Of a stretch of 64,000 bases of DNA, positions 1 through 64,000 are shown one piece after another. The notes beneath the pieces are model-generated. The model did not search any database. It had not been told where the DNA came from and worked only from the letters and a program-made list of their open reading frames with translations. This DNA comes from Cylindrospermum sp. NIES-4074 (lineage in GTDB: Bacteria; Cyanobacteriota; Cyanobacteriia; Cyanobacteriales; Nostocaceae), in the NCBI GenBank assembly GCA_003994795.1, contig AP018269.1:682001-746000 (forward strand). Direction: 5' to 3'. Both the position numbers and the translations under genes were made by a program. Numbering within the stretch: the first letter of the stretch is position 1; each line of letters begins with the position of its first letter.

Positions 1-230
1 TATTTACCACTACGATCATTCAACCGTTCCTGAACTAATTGGGGATTTTCCCGAATTTGCTTAAGATCCAACACAGATTTTTCTTGTATTTTTCGCCTAT
101 TGTCTTCTAGCCAAAACACCAGCATATACTGATTTTGAGTTGCTGTGAAAGGAATTGCCAACAGAATAATTTGGACAAAGCCTGTTCCCAATCTTTTTGT
201 TAAGGTCTGGTAACGCGATTGAGTAGCCAC
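1..230 (-). CDS. Hypothetical protein, cut by left edge of window
   Basis: An open frame on the minus strand runs from a GTG codon at 230 off the left end, about 76 codons, with no stop. It begins MVATQSRYQTLTKRLGTG, followed by a short hydrophobic stretch and then a charged segment (FWLEDNRRKIQEK). It overlaps the last 31 bases of the DUF3611 gene in another frame, as expected for translational coupling in a two-gene unit. The frame stays open some codons upstream of the GTG, so the start is uncertain. I do not recognise the family. The sequence suggests a membrane-anchored protein with a cytoplasmic charged tail, which is inference only. Confidence 0.5.
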   Translation of the reverse strand, partial: MATQSRYQTLTKRLGTGFVQIILLAIPFTATQNQYMLVFWLEDNRRKIQEKSVLDLKQIRENPQLVQERLNDRSGK

Positions 231-778
231 AGTGACACTACAAGCCCAGCAAAGTGGGCTGAAACAGTGTTAGTGTTTGCTTGCACCACTAGCATATCTA
301 GACCGCTGATAATTCGGGTAGGGTCAAATAGTTGGGTAGTTACAGCTTGGGGGGATATAGACCTGGCTACTAGTGTACCCACGATTGCTTGTGCCCCCAA
401 CAGTGTCACGAGGATTCCCCCCAAATTCACCATTACTCCCAAACGCAAGACTTGTACTGTCTCACTCTTGCGGGGGCGGTTGTTAGGGTTAGAAGATTGC
501 AGTTGGTTGCCAATTCTCGTGTAACGGTAAGCCAAATAAATACCCGCACCCAAAACAACCAGCCCACAAACTGCTAAAAAGACACCAAATCCGGTGCCTG
601 GATTATTACTGGGGCTGCCACTTCTTTGACTAAAGATAGCAAATAGAAGAACTATGATACCAGAAATTACACCTAGTACTAACTGAATCCAGAAACTAAT
701 CCAACCTGTAAGGCGAAATGTTTGAGCAATTGCCCGGAGACTAGAGGAAGGCGATGGGGTATCGGGGTTTTGTGACAT
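200..778 (-). CDS. DUF3611 family membrane protein
   Basis: Protein of 192 residues starting at the ATG of MSQNPDT; an in-frame TTG four codons upstream is a less likely start. After a polar N-terminus come four predicted membrane helices: WISFWIQLVLGVISGIIVLL, GVFLAVCGLVVLGAGIYLA, LGVMVNLGGILVTLLGAQ and a final one near HFAGLVVSLWLL. The opening block SSLRAIAQTFRLTGW followed by the helices matches the DUF3611 family of cyanobacteria and plant plastids, which has no established biochemical role. Its 3' end overlaps the gene cut by the left edge, so the two are probably co-transcribed. Family assignment is from memory of the conserved opening block; function unknown. Confidence 0.75.
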   Translation of the reverse strand: MSQNPDTPSPSSSLRAIAQTFRLTGWISFWIQLVLGVISGIIVLLFAIFSQRSGSPSNNPGTGFGVFLAVCGLVVLGAGIYLAYRYTRIGNQLQSSNPNNRPRKSETVQVLRLGVMVNLGGILVTLLGAQAIVGTLVARSISPQAVTTQLFDPTRIISGLDMLVVQANTNTVSAHFAGLVVSLWLLNRVTRP

Positions 779-1516
779 ATAGATCACCAATTCACGCTTA
801 CATTTGATAAGGTTACTATCTCACTTACCAGAGAAAACTAGAATATCTCTAGTCTAGCTAGTCACCAAATTTTAGATTTTAGTCCCCGAATTTTAGATAT
901 TTAGATTGTCCACAAGGATAAATCCGGAGGAGCTTAACAATAAAATGATTTGGTTAGTCTCCACGACGTTAATTACTGAGATCCAAAAATTTTTATTTCT
1001 ATTTTAAATCCGAAACCCGTAATTTAAAATTACCACTGTCAGTAGAGACTCTTAGCACAACATGGTTCATAGTTATAGCTGCTTTCACCCACAAATTTCC
1101 TTTGGCTAAATCTTTTAGGTCTACAACAGGAAAATTTTCATAAAACACAGTGTTTATTTAAGTTATACAGACAAAATGGCATTTTAACTGTAAAATTTCT
1201 TCGATGGCATTTTATGTTTCAGCAGTTCTAACCAGCTCGGCATCACTCAACACTAAGACACTGGCTTTGCCACTGTCCAATTGCTCCTCACCACTCTGCT
1301 ATGAGCTTGGGTAGAGGCGCTGTTTCTTATGCCCCTAAGGCTTGCAGCCTCATCCCACGACCAAAAAAACGTGGGTGGTTGCTCGTTGTTTGTTTACGCT
1401 TGGGAATACAGCCTAAGTAAAAGTATATACTTACTTGTGCTACCGTAGTGCCATATACTAGAGAGCATGGGTTGCATACTTTACCCTGAGGCATTTTTTT
1501 TAGCCATTCACTAACC
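779..1516. other. Intergenic stretch between DUF3611 and padR
   Basis: AT-rich 738 bases holding the divergent upstream region of the DUF3611 gene and the upstream region of padR. The only coding-like signal is a 49-codon minus-strand frame at 999-1148 (listed separately). No tRNA or strong intrinsic terminator was recognised. Confidence 0.5.
999..1148 (-). CDS. Possible small ORF or gene remnant
   Basis: Minus-strand frame of 49 codons from a GTG at 1148 to a TAG at 999-1001. The translation is protein-like in composition (contains DLKDLAKGNLWVKAAITM and VLRVSTDSGNFKLRVSDLK), with mixed polar and hydrophobic residues rather than AT-rich noise. There is no clear Shine-Dalgarno sequence and I recognise no family. 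It could be a short real gene or the surviving end of a decayed one. Confidence 0.25.
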   Translation of the reverse strand: MFYENFPVVDLKDLAKGNLWVKAAITMNHVVLRVSTDSGNFKLRVSDLK

Positions 1517-1864
1517 ATGAAACTTGAGGATATATATCAATTCTTTGAGAATCCTCCGCCAACTTACCTCTGTCAAGAACTAGCAGTTTGTTATATTCTG
1601 TGCGTTCTACTACATGGGGAATCATACGGTACAGAGATGATTCAGCGACTGGAAACTGAATATCCAACCTATCGGCTTTCGGATACTGTACTTTATAGTG
1701 CGATCAAATTTCTCGAAGATCAAAGAGCAATCAATGGATATTGGAAGAGACTCGAAGGACGGGGACGCCCCAGGCGGATGTACCAAGTTTCTCCAGAATG
1801 GCAAGTTCAATCGCTGGGTTTAGCTCGTCTTTGGCAAGATTACATCAATCAGAGGACAAATTAA
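1517..1864 (+). CDS. PadR family transcriptional regulator
   Basis: A 115-residue protein with the PadR winged-helix pattern: CYILCVLLHGESYGTEMIQRL (helices 1-2), then a recognition region LSDTVLYSAIKFLEDQRAI and a wing GRGRPRRMYQVS, which is the family's Gly-Arg-Pro-(R/K)-(R/K)-x-Y signature. PadR proteins are dimeric DNA-binding repressors or activators. This one lacks the long C-terminal dimerisation helix of subfamily 1 and ends soon after the wing with a short helix (LGLARLWQDYINQ). The gene lies 52 bases upstream of and co-directional with a putative cytochrome b6f assembly gene, so co-transcription is likely. Ligand and target are unknown. Confidence 0.85.
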   Translation: MKLEDIYQFFENPPPTYLCQELAVCYILCVLLHGESYGTEMIQRLETEYPTYRLSDTVLYSAIKFLEDQRAINGYWKRLEGRGRPRRMYQVSPEWQVQSLGLARLWQDYINQRTN

Positions 1865-1916
1865 CCAATAATTGATAATGAATAAATCTCCTCCTGTAAA
1901 ACTGTGACAATTAGTT

Positions 1917-2450
1917 ATGGATACTGCTATTCTGCCATCCACGTTGCTGCTAACCTTGTTGTTATCGGTTGGGCTGTTTTTCTTTATTCGTGCCTCGACC
2001 AAAGACCGCACCGAAACAGCGCAACTGGTATCTGAACAAGACGAAGCTGCTTTAATGCGTCAATTAAAGGAGTACTTTCGCTCTCGGTCTTACCGAGTGG
2101 CAGCGGTAGACCAAGCACAAAACCAAGTGACTTTTGAAGGGTTCGTTAGACCTAGCCTGTTTTTAGCTGTTTTTTTGACACTGCTGGCTGCTACTGGTCT
2201 TGTTTGTCTATCATTGGTTTTGTCGCTGCTTTTTCCTGGCCCGATTCAGTTATTTTTGGCGATCGCACTGCTGTCGCCTTTGAGCGGTTTATTTTATTGG
2301 AAAAAAGCTGGAAGACTTGAGAAAGTGTCGCTCAAAGTGGAAGCAACCCAGAGCGAACAACACTCCCCAAGTAAAATAACTGTGGTTGCCCATCGAGATG
2401 AACTTATGGAGTTACAGAGGGCGTTGCGATTAGATAAAGTTGGCGACTGA
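1917..2450 (+). CDS. Cofactor assembly of complex C subunit B (CCB1/DUF3529 type)
   Basis: Protein of 177 residues. One N-terminal membrane segment (about residues 7-25, LLLTLLLSVGLFFFI) precedes a soluble part (residues 30-80), a hairpin of two further helices (LFLAVFLTLLAATGLVCL and LFLAIALLSPLSGLFYW) and a C-terminal beta-rich tail ending with HRDELMELQRAL. This layout matches the cyanobacterial/plastid CCB1 family (DUF3529). In plants CCB1 takes part in covalent attachment of the extra heme ci to cytochrome b6 on the stromal side of the thylakoid. It follows padR closely. The assignment among CCB1, CCB2 and CCB4 is from layout and recall, so the CCB number is less certain than the general role. 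Confidence 0.65.
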   Translation: MDTAILPSTLLLTLLLSVGLFFFIRASTKDRTETAQLVSEQDEAALMRQLKEYFRSRSYRVAAVDQAQNQVTFEGFVRPSLFLAVFLTLLAATGLVCLSLVLSLLFPGPIQLFLAIALLSPLSGLFYWKKAGRLEKVSLKVEATQSEQHSPSKITVVAHRDELMELQRALRLDKVGD

Positions 2451-2484
2451 CTGTTGATTTTTGAGACTATCGCCTAATGATGAG

Positions 2485-2867
2485 ATGCAAACTTCTGAAC
2501 AACTATTGAGGTAATGAACAGTAGGAAGAGGCAAAACGACTCTTGTGTTGTTAGTTTCCCCACAATTTGGTGTCGTAGGGAAAAATGTAAATTGGTTGAC
2601 AGAGCGTGTTAGCAATCCACCTGATGATATATCCACTTCACAAACGCTTTTGGATGCGCTTGTCTCTGTCCCCAATCCCTACTGCATTATCAAAATATAA
2701 ATCAACTCATACAACCGATAATGGCTGGAGACGAATTGATTATCCAATTACCTGGATCAGCCCGACTGGCAAATTCAGCTACAAACTTAAAAAAAATTGG
2801 AATTTTTGCATAGACTGAGCCATTTTGCCAGTTAAATAAATTGTCAGAAGCTGCATTCACTGCGTAA
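2485..2867 (+). pseudogene. Possible decayed coding region downstream of CCB1
   Basis: The plus strand carries protein-like pieces separated by stops and a frame change. An ATG at 2485 gives MQTSEQLLR then TAA TGA. The same frame resumes as TVGRGKTTLVLLVSPQFG... for about 60 codons to a TAA. A second frame from the ATG at 2721 gives MAGDELIIQLPGSARL..., with a TAG at 2811-2813 and a further 18 coding-like codons to 2867. I recognise no family. These may be relics of one or two small genes, or chance open frames. Confidence 0.3.
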
Positions 2868-2883
2868 GATGGCAACTTACGGT

Positions 2884-3201
2884 TCACCGACTAGCCACAG
2901 CTAGGGTTTCCTGACCAGTAGGAGCTTCTAAAATCCTCAGGCTGGGAAACAAAAAATGATTTTCTTCTACGTATTGAGCACCAAACAGCCCCTTTTCCGC
3001 CCAGAAATAACGGTCTGTGGTGTGTTCGTTACGCTTTACAAGTAGCAGCGCTGGTGGCAATATCCCTTCAGCCTGAATGAATTTTCTAGCTGCTGTCACT
3101 GGCTTCTCTTCGCCACTTTCGATGCTATATTGGGGCACATGTTCCAGAATCCGCCGTCCTTCCTGGCGACGACGACTTTTCCTTTTGCGTCTCCTTGCCA
3201 A
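2884..3201 (-). CDS. DUF3155 family protein
   Basis: The family begins MARRRKRKSRRRQEGRRILE, and here that block is preceded by a purine-rich Shine-Dalgarno (GAGGAGG) about 8 bases before a TTG codon at 3201. I therefore take this TTG as the start rather than the in-frame TTG at 3222. The protein is about 105 residues: a very basic N-terminus, then EHVPQYSIESGEEKPVTAAR and the conserved block LLLVKRNEHTTDRYFWAEKG. This is DUF3155, a small cyanobacterial family of unknown role. The Arg/Lys-rich head suggests nucleic-acid or ribosome contact, which is inference. It stands alone between a region of decay and the histidine kinase. Confidence 0.8.
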   Translation of the reverse strand: MARRRKRKSRRRQEGRRILEHVPQYSIESGEEKPVTAARKFIQAEGILPPALLLVKRNEHTTDRYFWAEKGLFGAQYVEENHFLFPSLRILEAPTGQETLAVASR

Positions 3202-3484
3202 CCTATTTTCCTCCTCTTTCAAGCTGTAGATTGTAGTTATAGCTACAAAATCCGTCGTAATTATAAATGTTCTAGTTCAAGAAATCAATGGGTTTTAATC
3301 TTTTGATACAACAAAATTAATATTCTTGAGGGTAAAGAAATCAAAGGTAGCTAATGAAGATAATCCCTTGGTGCAAACCATTGTTAAGAAGATTTAGTTA
3401 AGCTTGATAAAATGAGGCCGGGAAAAACTCAGCTTCCTCTGTAATTCTCCCTCAAAATCTGTAATCCTGAGCAAAAGCTAAAAA

Positions 3485-4840
3485 ATGTTAATGTCTGCCA
3501 GTTCTGATTTTCTGGCTCTGTGTCGAGAGCAAATAGCGCTGCTAACCCAAGGGTTAGGAGCGTCTTTGAGTGTGGTGTACTTAACACAGGAATTGGTAGA
3601 GACTGCCACAGGTGAGGCACAACTGATTCCTGTAGTGGTTTACCCGGATACGGCAGTATTACAGCAGGGTGAGGAGACTACTGAGGTAATAGCACGTAAG
3701 CAATTACAATTTGGGCAGATTTTGGCATTGCCGAATTATGAGAATAGGTTGTTGACAGCAGGGTCAGAATCTCCCACACCATTACAGGATTCAGGAACAA
3801 CAGATGCATCTCCACCCAATTCACAAGAAGAGCAGCTATTAAGTAGCAACCAAATTGTTTTACCTCTAATTTATGAGGGTGTGATGATGGGGTTGTTGGT
3901 GACAGGGAGGGAAGACCGGATATGGAATGAACACGAGCAAGGTGTAATTCAACGCATAGCGCAAACCTTGGCGATCGCTTGTATTTTAGATCAGCGTCGC
4001 GCATGGTTGCATTCTCAGCTGCATCAGCAACAACTTATTCAAGAAAGACAAAGGGATTTATTAGATAATCTTTTGCACCAGTTTCGCAACCCATTGACGG
4101 CGCTGCGGACTTTTGGCAAACTGCTGTTAAAGCGATTAAGACCAGCAGACCCTAACCGAGATGTGGCGACTAGTATAGTGCGAGAAAGCGATCGCCTCAA
4201 AGAATTGTTGCAACAGTTTGATCAGGTGATTGATTTGACAGAGGGAGATTTAGCATCGCTACCACTTGGGGAAGACGAAGTGTTTGTGGAAGCGACTGTC
4301 CAGAATCATGCTAAACCCGCCCTATTATTACCGGGAACGGGAGAAAAACCGGCTGATTGCTCCTTAGCAGATTTATTAAAACCGTTATTATTATCAGCCA
4401 ATGCGATCGCCCAAGAGCGAAATATCCAACTGATGGCGAAAATTCCGCCCTATTTGCCCCCAGTGAGGGCTAACGTCAAAGCTTTGCAAGAAGTGTTGAG
4501 CAATATCGTTGATAATGCCTTGAAATATACTCCCCCTGGGGGCAAAATTTTGATTCAGGTGGGGCAAAAAAGAGCTACTTTTCAAGGCATAGCCATTAGT
4601 GATACAGGGCCTGGTATTCCTCCCCAAGATTTAGAGCATCTTGGAGAAAGGCATTACCGGGGAGTACAAGCGCAAACAGAGATTCCCGGCAGTGGTTTGG
4701 GGATGGCGATCGCAAAACAACTAATCGAGCAAATGCAGGGTGAAATAGAGGTTCTCAGCCCTGCTATCAACTCAGTTATCACTTCACCTCATGCCCCAGG
4801 AACTACGTTTATTATTTGGTTACCTGAGGTTAGTTATTAG
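3485..4840 (+). CDS. GAF-domain sensor histidine kinase
   Basis: A 451-residue soluble kinase. Residues about 5-175 form a GAF-like sensory domain. A helical linker leads to the dimerisation/phosphoacceptor helix with the H-box LLHQFRNPLTALRTFG (His198). The catalytic ATPase domain shows the N-box NIVDNALKYTPPGG (from residue 340), the G1 box DTGPGIPP (from 373) and the G2 box GSGLGMAIA (from 402). No membrane segment is seen, so it probably senses a cytoplasmic signal through GAF. This H-box variant (HQFRNPLTALRTF) is typical of cyanobacterial GAF kinases. No response regulator is adjacent, so its partner cannot be named. Start: ATG at 3485, with another ATG two codons on. Confidence 0.9.
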   Translation: MLMSASSDFLALCREQIALLTQGLGASLSVVYLTQELVETATGEAQLIPVVVYPDTAVLQQGEETTEVIARKQLQFGQILALPNYENRLLTAGSESPTPLQDSGTTDASPPNSQEEQLLSSNQIVLPLIYEGVMMGLLVTGREDRIWNEHEQGVIQRIAQTLAIACILDQRRAWLHSQLHQQQLIQERQRDLLDNLLHQFRNPLTALRTFGKLLLKRLRPADPNRDVATSIVRESDRLKELLQQFDQVIDLTEGDLASLPLGEDEVFVEATVQNHAKPALLLPGTGEKPADCSLADLLKPLLLSANAIAQERNIQLMAKIPPYLPPVRANVKALQEVLSNIVDNALKYTPPGGKILIQVGQKRATFQGIAISDTGPGIPPQDLEHLGERHYRGVQAQTEIPGSGLGMAIAKQLIEQMQGEIEVLSPAINSVITSPHAPGTTFIIWLPEVSY

Positions 4841-4911
4841 TGAGTTGGAAGAGGGCAAGGGGCAATAAAGGCAAGAGTGCCTACTTTTTTGTCTTTGTCA
4901 GTTGTTGCTAA

Positions 4912-6144
4912 TTATTGGAGTGCGATGGGCAAGTTTTGATTGATGGTGATTTGCAGATCGGTATTTGGTTCAATGGAAATTAAGTCAACGCTATTTTTAC
5001 CGAAGAACACACCAATTAGGGCGCCAATACCAGCACCTCCCAAAACTTCTTCTGTGGCGATCGCGCGATCGCCAGTTACAGCAGCTACCGCCGCCGCCGC
5101 ACTAGCCCCTAATACAGTATTCGTGATAATTGCACTAGCACTAGTACCTTTCTTGACGGTTTCGGTTTTGGTAATTACATCAGAAGTAGCACTTAGTTCA
5201 TACTCCTGACCTGTAGTTAAAACTAGTTTCTGGGCAACGAATTGAGAACCACCCTGAGCAGGTTTGAGTTGACCAACTACCTGGCTACCGGCGGGAATCA
5301 CCACAATACCTTCTTGGGTGACGACATTTTGCGCTACTGTGAGGGTTAAAGGCGCTGTTTCATCCTTTGTAACCAAAATCTTTTTCGCCTGGTCATACTT
5401 CACAGGAATAGCAGTACCTTGAGGAATAGTTACGGTTGTGGGTTTAGATGCCAAAGCCACGATGTAGGGCGAGTTAATAGCTGTGGCTTGATTAGAACTA
5501 ACTAAGGCTTGGTAAATAAAAGCTGCTACCTGTGCCCGTGAAGCGGTGACAGTAGGATTGAGGAACTTCAAATCAGGATAGTTGACCACAATTTGCTTTT
5601 CAGTGGCTGCGGCAATGGGGCCACGGGCATAGTCAGCAATACTAGAAGCATCGTTGTAGTATTGCAAAGTGGTGGTAGTGTCACCACTGGCAGTATATTG
5701 CAAACCGTTAGCGAGAGAAACTAAAACCTGTTGACGGGGAATTGCTTCGTTAGGTCGGAAATTATTACCTGGATATCCTGCCAAGAAACCTGTGATATAA
5801 GCTTGTTGAATGGCGCTGGATGCCCAATAGTTGCCTGGTACGTCCCTAAAAGTGATTGCCTGCCGTTGCACTGGCTTTTGGAAGGCTTTGTTAATCATCG
5901 CCGCAAATTGAGCGCGTGTTACTGGATCTTCTGGACGGAAGCTACCATCAGGAAAGCCGGCGATGACACCCCGTTGCGATAATTGTTGAATAAATTCAGA
6001 TGCCCAGTAGTTAGATTGCACATCAGAAAAGTTAGTTTGAGCCAAAGATGGCGCAGCGACTATAAAGGGGGCGACAGTACCGGCTGTGAGGCTCAAAGCC
6101 ATGAGTGCAGCGGTTCCTGATTGCCAAGGATTTAAAGGAAACAT
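4912..6144 (-). CDS. Exported SLH-repeat protein with C-terminal VirB10/TrbI-like domain
   Basis: About 410 residues from the ATG of MFPLNPWQSGT. A GGTGGAG sequence lies about 10 bases before it, and the signal peptide then matches that of the neighbouring paralog, so I prefer this to the ATG at 6165. The signal peptide ends near PSLAQ. Three SLH motifs follow (FSDVQSNYWASEFIQQL, FRDVPGNYWASSAIQQA and a degenerate third), which in cyanobacteria anchor proteins to peptidoglycan-linked polymers. The C-terminal half (VTIPQGTAIPVKYD ... VVIPAGSQVVGQL ... a Gly/Ala-rich GAGIGALIG stretch) resembles the beta-rich domain of VirB10/TrbI-type proteins. Role: cell-envelope component. The same C-terminal half recurs in the next gene. 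Confidence 0.8.
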   Translation of the reverse strand: MFPLNPWQSGTAALMALSLTAGTVAPFIVAAPSLAQTNFSDVQSNYWASEFIQQLSQRGVIAGFPDGSFRPEDPVTRAQFAAMINKAFQKPVQRQAITFRDVPGNYWASSAIQQAYITGFLAGYPGNNFRPNEAIPRQQVLVSLANGLQYTASGDTTTTLQYYNDASSIADYARGPIAAATEKQIVVNYPDLKFLNPTVTASRAQVAAFIYQALVSSNQATAINSPYIVALASKPTTVTIPQGTAIPVKYDQAKKILVTKDETAPLTLTVAQNVVTQEGIVVIPAGSQVVGQLKPAQGGSQFVAQKLVLTTGQEYELSATSDVITKTETVKKGTSASAIITNTVLGASAAAAVAAVTGDRAIATEEVLGGAGIGALIGVFFGKNSVDLISIEPNTDLQITINQNLPIALQ

Positions 6145-6415
6145 AGATTTTTTACTCCACCACATTTATTTTTTTCTCTTAATTACTGAGACAAGTTCTC
6201 TAATAAAAAGTTTCCAATATTTGCTGTATTTTGTAAATGTTTTTACTTAGATATATACACAGCATAGGTCAACTGTATCATGGGGCATAAGCCTTTAGTG
6301 GTAAAGTTAGTAGTGATTATTTATTACCAAAAATCATGCGATCGCCCATAATAGTTACATAGGCGATCGCACTGTCAAGATGATTAAAGTCACGACTTGA
6401 ATTTTTAAGTTAAGC

Positions 6416-7093
6416 CTAGTTGCCTGCTATGACTAAATTAGAGGTTAGGGTGATAGGCAAATCTTGGTCAGGTCTGAGAACAAAAACATCAACTTGTTTT
6501 TTCCGCAATAGCACACTAGCTAAAGCACCAGCAGCTGCACCACCAACAGGTTCTAAAATCTCAATTTTTTTGTTACCTGTAATCAGTGCTAGCACACTAG
6601 CTGCACCCGCACCAATAGCGGCATCAGTTAAGATACTGCCAGTATCTGCTCCCTTAGAGATTGTTTCTGTTTTGGTGATGGTCTTAGAATTGGCATTAAT
6701 AAACTGTTGACGCCCTGAGGGATAGACTAATTGTTTAGCTAAAAAGCGCACGCCTTGTTTATTTTTACTGCCAGTATTGTAGAGGTTAACAGGTTCTAAC
6801 TGTCCTATAACTTGAGTATTGGCAGGAATTAAGACCTTTCTATTGTTGTCGATAATGTCGTTAGGTATTCTTAGGGTGAGGGCGGAAGTTTCCCCTGGTG
6901 TAACGATAACTTTCTCTTTTTCAAAGGTGACGGGTAAGGTGACGTTAGCGGGGATGGTAACGGTTCGGCGTTGATTAAGATTATATTGGGCATTAGCGGG
7001 AGCAAAGACCACAAAGGGAGCAATAGCGCTTGTGGTAATTGTCATGGCCATGAGTGCAAGGGTGCCAGTTTTCCAACGAAGTAGGGGGTTCAT
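6416..7093 (-). CDS. Exported paralog of the SLH protein's C-terminal domain
   Basis: 225 residues with a signal peptide (MNPLLRWKTGTLALMAMTIT ... PANAQ) closely similar to that of the SLH protein downstream. The mature part has only the shared C-terminal domain: TVTIPANVTLPVTFEKEKV, LIPANTQVIGQLEP, KTITKTETISKG and a Gly/Ala-rich hydrophobic GGAAAGALASVLL segment. No SLH repeat is present. The pair probably arose by tandem duplication with loss or gain of the SLH cassette. The beta-domain resembles the extracytoplasmic part of VirB10/TrbI proteins, but there is no conjugation gene nearby, so a conjugation role is not supported. It lies 271 bases upstream of its paralog, same strand. Confidence 0.75.
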   Translation of the reverse strand: MNPLLRWKTGTLALMAMTITTSAIAPFVVFAPANAQYNLNQRRTVTIPANVTLPVTFEKEKVIVTPGETSALTLRIPNDIIDNNRKVLIPANTQVIGQLEPVNLYNTGSKNKQGVRFLAKQLVYPSGRQQFINANSKTITKTETISKGADTGSILTDAAIGAGAASVLALITGNKKIEILEPVGGAAAGALASVLLRKKQVDVFVLRPDQDLPITLTSNLVIAGN

Positions 7094-7622
7094 AGGGTAG
7101 TTGCCGATTTTGTGCGATGTTTTTAATGACGAGGATTTGCAGAGATAGTTTCAGAGGTTGGTTGAACTTAGCTTTGGGTATATGCCACAGGTGTTGGTGG
7201 TTTGATGACGGGGGAGAATGTGCGATCGTTCCGCAGATTTTTGTTTTGTTAATCACGCTGTAGTTATCGGTCGTTGCGATCGCATCGCTGGGAATGACGG
7301 ATACTATTTTTGACTGATAAACCTCCGTTAATTGATGGGGTTTATGTGACGTGGGGTTATGGGGTTTGTTCCTGAAGGTTTTTAACTGATATCTTGCACC
7401 ATTCTCAATTAGCCTTCTAACCCACCTGGAAATAAATTTTCATGCTAATACCGCAAGTCCGTTTTAACAGACTGAAACTCTTTCTCAGTCGTCTTGAGAC
7501 GACTTCGGCTATTAGCCTTAGAATTCATTCTGAGGCGGTTGCTGAGGCTGGTGAAAGATATTTGTTTAACGAACCGCAAAGGACGCAAAGAACGCGAAGG
7601 AAGAAGGAAAGAAGAAGAAATA
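7094..7622. other. Intergenic stretch with two dispersed repeats
   Basis: 529 bases. It contains the upstream region of the exported paralog, a dispersed palindromic element at 7421-7539 and a low-complexity repeat of the type ACCGCAAAGGACGCAAAG near 7568-7620. A 63-codon open frame across the repeats (7442-7633) is repeat-derived and is not called as a gene. Confidence 0.6.
7421..7539 (+). repeat. Dispersed palindrome-bearing repeat, copy 1
   Basis: Runs from CCCACCTGG to GAATTCATTCTGAGGCGG and includes GACTGAAACTCTTTCTCAG and CAGTCGTCTTGAGACGACTT, the latter self-complementary around AGTCGTC/GACGACT. A shorter copy lies at 20275-20356 and lacks the second arm of the palindrome. Looks like a small mobile or structural intergenic repeat. 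Confidence 0.65.
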
Positions 7623-9983
7623 TTAGGGGTTAGATTTTAATTTATAATTTTTTATTTCTTCAATGGGTAATAGTAATGTGTCTTCTATATATTGTCGTAC
7701 TTCACGGCTGACATAACAATCACTATTCAGGCAATCTATCAATAACTTATTGGCATCGTAATACTGCTGAAGCACTTTTTTCTGCTGTTGGGTGAATTGC
7801 CAATCATGACCAATATTACGATATTTAATCATGGCATCTCTTAATTGCCCTCTCCAAATTTGAGAGTTAGCTTCCCACCATTGCTTAAATTTTTGCTCAT
7901 CTTCTCTGTCTGGTAGTTCATCCTTAAGCTGTTTTAGTACCTTCTTGAATTCTGGGTCGAGGTCGAGGTCTCGGTTGAGTTTGAGGTCGAGGAAGGGGGA
8001 GAGTTCGAGGGAGCGGGAGAAGGAGAGAGATAATTCGAGAGATTGGTCGAGTTCGAGGGAGCGGGAGAGTCTGAGGGAGGAGGTAAGGGAGCGGTCTAAG
8101 GAGTGGTCGAGGAAATAGTCGAGGGAGTAGCTGAGGAGGCCGTCGAGGAAATGTTTGAGGGAGTGGCCGAGGGAGATGTCGAAGTAAAAAGCCCTAACTG
8201 CGGTTAGTTTGTAGGGAACCTTAACGGAAAGAGATTTCTGTTTTACCCACATTAAAAACTGCTGCAATTTCTCATCAGCAGCTATGAGTGCATCAACCTT
8301 TTCTTTCATCAACAATAACAAACGATCTGCACTAGGCGACATCCCAACTGATAATAAAAATACTTCCCTCCAGCGTTTCTCAGTGAGGTGGCTAACTAGA
8401 CTTTGCAACGCTTCCTCAGATGACTGTTTCACCACAACAAATTCTCTAGCTGTGAAATATTCATGAAATGTCAGATGAGAAAATGAGTAAATCCCTTTTG
8501 CCCTTTCTACTAATAAACCATGTTGTGCCTCAATTGATTTCAAAACTTTTTCACTGTCTAGTTCTAATGCCTTATCATCAGTATTGGCATCAGGTAAATT
8601 CCGAATATATTTTGTAATATATTGTTCTGCTATTTTCTGTTTGAAGAAATAATCACTTTGCTCAAAGGTAGTTAAGGCAATTCTACTGAGTAAGTCTTCC
8701 TTGCGTTGTACTGAAAGCTTTCCATAAATCTGTTCGCGTTGAATTCCGCGCTTTGCATCCCATTTTTTCAGTAATGCATCTAGCCCTTCTTTATATAACT
8801 CAGAACGATTTGCTGGAAAATCGCCTGATTCTTCAAATGCTAAACATAGCAAAGTCAAAAGTAACGGACTTGATGCAAGTTCTTTGATGGGCTGATTGTC
8901 TTCGAGGCGTTTAATAAAAGTCTCTGGTTTTACAGCTTTATGCTTAAACCAGTTATTTGCAAAAGTGGCAATTTGTTCATCATCAAAATCATCAATTTCT
9001 ACTTCTGTAAATTTCTCAAAAGTATATTCTTTCGCGGCAATACGGCAGGTAATAACAAAATGGTTTTCATTAAAAATCTTAGAGAAATCCTCAATGTCTT
9101 TTAATACACGTTTGCTATCTTCTTCTCTGACTTCATCTAAGCCATCTAGTAAAACTAACGCCTTTCCGTGAGTTATCACATCTTGGATAAATGTAATAAA
9201 TTGCGTTTCTAAAATACCGCCTTTTGCAGAAACGCGATTTATTGCATTTTCACTGATATATTTCAGTAATTTTGGTTGGTTTGCAGCTTCAGCAAAGTCT
9301 TTAAGAGTGACAAAAATCGGTACACGTTCAGATTGAAACCTACCCCCAATACACTGCATCGCTAAATGCTTCAGAAATGTGGTTTTACCTGCTCCTGGCT
9401 TACCCAAAATCATCAGCTTGGGATATTTCTTAACTGCATCCAGTCCTGGTACTCGCTTTTTATTTATTTTTCCTAGTCCAAAGCGGTCAAAATCCTCACT
9501 TGTACACTGTTGCAATAACTCATCAATTCCTAACCGCTGTCTTCCAGTGATTGTTTCCAGAATATTGACGTTAGTGTAGATGTCATTCAACCCGATGGGC
9601 TGAGTCAGATCTAGCACCCGCATTGTGCCGCAACGTTCTTGGATGGTGGGTTTTATCTTTTCGCGCACCTCTTTTACAAGTGCAGCAATATCTTTTTTGG
9701 TATCTGCGGAAATTGGAGAAGGATTAGATTTCTGATAATCATCAACCAAGAAATCGTGCAGTTTACGGAATTTACCCGGCCCTTTACCACTAATGCTGAA
9801 CTTCCGATAAACACCAGTCATGCGAGTGCGAAAAGCATTAGGAGTGATATGAAGCACTTCTGCAAGTTCTATTTCGTCTTCATTATTCTGGCTAAACCGT
9901 TCGACAAAAGCCTCCTCCTGTTCCGGAGAAAGCTCATATTTACGAGCCATCTGAGTTAAAAAGTCACGCGGTAGCCGTTGCAT
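7623..9983 (-). CDS. NACHT-domain NTPase (bacterial NLR-like, candidate antiphage sensor)
   Basis: 786 residues. Residues 1-85 form a small helix-turn-helix-like head (LAEVLHITPNAFRTRMTGVYRKF). The NACHT core has Walker A GKPGAGKTT (194-202), Walker B ALVLLDGLDE (275-284) and a sensor ITCR (311-314). A winged-helix/helical part follows (ELASSPLLLTLLCLAFEE, YSFSHLTFHEYFTA). Residues about 602-676 are a Ser-Leu-Asp/Glu low-complexity repeat. The last 110 residues (QKFKQWWEANSQIWRGQL ... EVRQYIEDTLLLP) match the C-terminal helical domain common in cyanobacterial NACHT proteins. Several bacterial NACHT proteins are proven antiphage factors; that role here is inference. It faces a 60-residue membrane protein across a 153-base spacer with paired sites. 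Confidence 0.88.
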   Translation of the reverse strand: MQRLPRDFLTQMARKYELSPEQEEAFVERFSQNNEDEIELAEVLHITPNAFRTRMTGVYRKFSISGKGPGKFRKLHDFLVDDYQKSNPSPISADTKKDIAALVKEVREKIKPTIQERCGTMRVLDLTQPIGLNDIYTNVNILETITGRQRLGIDELLQQCTSEDFDRFGLGKINKKRVPGLDAVKKYPKLMILGKPGAGKTTFLKHLAMQCIGGRFQSERVPIFVTLKDFAEAANQPKLLKYISENAINRVSAKGGILETQFITFIQDVITHGKALVLLDGLDEVREEDSKRVLKDIEDFSKIFNENHFVITCRIAAKEYTFEKFTEVEIDDFDDEQIATFANNWFKHKAVKPETFIKRLEDNQPIKELASSPLLLTLLCLAFEESGDFPANRSELYKEGLDALLKKWDAKRGIQREQIYGKLSVQRKEDLLSRIALTTFEQSDYFFKQKIAEQYITKYIRNLPDANTDDKALELDSEKVLKSIEAQHGLLVERAKGIYSFSHLTFHEYFTAREFVVVKQSSEEALQSLVSHLTEKRWREVFLLSVGMSPSADRLLLLMKEKVDALIAADEKLQQFLMWVKQKSLSVKVPYKLTAVRAFYFDISLGHSLKHFLDGLLSYSLDYFLDHSLDRSLTSSLRLSRSLELDQSLELSLSFSRSLELSPFLDLKLNRDLDLDPEFKKVLKQLKDELPDREDEQKFKQWWEANSQIWRGQLRDAMIKYRNIGHDWQFTQQQKKVLQQYYDANKLLIDCLNSDCYVSREVRQYIEDTLLLPIEEIKNYKLKSNP
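7956..8180 (-). repeat. Low-complexity Ser-Leu repeat inside the NACHT gene
   Basis: About 225 bases, almost purely purine on the plus strand, built from GAGG(G/T)(A/C)G-like units. Read on the minus strand it gives SLD/SLE/SLR-type steps (HSLDRSLTSSLRLSRSLELD). The length is in frame. Such tracts tend to expand and contract, so residue number probably varies between strains. Confidence 0.8.
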
Positions 9984-10032
9984 TAGCTAATCTCTTAATC
10001 TCTTGAAACCCAGTCTAACTAAAGATTAGAGA

Positions 10033-10063
10033 TATGTCAGCCTTTGTTAGGCTATGTCAGCCT
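10033..10063. promoter_or_regulatory. Paired TATGTCAGCCT sites between the divergent NACHT and small membrane gene
   Basis: TATGTCAGCCT occurs at 10033-10043 and again at 10053-10063, exactly 20 bases apart, with an intervening inverted AGGC. The pair lies in the 153-base spacer, 50 bases upstream of the NACHT start and 74 bases upstream of the small membrane gene. The spacing of about two helical turns fits an operator bound by a dimer or two protomers on one DNA face. Functional meaning is inferred. Confidence 0.4.
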
Positions 10064-10136
10064 AAGTATGAGTGATATCTCTCAAACACAGTTGAGATAG
10101 TGGATTTATTGAATCAACTGATTTAGGAAACGGTCA

Positions 10137-10319
10137 ATGTTATCTAAAAAATTTCCTTCTAGAGATGAAGTGCTGGCTGCTGTTACGCTGATTATGGTGA
10201 TTGGTTCTTTAACTCTCGCTGTAATCGATGAGAAGAGTCGCTCTCAATTTATAGATTTAACAAAATTTGCTGTCGGTACTTATATTGGTCTCTTAATACC
10301 CCGTTCAAAGGGCAATTAG
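10137..10319 (+). CDS. Small single-span membrane protein divergent from NACHT
   Basis: 60 residues from an ATG at 10137 with an AGGA Shine-Dalgarno 8-11 bases upstream. A short basic head (MLSKKFPSRDE) precedes one strongly hydrophobic segment (VLAAVTLIMVIGSLTLAVI), a charged loop (DEKSRSQFIDL) and a second, weaker amphipathic or hydrophobic segment (KFAVGTYIGLLIP) before the tail RSKGN. I do not recognise a named family. Size and layout resemble holin-like or small toxin-effector membrane proteins. Together with the facing NACHT gene this could be a paired effector, but that is speculation. The ribosome site and composition make it a credible gene. Confidence 0.6.
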   Translation: MLSKKFPSRDEVLAAVTLIMVIGSLTLAVIDEKSRSQFIDLTKFAVGTYIGLLIPRSKGN

Positions 10320-10328
10320 AGCGAAAAT

Positions 10329-10345
10329 GGTGGGCAATACCCACC
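10329..10345. repeat. GGTGGG/CCCACC hairpin repeat
   Basis: GGTGGGCAATACCCACC is a perfect 6-bp stem with a 5-base loop, followed by CTACAATTTTTC. The module is a common dispersed repeat in cyanobacterial intergenic regions. Sitting 10 bases after the stop of the small membrane gene, it may also act as its terminator. Confidence 0.55.
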
Positions 10346-10483
10346 CTACAATTTTTCTGCTCCAATTAGGCAACGGTTGATTTTTTATAGTTCTCTCAAA
10401 AGATGGGAAAAAAGCGATCGCCTTAGTAACCCACAAAAATACTAAATTTATTGTATTTTTGGTCACTAAGACGATTATCAAAA

Positions 10484-11488
10484 TTATCTAGCAAACCGAT
10501 TAATTAATTCTTCCCGCGATAAATTCACTAGTAAGGGGGTAAACTCTTCTGGTGGTAGCGCTAATAACGGTTCAATGATTGCTTGAAGCTCGTTATCTAA
10601 TGCACCAAAACGAACTCGGAGTAAATTTTCTACAAGTTGTCTTTGTCCTTCCTGTCTACCTTCCTGTCTACCTTCCTGTCTACCTTCCTGTCTACCTTCC
10701 TGTCTACCTTCTTCTCTACCTTCTTGTCTACCTTCCTGTCTACCTTCTTGTCTACCTTCCTGTCTACCTTCTTCTCTACCTTCCTGTTTGGCTTGTTCCC
10801 GGTCTTGTTGATAATATGGTGTAAGTCGCATAATTAGTACCTTGTCATCTGCTTCTGGGGTTTGAGAGATTACCAAGCTTTTCTGCAAGTTATACAGTAA
10901 TTCTATCGTTGCTTGTCGAAATGGGTGATTTGATGGTAACGTTTCTAATTCATCAATTGCCTGTTTTTGGACTGTGCCTCTACCGAGAATTCTTAACCAC
11001 AGGGTTTCCTGAATGCGTGGTAGTTGATGGATAGCTACGATCGCAGTCCGTAAATACTCAGCTAAAAAGTGTACACCTGGCAACCAATCGGCTTTTTGAG
11101 TTGCACCAAATCCCAATAATAGGGCTGTGGATGCTGTGGGGGTGAGAATCCATAGTTTGGGATTTTCTAATTCTTGAATGGGGTTTTTATTGCGATTGGC
11201 TTCCCTTTGTAATTCACCTCGAACTTCTAACAATTTTAAGAGACAGTCTAATATTTCTTCCTTAGATGCTGGGTTACGGTATGGTTCAAAGATAGCAGCA
11301 CTCTCCGCAAATCTGCCTAATAAACCCAGTGTTTGCAAATTAGAGTTTTGTTGCATTGAGGGAGAAAATAAAACATCTATTTCTCGCACCTCTCCCGCAA
11401 CACGACTGGGGGCTTCTACTTTCCCATAAGATTTTAGTAACTCTTCCAGATAATCCTTTGCGAATTGATCATGAATAAATCTAGTCAT
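10484..11488 (-). CDS. Rpn-type PD-(D/E)XK nuclease-family protein with DUF4351
   Basis: 334 residues. The N-terminus (MTRFIHDQFAKDYLEELL ... GEVREIDVLFSP) is the cyanobacterial Rpn-like nuclease fold, with the E-x-E/D-x-D type active-site strand in EVREIDVLF. The middle is helical. From about residue 233 a run of EGRQEG/EGREEG repeats forms a charged helix. The C-terminal 50 residues (LLRVRFGALDNELQAIIEPL ... LSREELINRF) are a DUF4351 domain. Related Rpn proteins promote RecA-independent recombination and show DNA endonuclease activity; cyanobacteria carry many divergent copies of unknown role. The 12-bp repeat may tune length. It sits alone, just downstream of the NACHT/small-membrane locus. 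Confidence 0.8.
   Translation of the reverse strand: MTRFIHDQFAKDYLEELLKSYGKVEAPSRVAGEVREIDVLFSPSMQQNSNLQTLGLLGRFAESAAIFEPYRNPASKEEILDCLLKLLEVRGELQREANRNKNPIQELENPKLWILTPTASTALLLGFGATQKADWLPGVHFLAEYLRTAIVAIHQLPRIQETLWLRILGRGTVQKQAIDELETLPSNHPFRQATIELLYNLQKSLVISQTPEADDKVLIMRLTPYYQQDREQAKQEGREEGRQEGRQEGRQEGRQEGREEGRQEGRQEGRQEGRQEGRQEGQRQLVENLLRVRFGALDNELQAIIEPLLALPPEEFTPLLVNLSREELINRFAR
10646..10789 (-). repeat. 12-bp tandem repeat (EGRQ-coding) in the Rpn gene
   Basis: Twelve near-perfect copies of a 12-base unit (plus strand CCTTCCTGTCTA, with TTCTTCTCTA and TTCTTGTCTA variants), 144 bases in all. It encodes EGRQ/EGRE tetrads. The unit is a multiple of three, so copy-number change keeps the frame. 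Confidence 0.9.
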
Positions 11489-11885
11489 TCAGTTTGATTG
11501 ATGGCGAAGATGGGCAGGCTGTGGATTTCGTTAAGTATTATTTTAGCGATCGCCTGCAAAGTTATATCCTCAGGGAACTGCAAACACCGCCAGTACTGCT
11601 TTTTTCTGTGGTTCTTCATCCCCAAAATGGCAAAAAAGCCTTTGCCTTTTCCCTTCCTACAGCGATCAAACCCTAAAACTTAACCCTCTTCCCCTACTCC
11701 CGGTTTTTTCTCTGAAGTCGGCAAAAATCCTTTACCCAACATCAAAAATCAACCCATTCTGTTGTTAATTTATGTAAAATTGATGTATTCAAGACTAGAA
11801 ACCTGATATCTAGATCGCTAAACTAACAAAAGAAGTGCATCTGTACTGCTAATTATTAAAATGTAGAAGCGGCGCTATAGCCTCG
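11489..11885. other. Intergenic stretch upstream of sbcC
   Basis: 397 bases. It holds the divergent upstream regions of the Rpn gene and sbcC. A TTG-initiated frame at 11494-11676 contains a peptide-like VDFVKYYFSDRLQSYILREL built around a HIP1 site, but lacks a credible start or a recognised family. No terminator seen. Confidence 0.45.
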
Positions 11886-14800
11886 ATGATCCCAGTACAA
11901 CTTATCCTCAAAAACTTCCTCAGTTACCGTGACGCAACTTTAGATTTTAGCGGTTTGCACACGGCCTGTATTTGTGGTTCTAATGGTGCGGGTAAATCTT
12001 CCCTGCTGGAAGCAATTACTTGGGCTGTTTGGGGTGAAAGCCGCGCCACTACTGAAGATGATGTTATTTATTCTGGCGCTAAAGAAGTCCGGGTTGATTT
12101 CACTTTCCACAGTAATCAGCAAAAATATCGGGTGATTCGTACCCGTCTCCGGGGCGGATCTGGCGTTTTGGAATTTCAAATAGAAACGCCTACTGGCTTT
12201 CGCGCCCTAACTGGTAAAGGGGTGAGAGCAACGCAGGATGTGATTGTACAACATCTGAAGCTAGATTACGATACTTTTATTAATTCTGCCTACTTGCGCC
12301 AAGGTCGGGCTGATGAATTCATGCTGAAGCGGCCGACTGAACGCAAAGAAATTTTAGCGGAGTTGTTGAAGCTTAATCAATATGATGATTTGGAAGAACG
12401 GGCTAAAGATAGTTCTAAACAGTACAAATTTAAGGCGGAAGAGTTAGAGCGTTCTTTAGAAGCGATTAAAATTCAGCTACAACAACGGGAAACAACAGAG
12501 GCGCAACGAACGGAGTTAGAAGCTGAACTTAATAATTTACAACAGGTGCAAGCTTTTGACAATATTCAATTACAAAGTTTGCAAGTTGTGCAACACCAGC
12601 GGCAAAATTGGGAACAACAACTGAGTTTTGTGCGGCAGCAATTCCAGAATCTTACCCAAGATGGCGATCGCCTCCAACAAGAACAGTTAGCAATCAAAAC
12701 TCAGCTAGCAGATTTAGAAGCAATTCTCAATCAAGAAGCTGAAATCATTTCCGGCTATACCGAATACCAAAGTCTGCAATCTCAAGAAGAAGCCTTTGCT
12801 GCTAAATTTGAACAACATACCCGCGCCACAGGGTTACGTCAACAAAAGCAACAACAGCTCACTAAACAAATTCACGAAATTGAGCGCCAACTCCAACAGG
12901 CTCAAGCTCAATTAGAAGCTTTGCAGCAACAAGAGCGAGAAATTCAGCAAACTCTCACCAAATCTGGGGATGTGGATGCAGCTTTGGCACAATTAACCGC
13001 AGCGCGTCATCATGTAGCGCATTTGGATCAATTGCAAATGCAAGTGTCTCCTTTATTGCAACAAAGGATAACTTTGCAAAGTCAACTCGATCGCACCCAA
13101 GCTGGTTTAGTCGCACGACTGGAACAACTGCAAGCCACAGAAAACCAACTGCAACGCCAACATCGCCGTCAACCCCAACTGCAACAAGCGGTGATGGATG
13201 TGGGAATGCAGATTGAAGAATTGGAGAAAAAGCGGGTTTATCTGCAAAGAGTCCAGGAAAAAGGCCAGGAACGGCGACATTTTATCGAACGTCTGCAAGC
13301 ACACCAACGAGATTATGAAAGACTGCTGGGAGAATTAGAGCAAAAATTGCAAATGCTCCAAAATCCTGATGCACTGTGTCCATTGTGCGAACGTCCTTTA
13401 GATGAACACCACTGGAGCCGAGTGGTGGAAAAAACCCAACTTGAATATCAGGATACTCAAGGACAATTTTGGGTAGTTCGGGAACAAATGGCGGTTTCAG
13501 ATAGAGAAATTCAGGTACTCAGGCAGGAATACCGGGATATATCGCAACAATTAGCGGCTTATGATACTTTACGGGAACAACGAGGACAATTAGCTGCCCA
13601 GTTGGAAGCGACAACGGATGTTCAGCAACAGCTGCAACAAATTGCTGGGGAAAGAGATCATTTAGAGCGATCGCTTCAAGCTGGTGATTATGCCCCTGAT
13701 AAACAAGCGGAACTGCGGCAGATAGAGCAATATCTGCAACAACTCAATTACAATGAACAAGACCACGCCCTTGCCCGGAGTGAAGTTGAGCGCTGGCGGT
13801 GGGCAGAAATTAAGCTTCAGCAAATTAAAGATGCGACAAAGCGTCAATCCCAACTGGCAGCCCGTAAACCGGAACTCCAAGCCAATATTGCTCAATTACA
13901 AATCAGAATTCAGCAAGAGCAAACTGACTCTGATTGTGCTAGAGAAATAGCCGCCCTAGAACAGCAAATTACCGAAATTGGCTATAGTTCTGAGCAGCAC
14001 AATTATCTTCGCCAAGCTGTACGTGAGCATCAATCCTGGCAGTTCCGTTATCAACAAATGTTGTCTGCCCAACAGCAGTATCCCCAACTTCAGGAGCGAT
14101 TGCAAGATTTAGCCGCTTCCCAAAGTGCCAGATTAGCAGAAAGGCAACAACTCGCCACCCAAATCGAAAGTATTAACCAGCAACTTGCCCAAACAGCCAA
14201 CCCATCTGCCCAAATTCAAGCTTTAGAGCAGCAATTAGCAAACCGTAGACGGCAACTGGATGAGAAAATCTCCCAATTGGGGCGTTTGGAACAATTAGCT
14301 CACCAATTGGCAACCCAGCAAATTCAGTATGAAGAACAGCAGCAGCAATTGCAAGCTTGTAAGCAGCAATATCGAGTTTATCAGGAATTAACGCAAGCTT
14401 TTGGTAAAAATGGCATCCAAGCACTGATGATTGAAAATGTGCTGCCACAACTGGAAGCGGAGACAAATCAACTACTTTCGCGGTTGAGTGGTAATCAGTT
14501 GCACGTACAATTTGTTACGCAAAGAGCAGGGCGGGGTGGTAAGTCAAGCAAGAAGAATGCCAAGTTGATAGATACTTTGGATATTTTGATTGCTGACACT
14601 AGAGGAACGCGAGCTTATGAAACTTACTCTGGTGGGGAAGCGTTTAGAATTAACTTTGCCATTCGTTTAGCTTTGGCGAAATTACTGGCGCAGCGGGCGG
14701 GGGCGGCGTTGCAACTGTTGATTGTGGATGAAGGGTTCGGGACACAAGATGCGGAAGGATGCGATCGCTTGATTGCGGCGATAAATGCGATCGCAGCTGA

Positions 14801-14912
14801 TTTCGCCTGTATCCTCACTGTAACCCATATGCCCCATCTCAAGGAAGCTTTCCAGGCTCGAATTGAAGTCAATAAAACCCAGCAAGGTTCGCAATTGCAT
14901 TTGTTAATTTAA
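11886..14912 (+). CDS. sbcC: SbcC exonuclease subunit (SMC-like ATPase)
   Basis: 1008 residues. The N-terminal half-ATPase has Walker A GSNGAGKSS (31-39) and the Q-loop region AYLRQGRADEFM. A long coiled coil rich in Gln and Glu is interrupted by the zinc-hook CPLC (498-501). The returning coil leads to the ABC signature YSGGEAFRINFAIRLAL (SGGE near 915) and Walker B LLIVDEGFGTQD (Asp948, Glu949). This is the Rad50-like subunit that, with the nuclease SbcD, opens hairpins and trims blocked DNA ends. sbcD is not adjacent, as is usual in cyanobacteria. Length is normal for the family. Start: ATG at 11886; no strong Shine-Dalgarno. Confidence 0.93.
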   Translation: MIPVQLILKNFLSYRDATLDFSGLHTACICGSNGAGKSSLLEAITWAVWGESRATTEDDVIYSGAKEVRVDFTFHSNQQKYRVIRTRLRGGSGVLEFQIETPTGFRALTGKGVRATQDVIVQHLKLDYDTFINSAYLRQGRADEFMLKRPTERKEILAELLKLNQYDDLEERAKDSSKQYKFKAEELERSLEAIKIQLQQRETTEAQRTELEAELNNLQQVQAFDNIQLQSLQVVQHQRQNWEQQLSFVRQQFQNLTQDGDRLQQEQLAIKTQLADLEAILNQEAEIISGYTEYQSLQSQEEAFAAKFEQHTRATGLRQQKQQQLTKQIHEIERQLQQAQAQLEALQQQEREIQQTLTKSGDVDAALAQLTAARHHVAHLDQLQMQVSPLLQQRITLQSQLDRTQAGLVARLEQLQATENQLQRQHRRQPQLQQAVMDVGMQIEELEKKRVYLQRVQEKGQERRHFIERLQAHQRDYERLLGELEQKLQMLQNPDALCPLCERPLDEHHWSRVVEKTQLEYQDTQGQFWVVREQMAVSDREIQVLRQEYRDISQQLAAYDTLREQRGQLAAQLEATTDVQQQLQQIAGERDHLERSLQAGDYAPDKQAELRQIEQYLQQLNYNEQDHALARSEVERWRWAEIKLQQIKDATKRQSQLAARKPELQANIAQLQIRIQQEQTDSDCAREIAALEQQITEIGYSSEQHNYLRQAVREHQSWQFRYQQMLSAQQQYPQLQERLQDLAASQSARLAERQQLATQIESINQQLAQTANPSAQIQALEQQLANRRRQLDEKISQLGRLEQLAHQLATQQIQYEEQQQQLQACKQQYRVYQELTQAFGKNGIQALMIENVLPQLEAETNQLLSRLSGNQLHVQFVTQRAGRGGKSSKKNAKLIDTLDILIADTRGTRAYETYSGGEAFRINFAIRLALAKLLAQRAGAALQLLIVDEGFGTQDAEGCDRLIAAINAIAADFACILTVTHMPHLKEAFQARIEVNKTQQGSQLHLLI

Positions 14913-15708
14913 CAAAATTGTCGAACTCCCCTGAGTTTATTACTTTATTTAAGTATAAATACTCTGATGGCAACTTATCCGCCCTCAATACTTTAGTTTA
15001 TTTTTTTCTCCTGTTAAGATTTATTACGTGTTAAGATTTACAGGGACTTATACAATTAGCTGTAACAGTCCATCAAAACAGTAGTGATGATATTGAATTG
15101 CTTTTCAAAGATCATCACTAAAATATAGAAAAGTGTGGAGTCCTCTCACCACAACGCTATTTATTTTTGCAACTTGGGTTTAAGCGCCCTAATTATCTGT
15201 TGCAGTAGTGACTTCTGCCCGTACAAATACTCAGAAAAAATTGACTAGTGATCAAAGTCGCTCAATGACCGCTTTTGGCAAAATCTATCTTTAGATTAGT
15301 TGCTAAATCTGCTGTTAGATACTTTCATCTTGACAGAGTTCCAGTGAGGAACTTACTTTTATGTGAGGTGCTGAGTCTCAACTTTTTAAGGCTCAATAAT
15401 TTGTCGCCCAGATTACATAATTTTAAATTACTAAAACATTTAATAATTAAATATATTTGTTATTGATAATTTATATTTATGAATAAAAATGCAGATATCG
15501 ACAATTTAATATTTATAAAAGAATTCAGGATAAAATCATAAAATTTAACATACAAGGACAAAATTTTTCTAGAATCATATAGCATGTAAAAAATTACCAA
15601 TACTCAAACAGTATCCTATTCTTTTAAAACGATATAGTAATCAACTATGAATATCAAAAAGTTTGTAAAAACAGAAATCATCAACTATCTAGTACAGCAT
15701 AGACAATC
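14913..15708. other. Long AT-rich intergenic stretch before the GGDEF-EAL gene
   Basis: 796 bases, strongly AT-rich from about 15380 onward, with only short chance frames (one of 63 codons at 15275-15466). No tRNA-like or hairpin-plus-T-run structure was found. It is probably the promoter and leader region of the GGDEF-EAL gene. A small RNA cannot be excluded by eye. Confidence 0.4.
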
Positions 15709-17673
15709 ATGATCTTGTTAATGGTCAGTTTATTTGCCTGCTTAGGAGCAAAATTAATTGCCGTATGTATTTCAAGTTCCCTGTTGGCAAAAATCTGGAA
15801 AAAACAAGCAGATAATCGCAATATTCCCGACCTATATAAATGGGAAATCCAAAACTTTTTGCTAACCGAATTAGACAGAGAAACTGCCGAACGCCAGCGC
15901 ATTCAAATAGAACTAGAACAATTCTTGTATTGGCAACAGGTGATATTAGAATCTACGACTGACGGCATTTTAATAGTAGATGCACAAGGTAATATCACAG
16001 GTTTCAATCAAAAGTGTGTCCAGATGTGGCGTGTTCCTGAACTACTCGTAGAGTCAGGAAATTACAAACAAGCTTTGAAAGTGGCGCTCAAACAGCTAGA
16101 AAATCCTAGAAAGTATCTATCTATAGTTAGAGAATTACACCTGCGTCAAGATGCTAAAAATTATGATGTGATCGCCTTTAAAGACGGGAGAGTTTTCGAG
16201 CATTATTCTCAACCGCAGTGCATTGGTAGCAAAGTTGTTGGTAGAGTCTGGAGTTTTCGGGATGTTACAGCTCACAAATTAGCAGAAGCCACTATTCGCC
16301 ATCAAGCTTTACATGATCCTTTAACCGATTTACCAAACCGAGCATTATTCAATCAGCAACTTACTGAGTCTTTAGTAAAAGCCCATCAAAGTGGCAATAA
16401 ATTGGCAGTTTGTTTTTTGGACTTAGACCGATTTCAAACTATCAATAATACCCTGGGTCATGCTATTGGCGATAAATTGTTGCAAGGAGTTGCCCAACGT
16501 CTGACAAAATGTCTGCAAGCAGGTGATATAGTTGCCCGCTGGGGAGGCGATGAATTTACAATTCTCTTGCCAAAAATTAGTGATGCTAAAGATGCCGTCC
16601 ATATCCAAGAAGAGATATTAGCAGCATTCAAACCAGGATTTGATATTGAAAATCACCGTTTATATATCAGCGCTAGTATTGGGATTGCTCTCTATCCTAC
16701 GCATGGAGAAGATGCAGAAACCCTAATTAAAAATGCTGATGCTGCTTTATATCGTGTTAAGTCTCAGGGACGAAATAACTATCAGTTTTATCAATCAGCT
16801 ATCAATTCACAAGCTTCAGAATTATTAAGTTTAAAAAATAGCTTGTATTCTGCCTTAGAGCGGCAAGAATTTAGAGTTTATTACCAACCGCAAGTGAAAA
16901 TCACCACCGGTGAAATCACAAAAATGGAGGCGCTACTGCGTTGGCAACACCCAGAGCTAGGTTTAATTCCTCCGAATAAATTTATCCCCATTGCTGAAGA
17001 GACAGGACTAATTATACCCATTGGGGAATGGGTTTTAAAAACTGCCTGTAAACAAAATAAAGCTTGGCAGAGTGCTTTTAATTTACCATCATTATCAGTA
17101 GCTGTTAATGTCTCTGCGCGACAATTTCACCAAACTAACTTAGTCAACTTGGTGAAGCAGATATTATCAGAAACCCAATTAAACCCCCAGAGTTTGGACT
17201 TAGAAGTTACCGAAACCCTTGCTATGGAAAATATTGCCTTTACTAGAAAGGTTTTGACTGAGCTAGGTAATATGGGAATATCTATTTCTCTAGACGATTT
17301 TGGTACAGGATATTGTTCTCTCAATTATCTGAAAAATTTTCCTATTCATACATTAAAAATTGACCGATCTTTTGTGTGTGATCTCACTAATGACAATAAT
17401 GATGCTGCCATAATCACAGCAATAATTGCTTTAGCCCATGCACTTAATTTGACCGTTGTAGCTGAAGGAGTAGAAACTGAAGAACAACGCAATTTATTGC
17501 GAATTCTTGAATGTGAACTTATGCAAGGGTATCTTTTTAGTCACCCTTTATCAGTTGAAGATGCTACGAGACTGCTGAAAAATTGCCAATCTCAGAGAGT
17601 TATATCTAATCCAGTTGAATACTTATCATTAGGACTAACGCGAGGTGATGCGGGGACACGGAAAGCTTTTTAA
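15709..17673 (+). CDS. PAS-GGDEF-EAL cyclic-di-GMP signalling protein
   Basis: 654 residues. It starts with one membrane helix (LLMVSLFACLGAKLIAVCIS), then a helical linker and a PAS domain (about 75-190, from ILESTTDGILIVDAQGNITGF). The diguanylate cyclase domain carries an intact GGDEF at 279-283 (RWGGDEF) and the LDLDRF metal-site motif. The phosphodiesterase domain starts near 385 and has EALLRW (EAL at 407-409), NVSARQF, LDDFGTGYCSL and VAEGVET, the residues needed for metal and substrate binding. Both domains look catalytically competent, so it could make or break cyclic-di-GMP, tuned by the PAS signal. It stands alone; no operon partner is seen. Confidence 0.93.
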   Translation: MILLMVSLFACLGAKLIAVCISSSLLAKIWKKQADNRNIPDLYKWEIQNFLLTELDRETAERQRIQIELEQFLYWQQVILESTTDGILIVDAQGNITGFNQKCVQMWRVPELLVESGNYKQALKVALKQLENPRKYLSIVRELHLRQDAKNYDVIAFKDGRVFEHYSQPQCIGSKVVGRVWSFRDVTAHKLAEATIRHQALHDPLTDLPNRALFNQQLTESLVKAHQSGNKLAVCFLDLDRFQTINNTLGHAIGDKLLQGVAQRLTKCLQAGDIVARWGGDEFTILLPKISDAKDAVHIQEEILAAFKPGFDIENHRLYISASIGIALYPTHGEDAETLIKNADAALYRVKSQGRNNYQFYQSAINSQASELLSLKNSLYSALERQEFRVYYQPQVKITTGEITKMEALLRWQHPELGLIPPNKFIPIAEETGLIIPIGEWVLKTACKQNKAWQSAFNLPSLSVAVNVSARQFHQTNLVNLVKQILSETQLNPQSLDLEVTETLAMENIAFTRKVLTELGNMGISISLDDFGTGYCSLNYLKNFPIHTLKIDRSFVCDLTNDNNDAAIITAIIALAHALNLTVVAEGVETEEQRNLLRILECELMQGYLFSHPLSVEDATRLLKNCQSQRVISNPVEYLSLGLTRGDAGTRKAF

Positions 17674-17724
17674 TAAGCAATGAGGTTTATTTGTGAGCCT
17701 TCAGCTATCAGCAGTCAGCAGTCA

Positions 17725-17812
17725 GCGTTCGACGCTCGCTCACGCCGTAAGCGCAAAGCGCAGGGTTGTCTGCGACACGCTCCGCGAACCGCCAACGCGT
17801 AGCGTTCCGCAG
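17725..17812. repeat. GC-rich palindromic repeat cluster
   Basis: A chain of short GC-rich palindromic modules (GCGTTCGACGCTCGCTCACG, GCGACACGCTCCGCGAACC, CGCCAACGCGTAGCGTTCCG) typical of Nostoc-type intergenic repeats. Related pieces occur at 28061-28119, 32881-32910, 42930-42955 and 58484-58533. A 65-codon frame across it is repeat-derived. Confidence 0.75.
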
Positions 17813-17952
17813 GAAAGTCTCAAACCGGGTTTTAGACAGAGTTTAAGGCTTTTGAGTTGGGGAGAGGAGACTTATACCAAAAGCAATTAGTATCATAAAT
17901 TTCTTAAGATTGCTGATAGCTGATAGCTGACGGCTGAATACCTACGATAGGT

Positions 17953-18492
17953 TTATTGTTGTTGTTCTGGTTCCTCTGTGGGTTGTGGTTTTTCAGGTTC
18001 TTGTGTTTCCTGTTGTTCATCAATTCGTTGAGTATTCGCTGCTTTTACCCAACCTTCTTGTCCGCTATCTTCCACACGAATCTTTTGCCAGACTTTATCG
18101 CTGCTTTCTTCCAAGATGATAACTGTTTGATTAGCTGCCGCCCCACCAACACGTTGAGCATCTTGTGTGGGTTCTGCACGCAACCTTAAGCCTGTAGGCC
18201 AAGTTATCCGCCCTCGGTAGGCTCCATCGGGTAATGCCTTTGCTGATTCCGTGGGAGTGGGGCTGGGACTGGGGCTAGGGCTAGCTTGAGATTTGGGGGT
18301 GGGTGTAGCTTTCACATTGGTCGCTTTTAGGTTTTTGGCTTTCACCGAGGTATTATCGTTAGCAAAAAGGGGTCTGGTTGGGGGTATGGCGGTGCGATTC
18401 ACGAAATAGAGAGCAACTGTGGCGCCACTAGCTATTAAAACTGCGATCGCTAAAAAGAACCCAAGTATAAATTTTAGTAAGTTAGAAAACAT
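17953..18492 (-). CDS. Membrane-anchored SH3 domain protein
   Basis: 179 residues from the ATG of MFSNLLKFIL (18492); the in-frame codons upstream lack a ribosome site. One membrane anchor (ILGFFLAIAVLIASGATVALYFV) is followed by a Lys/Thr linker and a Pro-Ser stretch (SPSPSPSPTP). A bacterial SH3 domain spans about residues 95-155 (GRITWPTGLRLRAEPTQDAQ ... VIILEESSDKVWQKIRVED ... EGWVKAANT). The tail is rich in Glu, Gln and Pro. Such domains bind peptidoglycan or proteins at the cell envelope, so an anchored periplasmic role is likely. It lies downstream of ycf46 on the same strand with a 170-base gap, so linkage is weak. Confidence 0.75.
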   Translation of the reverse strand: MFSNLLKFILGFFLAIAVLIASGATVALYFVNRTAIPPTRPLFANDNTSVKAKNLKATNVKATPTPKSQASPSPSPSPTPTESAKALPDGAYRGRITWPTGLRLRAEPTQDAQRVGGAAANQTVIILEESSDKVWQKIRVEDSGQEGWVKAANTQRIDEQQETQEPEKPQPTEEPEQQQ

Positions 18493-18662
18493 AGTTACTA
18501 CCTCAACACCACTAGTCAATAGTCAATAGTAATTCATGATTAACCATTGACTATTAACTCAGGAAAATTGACCAGAATTAGGGTAACAGGGTCGGGAATA
18601 ACGCAGAATTTTGTATATTTGTACCCTTAAACCCCACACTCCTCTTTTGTTGTGGAATGCGT

Positions 18663-20174
18663 TCACGTAGCGCGTCTGAGGCGATCGCTTAAAGGACTAT
18701 GTTTTGAGGCTAAACGCGCTCTCCCAGCCGCTGCCCATTCTTGCAGTTGCTGAATTTGCTCCACAGCAGTTCGCGCCAAGGGTATAATCTGACTCGCGGC
18801 TTCTAAAATATCGTCCGTAGCAAAATCTCGATTTTGGCTAAACCCTATATGCATCGCTTCAATTAAAGTTTGCTCAATCTCCGCCCCGGAAAAATCGGGG
18901 GTTTCGTATGCTAACCGGTCGATATCATAACTTTTCAAGTTGTGGGGGCGCAGTCGGGATAAATGAACATTAAAAATTGCTTTTCTTTCTTCTTGACTGG
19001 GTAAACCCACAAAGAAAATTTCATCAAATCGCCCTTTTCTCAGCATTTCTGGCGGTAGGGCTTGGATATCGTTAGCGGTAGCAACAACAAACACGGGGGA
19101 GGTTTTTTCCGCTAGCCAAGTGATAAAAGTCCCAAAAACTCTACTAGTTGTGCCTGCGTCCCCTTTGCTCCCCAATCCCGAAAAGGCTTTATCTATTTCA
19201 TCAATCCACAAAATACAGGGGGCGAGGGCTTCCGCTACTTGGATCATTTGCCTGGTGCGGGATTCCGATTCGCCCACTAAACCCGCAAATAATCGCCCTA
19301 CATCTAAGCGTAGCAGAGGTAAATGCCAGTGATGTGCGATCGCCTTTGCCGTTAAAGATTTCCCTGTTCCCTGAATACCCACCAACATTAAACCTCTGGG
19401 GTGCGGTAATCCGTACTGTCGCGCCCGTTCTGTAAATGAGCCTCCCCGGCGAATTAGCCAGTCTTTGAGGTTATCGAGTCCTCCTATATCAGAAATCTGC
19501 TCAGTGGCGGGGTAAAAGTCCAGGATTTGGGTTTGGCGGATGGTTTGGCGCTTTTCTTCCAAAACTAAATCCACATCCTCTGGTTGCAATTCTCCGTGAG
19601 TGGCGATCGCTCTCGCTAACACCCGGCGAATTCTTTCCATTGACAGCCCTTGACAAGAGCGCACCAAGTCATCTAAAACTTTGCCGGAAAGGGAGTTATT
19701 TGTGGCTTGTAATAAGCGTTCCACCTCCGTTTTAATTTCTGGGGCGGCGGGTAAGGGAAACTCAACGACAGTCAACACTTCCGTTAAGTCGTCAGGAATA
19801 GCGATGCGCGGTGATAGTAAGACAATATTTTTGGGTTGGGATTTCAGGATTCGGGCGAGATTGCGGAGTTTGCGTGCGATCGCCACATCATCCAAAAACC
19901 GATGATAGTCCCGCAAAATCAACACCGCAGGTGCAGAAGCTGATAATTTTTCCACAAACTCCAAAGCCTGCAACGGGTTACGCTTACCAAACCCTGCATC
20001 ATTAGGGTTTCCCTGGTAGCCATCGACAAAATCCCAAGTGTAGACGGGACGATTACCTTGGTTTGTCGCTTCTTCCCGAATAGCTGCTTCTACCCGTTCT
20101 TCTTCGTAGGTGGGAATATAAATCAACGGGTAGCGGGCGCGGAGTAGCAGTTTAAACTCTTCACGGAAGTTCAT
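18663..20174 (-). CDS. ycf46: Ycf46-type AAA ATPase
   Basis: 503 residues. The N-terminal half (to about 215) is the Ycf46-specific region starting [20 protein letters not shown]. The AAA core has Walker A GIQGTGKS (266-273), Walker B ILWIDEID (321-328), an arginine-finger region ([14 protein letters not shown]) and a C-terminal lid with [13 protein letters not shown]. Ycf46 is encoded in red-algal plastid genomes and conserved in cyanobacteria; the Synechocystis homologue Slr0374 has been linked to control of inorganic-carbon use. Length is standard. The ATG at 20174 starts the family's usual N-terminus. It is transcribed alone or with the SH3 gene. Confidence 0.92.
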
Positions 20175-20274
20175 AAATAGCTATTAGTGGTGATTACTTC
20201 TTATCCCATTTTTAAGGGTTGTATTCACTCTCACAACTAAAAACCAATATCGCCATTCTCCATTAGCACCCGCA

Positions 20275-20356
20275 CCCACCTGGGAAGGAATTCCCATAAA
20301 ACAGGCTGAAACCCTTTCTCAGTCGTCTTTAGACTCAGAATTCATTCTGAGGCGGA
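20275..20356 (+). repeat. Dispersed palindrome-bearing repeat, copy 2
   Basis: From CCCACCTGGGAAGGAATTCC through GGCTGAAACCCTTTCTCAG to GAATTCATTCTGAGGCGG. It matches the copy at 7421-7539 at both ends but lacks the internal GACGACTTCGGCTATTAGCC arm. It lies between ycf46 and the OLD-type gene. Confidence 0.65.
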
Positions 20357-20399
20357 CGTGGGCGATAGACAATAATTACAGTTGTGGGTGCGATCGCTT

Positions 20400-22367
20400 C
20401 TAATAATTAAGCATCTTTGCCACTTCTTCAGCAAGCCCCAATAAGAAATCGGGTTTATACTCAACTAACCATTTTGTTAGTTGCTCAGAATGTTTTGGTT
20501 TTCTAAACTTGAATTTTCTATTAGAAAAGTTTGAAAAAAGTTGTTCAAGAATATTAGAAGCATGAATTGTATATAACCATTCTTCTTCTGAAATTCCTTT
20601 TTCTCTTTTCTTCTTTTCCAGCCATTCTTCAACCTCAAGACTGGTAATATGTATTGATAGCGGTTCTTGTAGAGATTCTTGTAGAGATTGATTTTCTGCA
20701 TTAAAGACTGCTGCTATTGCTTCCGAATCAAGTAGATAATTTTCATACATACACCGAGACAGAAATTCAACAGGTTTCCCACTTTTCTCCCACCCCCGCA
20801 AATTATCCTTTTCTTCTTCTGTTCTATTTTCACTATCAAAAAGGAATCCAATTGCAGGAGGAAATAAGCCTGTTCCACCGCTCAATTTTTGATAAATATC
20901 AAATATAATCTTAGCGCGTGTACCTTGAAAGTCACCAGTATTTTTAACACCAAGGATTTTAGTACCTCTCAACTGTTTATCTAATACCTTCTTAAGTATT
21001 AGCGGAAAGCATTTTTCTTCAGTTTCCCCTTCTACCCAAAGAATGTTATCAGCACCGAAAACATCAGATAATCTAACACCAAGTTCATCCAAAATGTCTT
21101 GTTGTGATTCTATCTCTTTTGAGTTGACTACCGATGCAGTAGTTTCACAATCTTGATATTGCAGCTTGATAATATTAGATGGATCAGCCGTTGTGATAAT
21201 ATCTGGTGAATGAGTAGCAATAAAATATTGATGCTGCGGAAATTGTTTAATAGTCTCTATAAGTTTTCTCGCTGCACCTGGATGTAAAAAAGATTGTGGT
21301 TCATCAATAATTATTGTTCTAGCTTCTTCAGAAGAAACTAGGATATATACAATTGCTAAGACTTGACTAACTCCACTTCCACATAATGATAGAGGAAGTG
21401 ATAAATCATCTCTGTTAAACTTAGGTTCTATTGTCCAAACTATGATTTCAACATCTGAATTATCTCTCGGTACTACAGAAATCCACTTAATTTCAGGTAA
21501 AATCCTTGAAACTAATTCATTGAATTGAGCAAACATCCCTGGATTTTTGCCCTGTAATATACATATTACTTCAGCAAGATTAGAAGCGTCAGTTTTAAGT
21601 CCATTATTATTTTCAAATTTACAAACACCAATATTTAGTCGTTCAGCTTTAAACCTGTAAATACGGCTTAGATATATATCAAAAATTTTGTAACCTATAC
21701 TATTTTCAAATTTGGAATTCTCTTTTTTTATGTATCCGAAGTAACCTTCTGATTCTGTTTCTAATATATAGAAATCTTGATGCTGAGTATTATATTCAAT
21801 TTGCAAAAGTTCCAAATCTTCTGGATTCTTCCAAACTTCATACGTTTCAAAATTGAGTAATTTAGTTAAGCTTATATCATCCATTATTTTATTAGCATAA
21901 AGAAATAAATTTATTTCTTTATTATCCTTATCTAAAGAAATTTTGAATTTTGTAAATTGTTCCTTCACAAAGTTTATACGTATATTTTTTTTGGATTTAT
22001 CTTCTTCGTCCTCACTACTATTTTGAGCAGCAAGAGAGTTTAGACATTCTGTAAATTCTTTAGTTATTCCTGGAATAGGAATACCAATATCAGTAGATAT
22101 ATATTGGATAAAATCTCGCCATTCTCCTTTTCCAATATGCAAAGTAATTTTGATTTTTGATTTTTGTTCTATCGTCGAACTCTTATTTGGTAATGTCTTA
22201 ATACTTTTATGCGGATGATCTTCAAAATCTAGTGTCAGTACCTCAAGTAAAGAAGTTTTACCTGCATTATTTCTGCCAACAATAATATTGATACCTGGCG
22301 CAAATTCCATCTCCCCAGAGTCGGAATAAGACTTATAGTTAAAGACTTGCAGCGTTTTGATAAACAT
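20400..22367 (-). CDS. OLD-family ATPase-Toprim nuclease
   Basis: 655 residues. The ATPase half has Walker A GRNNAGKTS (31-39), signature region LCGSGVSQVLAIVYIL and Walker B TIIIDEPQSFLHP (Asp355), followed by ATHSPDII. The C-terminal Toprim domain has the acidic VEGETEEK (Glu446) and FLFDSENR (Asp511, Glu513), the expected metal-binding positions. OLD proteins are ATP-controlled DNA nucleases; one class is GajA of the Gabija defence system and others are phage-exclusion proteins. No UvrD-like GajB is adjacent, so this is a solitary OLD protein of unknown trigger. The DNA is more AT-rich and the codon use more A-ending than in sbcC or ycf46, which suggests acquisition. Confidence 0.85.
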   Translation of the reverse strand: MFIKTLQVFNYKSYSDSGEMEFAPGINIIVGRNNAGKTSLLEVLTLDFEDHPHKSIKTLPNKSSTIEQKSKIKITLHIGKGEWRDFIQYISTDIGIPIPGITKEFTECLNSLAAQNSSEDEEDKSKKNIRINFVKEQFTKFKISLDKDNKEINLFLYANKIMDDISLTKLLNFETYEVWKNPEDLELLQIEYNTQHQDFYILETESEGYFGYIKKENSKFENSIGYKIFDIYLSRIYRFKAERLNIGVCKFENNNGLKTDASNLAEVICILQGKNPGMFAQFNELVSRILPEIKWISVVPRDNSDVEIIVWTIEPKFNRDDLSLPLSLCGSGVSQVLAIVYILVSSEEARTIIIDEPQSFLHPGAARKLIETIKQFPQHQYFIATHSPDIITTADPSNIIKLQYQDCETTASVVNSKEIESQQDILDELGVRLSDVFGADNILWVEGETEEKCFPLILKKVLDKQLRGTKILGVKNTGDFQGTRAKIIFDIYQKLSGGTGLFPPAIGFLFDSENRTEEEKDNLRGWEKSGKPVEFLSRCMYENYLLDSEAIAAVFNAENQSLQESLQEPLSIHITSLEVEEWLEKKKREKGISEEEWLYTIHASNILEQLFSNFSNRKFKFRKPKHSEQLTKWLVEYKPDFLLGLAEEVAKMLNY

Positions 22368-22542
22368 CTTGTATCACATAGTACTGAGTTAATTCTATTA
22401 TCAAGAATTTCACTTGATTTGCCAAGTAAAATTAAATAAACCCAGTACAGCAGTGCGTTAGGCGTTTGACAGATGCGAATAACGTAGAGAAACCGCAGAT
22501 ATTAAAGATGCTAAAATACAGAAAAACAGGGAAATTAAAATT

Positions 22543-22785
22543 ATGTCAACTAAAGAATTACTTATACAAGAAATTAGCTCAATGTCCGAAACAGAACTTA
22601 TAGAAACGCTGAATATTATCCGCTCAATAAAAAATAAACAATCTACCAAAGTGTCAAAACCTCAGCCACCCCATCGTCAAGGCTCAGGTAAATCTATTCT
22701 ACGCCATGCTGGAAAGTGGGTTGGTGATGACCTTAGAGAATGTTTAGCAATAGTACAATCTTCCCGTGGCTTGGCTGAATTTTAA
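22543..22785 (+). CDS. VapB-like antitoxin of a broken VapBC pair
   Basis: 80 residues: an N-terminal helical part (TKELLIQEISSMSETELIET) followed by KPQPPHRQGSGKSILRHAG and KWVGDDLRECLAIVQSSRG. The C-terminal piece is the toxin-wrapping segment seen in cyanobacterial antitoxins that precede PIN toxins. The gene is complete and ends two bases before the ATG of a PIN toxin that is itself cut short, so this antitoxin has lost its partner. It may persist as an orphan that protects against related toxins. Start is the ATG at 22543; no strong ribosome site. Confidence 0.65.
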   Translation: MSTKELLIQEISSMSETELIETLNIIRSIKNKQSTKVSKPQPPHRQGSGKSILRHAGKWVGDDLRECLAIVQSSRGLAEF

Positions 22786-22787
22786 TC

Positions 22788-22975
22788 ATGTACCTTCTAG
22801 ATACAAATCACTGTAGCTCTATTATCTTTGGTAATTTGACCGTTATTACAAAGGTAGAATCTATTGGTATTTCTAATGTTGCAATTTCAGCGATTACTGA
22901 AGGTGAATTATTATATATGGCTGAAAATTCGACATCAGTAGTAGACAATTTGGCAATAATTGAGGAGTTTAAGGA
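22788..22975 (+). pseudogene. vapC: vapC fragment, 5' part only
   Basis: The first 62 codons of a PIN-domain toxin: MYLLDTNHCSSIIFGN carries the first catalytic Asp (Asp5) and ISAITEGELLYMA the second acidic residue. The family is about 130-140 residues. Here homology stops near LAIIEEFKDY, exactly where the 3' end of an oppositely oriented PIN gene begins. The open frame continues 26 codons into the antisense of that gene, giving a chimera. Read as a toxin truncated by a rearrangement that joined two toxin-antitoxin modules. Confidence 0.75.
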
Positions 22976-23365
22976 TTACTCCAGCAGTTCAAACCCTTTT
23001 TCCCCCCGCAACTTTCTATCAAATGTTGCTGTTGTTGTACAACCAGACTGTTGAGAAACTGCACCAATTAAGAAATCTGAAAAGTCTGCACTTCCTTGTT
23101 TAAAACGCTGTAATGCTTGATAAACTACAGAGCGATTTTCTAATTCAAACACTGAGCATTGAAGCATCATTTCCAAAGTAGTGCTGATTTCTTCTCTACT
23201 AAATTGATAAGGTTTCCCGCGTAAAACCCAGACTAATTCACAGAGAACTATATTAGCAACAAAACATTGCTGCCCACATTCAATGATTCTAACAGCTTGT
23301 TCCCACTGCTGTTCATCATCTTTTGTCAGGTAGCGCACTAAAATATTGGTATCAACTCCAATCAC
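22976..23365 (-). CDS. PIN-domain toxin (VapC family)
   Basis: 129 residues from a GTG at 23365. Active-site carboxylates: MIGVDTNILVRYL (Asp5), NIVLCELVWVL (Glu), ADFSDFLIGA (Asp) and TATFDRKL (Asp). PIN toxins are metal-dependent ribonucleases, usually cutting tRNA or rRNA. The gene overlaps the antitoxin upstream by 14 bases, the usual coupling for such pairs. It appears full length. Its 3' end abuts the truncated vapC on the other strand. Confidence 0.88.
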   Translation of the reverse strand: MIGVDTNILVRYLTKDDEQQWEQAVRIIECGQQCFVANIVLCELVWVLRGKPYQFSREEISTTLEMMLQCSVFELENRSVVYQALQRFKQGSADFSDFLIGAVSQQSGCTTTATFDRKLRGEKGFELLE

Positions 23366-23597
23366 TTGATCCTGCTCTAATTGCTGCTTCCATTTCCTCT
23401 AAAGTTGCGGGAGTCATACCCGGACGATGTAAAATTCCTGATAAGCTTTGAACAGGGACATTTAGAGGGATAAGTTTGACTATCCCATTTTCATCAATGA
23501 CAAAATCAACCTTGCTACCCGTTTCAAGGTTGAGATAATCTCTAATTTCTTTAGGGATAGTTACTTGTCCTTGGGTCGTGATGATTTCACTAGCCAT
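23352..23597 (-). CDS. AbrB/MazE-type antitoxin
   Basis: 81 residues. The N-terminal SpoVT/AbrB swapped-hairpin fold is clear: ITTQGQVTIPKEIRDYLNLE then GSKVDFVIDENGIVKLIPL. The C-terminus (LSGILHRPGMTPATLEEMEA) is the toxin-binding tail. It probably represses its own promoter with the toxin as co-repressor, as in related modules. It overlaps the PIN toxin gene by 14 bases. Complete and probably functional. Confidence 0.88.
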   Translation of the reverse strand: MASEIITTQGQVTIPKEIRDYLNLETGSKVDFVIDENGIVKLIPLNVPVQSLSGILHRPGMTPATLEEMEAAIRAGSSDWS

Positions 23598-23642
23598 TAC
23601 TCAAATACCTTAGTTGAGTTCCTGACGAAATTATAAAGCGGC

Positions 23643-24152
23643 TTACGATTCTGGAAGTTGCTTTTTCAAATTTTCCAAAGAAGACCAACGACGGTCAACC
23701 AACTCATCAGAATTACTAGCAGCAACGGGTTTAATACCTGGACATTTGCGATCGCATAACTGACGCTGAGGAATTGCCAAACACATCTGCTCATACAACC
23801 ACTCGCTGGGATAAAAATAACCCTCCGGTGAGAGGGTTTCCAGCAAATCTTCCACAGCCACTTCCCTCTCTAAAGGCAAGTCTTCGGCTTGATTAGCCGT
23901 TTCATCCAACCAGATAATTTCCTGGGTATTAAGCGCCAAACGTTGATTGTATTGCTGCAAGCAGCGGTTGCAAGTACAAGTGATAATAGTTTCTGCCTGG
24001 CCGAACACTTGCAGGAAATTACCTTGATGCTGCACGCGGACAAAACCGCGCACTGGCGTCAAAGTTTCCAAACCAGGCAGAAACTCCTGAACTTGAATTT
24101 CCTCTGTCCGCTCCGGGGCCTTAGTTAGCTGCGGAATAAAAATTGCGTCCAT
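23643..24152 (-). CDS. DUF177 / YceD family protein
   Basis: 169 residues. It shows the YceD pattern: a beta-rich N-terminus (VQEFLPGLETLTPVRGFVRV), a zinc-binding-like CTCNRCLQQY, a carboxylate-rich stretch and the late motif CDRKCPGIKP with two further Cys. The family is linked to ribosomal protein L32 and 23S rRNA handling in bacteria and plastids. It lies 80 bases downstream of jag on the same strand, the last member of the rpmH-rnpA-yidC-jag cluster, as in many cyanobacteria. Confidence 0.85.
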   Translation of the reverse strand: MDAIFIPQLTKAPERTEEIQVQEFLPGLETLTPVRGFVRVQHQGNFLQVFGQAETIITCTCNRCLQQYNQRLALNTQEIIWLDETANQAEDLPLEREVAVEDLLETLSPEGYFYPSEWLYEQMCLAIPQRQLCDRKCPGIKPVAASNSDELVDRRWSSLENLKKQLPES

Positions 24153-24232
24153 AGGATTTGTGAGCTACCCTCACGAAAAATTAAACTAAATAAATAGCAA
24201 AATTGCTGATGCTACATTCTTATTTTAGCCAA

Positions 24233-24754
24233 TCAAATCTCAGCTTCAACTGCCGGACGCACAACCAAATGACGATGGGGTTCTTTACCACGACTAAAGG
24301 TTTCCAAATCCTCAAAGTCTTTAAAGAAATTATGAATTTCCCGTCGTTCAGCAGAACTCAGAGACTTAATTTCCACTTCTCTACCAGAAAAACGCGCTTC
24401 TTCGGCTGCTGCTGCTGCTAAATTGCGAATTTCCGCTTGTCTTTTGACACGGTAGCCATTTAATTCAATGGTGTAAGAAGCTTGCTGTGCCTCTGGTTGG
24501 TTCAAATTCAAAACTGAATTTGCTAGATACTGAATCGCATCTAATACTGAACCATCAGCGCCAATTAAAACACTAACTTCTTCAGTTGATAAGTTTCTGC
24601 CATCAATCGTCAACCAGTAGCTATCCACATCTGGAGACTCATGATTTAGAGACGGAGCAGTTTCTAAATCGCCCTTAATCTCTGTGTTAATCCCACTTAA
24701 CTTGAGCAGTGTTTTTAACCACTGCTCACCTCGTTGCATCGTAATGTTGCTCAT
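24233..24754 (-). CDS. jag: RNA-binding protein Jag/KhpB (KH and R3H)
   Basis: 173 residues. A short N-terminus (MQRGEQWLKTLLKLSGI) is followed by the KH domain with LIGADGSVLDAIQYLANSVL. The R3H domain near the end has SSAERREIHNFF and RHLVVRP, where the R3H core Arg-x-x-x-His appears in modified form. Jag/KhpB binds RNA and in other bacteria partners KhpA to control cell elongation or envelope genes. Its ATG is 2 bases after the yidC stop, so translation is coupled. A position next to yidC is the family norm. Confidence 0.9.
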   Translation of the reverse strand: MSNITMQRGEQWLKTLLKLSGINTEIKGDLETAPSLNHESPDVDSYWLTIDGRNLSTEEVSVLIGADGSVLDAIQYLANSVLNLNQPEAQQASYTIELNGYRVKRQAEIRNLAAAAAEEARFSGREVEIKSLSSAERREIHNFFKDFEDLETFSRGKEPHRHLVVRPAVEAEI

Positions 24755-24756
24755 GA

Positions 24757-25908
24757 TCAGCCTGTAGCTTTTTTCTTAGAACTTTTTGGCTCAAACGGCA
24801 ACGTCTTTGGTTCTGCGTTAGCTGCTTCTTTTTCTTTCTCTTGAATGTCCACGATTTTTTGGATTTCCTCTGGTAGAGGTTCGCGGGAGAGAATATAGGT
24901 TTGCAGGGTTTGGAAAATGTTACCAATCACCATATACATCAGCACACCAGCAGGCAAGGGGAAGAACAAAAACATCCCGGAAAAGATCACTGGGGTGATT
25001 TTGTTAACTGTTTCCTGTTGGGGGTTGCCACCGCTAGAATTTTGCCCAGATAGCAATTGGCTAACGTAAAGACTGATCCCAAAGAAGACGATCATCGCCA
25101 CAATATCCCAGTGGATTTTACCATCGGGATCAACTGCGCCAACTCTGCCTAAAGCATCAATGAACAGGAATCCTTTATCTGCTGCCAGTCCGGGAATTGA
25201 GCCTTGAATGGTGACATCTCCCTCGGCTAAGGCTTCGATATTGCCCTCAGCATCAATTTTGACCTTATCTTCCCCTTTGGTGATTTTCCAATCGGGAGTC
25301 AACTTATTTTCTGGGTGTTCTGCCAAAAGTAGCTGAAAAGGTTTGCCCTCAACGGTCTGATATTGTATCTTGGTTTGTTCACCCACCGCTAATTTGCTGC
25401 CTCCTGGGAGGATAGCGGTAACGCGAGCGTGTTCCCCATCAGCAATGTAGATATTTTGCGGGGGAGTGGCAAAGGCTTGGGGTTGAACTTGTTCTATTTG
25501 TGCAGCAGGCACAACTTGCAAGTTAACAGAGTAGTTAACGCCTGCAAACGGCGAACCCCGCAAAGTAGCAAACAGCGCCAATAACACTGGCATTTGTAGC
25601 AACAGTGGTAAACATCCTGCTAATGGGTTGCCAAATTCTTTTTGGACATTGACCATTTCCTCCTGCTGCTTTTGGGGATCGTCTTTGTAGCGCTCTTTAA
25701 TTTCTGCCATCCGCTTTTGCATCACAGGCTGCACAACTCGCATCCGCCGCATACTGCGAATGGAACCAGCACTCAGGGGATAGAGCGCAAAGCGGACTAT
25801 CAAGGTTAAAGCAACGATCGCCAATCCATAGCTAGGCACAATACCATAGAAAAAGTCTATGATTGGCAGCATTACGTTGTTTGAAAGAAACCCGATACCA
25901 AAATCCAT
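24757..25908 (-). CDS. yidC: Membrane insertase YidC/Oxa1/Alb3
   Basis: 383 residues with the cyanobacterial layout: an N-terminal helix ([20 protein letters not shown]), the conserved basic hairpin ([20 protein letters not shown], then [14 protein letters not shown]), the [18 protein letters not shown] segment, a roughly 150-residue insert between helices and the closing pair ([36 protein letters not shown]). The tail is basic (KSSKKKATG). YidC inserts proteins, including thylakoid photosynthetic subunits, into membranes, alone or with SecY. It lies between the PH gene and jag in the usual order. Confidence 0.95.
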
Positions 25909-26089
25909 TATTCTGAATTCAACCTGAGGTACTGTAAACTGAACTAAATCTAATTTATCTAAATCATGATTAGTCTGCGACTATCACTATCTACGGATAG
26001 CCGCACATTATTAAAGTGCTGAGTCCTGAGTTCTGAATGTTGAGTAGTTGGTTTATACATAACACCCATAACTCATAACTGTTTGGCTA

Positions 26090-26476
26090 CTAAGATACAT
26101 TACTAGGCTGGGAACTTTTGGCAGCTATTCTTTCGTTAATGTAGTCATAGACTTCCCGAAAGTTAGGAATAGCCCGCATTTCTAGACGGTTGCCATTTCT
26201 CAGAGTTAGTACCATATCGCCCCAAGCGCCAATACCACGGGGGACGTTGACCACTTTGACAATTTCTGAATAAATCACGTCAGTGCGATCGCGTCCCATC
26301 CAACCTCCAATCACTGTCACTCGGCGATCGGTGATGCGGAAGCGCAGCCACAATGCCCTGACAATTGCTCCAACTGTCAATGGTATACCAATAACGGTTA
26401 GCCCAATCAGCAGATTGAGAATCAAATCCCCAATATGGGGACCACCTTCATAATAAATTTCTTCACGAATGCCCAT
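26090..26476 (-). CDS. PH-like (bPH_2) domain membrane protein
   Basis: 128 residues. A membrane-associated N-terminal part (LILNLLIGLTVIGIPLTVGAIV) precedes the bacterial PH-like fold: RFRITDRRVTVIGGWMGRDR, DVIYSEIVKVVNVPRGIGAWGD and VLTLRNGNRLEMRAIPN. The family (DUF304/bPH_2) is common next to yidC in cyanobacteria, and its biochemical role is unknown. It overlaps the end of rnpA by 14 bases, so both are translated from one mRNA. The gap to yidC is 181 bases. Confidence 0.88.
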   Translation of the reverse strand: MGIREEIYYEGGPHIGDLILNLLIGLTVIGIPLTVGAIVRALWLRFRITDRRVTVIGGWMGRDRTDVIYSEIVKVVNVPRGIGAWGDMVLTLRNGNRLEMRAIPNFREVYDYINERIAAKSSQPSNVS

Positions 26477-26885
26477 CGAAAACCTCAGTTTGTGCTAACA
26501 ACTGCTCTAATTCTTGCAGAAATTGTGGGCTTCCGCACTCAGATTCTGCTGCTGTTGGTTTCACAATCACTACTAACCGCCATCCTGGTAATAATTTGGG
26601 CAACAACTGATAAAAAGCGGCGGTAATTTGGCGTTTGATGCGGTTGCGAACTACTGCTCGCTTACTAACTTTGGTGCTAATCGAGACGCCAATTTGTGTG
26701 CTGGCTAGATAGGCACAGTTATTTACTGGTGCAGTGTTAGCGGCAGTATCCGCAGAAGGCTCTTTGGCGCGTGGTGGTTTTAAAGCTCTCAAGGTGAAAT
26801 GAGAGCTATGACGCCGAATGCCTTCCCGAAAAACTGCCTGAAAATCTTTTCGGGATTTTAGTCGATTTGCTTTGGGCAAGGCCAC
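26463..26885 (-). CDS. rnpA: Ribonuclease P protein component
   Basis: 140 residues from a GTG at 26885 (MALPKANRLKSRKDFQAVFR, the family's usual beginning). The RNR motif KRAVVRNRIKRQIT and the central ISTKVSKRAVV strand identify RnpA, which helps the catalytic RNase P RNA recognise precursor tRNA. A Pro/Ala-rich insert of about 25 residues (LKPPRAKEPSADTAAN) between the first strand and the central strand makes it longer than the usual 115-120. It starts 24 bases downstream of rpmH and overlaps the PH gene. Confidence 0.95.
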   Translation of the reverse strand: MALPKANRLKSRKDFQAVFREGIRRHSSHFTLRALKPPRAKEPSADTAANTAPVNNCAYLASTQIGVSISTKVSKRAVVRNRIKRQITAAFYQLLPKLLPGWRLVVIVKPTAAESECGSPQFLQELEQLLAQTEVFDGHS

Positions 26886-26909
26886 AGATGTCTTCTTGCT
26901 GGATATTGC

Positions 26910-27044
26910 CTAAACGCTGAGACGATGACGCCCTCTTTTTCTTCTGGCGTTGATCACGTTTCTTCCGTCTGGTGTCCGCATTCTGGCGCGAAATCCAGAG
27001 GTTCTTTTTCTCTTACGGCAGGTGCCGCCCAGGGTGCGCTGCAT
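26910..27044 (-). CDS. rpmH: 50S ribosomal protein L34
   Basis: 44 residues: [20 protein letters not shown] then [20 protein letters not shown] and RLSV. The start ATG at 27042-27044 is preceded by GGAG, 6 bases before it, and the stop is TAG at 26910-26912. L34 is the small basic ribosomal protein whose gene classically leads the rpmH-rnpA-yidC-jag cluster. Length and sequence are normal for a cyanobacterium. Confidence 0.97.
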
Positions 27045-27179
27045 ACTGTTCTCCTCTTAGGCGATTTTTATAAAAAGTCACAATCTGTAATTTTATCACT
27101 TTACTGGCAAAATAACCGGATTTCGGGAAAGATTTTGGCAGCAGTCAGTTGCTGCGGATAACTGACCACTGTTCACAGA

Positions 27180-27692
27180 TCAAGAAATACTCAAAACCCA
27201 AGTACCCAAGTAACGTAATAAGGGGACATCGCCTGGTGAGAGAACCTGACAGTTAAAATAGTAAACTCCACCGAAAGCCGGATTTTGCACGTTAGATAAA
27301 ATCAACTCTACCTTACCACCTGCTGGTACAGGCTCTTGGGGAAATATTTCCAATACACGACCTTCTTTATCCCACCTCACCTCAGCCAAGGGTACTTTTT
27401 TGCCTTTAACTTTAACGGCAATATCTTTGGTGTCAAAACGGCCTTTGTAATATTTTGGGTAGGTAATAGCAAATTGAGCAACTGCCAATTTCATCTTTTG
27501 GGCGGGAATCCTGAGAATATAACGATCCGTGCTATTGGTCTGTCCCCCGAAATCTAACCGGAAGGGTAACTGATTTTCGCTTTTGACACCGCTAAAAAGT
27601 ATTAAGCCAGGTAAGGTTTGCGCCCAGGTAATGGACGAAAAACCAGTCAGCAAACAGCTTGTCACGGCTAAGGTAGAAAGTAAACGGCGCAT
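27180..27692 (-). CDS. Exported DUF2808 protein
   Basis: 170 residues. A signal peptide (MRRLLSTLAVTSCLLTGFSS, cleaved after a site near TWAQ) is followed by the DUF2808 fold: PFRLDFGGQTNSTDRYILRI, AITYPKYYKGRFDTKDIAVK and GGKVELILSNVQNPAFGG. DUF2808 is a cyanobacterial family of exported beta-rich proteins with no established function. It lies upstream of rpmH on the same strand but 135 bases away, so it probably has its own promoter. Confidence 0.85.
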   Translation of the reverse strand: MRRLLSTLAVTSCLLTGFSSITWAQTLPGLILFSGVKSENQLPFRLDFGGQTNSTDRYILRIPAQKMKLAVAQFAITYPKYYKGRFDTKDIAVKVKGKKVPLAEVRWDKEGRVLEIFPQEPVPAGGKVELILSNVQNPAFGGVYYFNCQVLSPGDVPLLRYLGTWVLSIS

Positions 27693-27890
27693 AGTTGGGC
27701 TTCCTCTAACAGAGTCTATCTGTAATCTAAATAACTTAGTGTCAGTTGTTTTTTTACCAATGACGGTGGTAGGCGGCTTTCATCCCACGCCTAGAGAGAT
27801 GTGCCGCCCTTCTGTAACTAAACTTTACTCTGACTTCATGACAATTGACCTTAAATGCCCGCAAAAAGTGCCATTCTGCTTACTGAAACA

Positions 27891-27976
27891 GTGCTGAGTG
27901 CTGAGTGCCGAGTGCTGAGTGCTGAGTGCTGAGTGCTGAGTGCTGAGTGCTGAGTGCTGAGTGCTGAGTGCTGAGT
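27891..27976. repeat. Heptamer tandem repeat (GTGCTGA)
   Basis: About 12 head-to-tail copies of GTGCTGA over 86 bases, with one GTGCCGA variant near 27906. Short tandem heptamers of this kind (STRR type) are a hallmark of filamentous cyanobacteria. There are no spacers, so this is not CRISPR. Confidence 0.93.
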
Positions 27977-28060
27977 AAAAAACCAGTAATTGCGTCCACC
28001 ATCAAATTGGAAAGAGAGCAAGTGCCTAAAGGCATGAAGCACTCAGCGCTTCTGAAAGTC

Positions 28061-28119
28061 GTGGCGATGGCGTACCCGCCCGCTGGAGGCGTTCGCGCAG
28101 CGTGCCGGAGGCGTTCGTT
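28061..28119. repeat. GC-rich palindromic repeat
   Basis: Composed of GTGGCGATGGCGTACCCGCC and GGAGGCGTTCGCGCAGCG plus GTGCCGGAGGCGTTCG, the Nostoc-type dispersed palindromic module. It shares the CCGGAGGCGTTCG/GCTACGCGAACG theme with copies near 32890 and 34490. Confidence 0.7.
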
Positions 28120-28712
28120 TAATAATTGTGTAGTAGTTTCGACATAACCTGTATACTGCTCCTGTTAACATTTGGGGCCAAGTTGCACTCGATAGAAACA
28201 CAGTTGAGATTTGCTAGTGTTTCCAAATATGTATATTTGTGTACAAATATAAAATATTTGTTATAAAAATTGAACCATTGCATTAGCGATCGCCAGTTAA
28301 GTTGAGATAAATTGATTAAAATAAGCTGGAAAGAAAGCAGCAATTATTAAAAAATTAATTGGGAAATTATCAATCTTGGGAAATTTGATCCATATTGCAC
28401 TATGTACGCCAGGAATACCAAATTTTTTAAATCCCTAAAATATTCTGAAGACCAAGAGGCAAAATTTGGGAATCAACATAGGATGTGCAATATGTAATGT
28501 ATTTGCAACTATCTGGAATTGTCACATCTGCAAGCGGCAAAGTGAGGCTTTGCCTGGAGAACTGAGAGTGAGAAAGCAAAAAGACAAGGTTCAATCTACT
28601 AGGAATAGTTATGGCTGATAGCATCCGCCCATGCGCTATGAGTACGGGACACCCTTGATGGGGAAAATTCCATAGTTGACAGATATTTAAGTATTTATCT
28701 CTGGGAGATTTC

Positions 28713-29885
28713 ATGAAAATAGCAGTTGCTAAAGAAATTGAAGTTTGGGAACGTCGTGTAGCATTAATTCCCGACACCGTAGCCCGATTGGTAAAACAAG
28801 GTTTGGAAGTTTGGGTAGAAAAAGGTGCAGGAGAACGAGCCTTTTTTAGCGATTCTGCCTATGAAGCAGCAGGAGCTAAAATAATCAGCGATTCTGCCAA
28901 ATTATGGGGCGAAGCAGATATTTTGCTCAAAGTTAGCCCACCCCAAGAAAGAGAAGATGGACGTTCAGAAGTTGATTTACTCAAACAAGGATCAGTTTTA
29001 ATTAGCTTCCTCAATCCCTTGGGAAATCCTGAAATAGCCCAGCAATTGGCAAATCGCCAAGTCACAGCCTTGAGTATGGAATTGATCCCCCGCAGCACTA
29101 GGGCGCAAAGTATGGATGCTTTGTCTTCCCAAGCTTCACTAGCGGGCTATAAAGCAGTATTGATTGCTGCTGCGGCATTACCAAAATATTTCCCAATGTT
29201 GACAACTGCTGCTGGCACGATCGCCCCAGCGAAAATATTTATCATGGGAGCAGGTGTGGCAGGATTGCAAGCGATCGCCACCGCTAGACGCTTGGGAGCA
29301 GTGGTAGAAGCCTTTGACATCCGTCCCGCCGTTAAAGAAGAAGTGCAAAGCTTAGGGGCGAAATTCGTCGAAGTCAAACTCGAAGAAGAAACAACCGCCG
29401 CTGGTGGTTACGCCAAAGAAATCTCCGAAGCCAGCAAACAACGTACTCAAGAAGTTGTCGCTGAACACGTCAAAAACGCCGATGTCGTCATTACTACTGC
29501 CCAAGTTCCAGGCAGAAAAGCACCACGACTAGTCACCGAAGAAATGGTGGCACAAATGAAACCCGGTTCCGTAATTGTGGATTTAGCCGCAGAACAGGGC
29601 GGTAACTGCGCTTGCACTGATCCCGGTAAAGATATTGTTTGGAACGGCGTGACAATTATCGGCCCCATCAATCTGCCATCATCAATGCCAGTTCACGCCA
29701 GCCAATTGTATGCCAAAAACGTCACATCACTCATGCAACTGTTGATCAAAGACAAAGCCTTGCAGGTGAACTTTGGCGACGACATCGTTGATGCCGCTTG
29801 CGTTACCCACGGCGGGGAAATTCGCAACCAACGTGTCAAGGATGCGCTACAGGCTTTAAATACTCAGCAATCACCAGTTAGTTAG
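28713..29885 (+). CDS. pntAA: NAD(P) transhydrogenase subunit alpha 1 (dI, NAD-binding)
   Basis: 390 residues. The start MKIAVAKEIEVWERRVALIP and the dinucleotide fold GAGVAGLQAIATARRLGA identify the NAD(H)-binding dI component of the proton-translocating transhydrogenase. The segment STRAQSMDALSSQASLAGY is the conserved RQD-loop region. In cyanobacteria the alpha subunit is split into PntAA (this soluble part) and PntAB (membrane). The enzyme couples hydride transfer between NADH and NADP+ to proton movement in the thylakoid or plasma membrane. GGGAG lies 7 bases before the ATG. It leads the pntAA-pntAB-pntB operon. Confidence 0.96.
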   Translation: MKIAVAKEIEVWERRVALIPDTVARLVKQGLEVWVEKGAGERAFFSDSAYEAAGAKIISDSAKLWGEADILLKVSPPQEREDGRSEVDLLKQGSVLISFLNPLGNPEIAQQLANRQVTALSMELIPRSTRAQSMDALSSQASLAGYKAVLIAAAALPKYFPMLTTAAGTIAPAKIFIMGAGVAGLQAIATARRLGAVVEAFDIRPAVKEEVQSLGAKFVEVKLEEETTAAGGYAKEISEASKQRTQEVVAEHVKNADVVITTAQVPGRKAPRLVTEEMVAQMKPGSVIVDLAAEQGGNCACTDPGKDIVWNGVTIIGPINLPSSMPVHASQLYAKNVTSLMQLLIKDKALQVNFGDDIVDAACVTHGGEIRNQRVKDALQALNTQQSPVS

Positions 29886-29902
29886 GAATTCATAGCATAT
29901 TC

Positions 29903-29939
29903 ACCACAGATAAACCTTGAATCTGTGTTCATCTGTGGT
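29903..29939. repeat. Inverted repeat between pntAA and pntAB
   Basis: ACCACAGAT ... ATCTGTGGT pairs over 9 bases, with an inner pairing of AACC/GGTT type around GAATCTGTGTTCATC. It lies in the 79-base gap inside the operon, 25 bases before the pntAB ATG. The same ACCACAGATG...CACAGATGAACAC module occurs near 41705-41757, so it is a dispersed repeat that may add an mRNA hairpin affecting subunit ratio. Confidence 0.55.
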
Positions 29940-29964
29940 TCCCTTCAAAAGGAGTTTTTATTTC

Positions 29965-30258
29965 ATGACGGAAGCATTAATTGCTGCTTTGTTTGTATTT
30001 GTTTTGGCATCATTTATCGGTTTTGAAGTCATCAACAAAATACCACCTACCCTGCACACCCCCTTAATGTCAGGCTCAAACGCGATTTCTGGCATTGCGG
30101 TACTGGGGGCGATGGTGGCTTCTGGTGCCAGAGAGACGAATTTATCAGTAATTCTGGGTTTGATAGCTGTGGTACTGGCAACAGTCAACGTTGTTGGTGG
30201 TTTCCTCGTCACAGACAGAATGTTGCAAATGTTCAAGAAAAAGGAGATTAAGGCGTGA
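29965..30258 (+). CDS. pntAB: NAD(P) transhydrogenase subunit alpha 2 (membrane part)
   Basis: 97 residues from the ATG at 29965, preceded by AAAAGGAG; in-frame codons upstream back to 29917 belong to the gap. Three membrane helices are seen: ALIAALFVFVLASFIGFEVI, AISGIAVLGAMVASG and LSVILGLIAVVLATVNVVGG. The last is followed by FLVTDRMLQMF, typical of the dII alpha segment. It forms part of the proton channel with PntB. Its TGA overlaps the pntB GTG by four bases, so the two are translationally coupled. Confidence 0.96.
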   Translation: MTEALIAALFVFVLASFIGFEVINKIPPTLHTPLMSGSNAISGIAVLGAMVASGARETNLSVILGLIAVVLATVNVVGGFLVTDRMLQMFKKKEIKA

Positions 30259-31661
30259 GCGACTTTTTACCAACTGGCATTCAGCTGACGTATTTAGTCG
30301 CTGCATCCTTATTTATTTTGGGTTTGAAAAAGCTGGGTTCACCTGCCACAGCGCGGAATGGTAACTTAGTTGCGGCTGTGGGGATGTTGTTGGCGATCGC
30401 TGCCACAATGTTAGATCAGCAAGTATTGAACTACGAAATGATTTTGTTAGGCTTGGCAATTGGATCAGGATTGGGTGCTGTTGCCGCTTACAAAGTGCAA
30501 ATGACCGAAATGCCCCAAATGGTGGGCTTACTCAACGGTTTAGGCGGTGCAGCTTCCGCACTAGTAGCCGTAGCCGAATTTTGGCGGTTACTGAACTCTT
30601 CTGCGCCAATACCCCTAGATGTCAACATTTCCATGCTGTTGGACGTGTTAATCGGTGGTGTTACCTTCACAGGTAGTTTTCTGGCTTTTGCCAAATTGCA
30701 AGGTTTAATCAGCGGTTCCCCAATCACATTTCCTTTCCAGCAACCATTTAACCTGGCTTTGCTGGGTGTTTATCTAGCGGGAAGCGCCTATTTAATCATC
30801 ACACCCGATAGCCTCCCCGTATTCCTCGCAGTAGTTGCCGTTTCCTTAGTTCTGGGTGTCATGTTCGTGATCCCCATTGGTGGCGGCGATATGCCTGTAG
30901 TAATTTCGCTGTTAAACTCCTTATCAGGTGTGGCGGCGGCTGCTGCTGGTTTCGTGGTGATGAACAATATGTTAATCATCGCCGGTGCATTGGTGGGAGC
31001 CTCTGGTTTAATCCTCACCGAGATTATGTGTAAAGCAATGAACCGCTCCCTCTTCAGCGTGCTGTTCAGCGCTTTTGGTTCAGGTTCTGCTGCCGGTGGT
31101 GGTGCTGCTGCTGGTGGTGCAACTGATCAAACCGTCCGCAGCATTGATGCTGAAGAAGGGGCGATGATGTTGGGTTATGCTCGTTCTGTGGTAATTGTGC
31201 CTGGTTACGGTATGGCGGTTGCTCAAGCACAACATAGCGTCCGGGAATTGTCAGATCAACTAGAACGGATGGGTGTTGATGTTAAGTATGCCATTCACCC
31301 CGTCGCAGGAAGAATGCCAGGACACATGAACGTATTATTGGCTGAAGCAAATGTAGCTTATACCCAGTTATACGACATGGATGATATTAATCCCCAGTTT
31401 GAACAAGCCGATGTAGCTTTAGTAATTGGGGCAAATGATGTTGTAAATCCTGCCGCGCGGACTGATGTTAATAGTCCAATTTTTGGGATGCCGATTTTGG
31501 AAGTAGATCGGGCAAAACAAACAATTGTCATTAAGCGCGGGATGAGTACCGGTTTTGCCGGTGTAGACAATGAATTGTTCTACAAAGATAAAACCACAAT
31601 GCTCTTTGGTAGCGCTAAAGATATGGTGGCGAAGTTAGTTTCTGAAGTGAAGCAACTGTAA
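30255..31661 (+). CDS. pntB: NAD(P) transhydrogenase subunit beta
   Basis: 468 residues from a GTG at 30255 (with AAGGAG 10-15 bases upstream). About nine membrane helices fill the first 270 residues (proton channel), including MPQMVGLLNGLGGAASALVA and a long GSGSAAGGGAAAGG linker. The soluble NADP(H)-binding dIII domain follows: VVIVPGYGMAVAQAQHSVRE, HPVAGRMPGHMNVLLAEANV, ALVIGANDVVNPAA and VIKRGMSTGFAGVDNELF. All key motifs are intact. It ends the operon and is followed by an intrinsic terminator. Confidence 0.96.
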   Translation: MSDFLPTGIQLTYLVAASLFILGLKKLGSPATARNGNLVAAVGMLLAIAATMLDQQVLNYEMILLGLAIGSGLGAVAAYKVQMTEMPQMVGLLNGLGGAASALVAVAEFWRLLNSSAPIPLDVNISMLLDVLIGGVTFTGSFLAFAKLQGLISGSPITFPFQQPFNLALLGVYLAGSAYLIITPDSLPVFLAVVAVSLVLGVMFVIPIGGGDMPVVISLLNSLSGVAAAAAGFVVMNNMLIIAGALVGASGLILTEIMCKAMNRSLFSVLFSAFGSGSAAGGGAAAGGATDQTVRSIDAEEGAMMLGYARSVVIVPGYGMAVAQAQHSVRELSDQLERMGVDVKYAIHPVAGRMPGHMNVLLAEANVAYTQLYDMDDINPQFEQADVALVIGANDVVNPAARTDVNSPIFGMPILEVDRAKQTIVIKRGMSTGFAGVDNELFYKDKTTMLFGSAKDMVAKLVSEVKQL

Positions 31662-31717
31662 GAGAAACGAACCGCGAAGGCGCGAAGAACCCGAAGAAAC
31701 AAAAGAATGAAAGAATT

Positions 31718-31757
31718 AACTTGCCTTTTGATTTGAGAATTTAAAGGCAAGTTTTTT
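31718..31757 (+). terminator. Intrinsic terminator after pntB
   Basis: AACTTGCCTTT (31718-31728) pairs perfectly with AAAGGCAAGTT (31743-31753) around a 14-base loop, and TTTTTT follows the stem. It lies 57 bases after the pntB stop. The mirror arrangement (A-rich on the other side) means it may also stop transcription of the convergent gene at 31793. Confidence 0.85.
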
Positions 31758-31792
31758 ATTAAAGGAAAGAACTTGTAAATTCGTTAAACTAA

Positions 31793-32194
31793 TCAGTTGG
31801 AATTAGAGCAATAAGCTCCTATCTCATGACCATCTGGGTCTTTAACAGAAGCACTATAAGAGTTATCTTCCCTGAAGCCAGGTTTTTCAACTTCATTAGC
31901 TCCGTTTGCAATAGCAGTTATAAAAAACGTATCTACTTCACTCTTATTTTCGGCTCGAAAACTAAGCGAACTGCTAAAAATTTGGGTATTTTCAGAAGAA
32001 TAGTTTGGAGATTCAATAATGGACAACCTTTTTAAATCTTCTTCTGAACCGTATTCTGCTTCACGTATACCTTTTGATTCAATTTCATTCCAGCGTGGAA
32101 CTCCCACTGTTGCCATTACAACATCATAGAAAGCCAAGCTACGCTCAAAATTAGATACGGAAAAACTAGGATACAAGTTGGTAGTAACTCTCAT
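31793..32194 (-). CDS. VOC (glyoxalase/bleomycin-resistance fold) family protein
   Basis: 133 residues. It has the vicinal-oxygen-chelate pattern: MRVTTNLYPSFSVSNFERSL AFYDVVMATVG (first beta-alpha-beta module), and at the end VKDPDGHEIGAYC, with a metal-ligand-like Glu. The first module's usual His ligand is not obvious, so metal binding is uncertain. Substrate unknown; such small stand-alone members include detoxifying lyases and dioxygenase-like proteins. It is convergent with the pnt operon and shares its terminator region. Confidence 0.75.
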   Translation of the reverse strand: MRVTTNLYPSFSVSNFERSLAFYDVVMATVGVPRWNEIESKGIREAEYGSEEDLKRLSIIESPNYSSENTQIFSSSLSFRAENKSEVDTFFITAIANGANEVEKPGFREDNSYSASVKDPDGHEIGAYCSNSN

Positions 32195-32304
32195 TTCTTA
32201 TGGAATTTAGAACTAAATTTACATAATTAAAAATGTAACACAATTAAAAAACTTTCTTAGTCCAATCTAATAAAAATAATTTATTTTTTCTGGATGACAT
32301 TCAT

Positions 32305-32709
32305 TTAACGTTCTCTATATTCATAACACTCACGCGAATGAGGAACACCACCATACATTTGTTTAGACCGTTCTCGTCTATTTTTCTCCACACATTCTTG
32401 ATACTTTTCATAGGAAGACTTTTCAAATTGCTTAGGATTCATCATTACATAAAGCAACCCAAATATTATAATTGAAATAAAAATTACCGCCGTTAAGTTT
32501 AAGCTGAGATCTTTAGCTTTCTCATCCCTTTTTATCTGCTCGGAATTTTTGCCAGTTATTGCTTGAGTTATAATATCAGCTATAAATACAGAAAACATCA
32601 TCAGTATAATATTAACCCACCAATTAATATAAAAACAGTAAAAAAAGCAGATGAAAAATAATAAGTATAAGATAGTAGACAAACATCCAGGTTGCTTACT
32701 GTGATTCAT
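32305..32709 (-). CDS. Hypothetical membrane protein
   Basis: 134 residues. It has two N-terminal membrane helices (TILYLLFFICFFYCFYINWW and VNIILMMFSVFIADIITQAI), a charged loop (TGKNSEQIKRDEKAKD), a third helix (LTAVIFISIIIFGLLYVMM) and a polar tail with two Cys (YQECVEKNRRERSKQMYGG and HSRECYEYRER). I recognise no family. The two tail cysteines could form a disulfide on the outside. Composition is AT-rich, like the accessory genes that follow. Confidence 0.65.
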   Translation of the reverse strand: MNHSKQPGCLSTILYLLFFICFFYCFYINWWVNIILMMFSVFIADIITQAITGKNSEQIKRDEKAKDLSLNLTAVIFISIIIFGLLYVMMNPKQFEKSSYEKYQECVEKNRRERSKQMYGGVPHSRECYEYRER

Positions 32710-32849
32710 TTTGGTTACTATTAGGCTATTAATGAAAAGAATAAAATTGTATTACTGATACTTATAAACGGATTTATGTATGATACCAAAATTCTTTCTT
32801 TAATTAGAGTATACTACTTAAGGCAATTTAGGGGTGATCGCACTCTTCT

Positions 32850-32932
32850 TCCCTCTTTCCTTGGCGTTCTTGGCGTCTTGGCGGTATGCCTCCGGCACGC
32901 TACGCGAACGTTAAAAAAGATATAGCCACACA
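32850..32932. repeat. Dispersed composite repeat, copy A
   Basis: CCCTCTTTCCTTGGCGTTCT leads into GGCGGTATGCCTCCGGCACG CTACGCGAACG and TTAAAAAAGATATAGCCACA. Nearly the same string recurs at 34441-34527 (copy B) and, shortened, at 35630-35710 (copy C). Confidence 0.8.
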
Positions 32933-32977
32933 CGGAAAATGCGATCGCCTTTGCGCGAGACAAAAAACCGATTGTAA

Positions 32978-33433
32978 TTAACTTGGGAAGAAATCAGAGT
33001 CTAAGGTTTCATCAACAGAAAAAGGAGACTCTTGGGGAAAAATAGACAGAGGAAGTCCAGTTTCAATAGATGCTTCCTTGCGACCGTGTTGGTAACAATT
33101 ATCAAAAACTTCGATATAATAGCTTTTTAAACTAGGACTATCTAAAAATGCTTCTTGCAATCTTTGACGATGTTCATAGATTGTATATAGCCAGCTATTG
33201 GATCGGTTTTGGGGTTGAAATTTGTATTTAAGAAGGTGCATAATCAGCACTCTAACATTACTTCTTAAAGCATTTTTCTCACTTCTTCCCATACTTTCAA
33301 TTTCTTCAATTAAATTTTCTAATTCTAATGCTGAAAAATTTTTATTTTTTAATAAATAGGCAGTTTGTTCTAACCACAATTGATAATCTTGTGCATAAAG
33401 ACTATTTGTTTTAGAAACAGATTGATTGATCAT
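32978..33433 (-). CDS. DUF29 family protein
   Basis: 151 residues with a strong AAGGAG about 6 bases before the ATG at 33433. The DUF29 pattern is clear: LYAQDYQLWLEQTAYLLKNK, LELENLIEEIESMGRSEKNA and LLKYKFQPQNRSNSWLYTI YEHRQRLQEAF. DUF29 is a helical cyanobacterial family present in many paralogs, often beside toxin-antitoxin genes; function unproven. It looks intact and is one of the few undamaged genes in this accessory stretch. Confidence 0.88.
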   Translation of the reverse strand: MINQSVSKTNSLYAQDYQLWLEQTAYLLKNKNFSALELENLIEEIESMGRSEKNALRSNVRVLIMHLLKYKFQPQNRSNSWLYTIYEHRQRLQEAFLDSPSLKSYYIEVFDNCYQHGRKEASIETGLPLSIFPQESPFSVDETLDSDFFPS

Positions 33434-33461
33434 AATCTTCTCCTTAATATTAGTGTTTCAC

Positions 33462-33507
33462 CTAAGCAGTAGCAAATTCAGTATATTTTCTCTCTTCAGG
33501 AGGGTTA
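33462..33507 (-). pseudogene. Tail fragment of an xisI gene
   Basis: On the minus strand these 46 bases encode the xisI C-terminus ([13 protein letters not shown] then TAG) and match the end of the xisI copy at 34581-34625 almost base for base. Upstream the match is lost (TTGAGAAAAAAAGCG). A relic of a second xisI, or a duplicated end carried by recombination. Confidence 0.65.
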
Positions 33508-33559
33508 AATTGAGAAAAAAAGCGATACCTACAGTAATCGTACGACAACCCTAATATAA

Positions 33560-34009
33560 TTAAGCCTGCGCTGCAACACTGCGCGGCTCAACAACTATAA
33601 TCTCCGAAAACCGTTTAAAGTCATCAATATTAAACGTCAGTAGATGTGTAATATTGTGCGCTAACATAGCCGCAACTAAACGTGCATCATGCACCTGTTT
33701 TCCCATAACTTGGTATTTAATAACTAGAAATTCCCACTCAGCAAAAATTGCCGGGGTGTCAATTTTTAATATAAATATCTTTTTTATTTTCTCTGTTTCT
33801 TCTTCTGCTTGAGTGATAGATAAACCTAAACCATTTTTATCAATTGGTCTTGTAGCAACAGCCCAAAATTCAATTATATTTTGTGGAAAAATATATAAAA
33901 ATTCACCTTGTTTTTTGAGCGTAAAAATTGCCCTTTGAGTATCAAGGTGCATTGGACTATTCTTTTGTATCAAACGCAGTAAAATATTAGTATCTACCAG
34001 ATATTTCAT
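33560..34009 (-). CDS. PIN-domain toxin (VapC family)
   Basis: 149 residues. Catalytic acids: MKYLVDTNILLRLIQ (Asp6), FPQNIIEFWAV (Glu), KQVHDARLVAAML (Asp) and TFNIDDFKRF (Asp). This is a metal-dependent ribonuclease toxin. Its ATG overlaps the antitoxin stop by four bases, so the pair is translationally coupled and probably works as a unit. No damage is visible. Confidence 0.88.
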   Translation of the reverse strand: MKYLVDTNILLRLIQKNSPMHLDTQRAIFTLKKQGEFLYIFPQNIIEFWAVATRPIDKNGLGLSITQAEEETEKIKKIFILKIDTPAIFAEWEFLVIKYQVMGKQVHDARLVAAMLAHNITHLLTFNIDDFKRFSEIIVVEPRSVAAQA

Positions 34010-34284
34010 AACATTTCATCTTCTCTGGTATAAATACTATCTCGACTAATAGCTACATCTGAAAGTGGTGGTGCTAAAGCAAAAGCAGGACTATTGATTA
34101 AATTTGTTAGTGCAGTTTCCCACTCTTCTTGAGTTGCTACTTGAGAAAAAGATTGTTCCTCCTGAGTTGTCAAACTATCTTCAATCAAACATTCAAGATA
34201 AGCTTCTACTGACAAACCTTGTTTAGTAGCTTGGGCAATGAGACGAGCTTCTATTTCTGCTTTCAATTGTAACTGTATAGTCAT
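34006..34284 (-). CDS. Antitoxin of the PIN pair
   Basis: 92 residues. The N-terminus (MTIQLQLKAEIEARLIAQAT KQGLSVEAYLECLIEDSL) is a ribbon-helix-helix-like dimer motif. The C-terminal half is disordered and acidic, suited to wrapping the toxin. It overlaps the PIN toxin gene by four bases. The name is inferred from position and fold. Confidence 0.75.
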   Translation of the reverse strand: MTIQLQLKAEIEARLIAQATKQGLSVEAYLECLIEDSLTTQEEQSFSQVATQEEWETALTNLINSPAFALAPPLSDVAISRDSIYTREDEML

Positions 34285-34440
34285 TTGTTGTTTTATCCTG
34301 TTGGATTTAAGTTAACTAACATGAAACACCACATTTTATTACCTTTACATATAACAAGTATATAAGATCAAAGTTGGCGATCGCTCTTACAAATCCCAAA
34401 TCTCCAAAATGCGTTGGCGCAGCCTACCGTAGGTAATCGC

Positions 34441-34527
34441 CTCTTCTCTCCTTCCTCTGCGTTCTCTGCGCCTCTGCGGTATGCCTCCGGCACGCTACGC
34501 GAACGTTAAAAAAGATATAGCCACACC
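34441..34527. repeat. Dispersed composite repeat, copy B
   Basis: CTCTTCTCTCCTTCCTCTGC GTTCTCTGCGCCTCTGCGG, then TATGCCTCCGGCACGCTACG and GTTAAAAAAGATATAGCCAC. The second half is the same as copy A; the first half is the CTCTGCG-rich tract common upstream of such modules. Confidence 0.8.
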
Positions 34528-34580
34528 CCCGAAAAATGCGACACCTGCCATAATCCATGCTAACGCAGTAACATATTTAT

Positions 34581-34922
34581 CTAAGCACTAGCAAATTCAG
34601 TATATTTCCTCTCTTCAGGAGGGTGAAACGCTAAAACAATATCAAGATTAGAAATACCTAACTTCATTAACTCATTAGCTATTCCTTCCTCTGTCCAATC
34701 TTCTTCTATCTAAATTTTATTATTCTTAATTCTGATATTAACTTGGATATTATTTGTTCTTTTTTTACCATCCCAACCCAAAAAGCACCAAATATAATGA
34801 TGATTTTTATCATCAAAAACTAGACAACTTTCATCATTTAAATTTGTCGCGCCAGAAACCCAATTATGATATTCTGTGAGAACTTGTTTGATAGCTATTT
34901 GATATTGTTCTAGTTTATCCAT
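34581..34922 (-). pseudogene. xisI: xisI-type gene with in-frame TAG
   Basis: XisI family (first named as a factor controlling excision of the fdxN element in Anabaena). MDKLEQYQIAIKQVLTEYHN starts the family, and VFDDKNHHYIWCFLGWDGKK and NNIQVNIRIKNNKI are conserved. A TAG follows at 34710-34712 (codon 71) where the family has Trp (KIW). The same frame then continues [31 protein letters not shown] to a TAG at 34581, giving the normal length of 113 residues. One base change (TGG to TAG) therefore cuts it in half. Its start overlaps the reconstructed xisH stop by 13 bases. Confidence 0.88.
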
Positions 34923-35530
34923 TGTAATATCTCCTCTTTTTGTATATTAACTACAATCATCAAGATTTGATTTAATTGGACAATCTCTGTAATTGAATCT
35001 CTTATAAAAAAGGGCTCTTCATTACTTGTTATGCTAAATACGTCCATTAATCAGACTGAAACCCTTGCCGGATAAGAACAACAGTTGTTATTATTAAGTG
35101 TTTTGGACTTGGTTATAAAATTTAGTCTACAAAAACCTGTAAGCCTTGATTTTAAAGGCAAGTTCTAGATTTTCATTAAAAATTCAGCATAACACCTACT
35201 GAAGAGCCTAAAAAAGTTTTCGTATGTACTTTCTTTAATAGCTAAATAAATTGTATATTCTGGCTCTGTGAGGTTAATTAAATTACGATATAAAATATAT
35301 TGCCCTAAAGCTAGTTCAAAATCTCTCATGGGAGAAGGACTAAGAAAACTTTTGATTTCAACAACTATTTTTCGTCCGTTTTGTTCTGCTGCGATAGGTT
35401 TTTCTGCTGATAAATCAGCAAATAATTCAGCATCCTTGTACTTAATTTTATAAGGATCAGCAGTAATAGTCTAACCATCTTTAATTAAAGCGTTCTTAAC
35501 AGCATCATGGTAAATATCTTTTGCTGGCAT
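34910..35530 (-). pseudogene. xisH: xisH gene disrupted by a 196-bp element and an in-frame TAG
   Basis: XisH family (PD-(D/E)XK-like fold; partner of XisI). It begins MPAKDIYHDAVKNALIKDG at 35530. A TAG at 35471-35473 (codon 20) sits where the family has Trp, and the frame continues TITADPYKIKYKDAELFADL SAEKPIAAEQNGRKIVVEIK SFLSPSP... to YENFF. There a foreign 196-bp element (35013-35208) with an 8-bp target duplication interrupts the gene. Removing the element and one duplication joins YENFF to IRDSITEIVQLNQ... EEILQWIN and a TAG, 138 residues as expected. The gene is dead or, at best, reduced by two lesions. Confidence 0.9.
35013..35208 (-). mobile_element. Small non-autonomous element (MITE), copy 1
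   Basis: 196 bases with inverted ends: the minus-strand start GGCTCTTCAGTAGGTGTTAT and the plus-strand start GGCTCTTCATTACTTGTTAT. It is flanked by the perfect 8-base duplication TAAAAAAG (35005-35012 and 35209-35216). A full-length relative in the other orientation lies at 53312-53506. No coding capacity. GG-start ends and 8-bp duplications fit mobilisation by an ISL3-type transposase (inference). Confidence 0.93.
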
Positions 35531-35920
35531 CGTCTTCTTGATGATATTAATTAAGCACGAATGAATTAAGTTTAACAATACAATTATACTACCTAGCTAT
35601 GCGATCGCCGGGCGGGTACGCCATCGCACCTTCTCTTTCATCTCTCTGCGGCTAAGAAGGCGGGTTCCGCCTTAGCGGTATGCGTGAGACAAATAAAGAT
35701 ATAGCCACACAGCCGTAAAAGTGCGTGCGAGCGCACCCTATCTAGAATATTGCAACCTCAAATCTATGCCTAGCAAGGTTTTTCGGCTGTGTTATTGCTG
35801 AAAATATCACAAGGGGAACGTTAAAACCGGATGTATCAATGTCTCAACCATGATGGAACATCTGTCCACAGTTGCCTAAATTAGAGATAATGTTTCTATC
35901 ATCAGTCATTCTCAAAAGCC
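35531..35920. other. Intergenic stretch between xisH and the Uma2 gene
   Basis: 390 bases holding a GC-rich tract (GCGATCGCCGGGCGGGTACG), repeat copy C, and about 180 bases upstream of the Uma2 gene. No other gene or clear promoter was recognised. Confidence 0.5.
35630..35710. repeat. Dispersed composite repeat, copy C (shorter)
   Basis: CTTCTCTTTCATCTCTCTGC GGCTAAGAAGG, then TAGCGGTATGCGTGAGACAA and ATAAAGATATAGCCACAC. It shares the GATATAGCCACAC end with copies A and B but lacks the CCGGCACGCTACGCGAACG module. It lies upstream of xisH. Confidence 0.65.
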
Positions 35921-36541
35921 ATGACTCAAGCCTTACCCAAAGTAGTTACATTCGAGGAATTTGTCGATTGGCTACCTGAAAATTCCGGGGTACGTTACGA
36001 ATTACATAATGGCAATATTATTGAAATGGCACAACCAGTAGGGGATCACGAAGAAGTTAAAGGGTTTTTAACCATCAAGCTTAGTGCTGCGATTGACCGA
36101 TTAGACCTTCCCTATATTATTCCTAACCAAACTATAGTTAGACCTGATGGCAAAGATTCTGGTTATTTCCCAGATGTGTTAGTGCTAAACCGTGTAAATC
36201 TGGCAAACGAAGAATTATGGAAAAAACAATCAATTCTCAGTCATGGTGCATCAATACCTTTAGTGATTGAAATTGTATCAACTAACTGGCGCGACGATTA
36301 CCACTTGAAATATGCTGATTATGAGGAAATGGGTATCCCTGAATATTGGCTTGTAGACTATGCAGCATTGGGTGGACGTAATTTTATCGGCAATCCTAAA
36401 CAACCGACAATCTGTGTTTGTAACTTGGTTGATGGAGAATATCAGATAAGTAAGTTTCGAGACAATGACAAGATTATTTCCCAAACTTTTCCTGAATTAA
36501 ATCTCACCACAAATCAGATTTTTCAAGCTGGCGTGGTCTAG
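35921..36541 (+). CDS. Uma2 family putative nuclease
   Basis: 206 residues. It carries the Uma2 pattern of cyanobacteria: FEEFVDWLPENSGVRYELHN GNII, the core DGKDSGYFPDVLVLN and IPLVIEIVSTNWRDDYHLKY ADYEEMGIPEYWLVDY. The D...E-x-V core is a PD-(D/E)XK nuclease fold. Function is unproven; families are large and often next to mobile or defence genes. A close paralog lies at 54035 (same length and motif order) and a more distant one at 63054. Confidence 0.88.
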   Translation: MTQALPKVVTFEEFVDWLPENSGVRYELHNGNIIEMAQPVGDHEEVKGFLTIKLSAAIDRLDLPYIIPNQTIVRPDGKDSGYFPDVLVLNRVNLANEELWKKQSILSHGASIPLVIEIVSTNWRDDYHLKYADYEEMGIPEYWLVDYAALGGRNFIGNPKQPTICVCNLVDGEYQISKFRDNDKIISQTFPELNLTTNQIFQAGVV

Positions 36542-36599
36542 GTTTTAAGTCAAACAAAAATAACATATACTCTACTAGGGAATCAAACCTACATTAACA

Positions 36600-36826
36600 T
36601 TAAGATTCCTCTCTACTTTGCTTTTCCATAGTTTGTCTTACTACATCTACTTTTAATTCTAATGCCTCGGCAATTTGCTCCACATTCAAACCCAATTTCA
36701 AAAGACGAGGTATAGCTTCTAGCTTTGTTTCTTCCTGAACTTCTTGATAAAATCGAGTTTGTCACCATTCCGTTAATCCAAACATCGCTTCCAACTCTTG
36801 ACGGCATTCTTGTCAAGATTGACACA
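36600..36826 (-). pseudogene. Rpn-type nuclease remnant, C-terminal part
   Basis: Minus-strand frame with two TGA codons: QECRQELEAMFGLTEW, TGA, QTRFYQEVQEETKLEAIPRL LKLGLNVEQIAEALELKVDV VRQTMEKQS and TAA at 36600. The pattern (ELEAMFGL...RFYQEV, then LGLNVEQIAEALEL) is the C-terminal part of the Rpn-type nuclease family of cyanobacteria. The catalytic N-terminal part is missing. It lies directly downstream of the RelE pair. Confidence 0.7.
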
Positions 36827-36827
36827 T

Positions 36828-37112
36828 TTAATAAACTTCATCATGCGTCCCGATATCGAGCAGAACAATGACTTCATCATTCGTTATTGCATCCTCTTCA
36901 ATGGAGAAGACAACACGACAATCATAGCCGCAAGAACAGGACTGAAGACCATCGAGTTTACCGCTTAGTTTGTGAGTACCCAAGGTTGGGGCAAATACGT
37001 CTGCTTCCATTTGTTGAAGAGTTTCTTCAATGCGTTGCTGAAGTTCAGTATTTCGTTTCACAAACTTATGGAATGCTCGTTTGAATTTTGGAGTCAAAAC
37101 CAGCCGTCTCAT
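36828..37112 (-). CDS. RelE/YafQ-type mRNA interferase toxin
   Basis: 94 residues: MRRLVLTPKFKRAFHKFVKR followed by LQQRIEETLQQMEAD and PTLGTHKLSGKLDGLQSCSC GYDCRVVF, then DEVIVLLDIGTHDEVY. The HKLSG-K-DG-YDCRVVF-LDIGTHDEVY order is a RelE-type ribosome-dependent toxin fold; the final His-Asp-x-Val-Tyr carries residues of the catalytic site. The coding region overlaps the antitoxin by four bases. Confidence 0.85.
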   Translation of the reverse strand: MRRLVLTPKFKRAFHKFVKRNTELQQRIEETLQQMEADVFAPTLGTHKLSGKLDGLQSCSCGYDCRVVFSIEEDAITNDEVIVLLDIGTHDEVY

Positions 37113-37336
37113 ATCTCTGGCTCGTTTAAAGACTGACGTAATGTTGCAATGACATCTTGGGCTGACTGATGCCGAAATTTGCCTGTATGGAAATCAGCTA
37201 GGGTTTGTTGAGCATCGGCAGCTATTTCTGCACGACGATTTTCGTGGTGGCGGTTTTGTAGAATCTTGATCAGCATTTCTTGCTGTTCGTAGGAAAGTTG
37301 CAAAGCATTTTCCAGCACTTGATCGAGGGTAATCAT
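37109..37336 (-). CDS. Antitoxin of the RelE-type pair
   Basis: 75 residues: MITLDQVLENALQLSYEQQE MLIKIL is the helical N-terminus common to this antitoxin group, and AEIAADAQQTLADFHTGKFR HQSAQDVIATLRQSL is the toxin-binding half. It overlaps the toxin by four bases and lies directly downstream of a truncated DUF5615 gene, which suggests two modules fused by deletion. Confidence 0.75.
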   Translation of the reverse strand: MITLDQVLENALQLSYEQQEMLIKILQNRHHENRRAEIAADAQQTLADFHTGKFRHQSAQDVIATLRQSLNEPEI

Positions 37337-37351
37337 GATGAAATTAGAGTG

Positions 37352-37528
37352 TCAATTCTGAGTTAACAGCACACGCTCATTTTGTCTCGCGTAGTCTAAA
37401 ACGATTGCATCTGGGCGACTTCCTAAACCCGCTTCATTAACAGTGAGCAGGTCATGATTTGCGGCTCGAAGCAAATTAATTAGATATTTTGCTTGAGAAT
37501 CTTCATCAAGCAAAAGTCTTAGGCTCAA
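37352..37528 (-). pseudogene. Truncated DUF5615 PIN-like toxin
   Basis: TTG start at 37528 inside the end of the DUF433 gene. It reads MSLRLLLDEDSQAKYLINLL RAANHDLLTVNEAGLGSRPD, then AIVLDYARQNERVLLTQN and TGA at 37352-37354, 58 residues. DUF5615 toxins are about 110-120 residues and continue after LLTQN with an Asp-rich second half, which is missing. The first catalytic acids (DED) are present. Coupled to a DUF433 partner, as in normal DUF433/DUF5615 pairs. Loss of the second half should abolish activity. Confidence 0.82.
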
Positions 37529-37889
37529 AAGATTCTCCTTTTATTTCTAATCTATACCGCTCCTCGTCTGCTTCTAACTTCAACAGTTCTTGATGACTCT
37601 CACAGTAATTTATAACTTCGTAAATAGCAGCTAAAGGTAAATCCCAATTTTCTGCTACCTGCTCTAGTGACATTTCATTTGCAATCATATCTTGCCAAAT
37701 AGTTGAGGCAAGAAGTTTTCGTCCTTTAATATAAAGTTGGCGTCGCCAAGGGTGAGTGCGCGATACTAGATATTGCCAGTCTTCAATCTGTCCAATAGTT
37801 TGTAAGGATTTAACAAGGACATCTATGAGAGCAAGGCGATCGCGCACAGATAATTTGAATGCCTGCTCTTGAAGTTCTTGAAGTGACAT
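37506..37889 (-). CDS. DUF433 family antitoxin
   Basis: About 127 residues from the ATG at 37889 (MSLQELQEQAFKLSVRDRLA LIDVLVKSLQ); the in-frame codons upstream lack support. The DUF433 core follows: RQLYIKGRKLLASTIWQDMI ANEMSLEQVAENWDLPLAAI YEVINYCESHQELL. The initial helical part resembles addiction-module antitoxin heads. It overlaps the truncated DUF5615 gene by 23 bases. Together they were once a toxin-antitoxin pair. Confidence 0.8.
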   Translation of the reverse strand: MSLQELQEQAFKLSVRDRLALIDVLVKSLQTIGQIEDWQYLVSRTHPWRRQLYIKGRKLLASTIWQDMIANEMSLEQVAENWDLPLAAIYEVINYCESHQELLKLEADEERYRLEIKGESFEPKTFA

Positions 37890-38053
37890 GACAACACCTC
37901 TAACCAACGTTGATCCTCATTTTAGCAGCAGTGTTTTAACCATACGTCGTTTCAGCCTTTTCTATCCCTGGGTAATTTATCTTCAATGCCAAGGATTTAA
38001 CCGCAAAAATACGCAGATTAAAACCAACCCATAACACAACCCTACGGAATGGT

Positions 38054-38749
38054 CTACTCCAAACCTGCTTGATGTTCGCAGTGAAAACCTTTTTGCTCCC
38101 AAGCTGACATATCCACATCAACCAATTTTGTGACATTTGAGCATTGTGGCTGAATGAATTGGCTGAAACCCGCCCAAATTAAGCTGCGTGTTACATCTAG
38201 CCCTGTTTTTAGCCAATGCTCACTATTAGCAGGAATGCCTTGCTCCTGAACAATATCTGGTTCCACCCAAATGCCATGAGATCCCAAGAGAATCTGAGTC
38301 ATCCATTTAGCCCGTGGCAAGTGCGTTGGAGAGGTAATTAGTTTTACTTTATGTACTCCCCATGATTGCAGAATCGGCATTCCATAGTAGATATTTTCAA
38401 AGGTGGAATTGGCACATTTTTCTACAATAACTTTTTGTAACTCTGCTGCTTGCCGCTGAAAAATTAGCCAAATACAGGGGTCTGGGGAACCACTAGAAAT
38501 CAAAACAGGGGTTTGCGGGTATTGTTTTGCTTGTTGAGCGACATAAATTTCCCTACGGATACTGCCACCCATCACAAAAAAGGCATCTACACGCTGGGAA
38601 GAAGCAGAAACTAAGGTTATAGTGGTAAAAATCAGCCAAATGCCCAAGACACAAGACAAACCCCAACCTAAATTTCGTAACAATTCCCACAATTTTCTGA
38701 ATTTGCGCCTTACGGAAATTGATAAATTGATGGTAAATTTGCGTTTCAT
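38054..38749 (-). CDS. YdcF/SanA family (DUF218) membrane protein
   Basis: 231 residues. A basic head and one membrane anchor (LGWGLSCVLGIWLIFTTITL) precede the YdcF fold: VDAFFVMGGSIRREIYVAQQ AKQ, VLISSGSPDPC, STFENIYYGMPIL and KLITSPTHLPRAKWMTQILL. YdcF proteins are envelope-linked Rossmann-like proteins; one member binds S-adenosylmethionine and SanA affects envelope permeability. Exact role here unknown. It stands between the dying toxin-antitoxin stretch and the protease gene on the other strand. Confidence 0.8.
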   Translation of the reverse strand: MKRKFTINLSISVRRKFRKLWELLRNLGWGLSCVLGIWLIFTTITLVSASSQRVDAFFVMGGSIRREIYVAQQAKQYPQTPVLISSGSPDPCIWLIFQRQAAELQKVIVEKCANSTFENIYYGMPILQSWGVHKVKLITSPTHLPRAKWMTQILLGSHGIWVEPDIVQEQGIPANSEHWLKTGLDVTRSLIWAGFSQFIQPQCSNVTKLVDVDMSAWEQKGFHCEHQAGLE

Positions 38750-39060
38750 GACTTATGTAAGATAAGCTTAGTTGCCTATTGTTTATAAATACTGCATTTA
38801 AGTCGGCAAAGTGCTATCTTATAAAAGTAATTGAGGGTGTAAAGATGACGCTGTTTAAAGTGTCACATCATCAGATTAGCCTTCCGGAGAAGGTGAGAAA
38901 ACCGAGAAATGGATGTTAATAACCAAGGTAGTATTTTCAACATCATTTAAAGGGAAAATGATGAGGGGAGTATAGCTTAAATTGGGGTATAAAAACTTAA
39001 AAATCTCAGGAAAGTCTGATTGCTAAACTGTCAACAACACAATTATTCCAGCTGATATAC
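38750..39060. other. Divergent region between ydcF and the protease gene
   Basis: 311 bases containing the upstream regions of both genes. A short tract (CATCATCAGATTAGCCTTCC GGAG) near 38866 shows no secondary motif I recognise. No gene seen. Confidence 0.4.
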
Positions 39061-40398
39061 ATGAACCAATCTGCGAAACGTTACTCGCCGCTCCAAGTAG
39101 CCTTGATTGGTGGAGCGATCGCCACGACTGCTACCATATCCGTCTTTGGTACAGCTTGGACGCGCGGTGTTCGCGCTGCCCTACAAGATAGCCCGAAAGC
39201 GTTAGTTGACCAAGTATGGCAACTGGTGAATCGTGAATATGTAGATGGCAAATTTAATCAACAAGATTGGCAAGCAACTAGGCAAAGCCTGTTAAGTAAA
39301 GAGTATACCTCTAACGAACAAGCTTATGTAGCCATCCGCGAGGCTTTACAAAAGTTGGGTGATCCCTACACGCGGTTCATGGACCCTAAACAATATGAAG
39401 CCCTCACCAGCCAAACGTCTGGGGAAGTTTCTGGAATTGGCATTCGTATGGAATTGAATGACAAAACCAAGCGGCTGACTGTTGTTGAAGCTATAGAAAA
39501 TTCCCCAGCGCTGAAAGCTGGTATTAAAGCAGGTGATCAGATTCTGGCAATTGACGGTAAACCCACTCTCAAAATGAATGTGGATGATGCCTCTAAGCTG
39601 ATTCGCGGCAAAGCTGGCACTGGTGTTACCTTGCGGTTGGGACGGAACGGCAAGAATGATATTGATCTAAAGCTAACTAGGGCGACGATTGAAGTCCCCA
39701 CAGTACGTTATACCCTCAAGCAAGAAGGTAATCGCCGCGTTGGCTATATCCGGTTACGGGAGTTTAGTTCCCACGCCGCTGACCAAATGCGACGCGCCAT
39801 CCGCGATTTGAACGGTCAGAAAGTCGATTCTTATGTGCTGGATCTCCGGGGAAATCCCGGTGGCTTGTTGCAAGCAAGCATTGAAATTGCGCGGATGTGG
39901 TACGATAGCGGCGCTATTGTTAAGACTGTAGACCGTGTGGGTGCAAGCGAGGAAACTAGAGCTAATCGCACCGCTTTAACAAATCGTCCCTTAGCTGTGC
40001 TGGTGGATGGTAATTCTGCTAGCGCTAGCGAAATTCTCACTGGGGCACTGAAGGATAACAAGCGGGCGGTAGTTGTTGGTAGTCAAACCTTTGGTAAAGC
40101 TTTAGTGCAGTCTGTCCATGAACTAGCAGATGGTTCTGGTTTAGCTGTCACTATTGCTCATTATTATACGCCTATGGGGACGGATATTAACCATAAAGGG
40201 ATTACACCAGATATCAAGCTAGACTTGACAGATGCCCAGGAGCGGCAGTTGGCTTCTAATCCAGATTTAGTTGGGACTAAGAGTGATCCTCAATATGCTA
40301 GAGCGATCGCAGTTTTATCTAATAACAACTTTGCTCAACCCCCGATAAATCCAAGCTCTCAGCCTTTAAGCAGTCGCGCCGAAGACCTAAAATATTAG
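39061..40398 (+). CDS. C-terminal processing peptidase (S41, CtpA family)
   Basis: 445 residues. An N-terminal export or anchor segment (VALIGGAIATTATISVFGTA) is followed by the S41 N-terminal domain, a PDZ domain (about 105-190, GEVSGIGIRMELNDKTKRLT and VEAIENSPALKAGIKAGDQI LAIDG) and the peptidase domain with DLRGNPGGLL, the catalytic Ser321 in GNSASASEIL and the general-base Lys346 in TFGKALVQ. Cyanobacteria have several: CtpA matures the D1 protein of photosystem II by cutting its C-terminus, others have less clear substrates. I cannot tell which paralog this is by eye. Confidence 0.92.
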   Translation: MNQSAKRYSPLQVALIGGAIATTATISVFGTAWTRGVRAALQDSPKALVDQVWQLVNREYVDGKFNQQDWQATRQSLLSKEYTSNEQAYVAIREALQKLGDPYTRFMDPKQYEALTSQTSGEVSGIGIRMELNDKTKRLTVVEAIENSPALKAGIKAGDQILAIDGKPTLKMNVDDASKLIRGKAGTGVTLRLGRNGKNDIDLKLTRATIEVPTVRYTLKQEGNRRVGYIRLREFSSHAADQMRRAIRDLNGQKVDSYVLDLRGNPGGLLQASIEIARMWYDSGAIVKTVDRVGASEETRANRTALTNRPLAVLVDGNSASASEILTGALKDNKRAVVVGSQTFGKALVQSVHELADGSGLAVTIAHYYTPMGTDINHKGITPDIKLDLTDAQERQLASNPDLVGTKSDPQYARAIAVLSNNNFAQPPINPSSQPLSSRAEDLKY

Positions 40399-40443
40399 TC
40401 TAGACGGAATTTGTTTCTAAATTCTGATTTTGTGATTGATTTC

Positions 40444-40473
40444 ATCCCACCCCTAAAAAAGGTGGGATTTATT
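40444..40473 (+). terminator. Intrinsic terminator after the protease gene
   Basis: ATCCCACC and GGTGGGAT form an 8-bp perfect stem around CCTAAAAAA, followed by TTATTG. It lies 46 bases after the stop codon of the peptidase. Confidence 0.75.
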
Positions 40474-40569
40474 GTAGAAATATTGTCACAAAAACTGTCG
40501 CACCTCCATAATTTAGGTTGATGGATGAAGAATACTAGTGATTAATCCCAGATCCACACGCTCAAAATT

Positions 40570-41538
40570 ATGAATCATCAACCAATTGATGCAAACACTA
40601 CCCACAACTTCTTACCCAAGGTGTCGGTGGTTGTGCCTATTTATAATGGTGAGGCGGATTTACCTGATTTAATCAATTGTCTGGTGTCTCAAACTTACCC
40701 CAAAGACCGGGTAGAGTATTTGCTAGTGGACAATAATAGTAGCGATCGCACTCTCGCTATTTTGAAAGCCACTGCTGAAAATTGCCCCATCACAATTCAC
40801 CCCTTGAGCGAGAACCAGATTCAAAGCTCCTACGCTGCACGTAATACTGGGATTCGCGCTGCTGCGGGGGAAATTTTGGCTTTTACTGATGCTGATTGTC
40901 GTCCCCAACCACAATGGCTAAATACATTAATTCAGCCTTTTGTCAAGCCTGATTTGGTAATTGTCGCTGGGGAAATTGTGGCGTTACCAGGCACAACGCT
41001 GTTGGAAAAACACGCAGACCGGGAAGAGACTTTATCCCAAAAGCATACTTTGGCGAATAAGTTTTGTCCCTATGGTCAAACAGCTAATTTAGCAATTCGC
41101 CGCAGCGCTTTAGAAACAGTGGGTTTATTTCGTCCCTATCTGACTACTGGGGGTGATGCAGATATTTGTTGGCGGATTTTGGGGGCGAAAATTGGGAGTT
41201 GGGAATTTGCGCCAAATGCGATCGTTCAGCACCGTCACCGCACCACATTTAAGGAATTAGCCAGCCAATGGCGGCGTTATGGGCGCTCAAATCGCTATCT
41301 GCACGAACTGCATGGAGTGGAGTTAATGCGGGAGATTACACCTAAAGAATACGGCTATCGTCTAGTCAGGTGGTTATTGAAGGAAGTGCCGAGGGAAAGT
41401 GTCAAGGCGATCGCACTTCAAGCTAGTCTTGTAGACTTGTTAAATACTCCCATTGGGTTATTTACTGCTTATGCTCGCAGTCTTGGGCAACGGGATGCTA
41501 AGTTGCCAGAGAAAGCGAAGATAATTGACTGGCTTTAA
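40570..41538 (+). CDS. Glycosyltransferase family 2
   Basis: 322 residues. The GT-A fold has VSVVVPIYNGEADLPDLINC LVSQT, the nucleotide-sugar site VEYLLVDNNSSDRT and the DxD-like metal site AFTDADCRPQPQWL. Other family marks are YAARNTGIRAAAGE and a C-terminal acceptor region with GGDADICWRI. It likely adds a sugar to a lipid- or polysaccharide-bound acceptor at the cytoplasmic face of the membrane. No exporter or polymerase is adjacent, so the polymer cannot be named. Confidence 0.9.
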   Translation: MNHQPIDANTTHNFLPKVSVVVPIYNGEADLPDLINCLVSQTYPKDRVEYLLVDNNSSDRTLAILKATAENCPITIHPLSENQIQSSYAARNTGIRAAAGEILAFTDADCRPQPQWLNTLIQPFVKPDLVIVAGEIVALPGTTLLEKHADREETLSQKHTLANKFCPYGQTANLAIRRSALETVGLFRPYLTTGGDADICWRILGAKIGSWEFAPNAIVQHRHRTTFKELASQWRRYGRSNRYLHELHGVELMREITPKEYGYRLVRWLLKEVPRESVKAIALQASLVDLLNTPIGLFTAYARSLGQRDAKLPEKAKIIDWL

Positions 41539-41570
41539 CAATTTTGGATTAAGTGATTTAACTAGAAATT

Positions 41571-41659
41571 GGACTTACGCAAAATCATGAAGAAATTAAC
41601 CGCAGAGGACGCAGAGGACACAGAGGAATAAGAGTTTGGGAGAGTTCTTGCGTAAGTCC
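41571..41659. mobile_element. Short inverted-repeat element (MITE-like)
   Basis: GGACTTACGCAA at 41571-41582 matches TTGCGTAAGTCC at 41648-41659 as a perfect 12-bp inverted repeat. About 65 bases lie between them, including the ACCGCAGAGGACGCAGAGGA tract. A 9-base direct repeat CTAGAAATT lies at 41562-41570 and 41661-41669, one base from the right end. Looks like a small non-autonomous element, unrelated to the 195-bp element. Confidence 0.75.
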
Positions 41660-41771
41660 TCTAGAAATTGGACTTGTTGCCAAAATCTTGGTTGATTTTT
41701 TGGAACCACAGATGTAGACGCAAAGCGGCTTGCCGAAGGCTACACAGATGAACACAGATAATTTAATAAAT

Positions 41772-42893
41772 TTAGTCAAGATTTTGACTACTGATCTGCT
41801 GGAGTTGGTCTTCAATGGCTGCTAAAAGTTGATTTTGCTGCCAATTATGGCTCAGGTGGGCGGCTATACAAGCAGCACCAGCACCCATACCTTCTTTGAC
41901 AAAGCCCTGTTCATAAGCGCGGAGTTGGGGATAAGAGGAATCAGCAAAACTCAACTGCGTGGCTAAGAGGGGAGGGATTCCTGTATCCTGATTGTTATTT
42001 TTTCCCAAGTTGAGGGCTAAATCAACTGTAGCGCCTGTGGCATCTTCTGCTACCCAGCGGGTTGTGCCTACGACTACTGCTTCTGGTTGCCAAGATAAAG
42101 AGTAAGATTGGGCGATCGCTTTTATGAGCGCATAAACAGCCAGCATTTGTGTACCACCAGCTAGTAACACTCCACAACTACGACTAGCGGCGATCGCCAT
42201 TCCCGCTACCACCACCTGCATCGGATCACCCACAGCCGCCACAAGTTGTAGGGGATCTAGGGAATTTTGAGTTTTTTGTAACCCAGCTTGTACCACCGCC
42301 CACTTTTGTTCATGGTTACAAACAGGGTGGCTACTATTAACCTTTCCTACCGCTTCTATACCCAAGCCAGTTAAAATTGCCAGGGCGGTTGTGGTGCCAC
42401 CAACGACGCACTCACCTAAAATTAAATACCCCTGTGAGATATTGGCACTCAGTTGAGAACCCCAAAGCAGCCCTTGTTCCAGTAAGTGGCGTACTGTGGC
42501 TATATCCATAGCAGCACCTTGACTTAAACACTTAGCAGGAGTGCCACCCAAATCAATTACTGGCACAGCAGGAGATTGGGGTAAACCCGCATTAAACAAA
42601 TAAACTGGGATTTTGAGCGTAGCAACTACAGCACGGGAAATCACCACAGGGGAAGCACCCGCAGCCAGCGGTGGTAGAGGATACTGAGGTTTTCTTTGGG
42701 CACCGTAATATAAAAATTCGGCATCAGCACAAGCAGTATATCGTCTATCTTCTGGAGTCCGACCAGCCGCTGAAATCCCTGGAATCAAACCTGTTTCCGT
42801 AAATCCTAAAACACAAGCAAATACAGGTAGACTACCGCGATATCGCCCTAGCCACTCTTCACCCTGTTCTATTTGCGTATAAATGCCAATCAT
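41772..42893 (-). CDS. cobT: Nicotinate-nucleotide-dimethylbenzimidazole phosphoribosyltransferase-type protein (CobT, cyanobacterial/archaeal form)
   Basis: About 373 residues from the ATG of MIGIYTQIEQGEEWL; the TTG eight codons earlier is unlikely. Family marks: VFACVLGFTETGLIPGISAA GRTPEDRRYT, PLPPLAAGASPVVISRAV, GECVVGGTTTALAILTGLG, GVLLAGGTQMLAVYALIKA and GVKEGVGAGA-like FVKEGMGAGA. These proteins belong to the TIGR00303-type group thought to make alpha-ribazole phosphate for the lower ligand of cobamides; cyanobacteria use pseudocobalamin, so the base attached is probably adenine. The assignment is by family pattern. No other cobalamin gene is adjacent. Confidence 0.85.
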   Translation of the reverse strand: MIGIYTQIEQGEEWLGRYRGSLPVFACVLGFTETGLIPGISAAGRTPEDRRYTACADAEFLYYGAQRKPQYPLPPLAAGASPVVISRAVVATLKIPVYLFNAGLPQSPAVPVIDLGGTPAKCLSQGAAMDIATVRHLLEQGLLWGSQLSANISQGYLILGECVVGGTTTALAILTGLGIEAVGKVNSSHPVCNHEQKWAVVQAGLQKTQNSLDPLQLVAAVGDPMQVVVAGMAIAASRSCGVLLAGGTQMLAVYALIKAIAQSYSLSWQPEAVVVGTTRWVAEDATGATVDLALNLGKNNNQDTGIPPLLATQLSFADSSYPQLRAYEQGFVKEGMGAGAACIAAHLSHNWQQNQLLAAIEDQLQQISSQNLD

Positions 42894-43138
42894 AAGTTTG
42901 TTGTGATCAATGACCAATGACCGTTCGGCTGACGCTCACGGCGAAGCCAACGACCGAATTTTAGATTTTAAATTTTGGATTTTGGATTAAAGATTCAAAA
43001 AGGGTGACAATCCCCGAATTTATGTGTGAAACCAATCTAAAATCCCAAATCTAAAATTAAATGACAAGTATTTGACTTGATTGCTGAGGCCAATCTAAAA
43101 TCTAAAATCCAAAATTGTTCGACCTGTTTGACCAATGA

Positions 43139-43876
43139 CTAAATTTCATAATCCATCAAAACCTGTACCCAATTTGGTGGACGAGAAATGGGATTTCCCA
43201 GGCGTTCCAGCAGTAGCCATGCTACCAGATGTACCACAAACAAGTAGATTAAGTTATTGATGGCAATCAACGCCACCGCGCCCACCTGAATCAAAAATAC
43301 ACTTGGGCTTGCTAATAATCCCAACTTCAGGAATATCCACTCTGTGATAGCTGTCACCTGGTTAATCACATAAATCCACAGGTCTTCACCCGAAAGGACG
43401 GACAGTAACCACAGGCGAAAAAACACCCCTAAAGTACCCAACAAAGCACCTAAAGTGATGGAAACAATCCAAGAAACGCGACGATGCCACGTCACCCCCA
43501 AAAGTACGCCCATAAAACCATAGGGCATCACAAAAAGCAGACTGCGAAGAGGCCCCATCAACACAGCTAGCAGCAACCCAGAGGTAACTGCTGCCATCCA
43601 GGCTGCGCGTCTACCCCATCGCAGGTAAACTAAGGCGATCGGCACGGGAAAAAATATCCGCAAAAGAGGCCCTAAAGGAAAGTAGAAATTAATAAACCAA
43701 ATCAAGCTAGCTGTACTGGCTAAAAAGGCTGTTTCCACCATCCTCAAAGGTGCATCAACCTTCAGTTGGGGTTGCATTAACTGCTCTTGTTTGTCTAACC
43801 ATTGATTACCAGGCGTTTGAGAATCAGGAGTTGGGTCTTTCTCTGGTTCATCTGGCAGAGAATCTAAAATACTCAT
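43139..43876 (-). CDS. DUF2232 membrane protein
   Basis: About 245 residues from the ATG of MSILDSLPDEPEKDP; a TTG three codons upstream overlaps the previous gene's end and may be the true start. A disordered acidic head (to about 38) is followed by several membrane helices: FLASTASLIWFINFYFPLGP, VTSGLLLAVLMGPLRSLLF, ITLGALLGTLGVFFRLWLL and VALIAINNLIYLFVVHLVAW. DUF2232 (YybS-like) is a membrane family of unknown role. It directly follows the Crp/Fnr regulator gene on the same strand, within 10 bases, so they are co-transcribed. Confidence 0.85.
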   Translation of the reverse strand: MSILDSLPDEPEKDPTPDSQTPGNQWLDKQEQLMQPQLKVDAPLRMVETAFLASTASLIWFINFYFPLGPLLRIFFPVPIALVYLRWGRRAAWMAAVTSGLLLAVLMGPLRSLLFVMPYGFMGVLLGVTWHRRVSWIVSITLGALLGTLGVFFRLWLLSVLSGEDLWIYVINQVTAITEWIFLKLGLLASPSVFLIQVGAVALIAINNLIYLFVVHLVAWLLLERLGNPISRPPNWVQVLMDYEI

Positions 43877-43885
43877 ATTTGACAA

Positions 43886-44584
43886 TTAAACGATCATTCT
43901 TTCTAAGGCTGACAAATCGGGAATACAAATAACGTCTTGATCCCGTCTAATCAAGCCTTTTTTTTCTAGCCTTGTCAATACTCGTGTAACTGTTTCCCGC
44001 GCCAGTCCACTTAAACTACTCAATTCCCGGTGAGGTAAATTGGGGATTTCTGTACCTGTGTGCGCTTTTTTCCCCTGTCCTTCTGCCAAAAATAGCAACG
44101 TGTCTGCCACCCGCGACTGACTATCAGATTCCCGCAAACGTAATCGCCGATTCACTTGCCGTAATCGTCGGGCCATCAGTTGTGCCAATCTAACACCTGC
44201 CAAGGGTTCTATATGAAGTAACTTGACAAAATCCTGAGCAGGCATACTGCCAATCACCGTAGGAGCCAGAGTAATCACATCTGTGGAACGAGGTACTTCA
44301 TCTAGCGCCGCCATTTCGCCAAACAATTCTCCTTTACCGAGAATATTCAGCGTTACCTCTTTCCCTTCCATGTTGTAGGTGCGAATTTTTACCCATCCGT
44401 CCCCAATAAAATACACTGAACCGCCCCAGTCATTTTCCAGCAGAATCACTTGATTAGCTGGGTGAGAGCGAGTAACAAGATGGGTGAGAGCTGTTTCCAC
44501 CACCGCTTCTGGCAACCCTTGAAAAAAGGGAGCCGAGGTCATCCAGGGATGAGCGGATGGCTGCAAACTATATCGGTCTTCCAT
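43886..44584 (-). CDS. Crp/Fnr family transcriptional regulator
   Basis: 232 residues. The cyclic-nucleotide-binding-like barrel spans about 15-140 (ILLENDWGGSVYFIGDGWVK, LGKGELFGEMAALDEVPRST), then the dimer helix (RLAQLMARRLRQVNRRLR) and the winged HTH with LPHRELSSLSGLARETVTRV LTRLEKKGLI. The GELFGEMAALDEVPRST pocket resembles the cAMP phosphate-binding cassette and keeps the Gly-Glu and an Arg-Ser-Thr, so it could bind a nucleotide. It is not NtcA, whose recognition helix differs. Likely a regulator in one operon with DUF2232. Confidence 0.9.
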   Translation of the reverse strand: MEDRYSLQPSAHPWMTSAPFFQGLPEAVVETALTHLVTRSHPANQVILLENDWGGSVYFIGDGWVKIRTYNMEGKEVTLNILGKGELFGEMAALDEVPRSTDVITLAPTVIGSMPAQDFVKLLHIEPLAGVRLAQLMARRLRQVNRRLRLRESDSQSRVADTLLFLAEGQGKKAHTGTEIPNLPHRELSSLSGLARETVTRVLTRLEKKGLIRRDQDVICIPDLSALERMIV

Positions 44585-44919
44585 TAGGTGATCTTTATCA
44601 AAGCTGCTAGATACACAATAAACAAGAGCGTTATTTTAAGCCTAAGCTATGAAAGCACAGCCCTTTATCTAAAGAGAAAACTAAATTATGTTACATAAAA
44701 ATGTGACAAGAGTGTTTTTACTCAACAATCTTTACCTATGGGTATGAGCCTAGTAAGATTTTTGCAAAAAACAGTGTGTAATCTGCTGAAGTATTTTTTT
44801 GGAGTTAACTGCACTACAAATTCAATTAATTAATTACTTAAGTATATAGGAAAACAAAATCAATGATACTCAAGTTAGTTCATTTTTGTCTGCTCATTTT
44901 AGCAAGTTTCATTGACCCT

Positions 44920-44969
44920 CCCACGGCTGTGAAACTAACGCTAGGCTCAGTTTTACAAAAAGCCGTGGG
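44920..44969 (-). repeat. Inverted repeat at the 3' end of the tnpB remnant
   Basis: CCCACGGCT (44920-44928) pairs perfectly with AGCCGTGGG (44961-44969) around a 32-base loop. The structure starts one base after the tnpB-remnant stop and is followed in that direction by GAGGGTCAATG. This fits the right-end hairpin of an IS200/IS605-type element, which in intact elements forms the end of the guide (omega) RNA. Confidence 0.65.
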
Positions 44970-44970
44970 A

Positions 44971-45318
44971 TTATTGTCCCCATGCTGCATCTAAGCAATG
45001 CTTACCTAGTATTCCTCTAGACAATCCAATCAATTTTAAATCCTCACCTAAGATTGTTTTAGCTTGGTCGCAAAGTTTGTGTGCTACTTGCTAATGAAAG
45101 TATTTACAAGTATTAGCAATATGTTTATGCGGTTTTGCCACTTTCTTTTGAGCTTCGCGCCAATTATTTGACCCTTTTACTTTGTGACTAACTCTTTGTT
45201 GCAGCAATTTAAGCTGGCGTTGGATGTCTATAAAAAATTTAGGGCGCTTGACACAAAGATTATTAGAAGCAGCAATAAAACTTATTAATAGCACGTCTAC
45301 AGCTAAGGCTTCAGCATG
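44971..45318 (-). pseudogene. tnpB: tnpB remnant of an IS200/IS605 (IS1341-type) element
   Basis: Minus-strand pieces match the middle of TnpB: LAVDVLLISFIAASNNLCVK RPKFFIDIQRQLKLLQQRVS, HKVKGSNNWREAQKKVAKPH and KHIANTCKYFH. A TAG at 45091-45093 is followed in the same frame by QVAHKLCDQAKTILGEDLKL IGLSRGILGKHCLDAAWGQ and TAA at 44971. The first part holds the RuvC-I region (LAVD in place of GIDLG), and the second reaches the RuvC-II region. The N-terminal half, zinc finger and RuvC-III are missing. Inactive relic. Confidence 0.82.
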
Positions 45319-45996
45319 AGGCATAGGTTGAGGCGCAGTTCTTTGTGAACATCGCTGCTAGTAGTCTGTTAGGGGTTTCATTAAAGATATCCTTTCATTG
45401 GCGGTTTTTTATCCAAAATCGAAGGAGTTAGATGCGTAAACTCTGACGCGCAGCGCGGCATAACCCAATATCTTGGGTGAAAACGAGATTCTAAAAGCCG
45501 CCAACTAGCTTTGGCTGACCAATGTTGGACAGGTTTTCCTAAGGCAACTTTGACAGGCTGAGGCTGATACCAATTTTAGATGCAAGCAAGAATTTTAGAT
45601 TTAGGATTGGGAATACTCATTTCAAGCCTGTTTCTTTGATTTGAAACCAGATGACCTATCTCAATTTAGGATCATACAAGGGCGCAAAAATACGGTGAAT
45701 GTATGGAAATTAATTACCCTGTCACCGCATCTTCAATTCTCCGCGTCAGTCTACGCCGTTTTTTTTGGGTTTCCTGACTACTAGCAGAACTGCGGAATAA
45801 CTTTTGTATTCCTAGACTACAATTAGCTGTCAAGCTAATCTTCTAAAACAAGCACTGATTGACAATAGTCTCTACTCTGAGCAATCTATAACATAATTGC
45901 CCTTATAAGTCTCAGTAGCAGCTTTTGCCACTTGGAACTTCGGTAATTGGCGAACCCATACAAGTTGATGTAAATTTCTAGCTAAGGTAATTTAAC
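45319..45996. other. Stretch upstream of the Hsp70-like gene
   Basis: 678 bases. On the minus strand a startless frame of about 65 codons (45383-45582) reads NWYQPQPVKVALGKPVQHWS AKASWRLLESRFHPRYW..., protein-like in composition but of no family I recognise; possibly a decayed gene. The last 400 bases hold the promoter and leader of the Hsp70-like gene, with AAGG about 10 bases before its GTG start. Confidence 0.4.
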
Positions 45997-48900
45997 GTGA
46001 CTTCCCGTGCAGATGAAACTCAAAAACTGATTGCAGACATTGACAATTTACTTGCCAGCAGTGGTAAGCGCCTGTCTAGGCTGCTGTCTGGTCAGGCGCA
46101 AGAGCCAAAAGAAGTTTTACAACGAGTTCGTGACTTTCTTGTGCGGCTAGGTGAGAGTGAGGTGTCGGAGGAAAGTGTTCAAAGCCAATCTTCTGAACAG
46201 CCACTATCACCTTTGTTGGCGAGATTTGTTGAGCAGGGTAATAACCAGTCTCCATCAGAATCTCCGCAACTCAGCCAAGAGCAGAGTACTTTTGAGGTAG
46301 GACAATTAAAAAGTGAATTTTCAGTATTGATACAGCCCTTACAAGCGGAATTATCAGGGCTGTTGCAAGAGCGAGCAACTCTTGTTCAGGAAATTAGACA
46401 GCTAGAACAAAGGCGACTGCAAAACTTTTCCTTAACGCAGCAGTTGGCAAATCAAGAGCAGATGATTTCTGAATTCTTACAGGTGTTGATGAATCGCTTA
46501 GTGCCAAATTTAACGTCACATTTGGGACAAAATTTAGCAAATTCCCCTGCTTCTACCACAGTCAGTGAGAATGCGGTTCTAGAACCTGTAACACCAGCGG
46601 CTCAACCTTTTTTAGAATCATCAGATCAGGTGGAGCAGTTAGCAAGGCTGGCTAGGGAGTTGGATCAACGCTTAGTTTCACTAGATGGAACTGTGAATGT
46701 TGTTTTTGAGGCTATACAACGCAACATTAATACTTATCACCAATCCTTATCGCAAGCGCTGGCAAGAATGCACAGTCAAGGAATGCAAGGTGAACAGTTG
46801 ATGGCTAGCTTTCTCAACAATTTAACCCAGTATTTGCAGCAGCAGTCTCTTGTTTTCCAGCCATCGTTCCTTGAGGTTGAAAATCAAACACTACCTTCAT
46901 CGCCGCCGTCGCTTGACTTAGTAGAGGTACAGCCAGCCTCTAGCAGTGCTGAGGTGACAACACAAAAGTTAGAATTAATACAATTAAATCAGGTGTCTTT
47001 ACCTGCTAATTCGCCTGAGACAGAAGCTACTGCCATTACAGAGGATATGGAGGCAGTGCTTTCGCCGCTTGGTACAGATGAGCCTCCAACTTCAAATATT
47101 CCTACTGTTACCAGCACAAGTGTTGAGTTAGTGGGTGATGAGGTAGACGAACTTTACGCTAGTTTGTTTGGGAATAAGGATTCTGTTAACCTTGATGTTG
47201 GGGTAACTCCACAAGCTGTTATTAACGAGTTATCTGTTGTAGAAACAGTTTCCTCTTCACAAGAAGCGATCGCCAACAATACACTCAATCTCGATTCCCC
47301 AGAAGCAGCGATCGCCAACAATACACTCAATCTCGATTCCCCAGAAGCAGCGATCGCCAACAATACACTCAATTTAGATTTCCCAGAAGAAGCGATCGCC
47401 AACAATACACTCAATCTCGATTCCCCAGAAGAAGCGATCGCCAACAATACACTCAATCTCGATTTCCCAGAAGAAGCGATCGCCGATAATACACTCAATT
47501 TAGATTTCCCAGAAGAGGCGATCGCCGATAATACACCTGTAACCCCAAGCAATATAGAGGATTCTGTGGTCAGTCTGCCAGATCCTTGGGTTGAAGAAGC
47601 AGACAACAATGCTCCCTCAGTAGAAATTGTAGATGCGATCGCGCAATCCCCAAACTCATCATCACAGTTATGGGAAACACTCTTCTTTGAAGAAAATACA
47701 CAGCCACAGTCAGAAGTCACAGCAACGGATAGCTTCTCTGAAGAACTCGATTCTCAGCCATCAAGTTATGACACAATTACAGTCTTAACTGACTTATTGG
47801 TTGATGTTGGCAGTAGCCAGCAATTACCAGAAGTAGTATCCCTTGTAAATCATCAAGCAACCATAGCACCAAAAACTCCGGTAGTGAAATCGGAAGTAGT
47901 GATTCAAAATGAGGTGCAGGAGCATCCGTTAGATAACTACATCCCTGCTTCCCCACAAGAAAATTTGCTTTCCCTAGAGGAAATGCAGCCTAGCACTGTA
48001 TCTGATATTGTTCTGGACACAGAGCAATTGCAGCAATTAGATCGGGATTTGGCTAATTTTGATGTCCTGGATACAGAGCAATTGCAGCAATTAGATCGGG
48101 ATTTGGCTAATTTTGATCAGCAGGTAAATTCCCCATCGCAGCCAATAACTAACTTAGATGAACTCCGGGCAGCTGCTCCTAGTAGCCAACAAGTAGAGAA
48201 TACCTCAACGGTGGCTTTCTCAGGTTTGGAGATTCCTCAGCCGGAAGCTGATGTAGACTTCAGCCCCAAAATTGAAAAAAAAAAGGAAGCTACAATTCCC
48301 GAAGAAGAAAGTTCTTGGCTCTCAATTTCTAACTCAATCAATAATGATGTCCCGCACAATGTTGTTGATGGGGTTTGGTATCTAGGAATTGATTTAGGGA
48401 CAACTGGGATTTCTGCGGCATTGTTAAATCGCTCCGGTTGCGTTGTCTATCCTATTTACTGGTCGGCAGAAGACCAGCCAAGTGCAACTTCCTTTCAACA
48501 ATCATATCGATTACCAGCCGAGGTTTATCTACCTAGAGCTTCTGTACCGCACTCTGAAACTGAAAGCACAGAAGGGATGGAGCAGATTGCACCTGCGGCA
48601 GTCGCTCAGGATAAAACATCTGAGAATCTAGCTAGCACTTCTGTAGCAAACCCGACAAATAATCTCTACTCAGCGCAGTTGAAGCCCTATTTGCAAGTAG
48701 CTATACCCTACAAGAATACAAAGCAAAAATGGGAACCTGTTTTGCAATTAAACGATTTTTCTGCTGGGCCTTTGATTTGGGTTGTGCGATCGCTCTCCAA
48801 ACTGCTATTAACTCTCAAATCTCATCAGGCTAGCACCACTCCAGCTTTAATTGCTAATGCTGTGGGTTTAGACGCGCAAACTTTTTTGAATATTATCAAT

Positions 48901-50301
48901 AATATTGCTGGTGTGGTCTGCACTTGTCCCACTAGCTGGTCAGAACAATATCGCTTTAATGTGCGGGAAGCTTTACTCAATAGCAAACTCGTCTCACATC
49001 CACAACAAGTATTGTTTGTGGAGGAAGCGATCGCCAGTTTACTGCCAGAACTAGATAGTGCGAATGCTGAATCAGTCCAATTAAGCGATCGTCAAGGATT
49101 ACGTCCGCTCAAAAACAGCACTCATCCTCTTATTGGCAACACCTTATCAATCAATATTGGGGCTACTGCCACCGAAATGGCCTTGGTTGATTTGCCAGAA
49201 AATCTGGGGCAATTAACACACAATGATTTTATGCTCCACGGTTTTGCCTATGCTGGCAAGGGAATTGAGCAAGACATTATCTGTCAGCTACTGTTACCAC
49301 CCAAATCTCGACAACCGCGTTCGGAAACGCTCTCTGATAGCACAACTACTTCTAATAATCCTTGGCATTGGCAACCAGCCACTCCCGGTATAGACCAGAT
49401 GCAGTGGCAGAGTTTAGGGTTGGAAGGATTAGAATTACCGCGAGTTGGGGAGCCTGATATTACTGCTCGGATTCGCCTCCAGCAGCGTCTGGAAAGCTCC
49501 CTGCTAGGACAAGCGGTATTGGATGCGGCCCTGGCCCTGAAGCTGATTTTGCAGCACCAAGAATCTTTTACCCTGGAATTGGCTGATCAACGGTGGGTGT
49601 TGCAGCGACGAGAATTGGAAAGTCAGGTGTTTGTCCCCTTTGTGCGTCGTCTGAACCGAGAACTTAATAAGTTATTGGTAGCTCGTGGGATTCCCACAGA
49701 AGCAATTAATCAAGCGATCGTTACTGGTGGGGTAGCGGCGATCGGCACCGTGAACCGTTGGTTACGGCAAAAACTCCCTAACGCCAAGATTATTCAAGAT
49801 TCATATCTGGGGGAAAACGGCGCTCCCAATTGTAGTCGGGTGGCTTATGGTTTGGCTATGTTGCCTCTACATCCCCAGGTTTTAGACGTACCCAGGCAAC
49901 AGTACACAGATTATTTCCTGTTCACCGAATTGCTCAGACTTTTGCCTGATCGCTCCCTTTCTTTTAGCGAAGTTATCCAGTTATTTGAGGGACGCGGCAT
50001 CAATACCCGCACTTGTCAGCAGCGGCTGCTGGCTTTCTTAGAAGGTGAATTACCGTCGGGTTTAATTCCTTCAACCCAAGACTCTACTTGGCTAACCCAA
50101 AATTCCCAACAAAATCCTGACTACCAAGCGATCGCCGCCATACCACTTTTTGAAAAACAAGGAAGTCTCACTTACCGTCCCAATTCCCAACAACTACTAT
50201 CTCTCGGTCGCTATCTGAGTAGCATCAAAGCGAGTACTCAGCAATCGCTAGAAGAACCATATACGGTTAATTTCGTCCTTGCAGCACAACATCAAGATTA
50301 A
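45997..50301 (+). CDS. Large Hsp70-like protein with N-terminal coiled coil and repeat linker
   Basis: 1434 residues from a GTG. Residues 1-300 are helical with a coiled-coil-rich part (LKSEFSVLIQPLQAELSGLL QERATL). Residues about 300-790 are a low-complexity acidic linker with a 14-residue tandem repeat and a duplicated 18-residue block. From about 793 an Hsp70/actin-like ATPase appears: phosphate-1 motif YLGIDLGTTGISAALL (Asp799), a phosphate-2-like SINIGATATEMALVD near 1052 and the adenosine motif VTGGVAAIGTVNRWL near 1243. About 150 residues follow. It has no typical peptide-binding domain, so it is not DnaK. Similar long Hsp70-like proteins occur in filamentous cyanobacteria with unknown function. 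It stands alone on its strand. Confidence 0.82.
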   Translation: MTSRADETQKLIADIDNLLASSGKRLSRLLSGQAQEPKEVLQRVRDFLVRLGESEVSEESVQSQSSEQPLSPLLARFVEQGNNQSPSESPQLSQEQSTFEVGQLKSEFSVLIQPLQAELSGLLQERATLVQEIRQLEQRRLQNFSLTQQLANQEQMISEFLQVLMNRLVPNLTSHLGQNLANSPASTTVSENAVLEPVTPAAQPFLESSDQVEQLARLARELDQRLVSLDGTVNVVFEAIQRNINTYHQSLSQALARMHSQGMQGEQLMASFLNNLTQYLQQQSLVFQPSFLEVENQTLPSSPPSLDLVEVQPASSSAEVTTQKLELIQLNQVSLPANSPETEATAITEDMEAVLSPLGTDEPPTSNIPTVTSTSVELVGDEVDELYASLFGNKDSVNLDVGVTPQAVINELSVVETVSSSQEAIANNTLNLDSPEAAIANNTLNLDSPEAAIANNTLNLDFPEEAIANNTLNLDSPEEAIANNTLNLDFPEEAIADNTLNLDFPEEAIADNTPVTPSNIEDSVVSLPDPWVEEADNNAPSVEIVDAIAQSPNSSSQLWETLFFEENTQPQSEVTATDSFSEELDSQPSSYDTITVLTDLLVDVGSSQQLPEVVSLVNHQATIAPKTPVVKSEVVIQNEVQEHPLDNYIPASPQENLLSLEEMQPSTVSDIVLDTEQLQQLDRDLANFDVLDTEQLQQLDRDLANFDQQVNSPSQPITNLDELRAAAPSSQQVENTSTVAFSGLEIPQPEADVDFSPKIEKKKEATIPEEESSWLSISNSINNDVPHNVVDGVWYLGIDLGTTGISAALLNRSGCVVYPIYWSAEDQPSATSFQQSYRLPAEVYLPRASVPHSETESTEGMEQIAPAAVAQDKTSENLASTSVANPTNNLYSAQLKPYLQVAIPYKNTKQKWEPVLQLNDFSAGPLIWVVRSLSKLLLTLKSHQASTTPALIANAVGLDAQTFLNIINNIAGVVCTCPTSWSEQYRFNVREALLNSKLVSHPQQVLFVEEAIASLLPELDSANAESVQLSDRQGLRPLKNSTHPLIGNTLSINIGATATEMALVDLPENLGQLTHNDFMLHGFAYAGKGIEQDIICQLLLPPKSRQPRSETLSDSTTTSNNPWHWQPATPGIDQMQWQSLGLEGLELPRVGEPDITARIRLQQRLESSLLGQAVLDAALALKLILQHQESFTLELADQRWVLQRRELESQVFVPFVRRLNRELNKLLVARGIPTEAINQAIVTGGVAAIGTVNRWLRQKLPNAKIIQDSYLGENGAPNCSRVAYGLAMLPLHPQVLDVPRQQYTDYFLFTELLRLLPDRSLSFSEVIQLFEGRGINTRTCQQRLLAFLEGELPSGLIPSTQDSTWLTQNSQQNPDYQAIAAIPLFEKQGSLTYRPNSQQLLSLGRYLSSIKASTQQSLEEPYTVNFVLAAQHQD
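47263..47540 (+). repeat. 42-bp tandem repeat carrying HIP1 in the Hsp70-like gene
   Basis: Six full copies and a partial seventh of a 42-base unit, each with one GCGATCGC. The unit encodes EAIANNTLNLDSP-type 14-mers (variants EAAIANN, EEAIANN, EEAIADN; SP/FP ends). The GCG-ATC-GCC codons give Ala-Ile-Ala. The first HIP1 is at 47266-47273. Confidence 0.93.
48010..48117 (+). repeat. Direct duplication of an 18-residue block
   Basis: Two adjacent 54-base copies encode VLDTEQLQQLDRDLANFD (48010-48063 and 48064-48117), differing at two synonymous bases. A recent in-frame duplication in the linker of the Hsp70-like protein. Confidence 0.92.
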
Positions 50302-50553
50302 CGCCTCAAAACAATTTCATCTGTCAGGAATATGTAAAGCAGAACGCGCTCACTGGCCAGTGGGCGCGTATTTGTTACATTTTTGTGAAATCTGCTTACG
50401 AAAAAACACCGTAAATTTAAAATACCCTGCCCTAATGAAAAGATTGTGTAAATTTGTGGTATTTCCCTTTTTTTTTGGTTGAAAAATTGTGTACATTATC
50501 ACTCAGTAGAATTTAGTAGAAACGACTAAACAAGTAACAAGCCAAGAAAAATT

Positions 50554-51261
50554 ATGTCTATGTCTACTCTTGCTACTGATGCTAGAGGTCTGGTTGTAGA
50601 TAACTCAGGCTTTGTGAACCAACTGCATCCAGTTGATTTCTCACAACAGCCTTTACACCCCTCAACTACGAGTGCTACAAAACGCTTAATTGACATTATC
50701 GGTGCTGTTGTGGGACTGGTAATTACTGCGGTGATAACGATTTTTGTGGCGATCGCAACTATTATCTCCGATCCAGGCCCAATATTTTATTCCCAAATTC
50801 GTTGCGGTCTTAACGGTGAATGCTTCCGCATTTGGAAGTTCCGTTCTATGGTTGTTGATGCTGATAAGCTCAAACATCTTGTCAAAAACCAAGCCCAAGG
50901 ACACATCTTTAAATCTACTGATGATCCTCGCATTACCCCAGTAGGTAAATTTTTGCGCCGCACCAGCTTAGATGAATTCCCTCAATTTTGGAACGTCTTG
51001 ATGGGGGATATGAGCTTAGTTGGTACTCGTCCACCCACTCCAGATGAAGTTGTGCATTATGAACCACACCACTGGGAAAGATTGCGAGTCAAACCAGGCA
51101 TAACCGGAGAATGGCAAGCCAATGGTCGTTCTAGCATCAAAGACTTTGAAACCATCGTCAGCCTGGATATGAATTACCAGCGTAAGTGGTCTATCGCTTA
51201 TGACCTGAGTTTAATCTTTAAAACTATTTGGGTAGTACTCAATAAAAGCGGCGCTTATTAA
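50554..51261 (+). CDS. Priming sugar-phosphate transferase (bacterial sugar transferase family)
   Basis: 235 residues. A disordered head (about 40 residues) precedes one membrane helix (IIGAVVGLVITAVITIFVAI) and the soluble catalytic part: GPIFYSQIRCGLNGECFRIW KFRSMV, TDDPRITPVGKFLRRTSLDE FPQFWNVLMGDMSLVGTRPP and RVKPGITGEWQANGRS. These are the marks of the WbaP/PglC/EpsE family that moves a sugar-1-phosphate onto undecaprenyl phosphate to start polysaccharide or glycoprotein chains. It lacks the multi-helix N-terminal domain of WbaP, so it is the short form. Similar to the enzyme at 57795-58553 in the polysaccharide cluster. Confidence 0.92.
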   Translation: MSMSTLATDARGLVVDNSGFVNQLHPVDFSQQPLHPSTTSATKRLIDIIGAVVGLVITAVITIFVAIATIISDPGPIFYSQIRCGLNGECFRIWKFRSMVVDADKLKHLVKNQAQGHIFKSTDDPRITPVGKFLRRTSLDEFPQFWNVLMGDMSLVGTRPPTPDEVVHYEPHHWERLRVKPGITGEWQANGRSSIKDFETIVSLDMNYQRKWSIAYDLSLIFKTIWVVLNKSGAY

Positions 51262-51323
51262 GTTATTGCTACTGATAGCAGCACTCCTTCACAACCTCAT
51301 TACAAATTAATAGTTGACATTTT

Positions 51324-52160
51324 TCACCCCTTGACCCCGCTACCACTATCTGTTGGTACGATATAGCGTTGTAAAACCAGAAATAATATCAATACTGGGG
51401 CAATAGAAATTATTGATCCTGCGGCTACTAACCTCCAATCAAGAGAAAATGTACCCGCTAGCTTTGCTACTCCCAAAGGTAAGGTGTATAAATTTTCGTC
51501 TTGGATGACAATTAAAGGCCAAAGAAAGTCACTCCAAGCACCGATAAATACGAAAATAGATAGAGTGACAAGTGCTGGACGAATTGCTGGCAACATCACA
51601 TACCACCATAAGCCTAACTCAGAGCTGCCATCCATCCGGGCAGCTTCTTCTATTTCTTTGGGGACACTCATAAAAGCTTGCCTGAGTAAGAAAATTCCAA
51701 AGGCAGAAGCTAAACTAGGAAAGATTATTCCCAAATAACTGTTTCTCAACCCCAACTGCACTGTCAAAATGTACAGGGGAATCATCACGATTTGGAAGGG
51801 AATCATTATTGTAGAGACGATCGCCACAAAAATCCAGTCTCGTCCTGCAAATGATAGTCTGGCTAAGGGATAGGCAGCTAAAGCGCAAAACAGCAGATTT
51901 AACCCCACAGTCAGCACTGCCACTAAGGTACTGTTGTATATGTACTGCCCAAAAGGCAAGGACTGCCACACAGTAGCGAAATTATTTAGTGTAGGCTGGC
52001 TGGGCCATAACTGCGGTGGTGACTGCAAGATGTTCTCTGTAGGCGATTTTAAGGCTGTACTGATGAGCCAGAGCAGGGGGAACAGGGTAACGAGTGCGAT
52101 CGCTCCTAGTATTCCATAAATTAACAAAGTTTGCAGACGTGATTTTTGTAAGTTCATCAT
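51324..52160 (-). CDS. Carbohydrate ABC transporter permease (MalG/UgpE type)
   Basis: 278 residues with about six membrane helices (YGILGAIALVTLFPLLWLIS first) and the cytoplasmic EAA loop EEAARMDGSSELGLWWYVML PAIRPAL, which docks to the ABC ATPase. It belongs to the binding-protein-dependent sugar or glycerol-phosphate permease group. Its usual companion permease, binding protein and ATPase are not adjacent, so it either works with distant partners or is an orphan. It is convergent with the sugar transferase gene. Confidence 0.9.
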   Translation of the reverse strand: MMNLQKSRLQTLLIYGILGAIALVTLFPLLWLISTALKSPTENILQSPPQLWPSQPTLNNFATVWQSLPFGQYIYNSTLVAVLTVGLNLLFCALAAYPLARLSFAGRDWIFVAIVSTIMIPFQIVMIPLYILTVQLGLRNSYLGIIFPSLASAFGIFLLRQAFMSVPKEIEEAARMDGSSELGLWWYVMLPAIRPALVTLSIFVFIGAWSDFLWPLIVIQDENLYTLPLGVAKLAGTFSLDWRLVAAGSIISIAPVLILFLVLQRYIVPTDSGSGVKG

Positions 52161-52194
52161 TTGGTTAATAATTATTAACTGTTAAATTGAATTT

Positions 52195-52356
52195 TTAAGT
52201 TTGTTCATCATCTTCAATAGCATCTTTTTTGATTCTATCTTTAATAATTTCTGTGAATAAATCAGAAACCACCTCTCTTTTTTCTTGCAGTAATTCCAAA
52301 ATAGCCGCTTTTAGTAATTCTTTCATTTTGATTTCATCTAAGTAAATTCCCTTCAT
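52195..52356 (-). CDS. Small helical protein, antitoxin-like
   Basis: 53 residues from the ATG of MKGIYLDEIKMKELLKAAIL; the frame is open 15 codons further upstream (to 52401) without a ribosome site. The middle (ELLQEKREVVSDLFTEIIKD RIKKDAIEDD) is a charged helix typical of short antitoxin-type proteins, and no toxin of its own is adjacent. It sits upstream of the permease gene on the same strand and just downstream of the HigBA remnants. Function unknown; the gene call is tentative. Confidence 0.45.
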   Translation of the reverse strand: MKGIYLDEIKMKELLKAAILELLQEKREVVSDLFTEIIKDRIKKDAIEDDEQT

Positions 52357-52669
52357 ATATTTTCTCCCATTGACATTGGTTATCGCGTTATTGCCTGTCA
52401 CTTAACCGTGAAATTACAGTTTAATTTTTGGAGTTAATTATTTACTGTAAATATACAGGTAGCAATAAACCATCTTATCTCAATCAAAGTGAAAGCAAGG
52501 ATATCAACGCAATTATGACACTTGTAAACACCCAATTGATTATATAGTCTCAGTTTTTCCCGTCTTCCTACCTAGTTACTCTCATTGATTTAGCAAGTGT
52601 TTTAGTACTTCAGAAAAGTGTAGATTGGGTTTCTTTTAGTTCAATGCAACTAATTTCTGGATACTTAAA

Positions 52670-52945
52670 TTATTTCAGTTCTACAAAAAGTTGCTTTCCT
52701 ACAGCTTTAGCATACTTTTCTAAAGTAACAATTCCTATATTTTCAGCATTATTTTCAATTTTGACTATTATTGATTCATCGACGTTTAATCGATTAGCTA
52801 ATTCTGCTGGTGTAATTCCAGATGCAATTCTGGCTTGCGCTAACATTACACCAAGTTTAAAACTGACATATCCCGATTCAAAATCTTCTGCAAACTCAGC
52901 GTCAGTTTGTTTACGTTTAGCAATATATTTTTCTATGTCACTCAT
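52670..52945 (-). CDS. higA: HigA-type antitoxin (XRE helix-turn-helix)
   Basis: 91 residues. After a charged head ([20 protein letters not shown]) the HTH reads [20 protein letters not shown], then [36 protein letters not shown]. This is the Cro/C1-type fold of HigA antitoxins, which bind the operator and neutralise HigB. It overlaps the toxin gene upstream by eight bases, the inverted order (toxin first) being typical of HigBA. The toxin is frameshifted, so the antitoxin is left without an active partner. Confidence 0.88.
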
Positions 52946-53299
52946 TTTCTGTTCTTTCCTTTCTATTCAAATAATTGCGCTTTCGCTGTTCCGCTAACTC
53001 AATTTCTTGGGATGGTGTCTTTTGTGTTTTTTTGACAAACCCGTTAGTTAAAATCACTAAATTATCATTATCAAAAAAGCCAAGTAATCGAAATATATCA
53101 TTACCAAACTGAATTCTTACTTCCCAAATATCATCAGTATTTACCAATTTTTTCAAATATTGACGGGAATAGAATCTAGTTCTTGTATCAGTCGCAACAC
53201 CCAAAGCACCTTTTGAGCTTGTTTTCCAGATAAAGAATCAATAAATTCTTCAACAGGACATCTATCTGAATCTGTGTGGTAAAACGCAACTTCCCTCAT
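52938..53299 (-). pseudogene. higB: higB-type toxin with a one-base frameshift
   Basis: Begins [46 protein letters not shown] at the ATG 53297-53299. After a one-base loss near 53161-53166 it continues in the next frame as [60 protein letters not shown]. This is the phage Gp49-like/HigB ribonuclease family. Without the shift it would be about 120 residues. A HigA antitoxin follows. The element at 53312 lies 12 bases upstream of the start. Confidence 0.88.
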
Positions 53300-53311
53300 T
53301 ATAATAATTTT

Positions 53312-53506
53312 GGCTCTTCAGTACCTGTTATGCTGAACTTTTAATTAAAGTCCAGAACTGGGCTTTAAAATCAAGGCTTACAGGCATTTGTAGCCTAAAT
53401 TTCAGAACCAAGCCTAAAACGTTAAGAATAACGACTGTTAATATTGTCCAGTAAGGGTTTTAGCCTTATTTGCAGACGTATTTAGCATAACAAGTAATGA
53501 AGAGCC
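53312..53506 (+). mobile_element. Small non-autonomous element (MITE), copy 2
   Basis: 195 bases, starting GGCTCTTCAGTACCTGTTAT and ending with the inverse of GGCTCTTCATTACTTGTTAT. It is flanked by the perfect 8-base duplication ATAATTTT (53304-53311 and 53507-53514). It is a full-length relative of copy 1 at 35013-35208, read in the opposite direction, with many scattered differences inside. It lies just upstream of higB and likely interrupts its promoter. Confidence 0.93.
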
Positions 53507-53592
53507 ATAATTTTTCTTGCTTTTTATTGACTGAATGATTTTCAATGGACATACATACTAACTAGGCTTTGATACTTTTGAAATATAAACGC

Positions 53593-53934
53593 TCACGCTA
53601 TTTGCTGCTTATTTTGAAAAATATTTAATGTATATCTAGCTCTAGTTTTGATAATATTTATTTGATCAACCTGTGCCAATATTGTGTCTAAAGTCTCAGT
53701 TTCCTCATTCGACAATAGATTGGCAGAATTTTTAATTAACAAATCATCTAATGCTTTCTGATTTTTGGGAGATAAAGCACTTTCTGCTAAAGCTCCCAAC
53801 TCATCTAGACTTAAACCAATCAATAATTCAGAATCTACCAATAAGTTGGTTAGCTATTGGTAAGTTTCTAAATCTAACAGTACCCCAACCTTCTCTCCCT
53901 GTGCGTTAGTGACATACTGAACTGAGTCAGACAT
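53593..53934 (-). pseudogene. Small antitoxin-like gene with in-frame TAG
   Basis: MSDSVQYVTNAQGEKVGVLL DLETYQ runs from an ATG at 53934 to a TAG at 53854-53856 (codon 27). The same frame continues LTNLLVDSELLIGLSLDELG ALAESALSPKNQKALDDLL... to TGA at 53593. The length without the TAG would be 113 residues. The head (VTNAQGEKVGVLLDLETYQ) looks like a Phd/YefM-type antitoxin start. A short downstream frame could start at a TTG (53841) but has no ribosome site. One substitution explains the TAG. Confidence 0.75.
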
Positions 53935-54034
53935 GGCTTTACTGGCTGATGAATTATTACTATCATTATAATAGATGAAATGAACAGCGAGGAGTGTAAC
54001 CTTCAGCCAAATTTCCACAAGATAAGGTATAACT

Positions 54035-54649
54035 ATGATTCAAGCCTCACCAAAACTAGTAACTTTTGCAGAGTTTATCAATTGGCTACCTGATTCGGGA
54101 CGCTATGAGTTACATGATGGAGTAATTTTTCAAATGAATCCACCTGTAGGTGAACATGAAGATATTATTTGTTTTTTAGCTGAGAGAATCACGGCGGAAT
54201 ATTTACGCTTGAAATTACCCTACGGAATCCCCAGAACGACATTTGTTAAACCACCTGGAAGTGAAACAGGTTATTTACCAGATGTGTTGGTTATAAATCG
54301 AGCAATTTTAGTGAATGATGCAAATTGGAAAAAATCAGCAATCATTTCTCAACCAGATTCTATTCCCTTAGTTCTTGAAGTGGTTAGTAGCAATTGGCAG
54401 GATGATTACTATAAAAAACTTGGTGATTATGAAAGATTAGGCATTCCTGAATACTGGATTGTTGACTATCTGGGGTTGGGTGGTAAACGCTTCATTGGTA
54501 ATCCTAAACGACCGACAATATCAGTTTATTCATTAGTTGAAAATGAATATCAAGTTAGCCAATTTAGGGGTGATGAGCAGATAATTTCGTCTACTTTCCC
54601 AGAATTAAATTTAACAGCTAATCAGATTTTTAAAGCTGGTGAAATTTAA
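54035..54649 (+). CDS. Uma2 family putative nuclease (paralog)
   Basis: 204 residues, close to the Uma2 protein at 35921: FAEFINWLPDSGRYELHDGV, PPGSETGYLPDVLVINRA, SIPLVLEVVSSNWQDDYYKK LGDYERLGIPEYWIVDYLGL. The D-V-L and E-V-V positions of the PD-(D/E)XK fold are intact. It lies between the broken antitoxin and the fthC gene. It has its own start (ATG 54035) and no other obvious partners. Confidence 0.88.
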   Translation: MIQASPKLVTFAEFINWLPDSGRYELHDGVIFQMNPPVGEHEDIICFLAERITAEYLRLKLPYGIPRTTFVKPPGSETGYLPDVLVINRAILVNDANWKKSAIISQPDSIPLVLEVVSSNWQDDYYKKLGDYERLGIPEYWIVDYLGLGGKRFIGNPKRPTISVYSLVENEYQVSQFRGDEQIISSTFPELNLTANQIFKAGEI

Positions 54650-54650
54650 T

Positions 54651-55217
54651 TCAGATGTTCTTGTAATTCTCTGTCATCACATTTTGTAATGGTTTATCCC
54701 AACTATCAACGGGAAGTTGCGGTAAATGGGCAAAATCAAAAACAATACCAATAGTCGCTTTTACAGCCCAAGGTGGAGAACTCAACAAACGGTCATAATA
54801 TCCCCCACCATAACCCAAGCGATATCCTTGGACATCGCAACCCACGCAGGGAACGAGAATTAAATCTACTTCTTCTATATCAATTATTGGCGCTTCTGGG
54901 TGTGGTTCAGGAATGCCATAAGCACCTGTATTAATAACGTCGTCAGGTTGCCAAAAATGCCAAGCTAGGGACTTACCCACACAACGGGGAAAACCCCAAC
55001 GTTTATTAAAGTTGGTGAAAAGTGAGCTAAGGTCAGGTTCTTGACGAAAGCTGAAAAAAGCCAGGATGGTAGTAGCTTGAGTAAATAATACAGAATTTTG
55101 TAAATTAGCGGAAATGCGATCACTCTTTTCTCTCCACTCTAAAACAGACATTGCTTGCCGGGTTTTCAGCAAATCCCGTCGTAGCCTAGCTTTATCTGGT
55201 TGAGCATCAATATTCAT
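54651..55217 (-). CDS. fthC: 5-formyltetrahydrofolate cyclo-ligase
   Basis: About 188 residues from the ATG of MNIDAQPDKARLRRDLLKTR; the frame is open nine codons upstream from a TTG, less likely. Family marks: LRRDLLKTRQAMSVLEWREK near the start (ATP/phosphate site), ILAFFSFRQEPDLSSLF and VDLILVPCVGCDVQGYRLGY GGGYYDRLL, the catalytic GYGGGYYDR motif. It converts 5-formyl-THF to 5,10-methenyl-THF using ATP. Convergent with the Uma2 gene (stops one base apart). Upstream of it are fcl and gmd on the same strand. Confidence 0.92.
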   Translation of the reverse strand: MNIDAQPDKARLRRDLLKTRQAMSVLEWREKSDRISANLQNSVLFTQATTILAFFSFRQEPDLSSLFTNFNKRWGFPRCVGKSLAWHFWQPDDVINTGAYGIPEPHPEAPIIDIEEVDLILVPCVGCDVQGYRLGYGGGYYDRLLSSPPWAVKATIGIVFDFAHLPQLPVDSWDKPLQNVMTENYKNI

Positions 55218-55259
55218 AAAACTAAAATCAGGGGGTAGGGACAATGCCCTACCTGATAA

Positions 55260-56204
55260 CTAAGCGGCGTTTTGACGATACCACTCAATGGTATTCTTTA
55301 GCCCTTCCTCAAAGCCTACCTGAGCTGTAAACCCAAAAGCTTGCTTTGCCCTTTCCGTATCTAAACAGCGACGGGGTTGTCCATTGGGCTTGTCAGTTTC
55401 CCAGACAATTTCACCTTCAAACTCCATCAATTGACTAATCAGATTAATCAAGTCGCGGATAGAGATTTCATAACCAGTTCCCAAATTAACCGGTTCAGCA
55501 TCATTATAGGATGTCGTACCCAAAACAATTCCCCTTGCAGCATCTACCGAATACAGAAACTCACGGGTGGGAGAACCATCACCCCAAACGGGAAGTTGCT
55601 TTTCTCCTTTAATTTGAGCTTCATGAATTTTGCGAATTAACGCCGGAATCACATGGGAACTGCTGGTGTCAAAGTTATCTTCAGGCCCATATAAATTTAC
55701 AGGCAGCAGGTAAATGCCATTAAAGCCATACTGCTGGCGGTAAGATTGCAATTGCACCAAAAGCGCTTTCTTTGCTACTCCATAGGGGGCGTTGGTTTCT
55801 TCTGGATAGCCATTCCACAAATCATCTTCTTTAAATGGTACTGGGGTGAATTTGGGATAGGCGCAGATAGTGCCAACACAGACAAACTTTTCCACACCAG
55901 CTTGATAGGCAGCGTGAATCAGGTGGGTGCCCATGATCAAGTTATCGTAGAATAACTCTCCAGGTTTTTCGCGGTTGAGGCCAATACCACCAACATGAGC
56001 GGCTAGGTGAATAATAATGTCTTGTTGGTCAACGGCGCGTTGGCTATTTTCCCATACGCGCAAATCACAATCACGCGATCGCGGTATTGTAATTTTCTCA
56101 CGGTCAGCCCCAGCTTGACACAGCTGATCTATCACCTGACGACCTAGAAATCCTGAACCACCAGTGACGAGTATCCGTTTGTTTGTTAATTCTAAGGCGG
56201 TCAT
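55260..56204 (-). CDS. fcl: GDP-L-fucose synthase
   Basis: 314 residues. I choose the ATG at 56204 ([20 protein letters not shown]), because AAGGA lies 9 bases upstream; an in-frame ATG at 56226-56228 overlaps the gmd stop. Rossmann motif GGSGFLGRQ, then [20 protein letters not shown], the catalytic Ser/Tyr-Lys region GTICAYPK and [20 protein letters not shown], and ALIRKIHEA...[12 protein letters not shown]. It carries out the epimerase-reductase step from GDP-4-keto-6-deoxymannose to GDP-L-fucose. It follows gmd directly, as in other GDP-fucose operons. Confidence 0.94.
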
Positions 56205-56227
56205 ATTTTTATCCTTAGTGGTGTGCA

Positions 56228-57307
56228 TCAGAAGTGAAGAGCGCCTAGTTCCTGACGAACCGTAGCAAAGTCTTGGGGCAGTAGTGAACCATTGCCATTA
56301 GGAGAAGTGAGACCTATTGCTTGTAAGTCAGCTTCCACCATCAACGCCACAAGTTCCTTAAAGGTTACTGATGGTTTCCAGCCTAACTTCTGCTGTGCCT
56401 TAGTCGGATCACCAATTAACAACTCAACTTCAGCAGGACGGAGATAACGCTCATCAAATTCTACATAATCTTGCCAATTAAGATTCACATAACTAAATGC
56501 TAACTCTAGAAACTCCCTCACTGAATGGGTTTCACCAGTAGCAACTACGTAATCGTCTGGCTGGTCTTGTTGCAACATCAGCCACATTGCCTTGACGTAA
56601 TCTTTGGCATAACCCCAATCTCGTTTAGCATCAAGATTACCCATATAGATTTTTTTCTGTTTATCAGCAACTATGCGGGCAACGGCTCTAGTTATTTTGC
56701 GAGTGACAAAGGTTTCACCTCGTCGGGGTGACTCATGGTTAAAAAGGATGCCATTGCAAGCAAACAATTTGTAAGATTCACGATAATTTATCGTTTGCCA
56801 GTGTGCGTAAACTTTAGCACAAGCATAGGGACTACGGGGATAAAACGGCGTTGTCTCACTTTGGGGAACAGCTTGGACTAAACCATACATTTCCGAGGAA
56901 CCGGCTTGATAAAACCGCACCTGAATTCCTGTGCGTTGCTCGTAGTCCCGAATTGCTTCTAACAAACGAAGGGTTCCCATTCCTACGGCATCTACCGTAT
57001 ATTCTGGTGAATCAAAGCTCACTCTGACATGGGATTGAGCGCCAAGGTTGTAAATTTCTGTTGGCTTGACTTCTTCTAATATGCGCCGCAGCGTCGTACC
57101 ATCTGTCAAATCACCATAGTGAAGAAGCAATCGCACTCCCTCTTTGTGAGGGTCTTCATAAATGTGATCGATGCGGTCTGTGTTGAAGGTAGAAGTCCGG
57201 CGAATAATGCCATGAACTTCATAACCTTGTTCTAGCAAAAACTCACTCAGATATGAACCATCTTGACCAGTAATACCAGTAATCAACGCTCGCTTCTGTT
57301 GCGTCAT
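56228..57307 (-). CDS. gmd: GDP-mannose 4,6-dehydratase
   Basis: 359 residues. Start motif [20 protein letters not shown], then [19 protein letters not shown], catalytic SSEMYG and [15 protein letters not shown] (YxxxK), and [20 protein letters not shown]. It makes GDP-4-keto-6-deoxy-D-mannose, the substrate of the next gene. Length and motifs are normal. It starts the gmd-fcl unit. Upstream 487 bases hold no gene. Confidence 0.95.
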
Positions 57308-57794
57308 GCTGAGTTATCCCCTGTTAACTGTGATCATAAAATTACAGGCAATCTGACATAAAATAGCAGTTATTGCTAGATTGCCTAATAGTAATCTTAC
57401 TAGTCTGTGTTGTTAATAGAATTAACTGTAAATAAGTATACTTAATAAAAAGTAATTTAACAACTAAACTGCAACCAAGAAAATTCTTGATTCTTCGTAC
57501 ACAGCAGATACATTTTTTACCCATTGCCAAATTATTTTTATATTAAGTTTTATGAATTTAATATAAAATTTATTTTCTTTTTAACTGATAAAAATATGAG
57601 GACACTAGCGGGAGTAGTCCGGTGTCCCTGTTTTGTTTTTGGTGAAGCATTGGTATCCGGGGGCATGAAGTTGCCCCACAGAATCGACCTTGAGTAAGTA
57701 GGTGGTTCAAATTAAATGTAAGATAGTTTTGCCTGAAAACCATACCCAGTTTAGAGGCATCTTCAGTTCAATTAAGCCCATCTACGTTACTTTC
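57308..57794. other. Intergenic stretch between gmd and the sugar transferase
   Basis: 487 bases, AT-rich near gmd, with GGACAC/GTGTCC at 57600-57627 (stem of 6, loop of 16) after the sugar-transferase gene; read in the minus direction it is followed by TCATATTTTTATC. It might be a weak terminator or a small regulatory hairpin. No gene recognised. Confidence 0.4.
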
Positions 57795-58553
57795 TCAGTA
57801 TGCCCCGTTATTTTTGGGCATAATGACCACATCAATTGTTTTCAAGATGATCCATAAATCGAGCCAAAAATTCCTAAATTTGACGTAATGCAGGTCTATT
57901 TGGACTCGTCTGGGGTATGGAATATCATTACGTCCAGACACTTGCCACAAACCAGTGATTCCTGGGCGTATTGTTAAAATCTTCTCAATGTGACAACCGT
58001 ATTTTGGTAATTCTTCCTCTACTAAAGGTCTTGGGCCGACGACACTCATGTCCCCTTTGAGAACGTTCCAAAACTGGGGGAATTCGTCCAAGCTAGTAAT
58101 TCGCAAGAATCGACCAATTTTGGTAATCCGAGGGTCTTGTTTGAGCTTAAAACTGGTCTCAAATTCTTGTCGCAACTCTTGGGATGTTTCCATCATTTGC
58201 ACGAGAATTTCGTCCGCATTGCTCACCATCGTTCGGAATTTAATACAATTAAAGCGTTTATAGTTTTTTCCCACCCGTTCTTGGACATAAAAAATTGGGC
58301 CTTCTGAGCTGAAAGCAATCAGCGAGGCCAAAATTAAATAGACCGGGAAAAACAAAAGCAAAACTGACAGTGAAAAAACTATATCAAACAGTCGCTTGGC
58401 AAACTCTCCGTTTAAACCCTGAAAAGACAAACCTCTAGGTTTTACCCTTGGTGTCTTTGTTTGCTGACCACGCTTTAAGAAAGTACGCGTAGACGCGTTA
58501 GCGTCTTGCCGTTGGCCTCGCTTGCCGGAGAGGAGTGAGCTCTGGGCAGTCAT
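57795..58553 (-). CDS. Priming sugar-phosphate transferase, second copy
   Basis: 252 residues from the ATG at 58553 (AAGGAG 7 bases upstream; the ATG just before is too close). The head has a repeat-derived stretch (see 58484). Then one membrane helix (FSLSVLLLFFPVYLILASLI) and the catalytic part: GPIFYVQERVGKNYKRFNCI KFRTMV, KQDPRITKIGRFLRITSLDE FPQFWNVLKGDMSVVGPRPL and PGITGLWQVSGRND. It transfers a sugar phosphate to a lipid carrier. It belongs with the GT4 gene upstream and gmd/fcl downstream, and probably starts the same fucose-containing polysaccharide. Confidence 0.93.
   Translation of the reverse strand: MTAQSSLLSGKRGQRQDANASTRTFLKRGQQTKTPRVKPRGLSFQGLNGEFAKRLFDIVFSLSVLLLFFPVYLILASLIAFSSEGPIFYVQERVGKNYKRFNCIKFRTMVSNADEILVQMMETSQELRQEFETSFKLKQDPRITKIGRFLRITSLDEFPQFWNVLKGDMSVVGPRPLVEEELPKYGCHIEKILTIRPGITGLWQVSGRNDIPYPRRVQIDLHYVKFRNFWLDLWIILKTIDVVIMPKNNGAY
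58484..58533. repeat. GC-rich palindromic repeat inside the sugar-transferase gene
   Basis: TACGCGTAGACGCGTTAGCG and TTGCCGTTGGCCTCGCTTGC are the Nostoc-type dispersed palindromic modules. They encode residues about 8-24 (SGKRGQRQDANASTRTF), in frame, before the membrane helix. An insertion of a repeat in a tolerant N-terminal region. Confidence 0.65.
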
Positions 58554-58665
58554 CATACTCCTTAAGAATCCACACCACACATAGTCCCAATCTTAAAGCC
58601 AAAAGGCGGTGCTTCTGGGGATAAATTTCCAAAAGCCTAAAAAACAAATACAAAAATCCAGACCA

Positions 58666-59808
58666 TCATGCTAGAGACGGTCTTTTTTCTTTGCACTGAT
58701 CTAAAAAATCTAGATAGCGATTTGCAAAGACCTGCCCAGAAAACTGGGCGGCGTGTGACCGCGTATACTGGGGATTTATTAAATCCTGATACACCTCAAA
58801 CTTTTCTATCGCCTCTACTAAAGCCGCCTCTGTTTGCACCCTGAAGAATATACCTGTCCCTGTATCCGGGCAAATGCGAATGTCTCGCACAGTTTCTAGG
58901 GCACCTCCTGCACCGTAGGCTATCACTGGAGTCCCGCAAGCTTGCGCCTCCACTAAGGCAATGCCAAAATCTTCACAAGCTGCATACACGAATGCCTTCG
59001 CACTAGCCATATACTTTTTTACCACATCATCAGGCTGCCATCCCAGTATTTGGATATTAGGATTTGCCATCTCACGGATTTTTTTCATTTCAGGCCCTGT
59101 CCCAATGACTATCAATGGTCGTTTTAGTTGGTTGAAAGCTTTGACAATTAAGGATACTTGTTTGTAACTCACTAACCGGGAAACTGTCAGGTAAAAATCC
59201 TCTTTTTGAGATGAAAAGGGCAATTCCTCAATATTCACTGGTGGGTAAATGACTGTTGCTTCTCGTCGATAGCAACGCCAAATCCGCCGCGCTGTATGTT
59301 GCGAGTTGGCAATAAAGTAATCAACGCGATTCGCACTCAGTACATCCCATTGGCGCAAACTATGCAGCAAATATCGCGTCATCCACCCAGCTAAACCAGA
59401 CCCCAGCTTGCTTTGGTTGAGATAATCAAAGGTTAAGTCCCAGGCATAGCGCATTGGGCTATGACAGTAGCAAATATGCAGTTGATCAGGAGTAGTGAGA
59501 ACTCCTTTAGCAACAGCGTGGGATGAAGAGAGGATAACGTCATATTGCCGTAAATCCAATTGTTCCATAGCCAAAGGTAACAATGGCAAGTATCTTTGTA
59601 CACCTTGACGAGCATAAGGAAAGCGCTGGAGAAACGTCGTGCCAATTTGACGCTTATGTAAATAACTTTCAGGATTACTGGATTCAAAGTCGATCAGGGC
59701 ATACAAATCAGCGTCAATGTGATTCAAAATTTCTCGGACAACGAGTTCTGAACCACCTGTGGCAATAGGAGTCAGCCACTCATGAACCAGAGCATATTTC
59801 AAGGGCAC
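58666..59808 (-). CDS. Glycosyltransferase family 4
   Basis: 380 residues from a GTG at 59808 (MPLKYALVHEWLTPIATGGS). The GT-B fold: YALVHEWLTPIATGGSELVV (donor-side start), YCHSPMRYAWDLTFDYL, then FYLTVSRLVSYKQVSLIVKA and the donor site EDFGIALVEAQACGTPVIAY GAGGALETV (EX7E motif). GT4 enzymes use nucleotide sugars to build capsular or exopolysaccharides. It lies upstream of and co-directional with the sugar transferase (112-base gap) and the gmd/fcl genes. Confidence 0.92.
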   Translation of the reverse strand: MPLKYALVHEWLTPIATGGSELVVREILNHIDADLYALIDFESSNPESYLHKRQIGTTFLQRFPYARQGVQRYLPLLPLAMEQLDLRQYDVILSSSHAVAKGVLTTPDQLHICYCHSPMRYAWDLTFDYLNQSKLGSGLAGWMTRYLLHSLRQWDVLSANRVDYFIANSQHTARRIWRCYRREATVIYPPVNIEELPFSSQKEDFYLTVSRLVSYKQVSLIVKAFNQLKRPLIVIGTGPEMKKIREMANPNIQILGWQPDDVVKKYMASAKAFVYAACEDFGIALVEAQACGTPVIAYGAGGALETVRDIRICPDTGTGIFFRVQTEAALVEAIEKFEVYQDLINPQYTRSHAAQFSGQVFANRYLDFLDQCKEKRPSLA

Positions 59809-60066
59809 AGCTAACTTTTAGAGGTAGAAAAGAGGTAGATGGGTGATGACGTTAACTGAAAAGTTTCCCATTGTGATGAATGTCATGGGAAGCGCCCCAG
59901 ATTAACCGGAAGACGTAATTCTCAGGAAAGAGGTTCCTTAAGGGATACTGCAACCTGATAACCTCAAATTGGGGATTGGGTATTGGGTATGGGGAAAACT
60001 TTTCCCTAGTCCCCAGTCAAGAGTCCCCGGTCTTTTGACGATAATTGACATAGGAATTGGGAATTT

Positions 60067-61005
60067 ATGCGAATTCTGATTATGGGTGGTACTCGGTTCA
60101 TTGGTGTTTATTTAACTCAACTTTTGGTGGAAGCTGGACATGAGGTGGTATTGTTTAACCGTGGTAATCGTCCAGCACCTTCATTACAGGGGGTAGGACA
60201 AATTATAGGCGATCGCACTGACGCCACCCAATTAAAAGCCAAGTTATCACAAGAAAAGTTTGATGTCATTTTTGACAATAATGGTCGGGAACTTACCGAT
60301 ACTCAACCACTGGCAGAGATTTTTCACGACCGAGTGCAACATTTTGTGTATATGAGTTCGGCTGGGGTGTATCTTAAATCTGACCAATTACCCCATGTAG
60401 AAGGGGATGCGGTCGATCCTCAGAGTCGTCACAAGGGTAAGCATGAAACGGAAGCTTACTTGACACAACAGGGTTTACCCTTTACCTCCATTCGTCCAAC
60501 CTACATTTATGGGCCGAAGAACTATAACGAGTTGGAAAGCTGGTTTTTTGATAGAATTGTGCGCGATCGCCCCCTGACTATCCCTGGTAATGGGCTACAC
60601 ATCACTCAGCTAGGTCATGTGCAGGATTTGGCCAAGGCTATGACACAGGTTTTAGGCAATCAAAAGGCGATCGGGCAGATTTATAATATTTCTGGCGATC
60701 GCTTCGTGACATTTGATGGTTTAGCCCGTGCTACAGCCCAAGCTGCTGGCAAATCACCTGATGCCATTAAAATTGTTCACTACGACCCGAAAAAGTTTGA
60801 TTTTGGCAAACGCAAAGCCTTTCCTATGCGAGTACAACATTTCTTTGCATCAGTACACAAAGCGCAAATAGAATTAAACTGGCAACCAGAATATGATTTA
60901 ATTTCTGGACTAAATGACTCTTTTAAAAATGATTATTTGGCATCTGGAAGGGATAAAGCTGAGGTAGATTTTTCTGTAGATGAAGAGATTTTAAAAGCTG
61001 TATAA
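60067..61005 (+). CDS. NAD-dependent epimerase/dehydratase, CSP41-like
   Basis: 312 residues. Rossmann start MRILIMGGTRFIGVYLTQLL with NRGNRP; then YMSSAGVYLKSDQLPHVEGD and FTSIRPTYIYGPKNYNELES WFFDRIVRDRPLTIPGNGLH. The family is the extended short-chain dehydrogenase group related to plastid CSP41 RNA-binding proteins, and the usual YxxxK catalytic motif is not obvious (HKGKHETEAYL takes its place). So it may act on RNA rather than on sugars. The promoter region of 258 bases is AT-rich. A hairpin follows the stop. Confidence 0.82.
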   Translation: MRILIMGGTRFIGVYLTQLLVEAGHEVVLFNRGNRPAPSLQGVGQIIGDRTDATQLKAKLSQEKFDVIFDNNGRELTDTQPLAEIFHDRVQHFVYMSSAGVYLKSDQLPHVEGDAVDPQSRHKGKHETEAYLTQQGLPFTSIRPTYIYGPKNYNELESWFFDRIVRDRPLTIPGNGLHITQLGHVQDLAKAMTQVLGNQKAIGQIYNISGDRFVTFDGLARATAQAAGKSPDAIKIVHYDPKKFDFGKRKAFPMRVQHFFASVHKAQIELNWQPEYDLISGLNDSFKNDYLASGRDKAEVDFSVDEEILKAV

Positions 61006-61007
61006 CA

Positions 61008-61040
61008 AGATTCCCGACTTCTTAGAAAAGTCGGGAATCT
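61008..61040 (+). terminator. Hairpin after the epimerase gene
   Basis: AGATTCCCGACTT (61008-61020) and AAGTCGGGAATCT (61028-61040) form a perfect 13-bp stem with a 7-base loop, starting three bases after the stop. There is no T-run after it, so it may be a protective or factor-dependent 3' hairpin. GATTCCCGACTT...GTCGGGAATC is also a widespread cyanobacterial hairpin repeat. Confidence 0.7.
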
Positions 61041-61599
61041 GAGCCTTGTATTTCATCTGAATTGATACCCAAACCGCGAAATTGCACCGCCAATATTTCA
61101 GCCAATCGCCTGATATTATACATGATAGATATGGCTGACTTGGAGGGAAAAACAAATTTATCTGCCCTTCGGGCAAGGCAGAGGGCAGAGGGCATCCGGG
61201 AAGAAAAAGTTTTAAGGTAAGCCTTTTTGCCTTGCCCAAACTGGGTTTAAGACCCCCACTAAATCTTAGATTTAGTGGTCTTCAATTAGAGGGATTCAGA
61301 CCCCTCTAATTGGCATAGCTGCCTCCTGCCTCCTGCCTCCTGCCTTCTTCAATTGATACATAAAAGTTTAAAAAAGTATTTTTTCTTGTACCTAAGGAAG
61401 AGGCGGTTGATTGCGTCTTTATTTTTTAATAAAAATTGTTTGTGTTGTTTTCACAGTTTTTGCTCAAAGCATATAGCTACCACAATTTAAAGCAAAATAT
61501 TTTTAACTATTGACTATATCAATTGTCAGTTGAGTAAAGTAGCTCCCTAGAAAAACCCTTATCTATATAATTCTGTTTGTTAATAATAGGAGTAAGGTT
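61041..61599. other. Intergenic stretch with stacked hairpins and heptamer
   Basis: 559 bases. It holds CACTAAATCTTAGATTTAGTG at about 61257, CAATTAGAGGG ... CCCTCTAATTG at about 61284-61314 and a CTGCCTC tandem (61318-61345). The rest is AT-rich leader of the lactonase gene with GGAG before its TTG start. No gene recognised. Confidence 0.55.
61257..61314. repeat. Two adjacent perfect hairpins
   Basis: CACTAAATC-TTA-GATTTAGTG (9-bp stem, 3-base loop) is followed by CAATTAGAGGG-ATTCAGAC-CCCTCTAATTG (11-bp stem, 8-base loop). Possible dispersed repeats or a tandem terminator structure. Confidence 0.65.
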
Positions 61600-62469
61600 T
61601 TGCAATATCGACTCCATAACGTTCTAGAGGCACGCGCCCGCTTGGGTGAAGGCCCTATTTGGGACTCAACCCAAAAGCTGCTTTACTGGGTTGATATCCA
61701 TAATCATCGGGTGCATCAATTCAATCCAGCCACGGAGGACAACTCATTTTTTGATGTGGGAGATGTGGTGGGGGCGATCGCCAAAGCTGGTGCAAATAGA
61801 TTGATTATGGCACTACGCCACCGCTTGGCATTCCTCAACACTCTAACAGGTGAAGTTACCCCCATTATAGATATTGAAGCAGATCTGCCCAATAACCGTT
61901 TTAACGATGGCAAATGCGATCCTCAAGGACGCTTCTGGATTGGTTCTACGTCCTCTCAAAAAGGACAAGCTAGCCTTTATCGCTTTGATCCTGATGGTTC
62001 ATTACATAAATTGGAAACGGGGTTGACTGTCTCCAATGGTCTGGGGTGGAGTCCTGATCAAAAAACGTTTTACCTGACAGATTCTCCTGAGAAAAAGATT
62101 TATGCTTACGATTTTGCGTCAATAACAGGTAATATTAACAACCGTCGGATTTTTGTTGATTTAAATGGAGAGTCCTTTTATCCCGATGGGTTGACTGTAG
62201 ATAGTCAAGGTAATATCTGGTCAGCAATGTGGGCGGGAGGGTGTGTAATTCGCTTTAATTGTCAGGGTGAGGAGATATTGCGGATAACATTACCCGTAAA
62301 GCTTGTCACTAGCTGCACCTTTGGTGGCGAAGATTTGCAAACGCTATATATCACTACCGCTTCAGTTGGACTTAGTGAAGAAGAGATAGAAAAAAACTTC
62401 TACTCTGGTGATTTATTCGCCCTCCAAACTGATATCACAGGATTACCTGCGTCTGAGTTTCAGGGCTAG
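61600..62469 (+). CDS. SMP-30/gluconolactonase family protein
   Basis: 289 residues from a TTG at 61600, with GGAG about 10 bases upstream. It starts MQYRLHNVLEARARLGEGPI WDSTQKLLYWVDI, with the metal-binding Glu of GEGP, then NNRFNDGKCDPQGRFWIGST (Asn/Asp ligands), VSNGLGWSPDQKTFYLTDS and YPDGLTVDSQGNIWSAMWAG. The six-bladed beta-propeller lactonase probably hydrolyses sugar lactones; substrate unknown. Its end overlaps the end of pgsA by four bases (tail to tail). Confidence 0.92.
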   Translation: MQYRLHNVLEARARLGEGPIWDSTQKLLYWVDIHNHRVHQFNPATEDNSFFDVGDVVGAIAKAGANRLIMALRHRLAFLNTLTGEVTPIIDIEADLPNNRFNDGKCDPQGRFWIGSTSSQKGQASLYRFDPDGSLHKLETGLTVSNGLGWSPDQKTFYLTDSPEKKIYAYDFASITGNINNRRIFVDLNGESFYPDGLTVDSQGNIWSAMWAGGCVIRFNCQGEEILRITLPVKLVTSCTFGGEDLQTLYITTASVGLSEEEIEKNFYSGDLFALQTDITGLPASEFQG

Positions 62470-62972
62470 ACTTTTTCTGGTAAAAGGTAAATCCCCCCAG
62501 AAATTAGTGTCAAAGCGACAGATACCCAAAAAGCAATTAGGGATGGGATTTGCCATACTTCTGGAAGGGGTGCAATCAAAATGGCGATCGCGATTATTTG
62601 ACTCACTGTTTTGAGTTTTCCCCAAATATTCGCCCCTGTAATTGTTGTCTGATTTACCCGCCAACCGGCGATCGCTAATTCTCGTCCAAAAATCAAAAAT
62701 ACTCCCCAAGCAGGAATTCTGCCTAACTCAATCAAAACCAGTAACGGCGCTAAAACCAACAATTTATCTACCAAAGGATCAAGAAATTTTCCTAAATCGC
62801 TAATTTGGTTGAGTTTCCGCGCTAAATAGCCATCTAACCAATCAGTTAAAGCAGCAATTAAAAATATTGTTAAACATATCCATTTAGCTTCATTTGTGGG
62901 ATTGTATAAACCATAAAGTAAAAATGGTATTCCCAGGAGTCGAGAAAAAGTAATCCAGTTTGGTAAAGTCAT
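62466..62972 (-). CDS. pgsA: CDP-diacylglycerol-glycerol-3-phosphate 3-phosphatidyltransferase
   Basis: 168 residues. The CDP-alcohol phosphatidyltransferase motif DWLDGYLARKLNQISDLGKF LDPLVDK is complete, with all its acidic residues. About five membrane helices. It makes phosphatidylglycerolphosphate, the precursor of phosphatidylglycerol, which is essential for photosystem assembly in cyanobacteria. Start at the ATG 62972 (MTLPNWITFSRLLGIPFLLY), the family's usual N-terminus. Tail-to-tail with the lactonase, four bases shared. Confidence 0.95.
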   Translation of the reverse strand: MTLPNWITFSRLLGIPFLLYGLYNPTNEAKWICLTIFLIAALTDWLDGYLARKLNQISDLGKFLDPLVDKLLVLAPLLVLIELGRIPAWGVFLIFGRELAIAGWRVNQTTITGANIWGKLKTVSQIIAIAILIAPLPEVWQIPSLIAFWVSVALTLISGGIYLLPEKV

Positions 62973-63053
62973 TAGATTGTAATCGTCAGGCTTAATCTTT
63001 ATTATTATCTGTTCGCGTAGTCATTAGCTGACAGCAGAATAATTGTATATATT

Positions 63054-63617
63054 CTACAGCTTTAACCAACCAAATAATTCTCCTAATGTCAAATGTAAAT
63101 CACTCACTAAATCGGGTACTACTAGCACATCTTCTTCTTTGTCTAAAAATATTGGTTGTTGGTGGTGAGGATAGATTAAAATATTATATTCTTCTGGGTC
63201 AATTAACCAACCTAAACTAGTGCCATGATTTAAACAATGTAAAATATTTTTAGTAACTTTGGTTGTACTTTGTTCAGGAGAGAGGATTTCAATTGTCCAA
63301 TCTGGATAGGTGTTAAAAACATTAGTAATATTACCTTTCTCATCTACAGGAATTCTCTCCCATGCAAATACTGCCACATCTGGGACTATTGAACGTCCAC
63401 CAAATGTACAGCGTAATTCTGGAAAAGCTAAAGCGATTTTTGCATTTTCGACTACATTATTAATCGCATTAACTGACTTAGCTTGCAATCTGCTATGTTT
63501 ACCTTGTGGCATGGGTTTTTGAATTATTTCTCCATTGATATATTCACTGGCTGGTTTAGTTTCTGGTAGTTTTAAAAATTCCTCTAAAGTTAGATCACGA
63601 GTTGGTGTTGTTACCAT
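63054..63617 (-). CDS. Uma2 family putative nuclease (third paralog)
   Basis: 187 residues with GGAGGT 8 bases before the ATG. It is a different Uma2 subgroup from the other two: LTLEEFLKLPETKPASEYIN GEIIQKPMPQGKHSRLQAK, FGGRSIVPDVAVFAWERIPV, PDWTIEILSPEQSTTKVTKN ILHCLNHGTSLGWLIDPEEY. The core Asp (PDVAVF) and Glu-Ile-Leu (EIL) of the PD-(D/E)XK fold are in place. Function unproven. Confidence 0.88.
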   Translation of the reverse strand: MVTTPTRDLTLEEFLKLPETKPASEYINGEIIQKPMPQGKHSRLQAKSVNAINNVVENAKIALAFPELRCTFGGRSIVPDVAVFAWERIPVDEKGNITNVFNTYPDWTIEILSPEQSTTKVTKNILHCLNHGTSLGWLIDPEEYNILIYPHHQQPIFLDKEEDVLVVPDLVSDLHLTLGELFGWLKL

Positions 63618-63790
63618 AATTTTTTACCTCCTACTATTTAATTTCTATTATAACCTAAACTAAGCTTACTTGTATTTAGACGCAAAGGTAAAGGAATACA
63701 CAATATTATTGTATGATTTATTTTAAATATTTTGTAAATCTATGGCATTTTATGAATAAAATTTTACAAATTGGTACTTTTCTGAGATAA

Positions 63791-63955
63791 CGTTACAAAA
63801 TTACCAATATTTTATCTAGCAATACTGGTTTTGGCTTTACTTATAAAATTAAAGACTCTAATCATCCAAATCAGCCAATTCAAATTTTAAAACAACTCAA
63901 AAAGCCTACTAGATCTAAATTAAATATTGAAAATTTACCTATTTTACAACAGTAA
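63791..63955 (+). pseudogene. Remnant of a Ser/Thr protein kinase N-terminus
   Basis: The frame reads RYKITNILSSNTGFGFTYKI KDSNHPNQPIQILKQLKK..., which matches the start of cyanobacterial eukaryotic-type kinases (RYxIxxxLGxGGFGxTYxAxD, then xVKQLK). The glycine-loop and the Lys of the ATP site (ILKQLK) remain in changed form. There is no start codon and a TAA follows at 63953. Most of the kinase is missing. Low-complexity AT-rich surroundings. Confidence 0.55.
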
Positions 63956-64000
63956 TAAATATTAAATCAATACTGGCAATCGGGCATTGGAACGTCTAGA

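What the first reader, a model, noticed from the sequence alone, without database searches (positions are those of the whole stretch)
35005..35216. A 196-bp MITE inserted in xisH with a perfect 8-bp target duplication
Seen directly: TAAAAAAG at 35005-35012 and 35209-35216 flank a 196-bp block with inverted ends (GGCTCTTCA...). Deleting the block plus one duplication joins the xisH frame exactly and gives 139 codons with a stop that overlaps xisI. The donor and acceptor states can be reconstructed by eye, which is rare. The GGCTCTTC ends and 8-bp duplication suggest an ISL3-type transposase in trans; that is inference from ISL3 norms.
Basis: partly seen in the sequence, partly recalled or inferred. 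Interest (0 to 1): 0.78.

Follow-up and report, generated by a model that had tools for sequence, protein, structure and literature searches.

The report
Jumping-DNA insert in cyanobacterial xisH
A 196-base non-coding jumping element has landed inside a cyanobacterial gene that is also damaged elsewhere and copied eight bases of its target; this is an ordinary kind of event, but a sister branch of the same element family appears to replace stretches of target DNA instead of duplicating eight bases.

Summary
Confirmed. The 196-bp block has inverted ends and a perfect 8-bp duplication. It is one of 7 full-length copies in this genome; 6 of 7 keep perfect duplications. Two related genomes have the empty site, one TAAAAAAG, and open xisH. 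It is a MITE. The partner is inferred: ISL3 elements with the same ends and 8-bp duplications occur in relatives; this genome shows only partial ISL3 genes.

Correction: xisH also has an in-frame TAG at codon 20 and xisI at codon 71.

Beyond the window, the MITE middle occurs in 69 of 145 family genomes, own included, with two kinds of ends. Window-type copies have perfect 8-bp duplications in 44 of 61, CGTGC-type copies in 1 of 28; CGTGC-type ISL3 elements in 0 of 16. At 6 of 6 CGTGC-type sites with both flanks recovered in a relative or paralog, 0.5-1.9 kb of target is replaced. Each end still adjoins a target-like 8-mer. That ISL3 branch deserves follow-up; the window copy is ordinary.

The parts
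35013..35208 (+). 196-bp MITE (ends of type T, ..GTTATGC..)
35005..35012 (+). 8-bp target duplication TAAAAAAG, left copy
35209..35216 (+). 8-bp target duplication TAAAAAAG, right copy
35013..35039 (+). left terminal inverted repeat (27 nt, 85% complementary to the right one)
35182..35208 (-). right terminal inverted repeat
34910..35530 (-). xisH, split by the MITE within codons 105-108 (the same-genus ortholog matches Pfam XisH, PF08814)
35471..35473 (-). in-frame TAG at codon 20 of xisH, separate from the insertion; the copies in G001 and G050 are open here
34581..34922 (-). xisI (Pfam PF08869), with an in-frame TAG at codon 71
34710..34712 (-). in-frame TAG at codon 71 of xisI
53312..53506 (-). 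second MITE of the same family in the window (195 bp, 84% identical)
53304..53311 (+). 8-bp target duplication ATAATTTT of the second MITE, left copy
53507..53514 (+). 8-bp target duplication ATAATTTT of the second MITE, right copy

Best explanation
The block is a MITE: a short element with no transposase of its own. Shown: it inserted at one TAAAAAAG inside xisH, duplicated those 8 bp, and is one of a set of related copies in this genome, four of them nearly identical. Inferred: an ISL3-family transposase acting in trans recognised the about 27-bp ends, moved the element and joined it to cuts staggered by 8 bp. Autonomous ISL3 elements with the same ends and 8-bp duplications exist in related genomes; in this genome only partial ISL3 genes were found, so the partner was probably lost or lies outside the assembly. 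xisH and xisI also carry in-frame TAG codons, so the locus looks like a pseudogene pair; the order of the lesions is unknown.
For: Seven full-length copies in the genome at 84-100% identity, four at 98-100%; 6 of these 7 with a perfect 8-bp duplication. A degenerate pattern of the end matches 34 times in this genome, at up to 2 mismatches, against 1 for the reversed control. Empty site with one TAAAAAAG in G001 (same genus, 93% identity over 849 bp) and G050 (same order), both with open xisH and xisI. Of 12 further copies of this genome tried, three sites are contiguous across the joined flanks in G001 or G002, that is, clean insertions. ISL3 elements with the same ends: G008, 1437 bp, duplication TAAATTAT; G020, six identical 1896-bp copies, five with 8/8 and one with a 7-bp duplication. 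The G021 element's transposase matches Pfam DDE_Tnp_ISL3.
Against: No intact transposase with matching ends was found here: the best hit is 47% identical, truncated, and closest to an element with other ends; the others are partial, one 64% identical with stops inside. The similarity to ISL3 elements covers only the ends (27-48 bp); the origin of the middle is unknown. One autonomous element with matching ends (L044) shows no duplication. Transposition itself was not observed.
Confidence: 0.96

Rival explanations
1. The block is the collapsed remnant of one ISL3 insertion sequence whose middle was deleted at this very site.
For: The ends are ISL3-like.
Against: Seven full-length copies of nearly one length (195-196 bp) at seven places, six with their own perfect duplications, mean that the short form itself moves.
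Confidence: 0.03
2. The block is a conserved structured RNA or regulatory element kept at this place for a function.
For: Length (194-196 bp in 51 of 61 type T copies) and parts of the middle are conserved across genera; one strand, folded as DNA, folds better than shuffles (z -3.6).
Against: In 29 aligned copies only the terminal repeats form a consensus structure, 16 pairs. No Rfam match up to E 1 in the five loci searched. The site is empty in two related genomes.
Confidence: 0.04
3. The block is a programmed excision element, removed to restore xisH as the fdxN element is removed in heterocysts (recalled, from no call).
For: xisH and xisI are named from control of fdxN excision (recalled); precise loss of the block plus one duplication would rejoin the frame at this point.
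Against: The block holds no ORF of 60 aa or more, so no recombinase; xisH and xisI each carry another in-frame stop; the same element lies at seven places of this genome.
Confidence: 0.01

Closest known systems
187-bp MITE of Microcystis aeruginosa PCC 7806 (PMC11448079; passages, and section 21, read)
   Same: 9-nt ends matching GGCTCTTCG ends of ISL3 elements, 8-bp direct repeats, no transposase, attributed there to ISL3; found in genes and intergenic DNA.
   Different: Other genus; homology of its middle with this family was not tested. There the matching ISL3 genes are in the same genome.
ISL3-family insertion sequences (Pfam PF01610)
   Same: Ends and 8-bp duplication match those of type T ISL3 elements in G008 and G020.
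   Different: The MITE has no transposase gene, and its middle matched no ISL3 interior held here.
Nezha MITE of cyanobacteria (Zhou 2008) and the MITEs of Anabaena PCC 7120 (Wolk 2010)
   Same: MITEs of cyanobacteria, the second of a Nostocales strain.
   Different: Neither paper is held; only mentions and reference-list entries in PMC10969869 and PMC3733652 were seen. That one of them belongs to this family is not excluded.
MITEs of Anabaena sp. 90 (PMC3542288; passages)
   Same: 147 complete or partial MITEs of 77-541 bp, 15 of them in disrupted ORFs.
   Different: Described there as having no evident similarity to IS ends of that genome; sequences were not compared here.
IS copies without target duplication at deletions (Ngan 2024, PMC11708052; abstract, and discussion, read)
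   Same: For the CGTGC-type sister branch only: no duplication, and a deletion at the element.
   Different: Reported there as particular IS5, IS481 and IS150 events, the IS150 ones explained as adjacent deletions; here it marks nearly all copies of one ISL3 branch and its MITEs.

Membership tests
MITE | short, without a transposase gene, with terminal inverted repeats | tested here: met
   196 bp; 27-nt repeats at 85%; no ORF of 60 aa or more within it
MITE | several dispersed copies | tested here: met
   7 full-length copies; matches in 23 of 60 genomes searched, its own included
MITE | target-site duplication, with an empty site in relatives | tested here: met
MITE | ends match an autonomous element of the same genome (usual, not required) | tested here: not met
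   only partial ISL3 genes found in this genome; matching ends found in relatives. This lowers the claim about the partner, not the class
mobilised by ISL3 | same ends as ISL3 elements | tested here: met
   L044, L064, L043, L062
mobilised by ISL3 | 8-bp duplication | tested here: met
   44 of 61 type T MITEs perfect, 50 of 61 at least 7/8; 5 of 6 identical G020 elements perfect
mobilised by ISL3 | transposition by the transposase in trans | not testable with these tools
   needs an assay
structured RNA | consensus pairs outside the ends | tested here: not met
   (29 copies); no Rfam match in five loci

The most novel reading that the evidence does not exclude
The MITE body of the window is shared by two ISL3 transposase branches with different outcomes. 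The window's branch (ends ..GTTATGC..) makes clean insertions with 8-bp duplications. The other (ends ..CGTGC.., transposase 46% identical) makes insertions without duplication in which the two ends are joined to two separate target-like sites 0.5-1.9 kb apart and the DNA between is lost: a transposase branch whose usual product is a replacement, either in one step or as an insertion almost always followed by an adjacent deletion.
Probability: 0.45. Interest if true: 0.7.

Novelty: new member of a known kind. Interest (0 to 1): 0.42.

Why it matters
For the window: a well documented MITE insertion (copies, duplication, empty site) that marks xisHI here as a pseudogene pair. Beyond it: two sets of ends on one MITE body give a natural comparison of two ISL3 branches, and the CGTGC branch, if its usual product is a replacement, would be a steady source of gene deletions in these cyanobacteria and would make the question of how a DDE transposase picks two target sites directly testable.

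Tried and rejected
Rejected: chance (copies and empty sites); xisH naturally containing the block (G001 and G050 lack it); RNA structure of the middle (pairs only the ends; no Rfam match in five loci); origin of the middle from an ISL3 interior held here. XisH and XisI match no PADLOC family. For the CGTGC branch: exchange of flanks between present copies was tested on the eight identical copies of Calothrix PCC 7716, and no 8-mers matching at 7 or more of 8 were found. Insertion into random breaks fits poorly, because each end adjoins an 8-mer close to the type T target consensus (means 6.4 of 8 against 4.9 in nearby background); that consensus was chosen after seeing the flank counts. One step against two steps is not settled.

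Limits. The match tables were cut by the tool, so further matches exist that I did not see. In one search, 14 loci were prepared (3861 nt) but 3597 nt were pasted, so the last locus (L202) was lost almost whole and 13 were searched. In one search, 11 of 12 prepared loci were meant; 3125 nt were pasted, with the end of L264's right flank cut and about 45 nt of L265's flank left in. In one search, 12 further copies of this genome were put in (the two adjacent ones with one flank cut to 17 nt); the places C3:83094 and C4:176956 were not. In one search, 5 of the 25 loci were not put in, 2 gave no pair of ends, and one (L278) had no believable right end. In one search, 3 of 18 transposases were dropped as shorter than 251 residues. 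The counts 44/61 and 1/28 and their Fisher test treat copies as independent, though copies in one genome are related. This genome was not searched for MITEs with CGTGC ends. That G138 is Calothrix NIES-4105 and G150 Calothrix PCC 7103 is inferred from equal contig lengths.

Full report
Observation. The block 35013-35208 is 196 bp, begins GGCTCTTCA, ends TGAAGAGCC, and is flanked by TAAAAAAG at 35005-35012 and 35209-35216. The terminal repeats extend to 27 nt at 85% complementarity. With the flanks joined in a script, xisH reads 138 codons and a closing stop that overlaps the start of xisI, as stated. The orthologs in G001 and G050 are open at both places. The locus is therefore damaged three times, and the order cannot be told. 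Two other places of this genome match the xisH part at 76-79%.

Copies in this genome. A search with the 196 bp finds 7 full-length copies at 84-100% identity, one of them also in the window (53312-53506), and three partial matches. Six of the seven have a perfect 8-bp duplication; the seventh (L005) has 3 of 8. Four copies are 98-100% identical, so movement was probably recent. A degenerate pattern of the end, with up to 2 mismatches, matches 34 times in the genome against 1 for the reversed control; paired ends show a second subfamily of 184-189 bp, which the family profile aligns over its whole length.

Empty sites. G001 (same genus) matches the left flank through TAAAAAAG and the right flank from TAAAAAAG, overlapping by exactly those 8 bases; G050 (same order) does the same. 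Aligned against the joined flanks, both run through with one TAAAAAAG. Their xisH and xisI genes are open, and Pfam names the G001 pair XisH and XisI. Of 12 further copies of this genome put in as joined flanks, three sites (L002, L008, L074) are contiguous across the junction in G001 or G002; for the other nine neither genome showed both sides. With the window site, 4 of 4 sites that could be compared are clean insertions.

Partner. ISL3 elements with the same ends occur in related genomes: G021 (1437 bp, open frame of 425 aa, no duplication seen), G008 (1437 bp, duplication TAAATTAT, one stop in the gene), G020 (1896 bp, with a passenger gene of the 23S rRNA-intervening-sequence protein family). 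The six identical G020 copies have 8/8 duplications in five cases and a 7-bp one in the sixth. In this genome PF01610 finds three places, and the G021 protein finds four. The best is C-terminally truncated, 47% identical to the G021 protein and 87% identical over 356 residues to an element with other ends. A 64% identical fragment carries stops; the others are partial. No intact matching transposase was found.

Family. Matches to the MITE were found in 23 of 60 genomes searched, its own included, and in 7 plasmid records of Aulosira, Tolypothrix, Calothrix and Nostoc at 69-76% identity. A sequence-only model of 72 positions of the middle finds matches in 69 of 145 genomes of the family, its own included. 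The profile of the MITE shares only the ends with the ISL3 elements held (27-48 bp). It also matches its own reverse complement over the full length, which suggests descent from an inverted duplication (my inference). In 29 aligned copies only the terminal repeats form a consensus structure; 5 of its 16 pairs change on both sides, partly because some copies have other ends.

Two kinds of ends. Most copies have ends with ..TTATGC.. (type T). Others, in G014, G020, G024, G033, G074, G121 and the six genomes of genus g30, have ..CGTGC.. (type C) around a homologous middle. An ISL3 element with type C ends is present in G008 (L046); its transposase is 46% identical to the type T one. In a tree of 15 of 18 transposases the seven type C rows form one group (100/100) and the three type T rows another (100/99).

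Different outcome. Over the unique-flank copies held, type T MITEs have a perfect 8-bp duplication in 44 of 61 and at least 7 of 8 in 50 of 61; type C MITEs in 1 of 28, namely L215 (the same place as L183). Fisher p is 3e-10 if copies are taken as independent. Autonomous type C elements with both ends found have no 8-bp duplication in 16 of 16 (15, L046); two older copies in Calothrix PCC 7716, read by eye, have none either. Eight of the 16 are 100% identical copies in PCC 7716; that genome search found eight at full length and 100%, and two more at full length and 80-85%. Two elements of other end types in the list do have one: L275 8 of 8, L279 7 of 8 counted by eye.

Replacement of target. 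Where both type C flanks were recovered elsewhere they are not adjacent. For MITEs the relatives hold 845-848 bp (in a repeat-protein gene), 483 bp (in a phosphotransferase-like gene), 1532 bp, and 1751-1762 bp (in a large GTPase-like gene) between the two flanks (the gene labels are my reading of the translations). For the autonomous element, L264 lacks 782 bp against two relatives, and L263 lacks 1948 bp against three paralogous repeats in its own genome that are identical over 700 bp on the left and 98.8-100% identical over 238-254 bp on the right. That is 6 of 6 sites with both flanks recovered. The other loci put in (13 MITE loci and 11 autonomous, so 18 of 24) had no genome with both flanks close together in the rows shown, and those tables were cut. 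I saw no clean type C empty site in the rows shown.

Each type C MITE end nevertheless adjoins an 8-mer like the type T target (RNAWWTNY; means 6.4 of 8 against 4.9 in nearby background, p 3e-14), although the two 8-mers of one element differ. This points to two transposase-made joins rather than capture at random breaks; the consensus was chosen after the flank counts were seen. No 8-mer is shared, at 7 or more of 8, between ends of the eight identical copies, which speaks against exchange between present copies. [quoted passage not shown] it would have to have hit nearly every copy, including identical, hence probably young, ones. I leave one step and two steps open.

Print. Searches on MITEs, ISL3 and cyanobacteria led to one close report, the 187-bp Microcystis MITE (PMC11448079). 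Searches on ISL3 with missing duplications or deletions, and on Calothrix insertion sequences, listed 8, 2 and 0 papers; from those listings I recognised none on an ISL3 branch that replaces target DNA, and I read only PMC11708052 among them. The library is open-access only.

Verdict. The window copy is a new member of a known kind. The sister branch is the part worth following.

Noticed in passing
window 53304-53514: A second MITE of the family, in inverse orientation, with duplication ATAATTTT; no ORF of 60 aa or more overlaps it.
   Followed up: yes
window 34581-35530: Both xisH and xisI carry an in-frame TAG besides the MITE insertion; whether such TAG codons are frequent elsewhere in the genome was not checked.
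   Followed up: partly
L249, L250, L251, L252, L263, L264: Type C (CGTGC-ended) MITEs and ISL3 elements sit in place of 0.5-1.9 kb of target DNA and lack duplications.
   Followed up: partly
L043, L062, L320-L324 (G020): An ISL3 element carrying a passenger gene of the 23S rRNA-intervening-sequence protein family (PF05635).
   Followed up: no
L005, L010 and L099 (G000:C1:1616768-1617214): Two MITEs of the two subfamilies lie 17 bp apart, one with 7 of 8 and one with 3 of 8 matching flank bases, next to a further lone end at 1617193-1617214.
   Followed up: no
left flank of L181 (G150): A sequence of about 73 bp recurs in 31 listed places of this genome (probably Calothrix PCC 7103) at 96-100% identity; not identified.
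   Followed up: no
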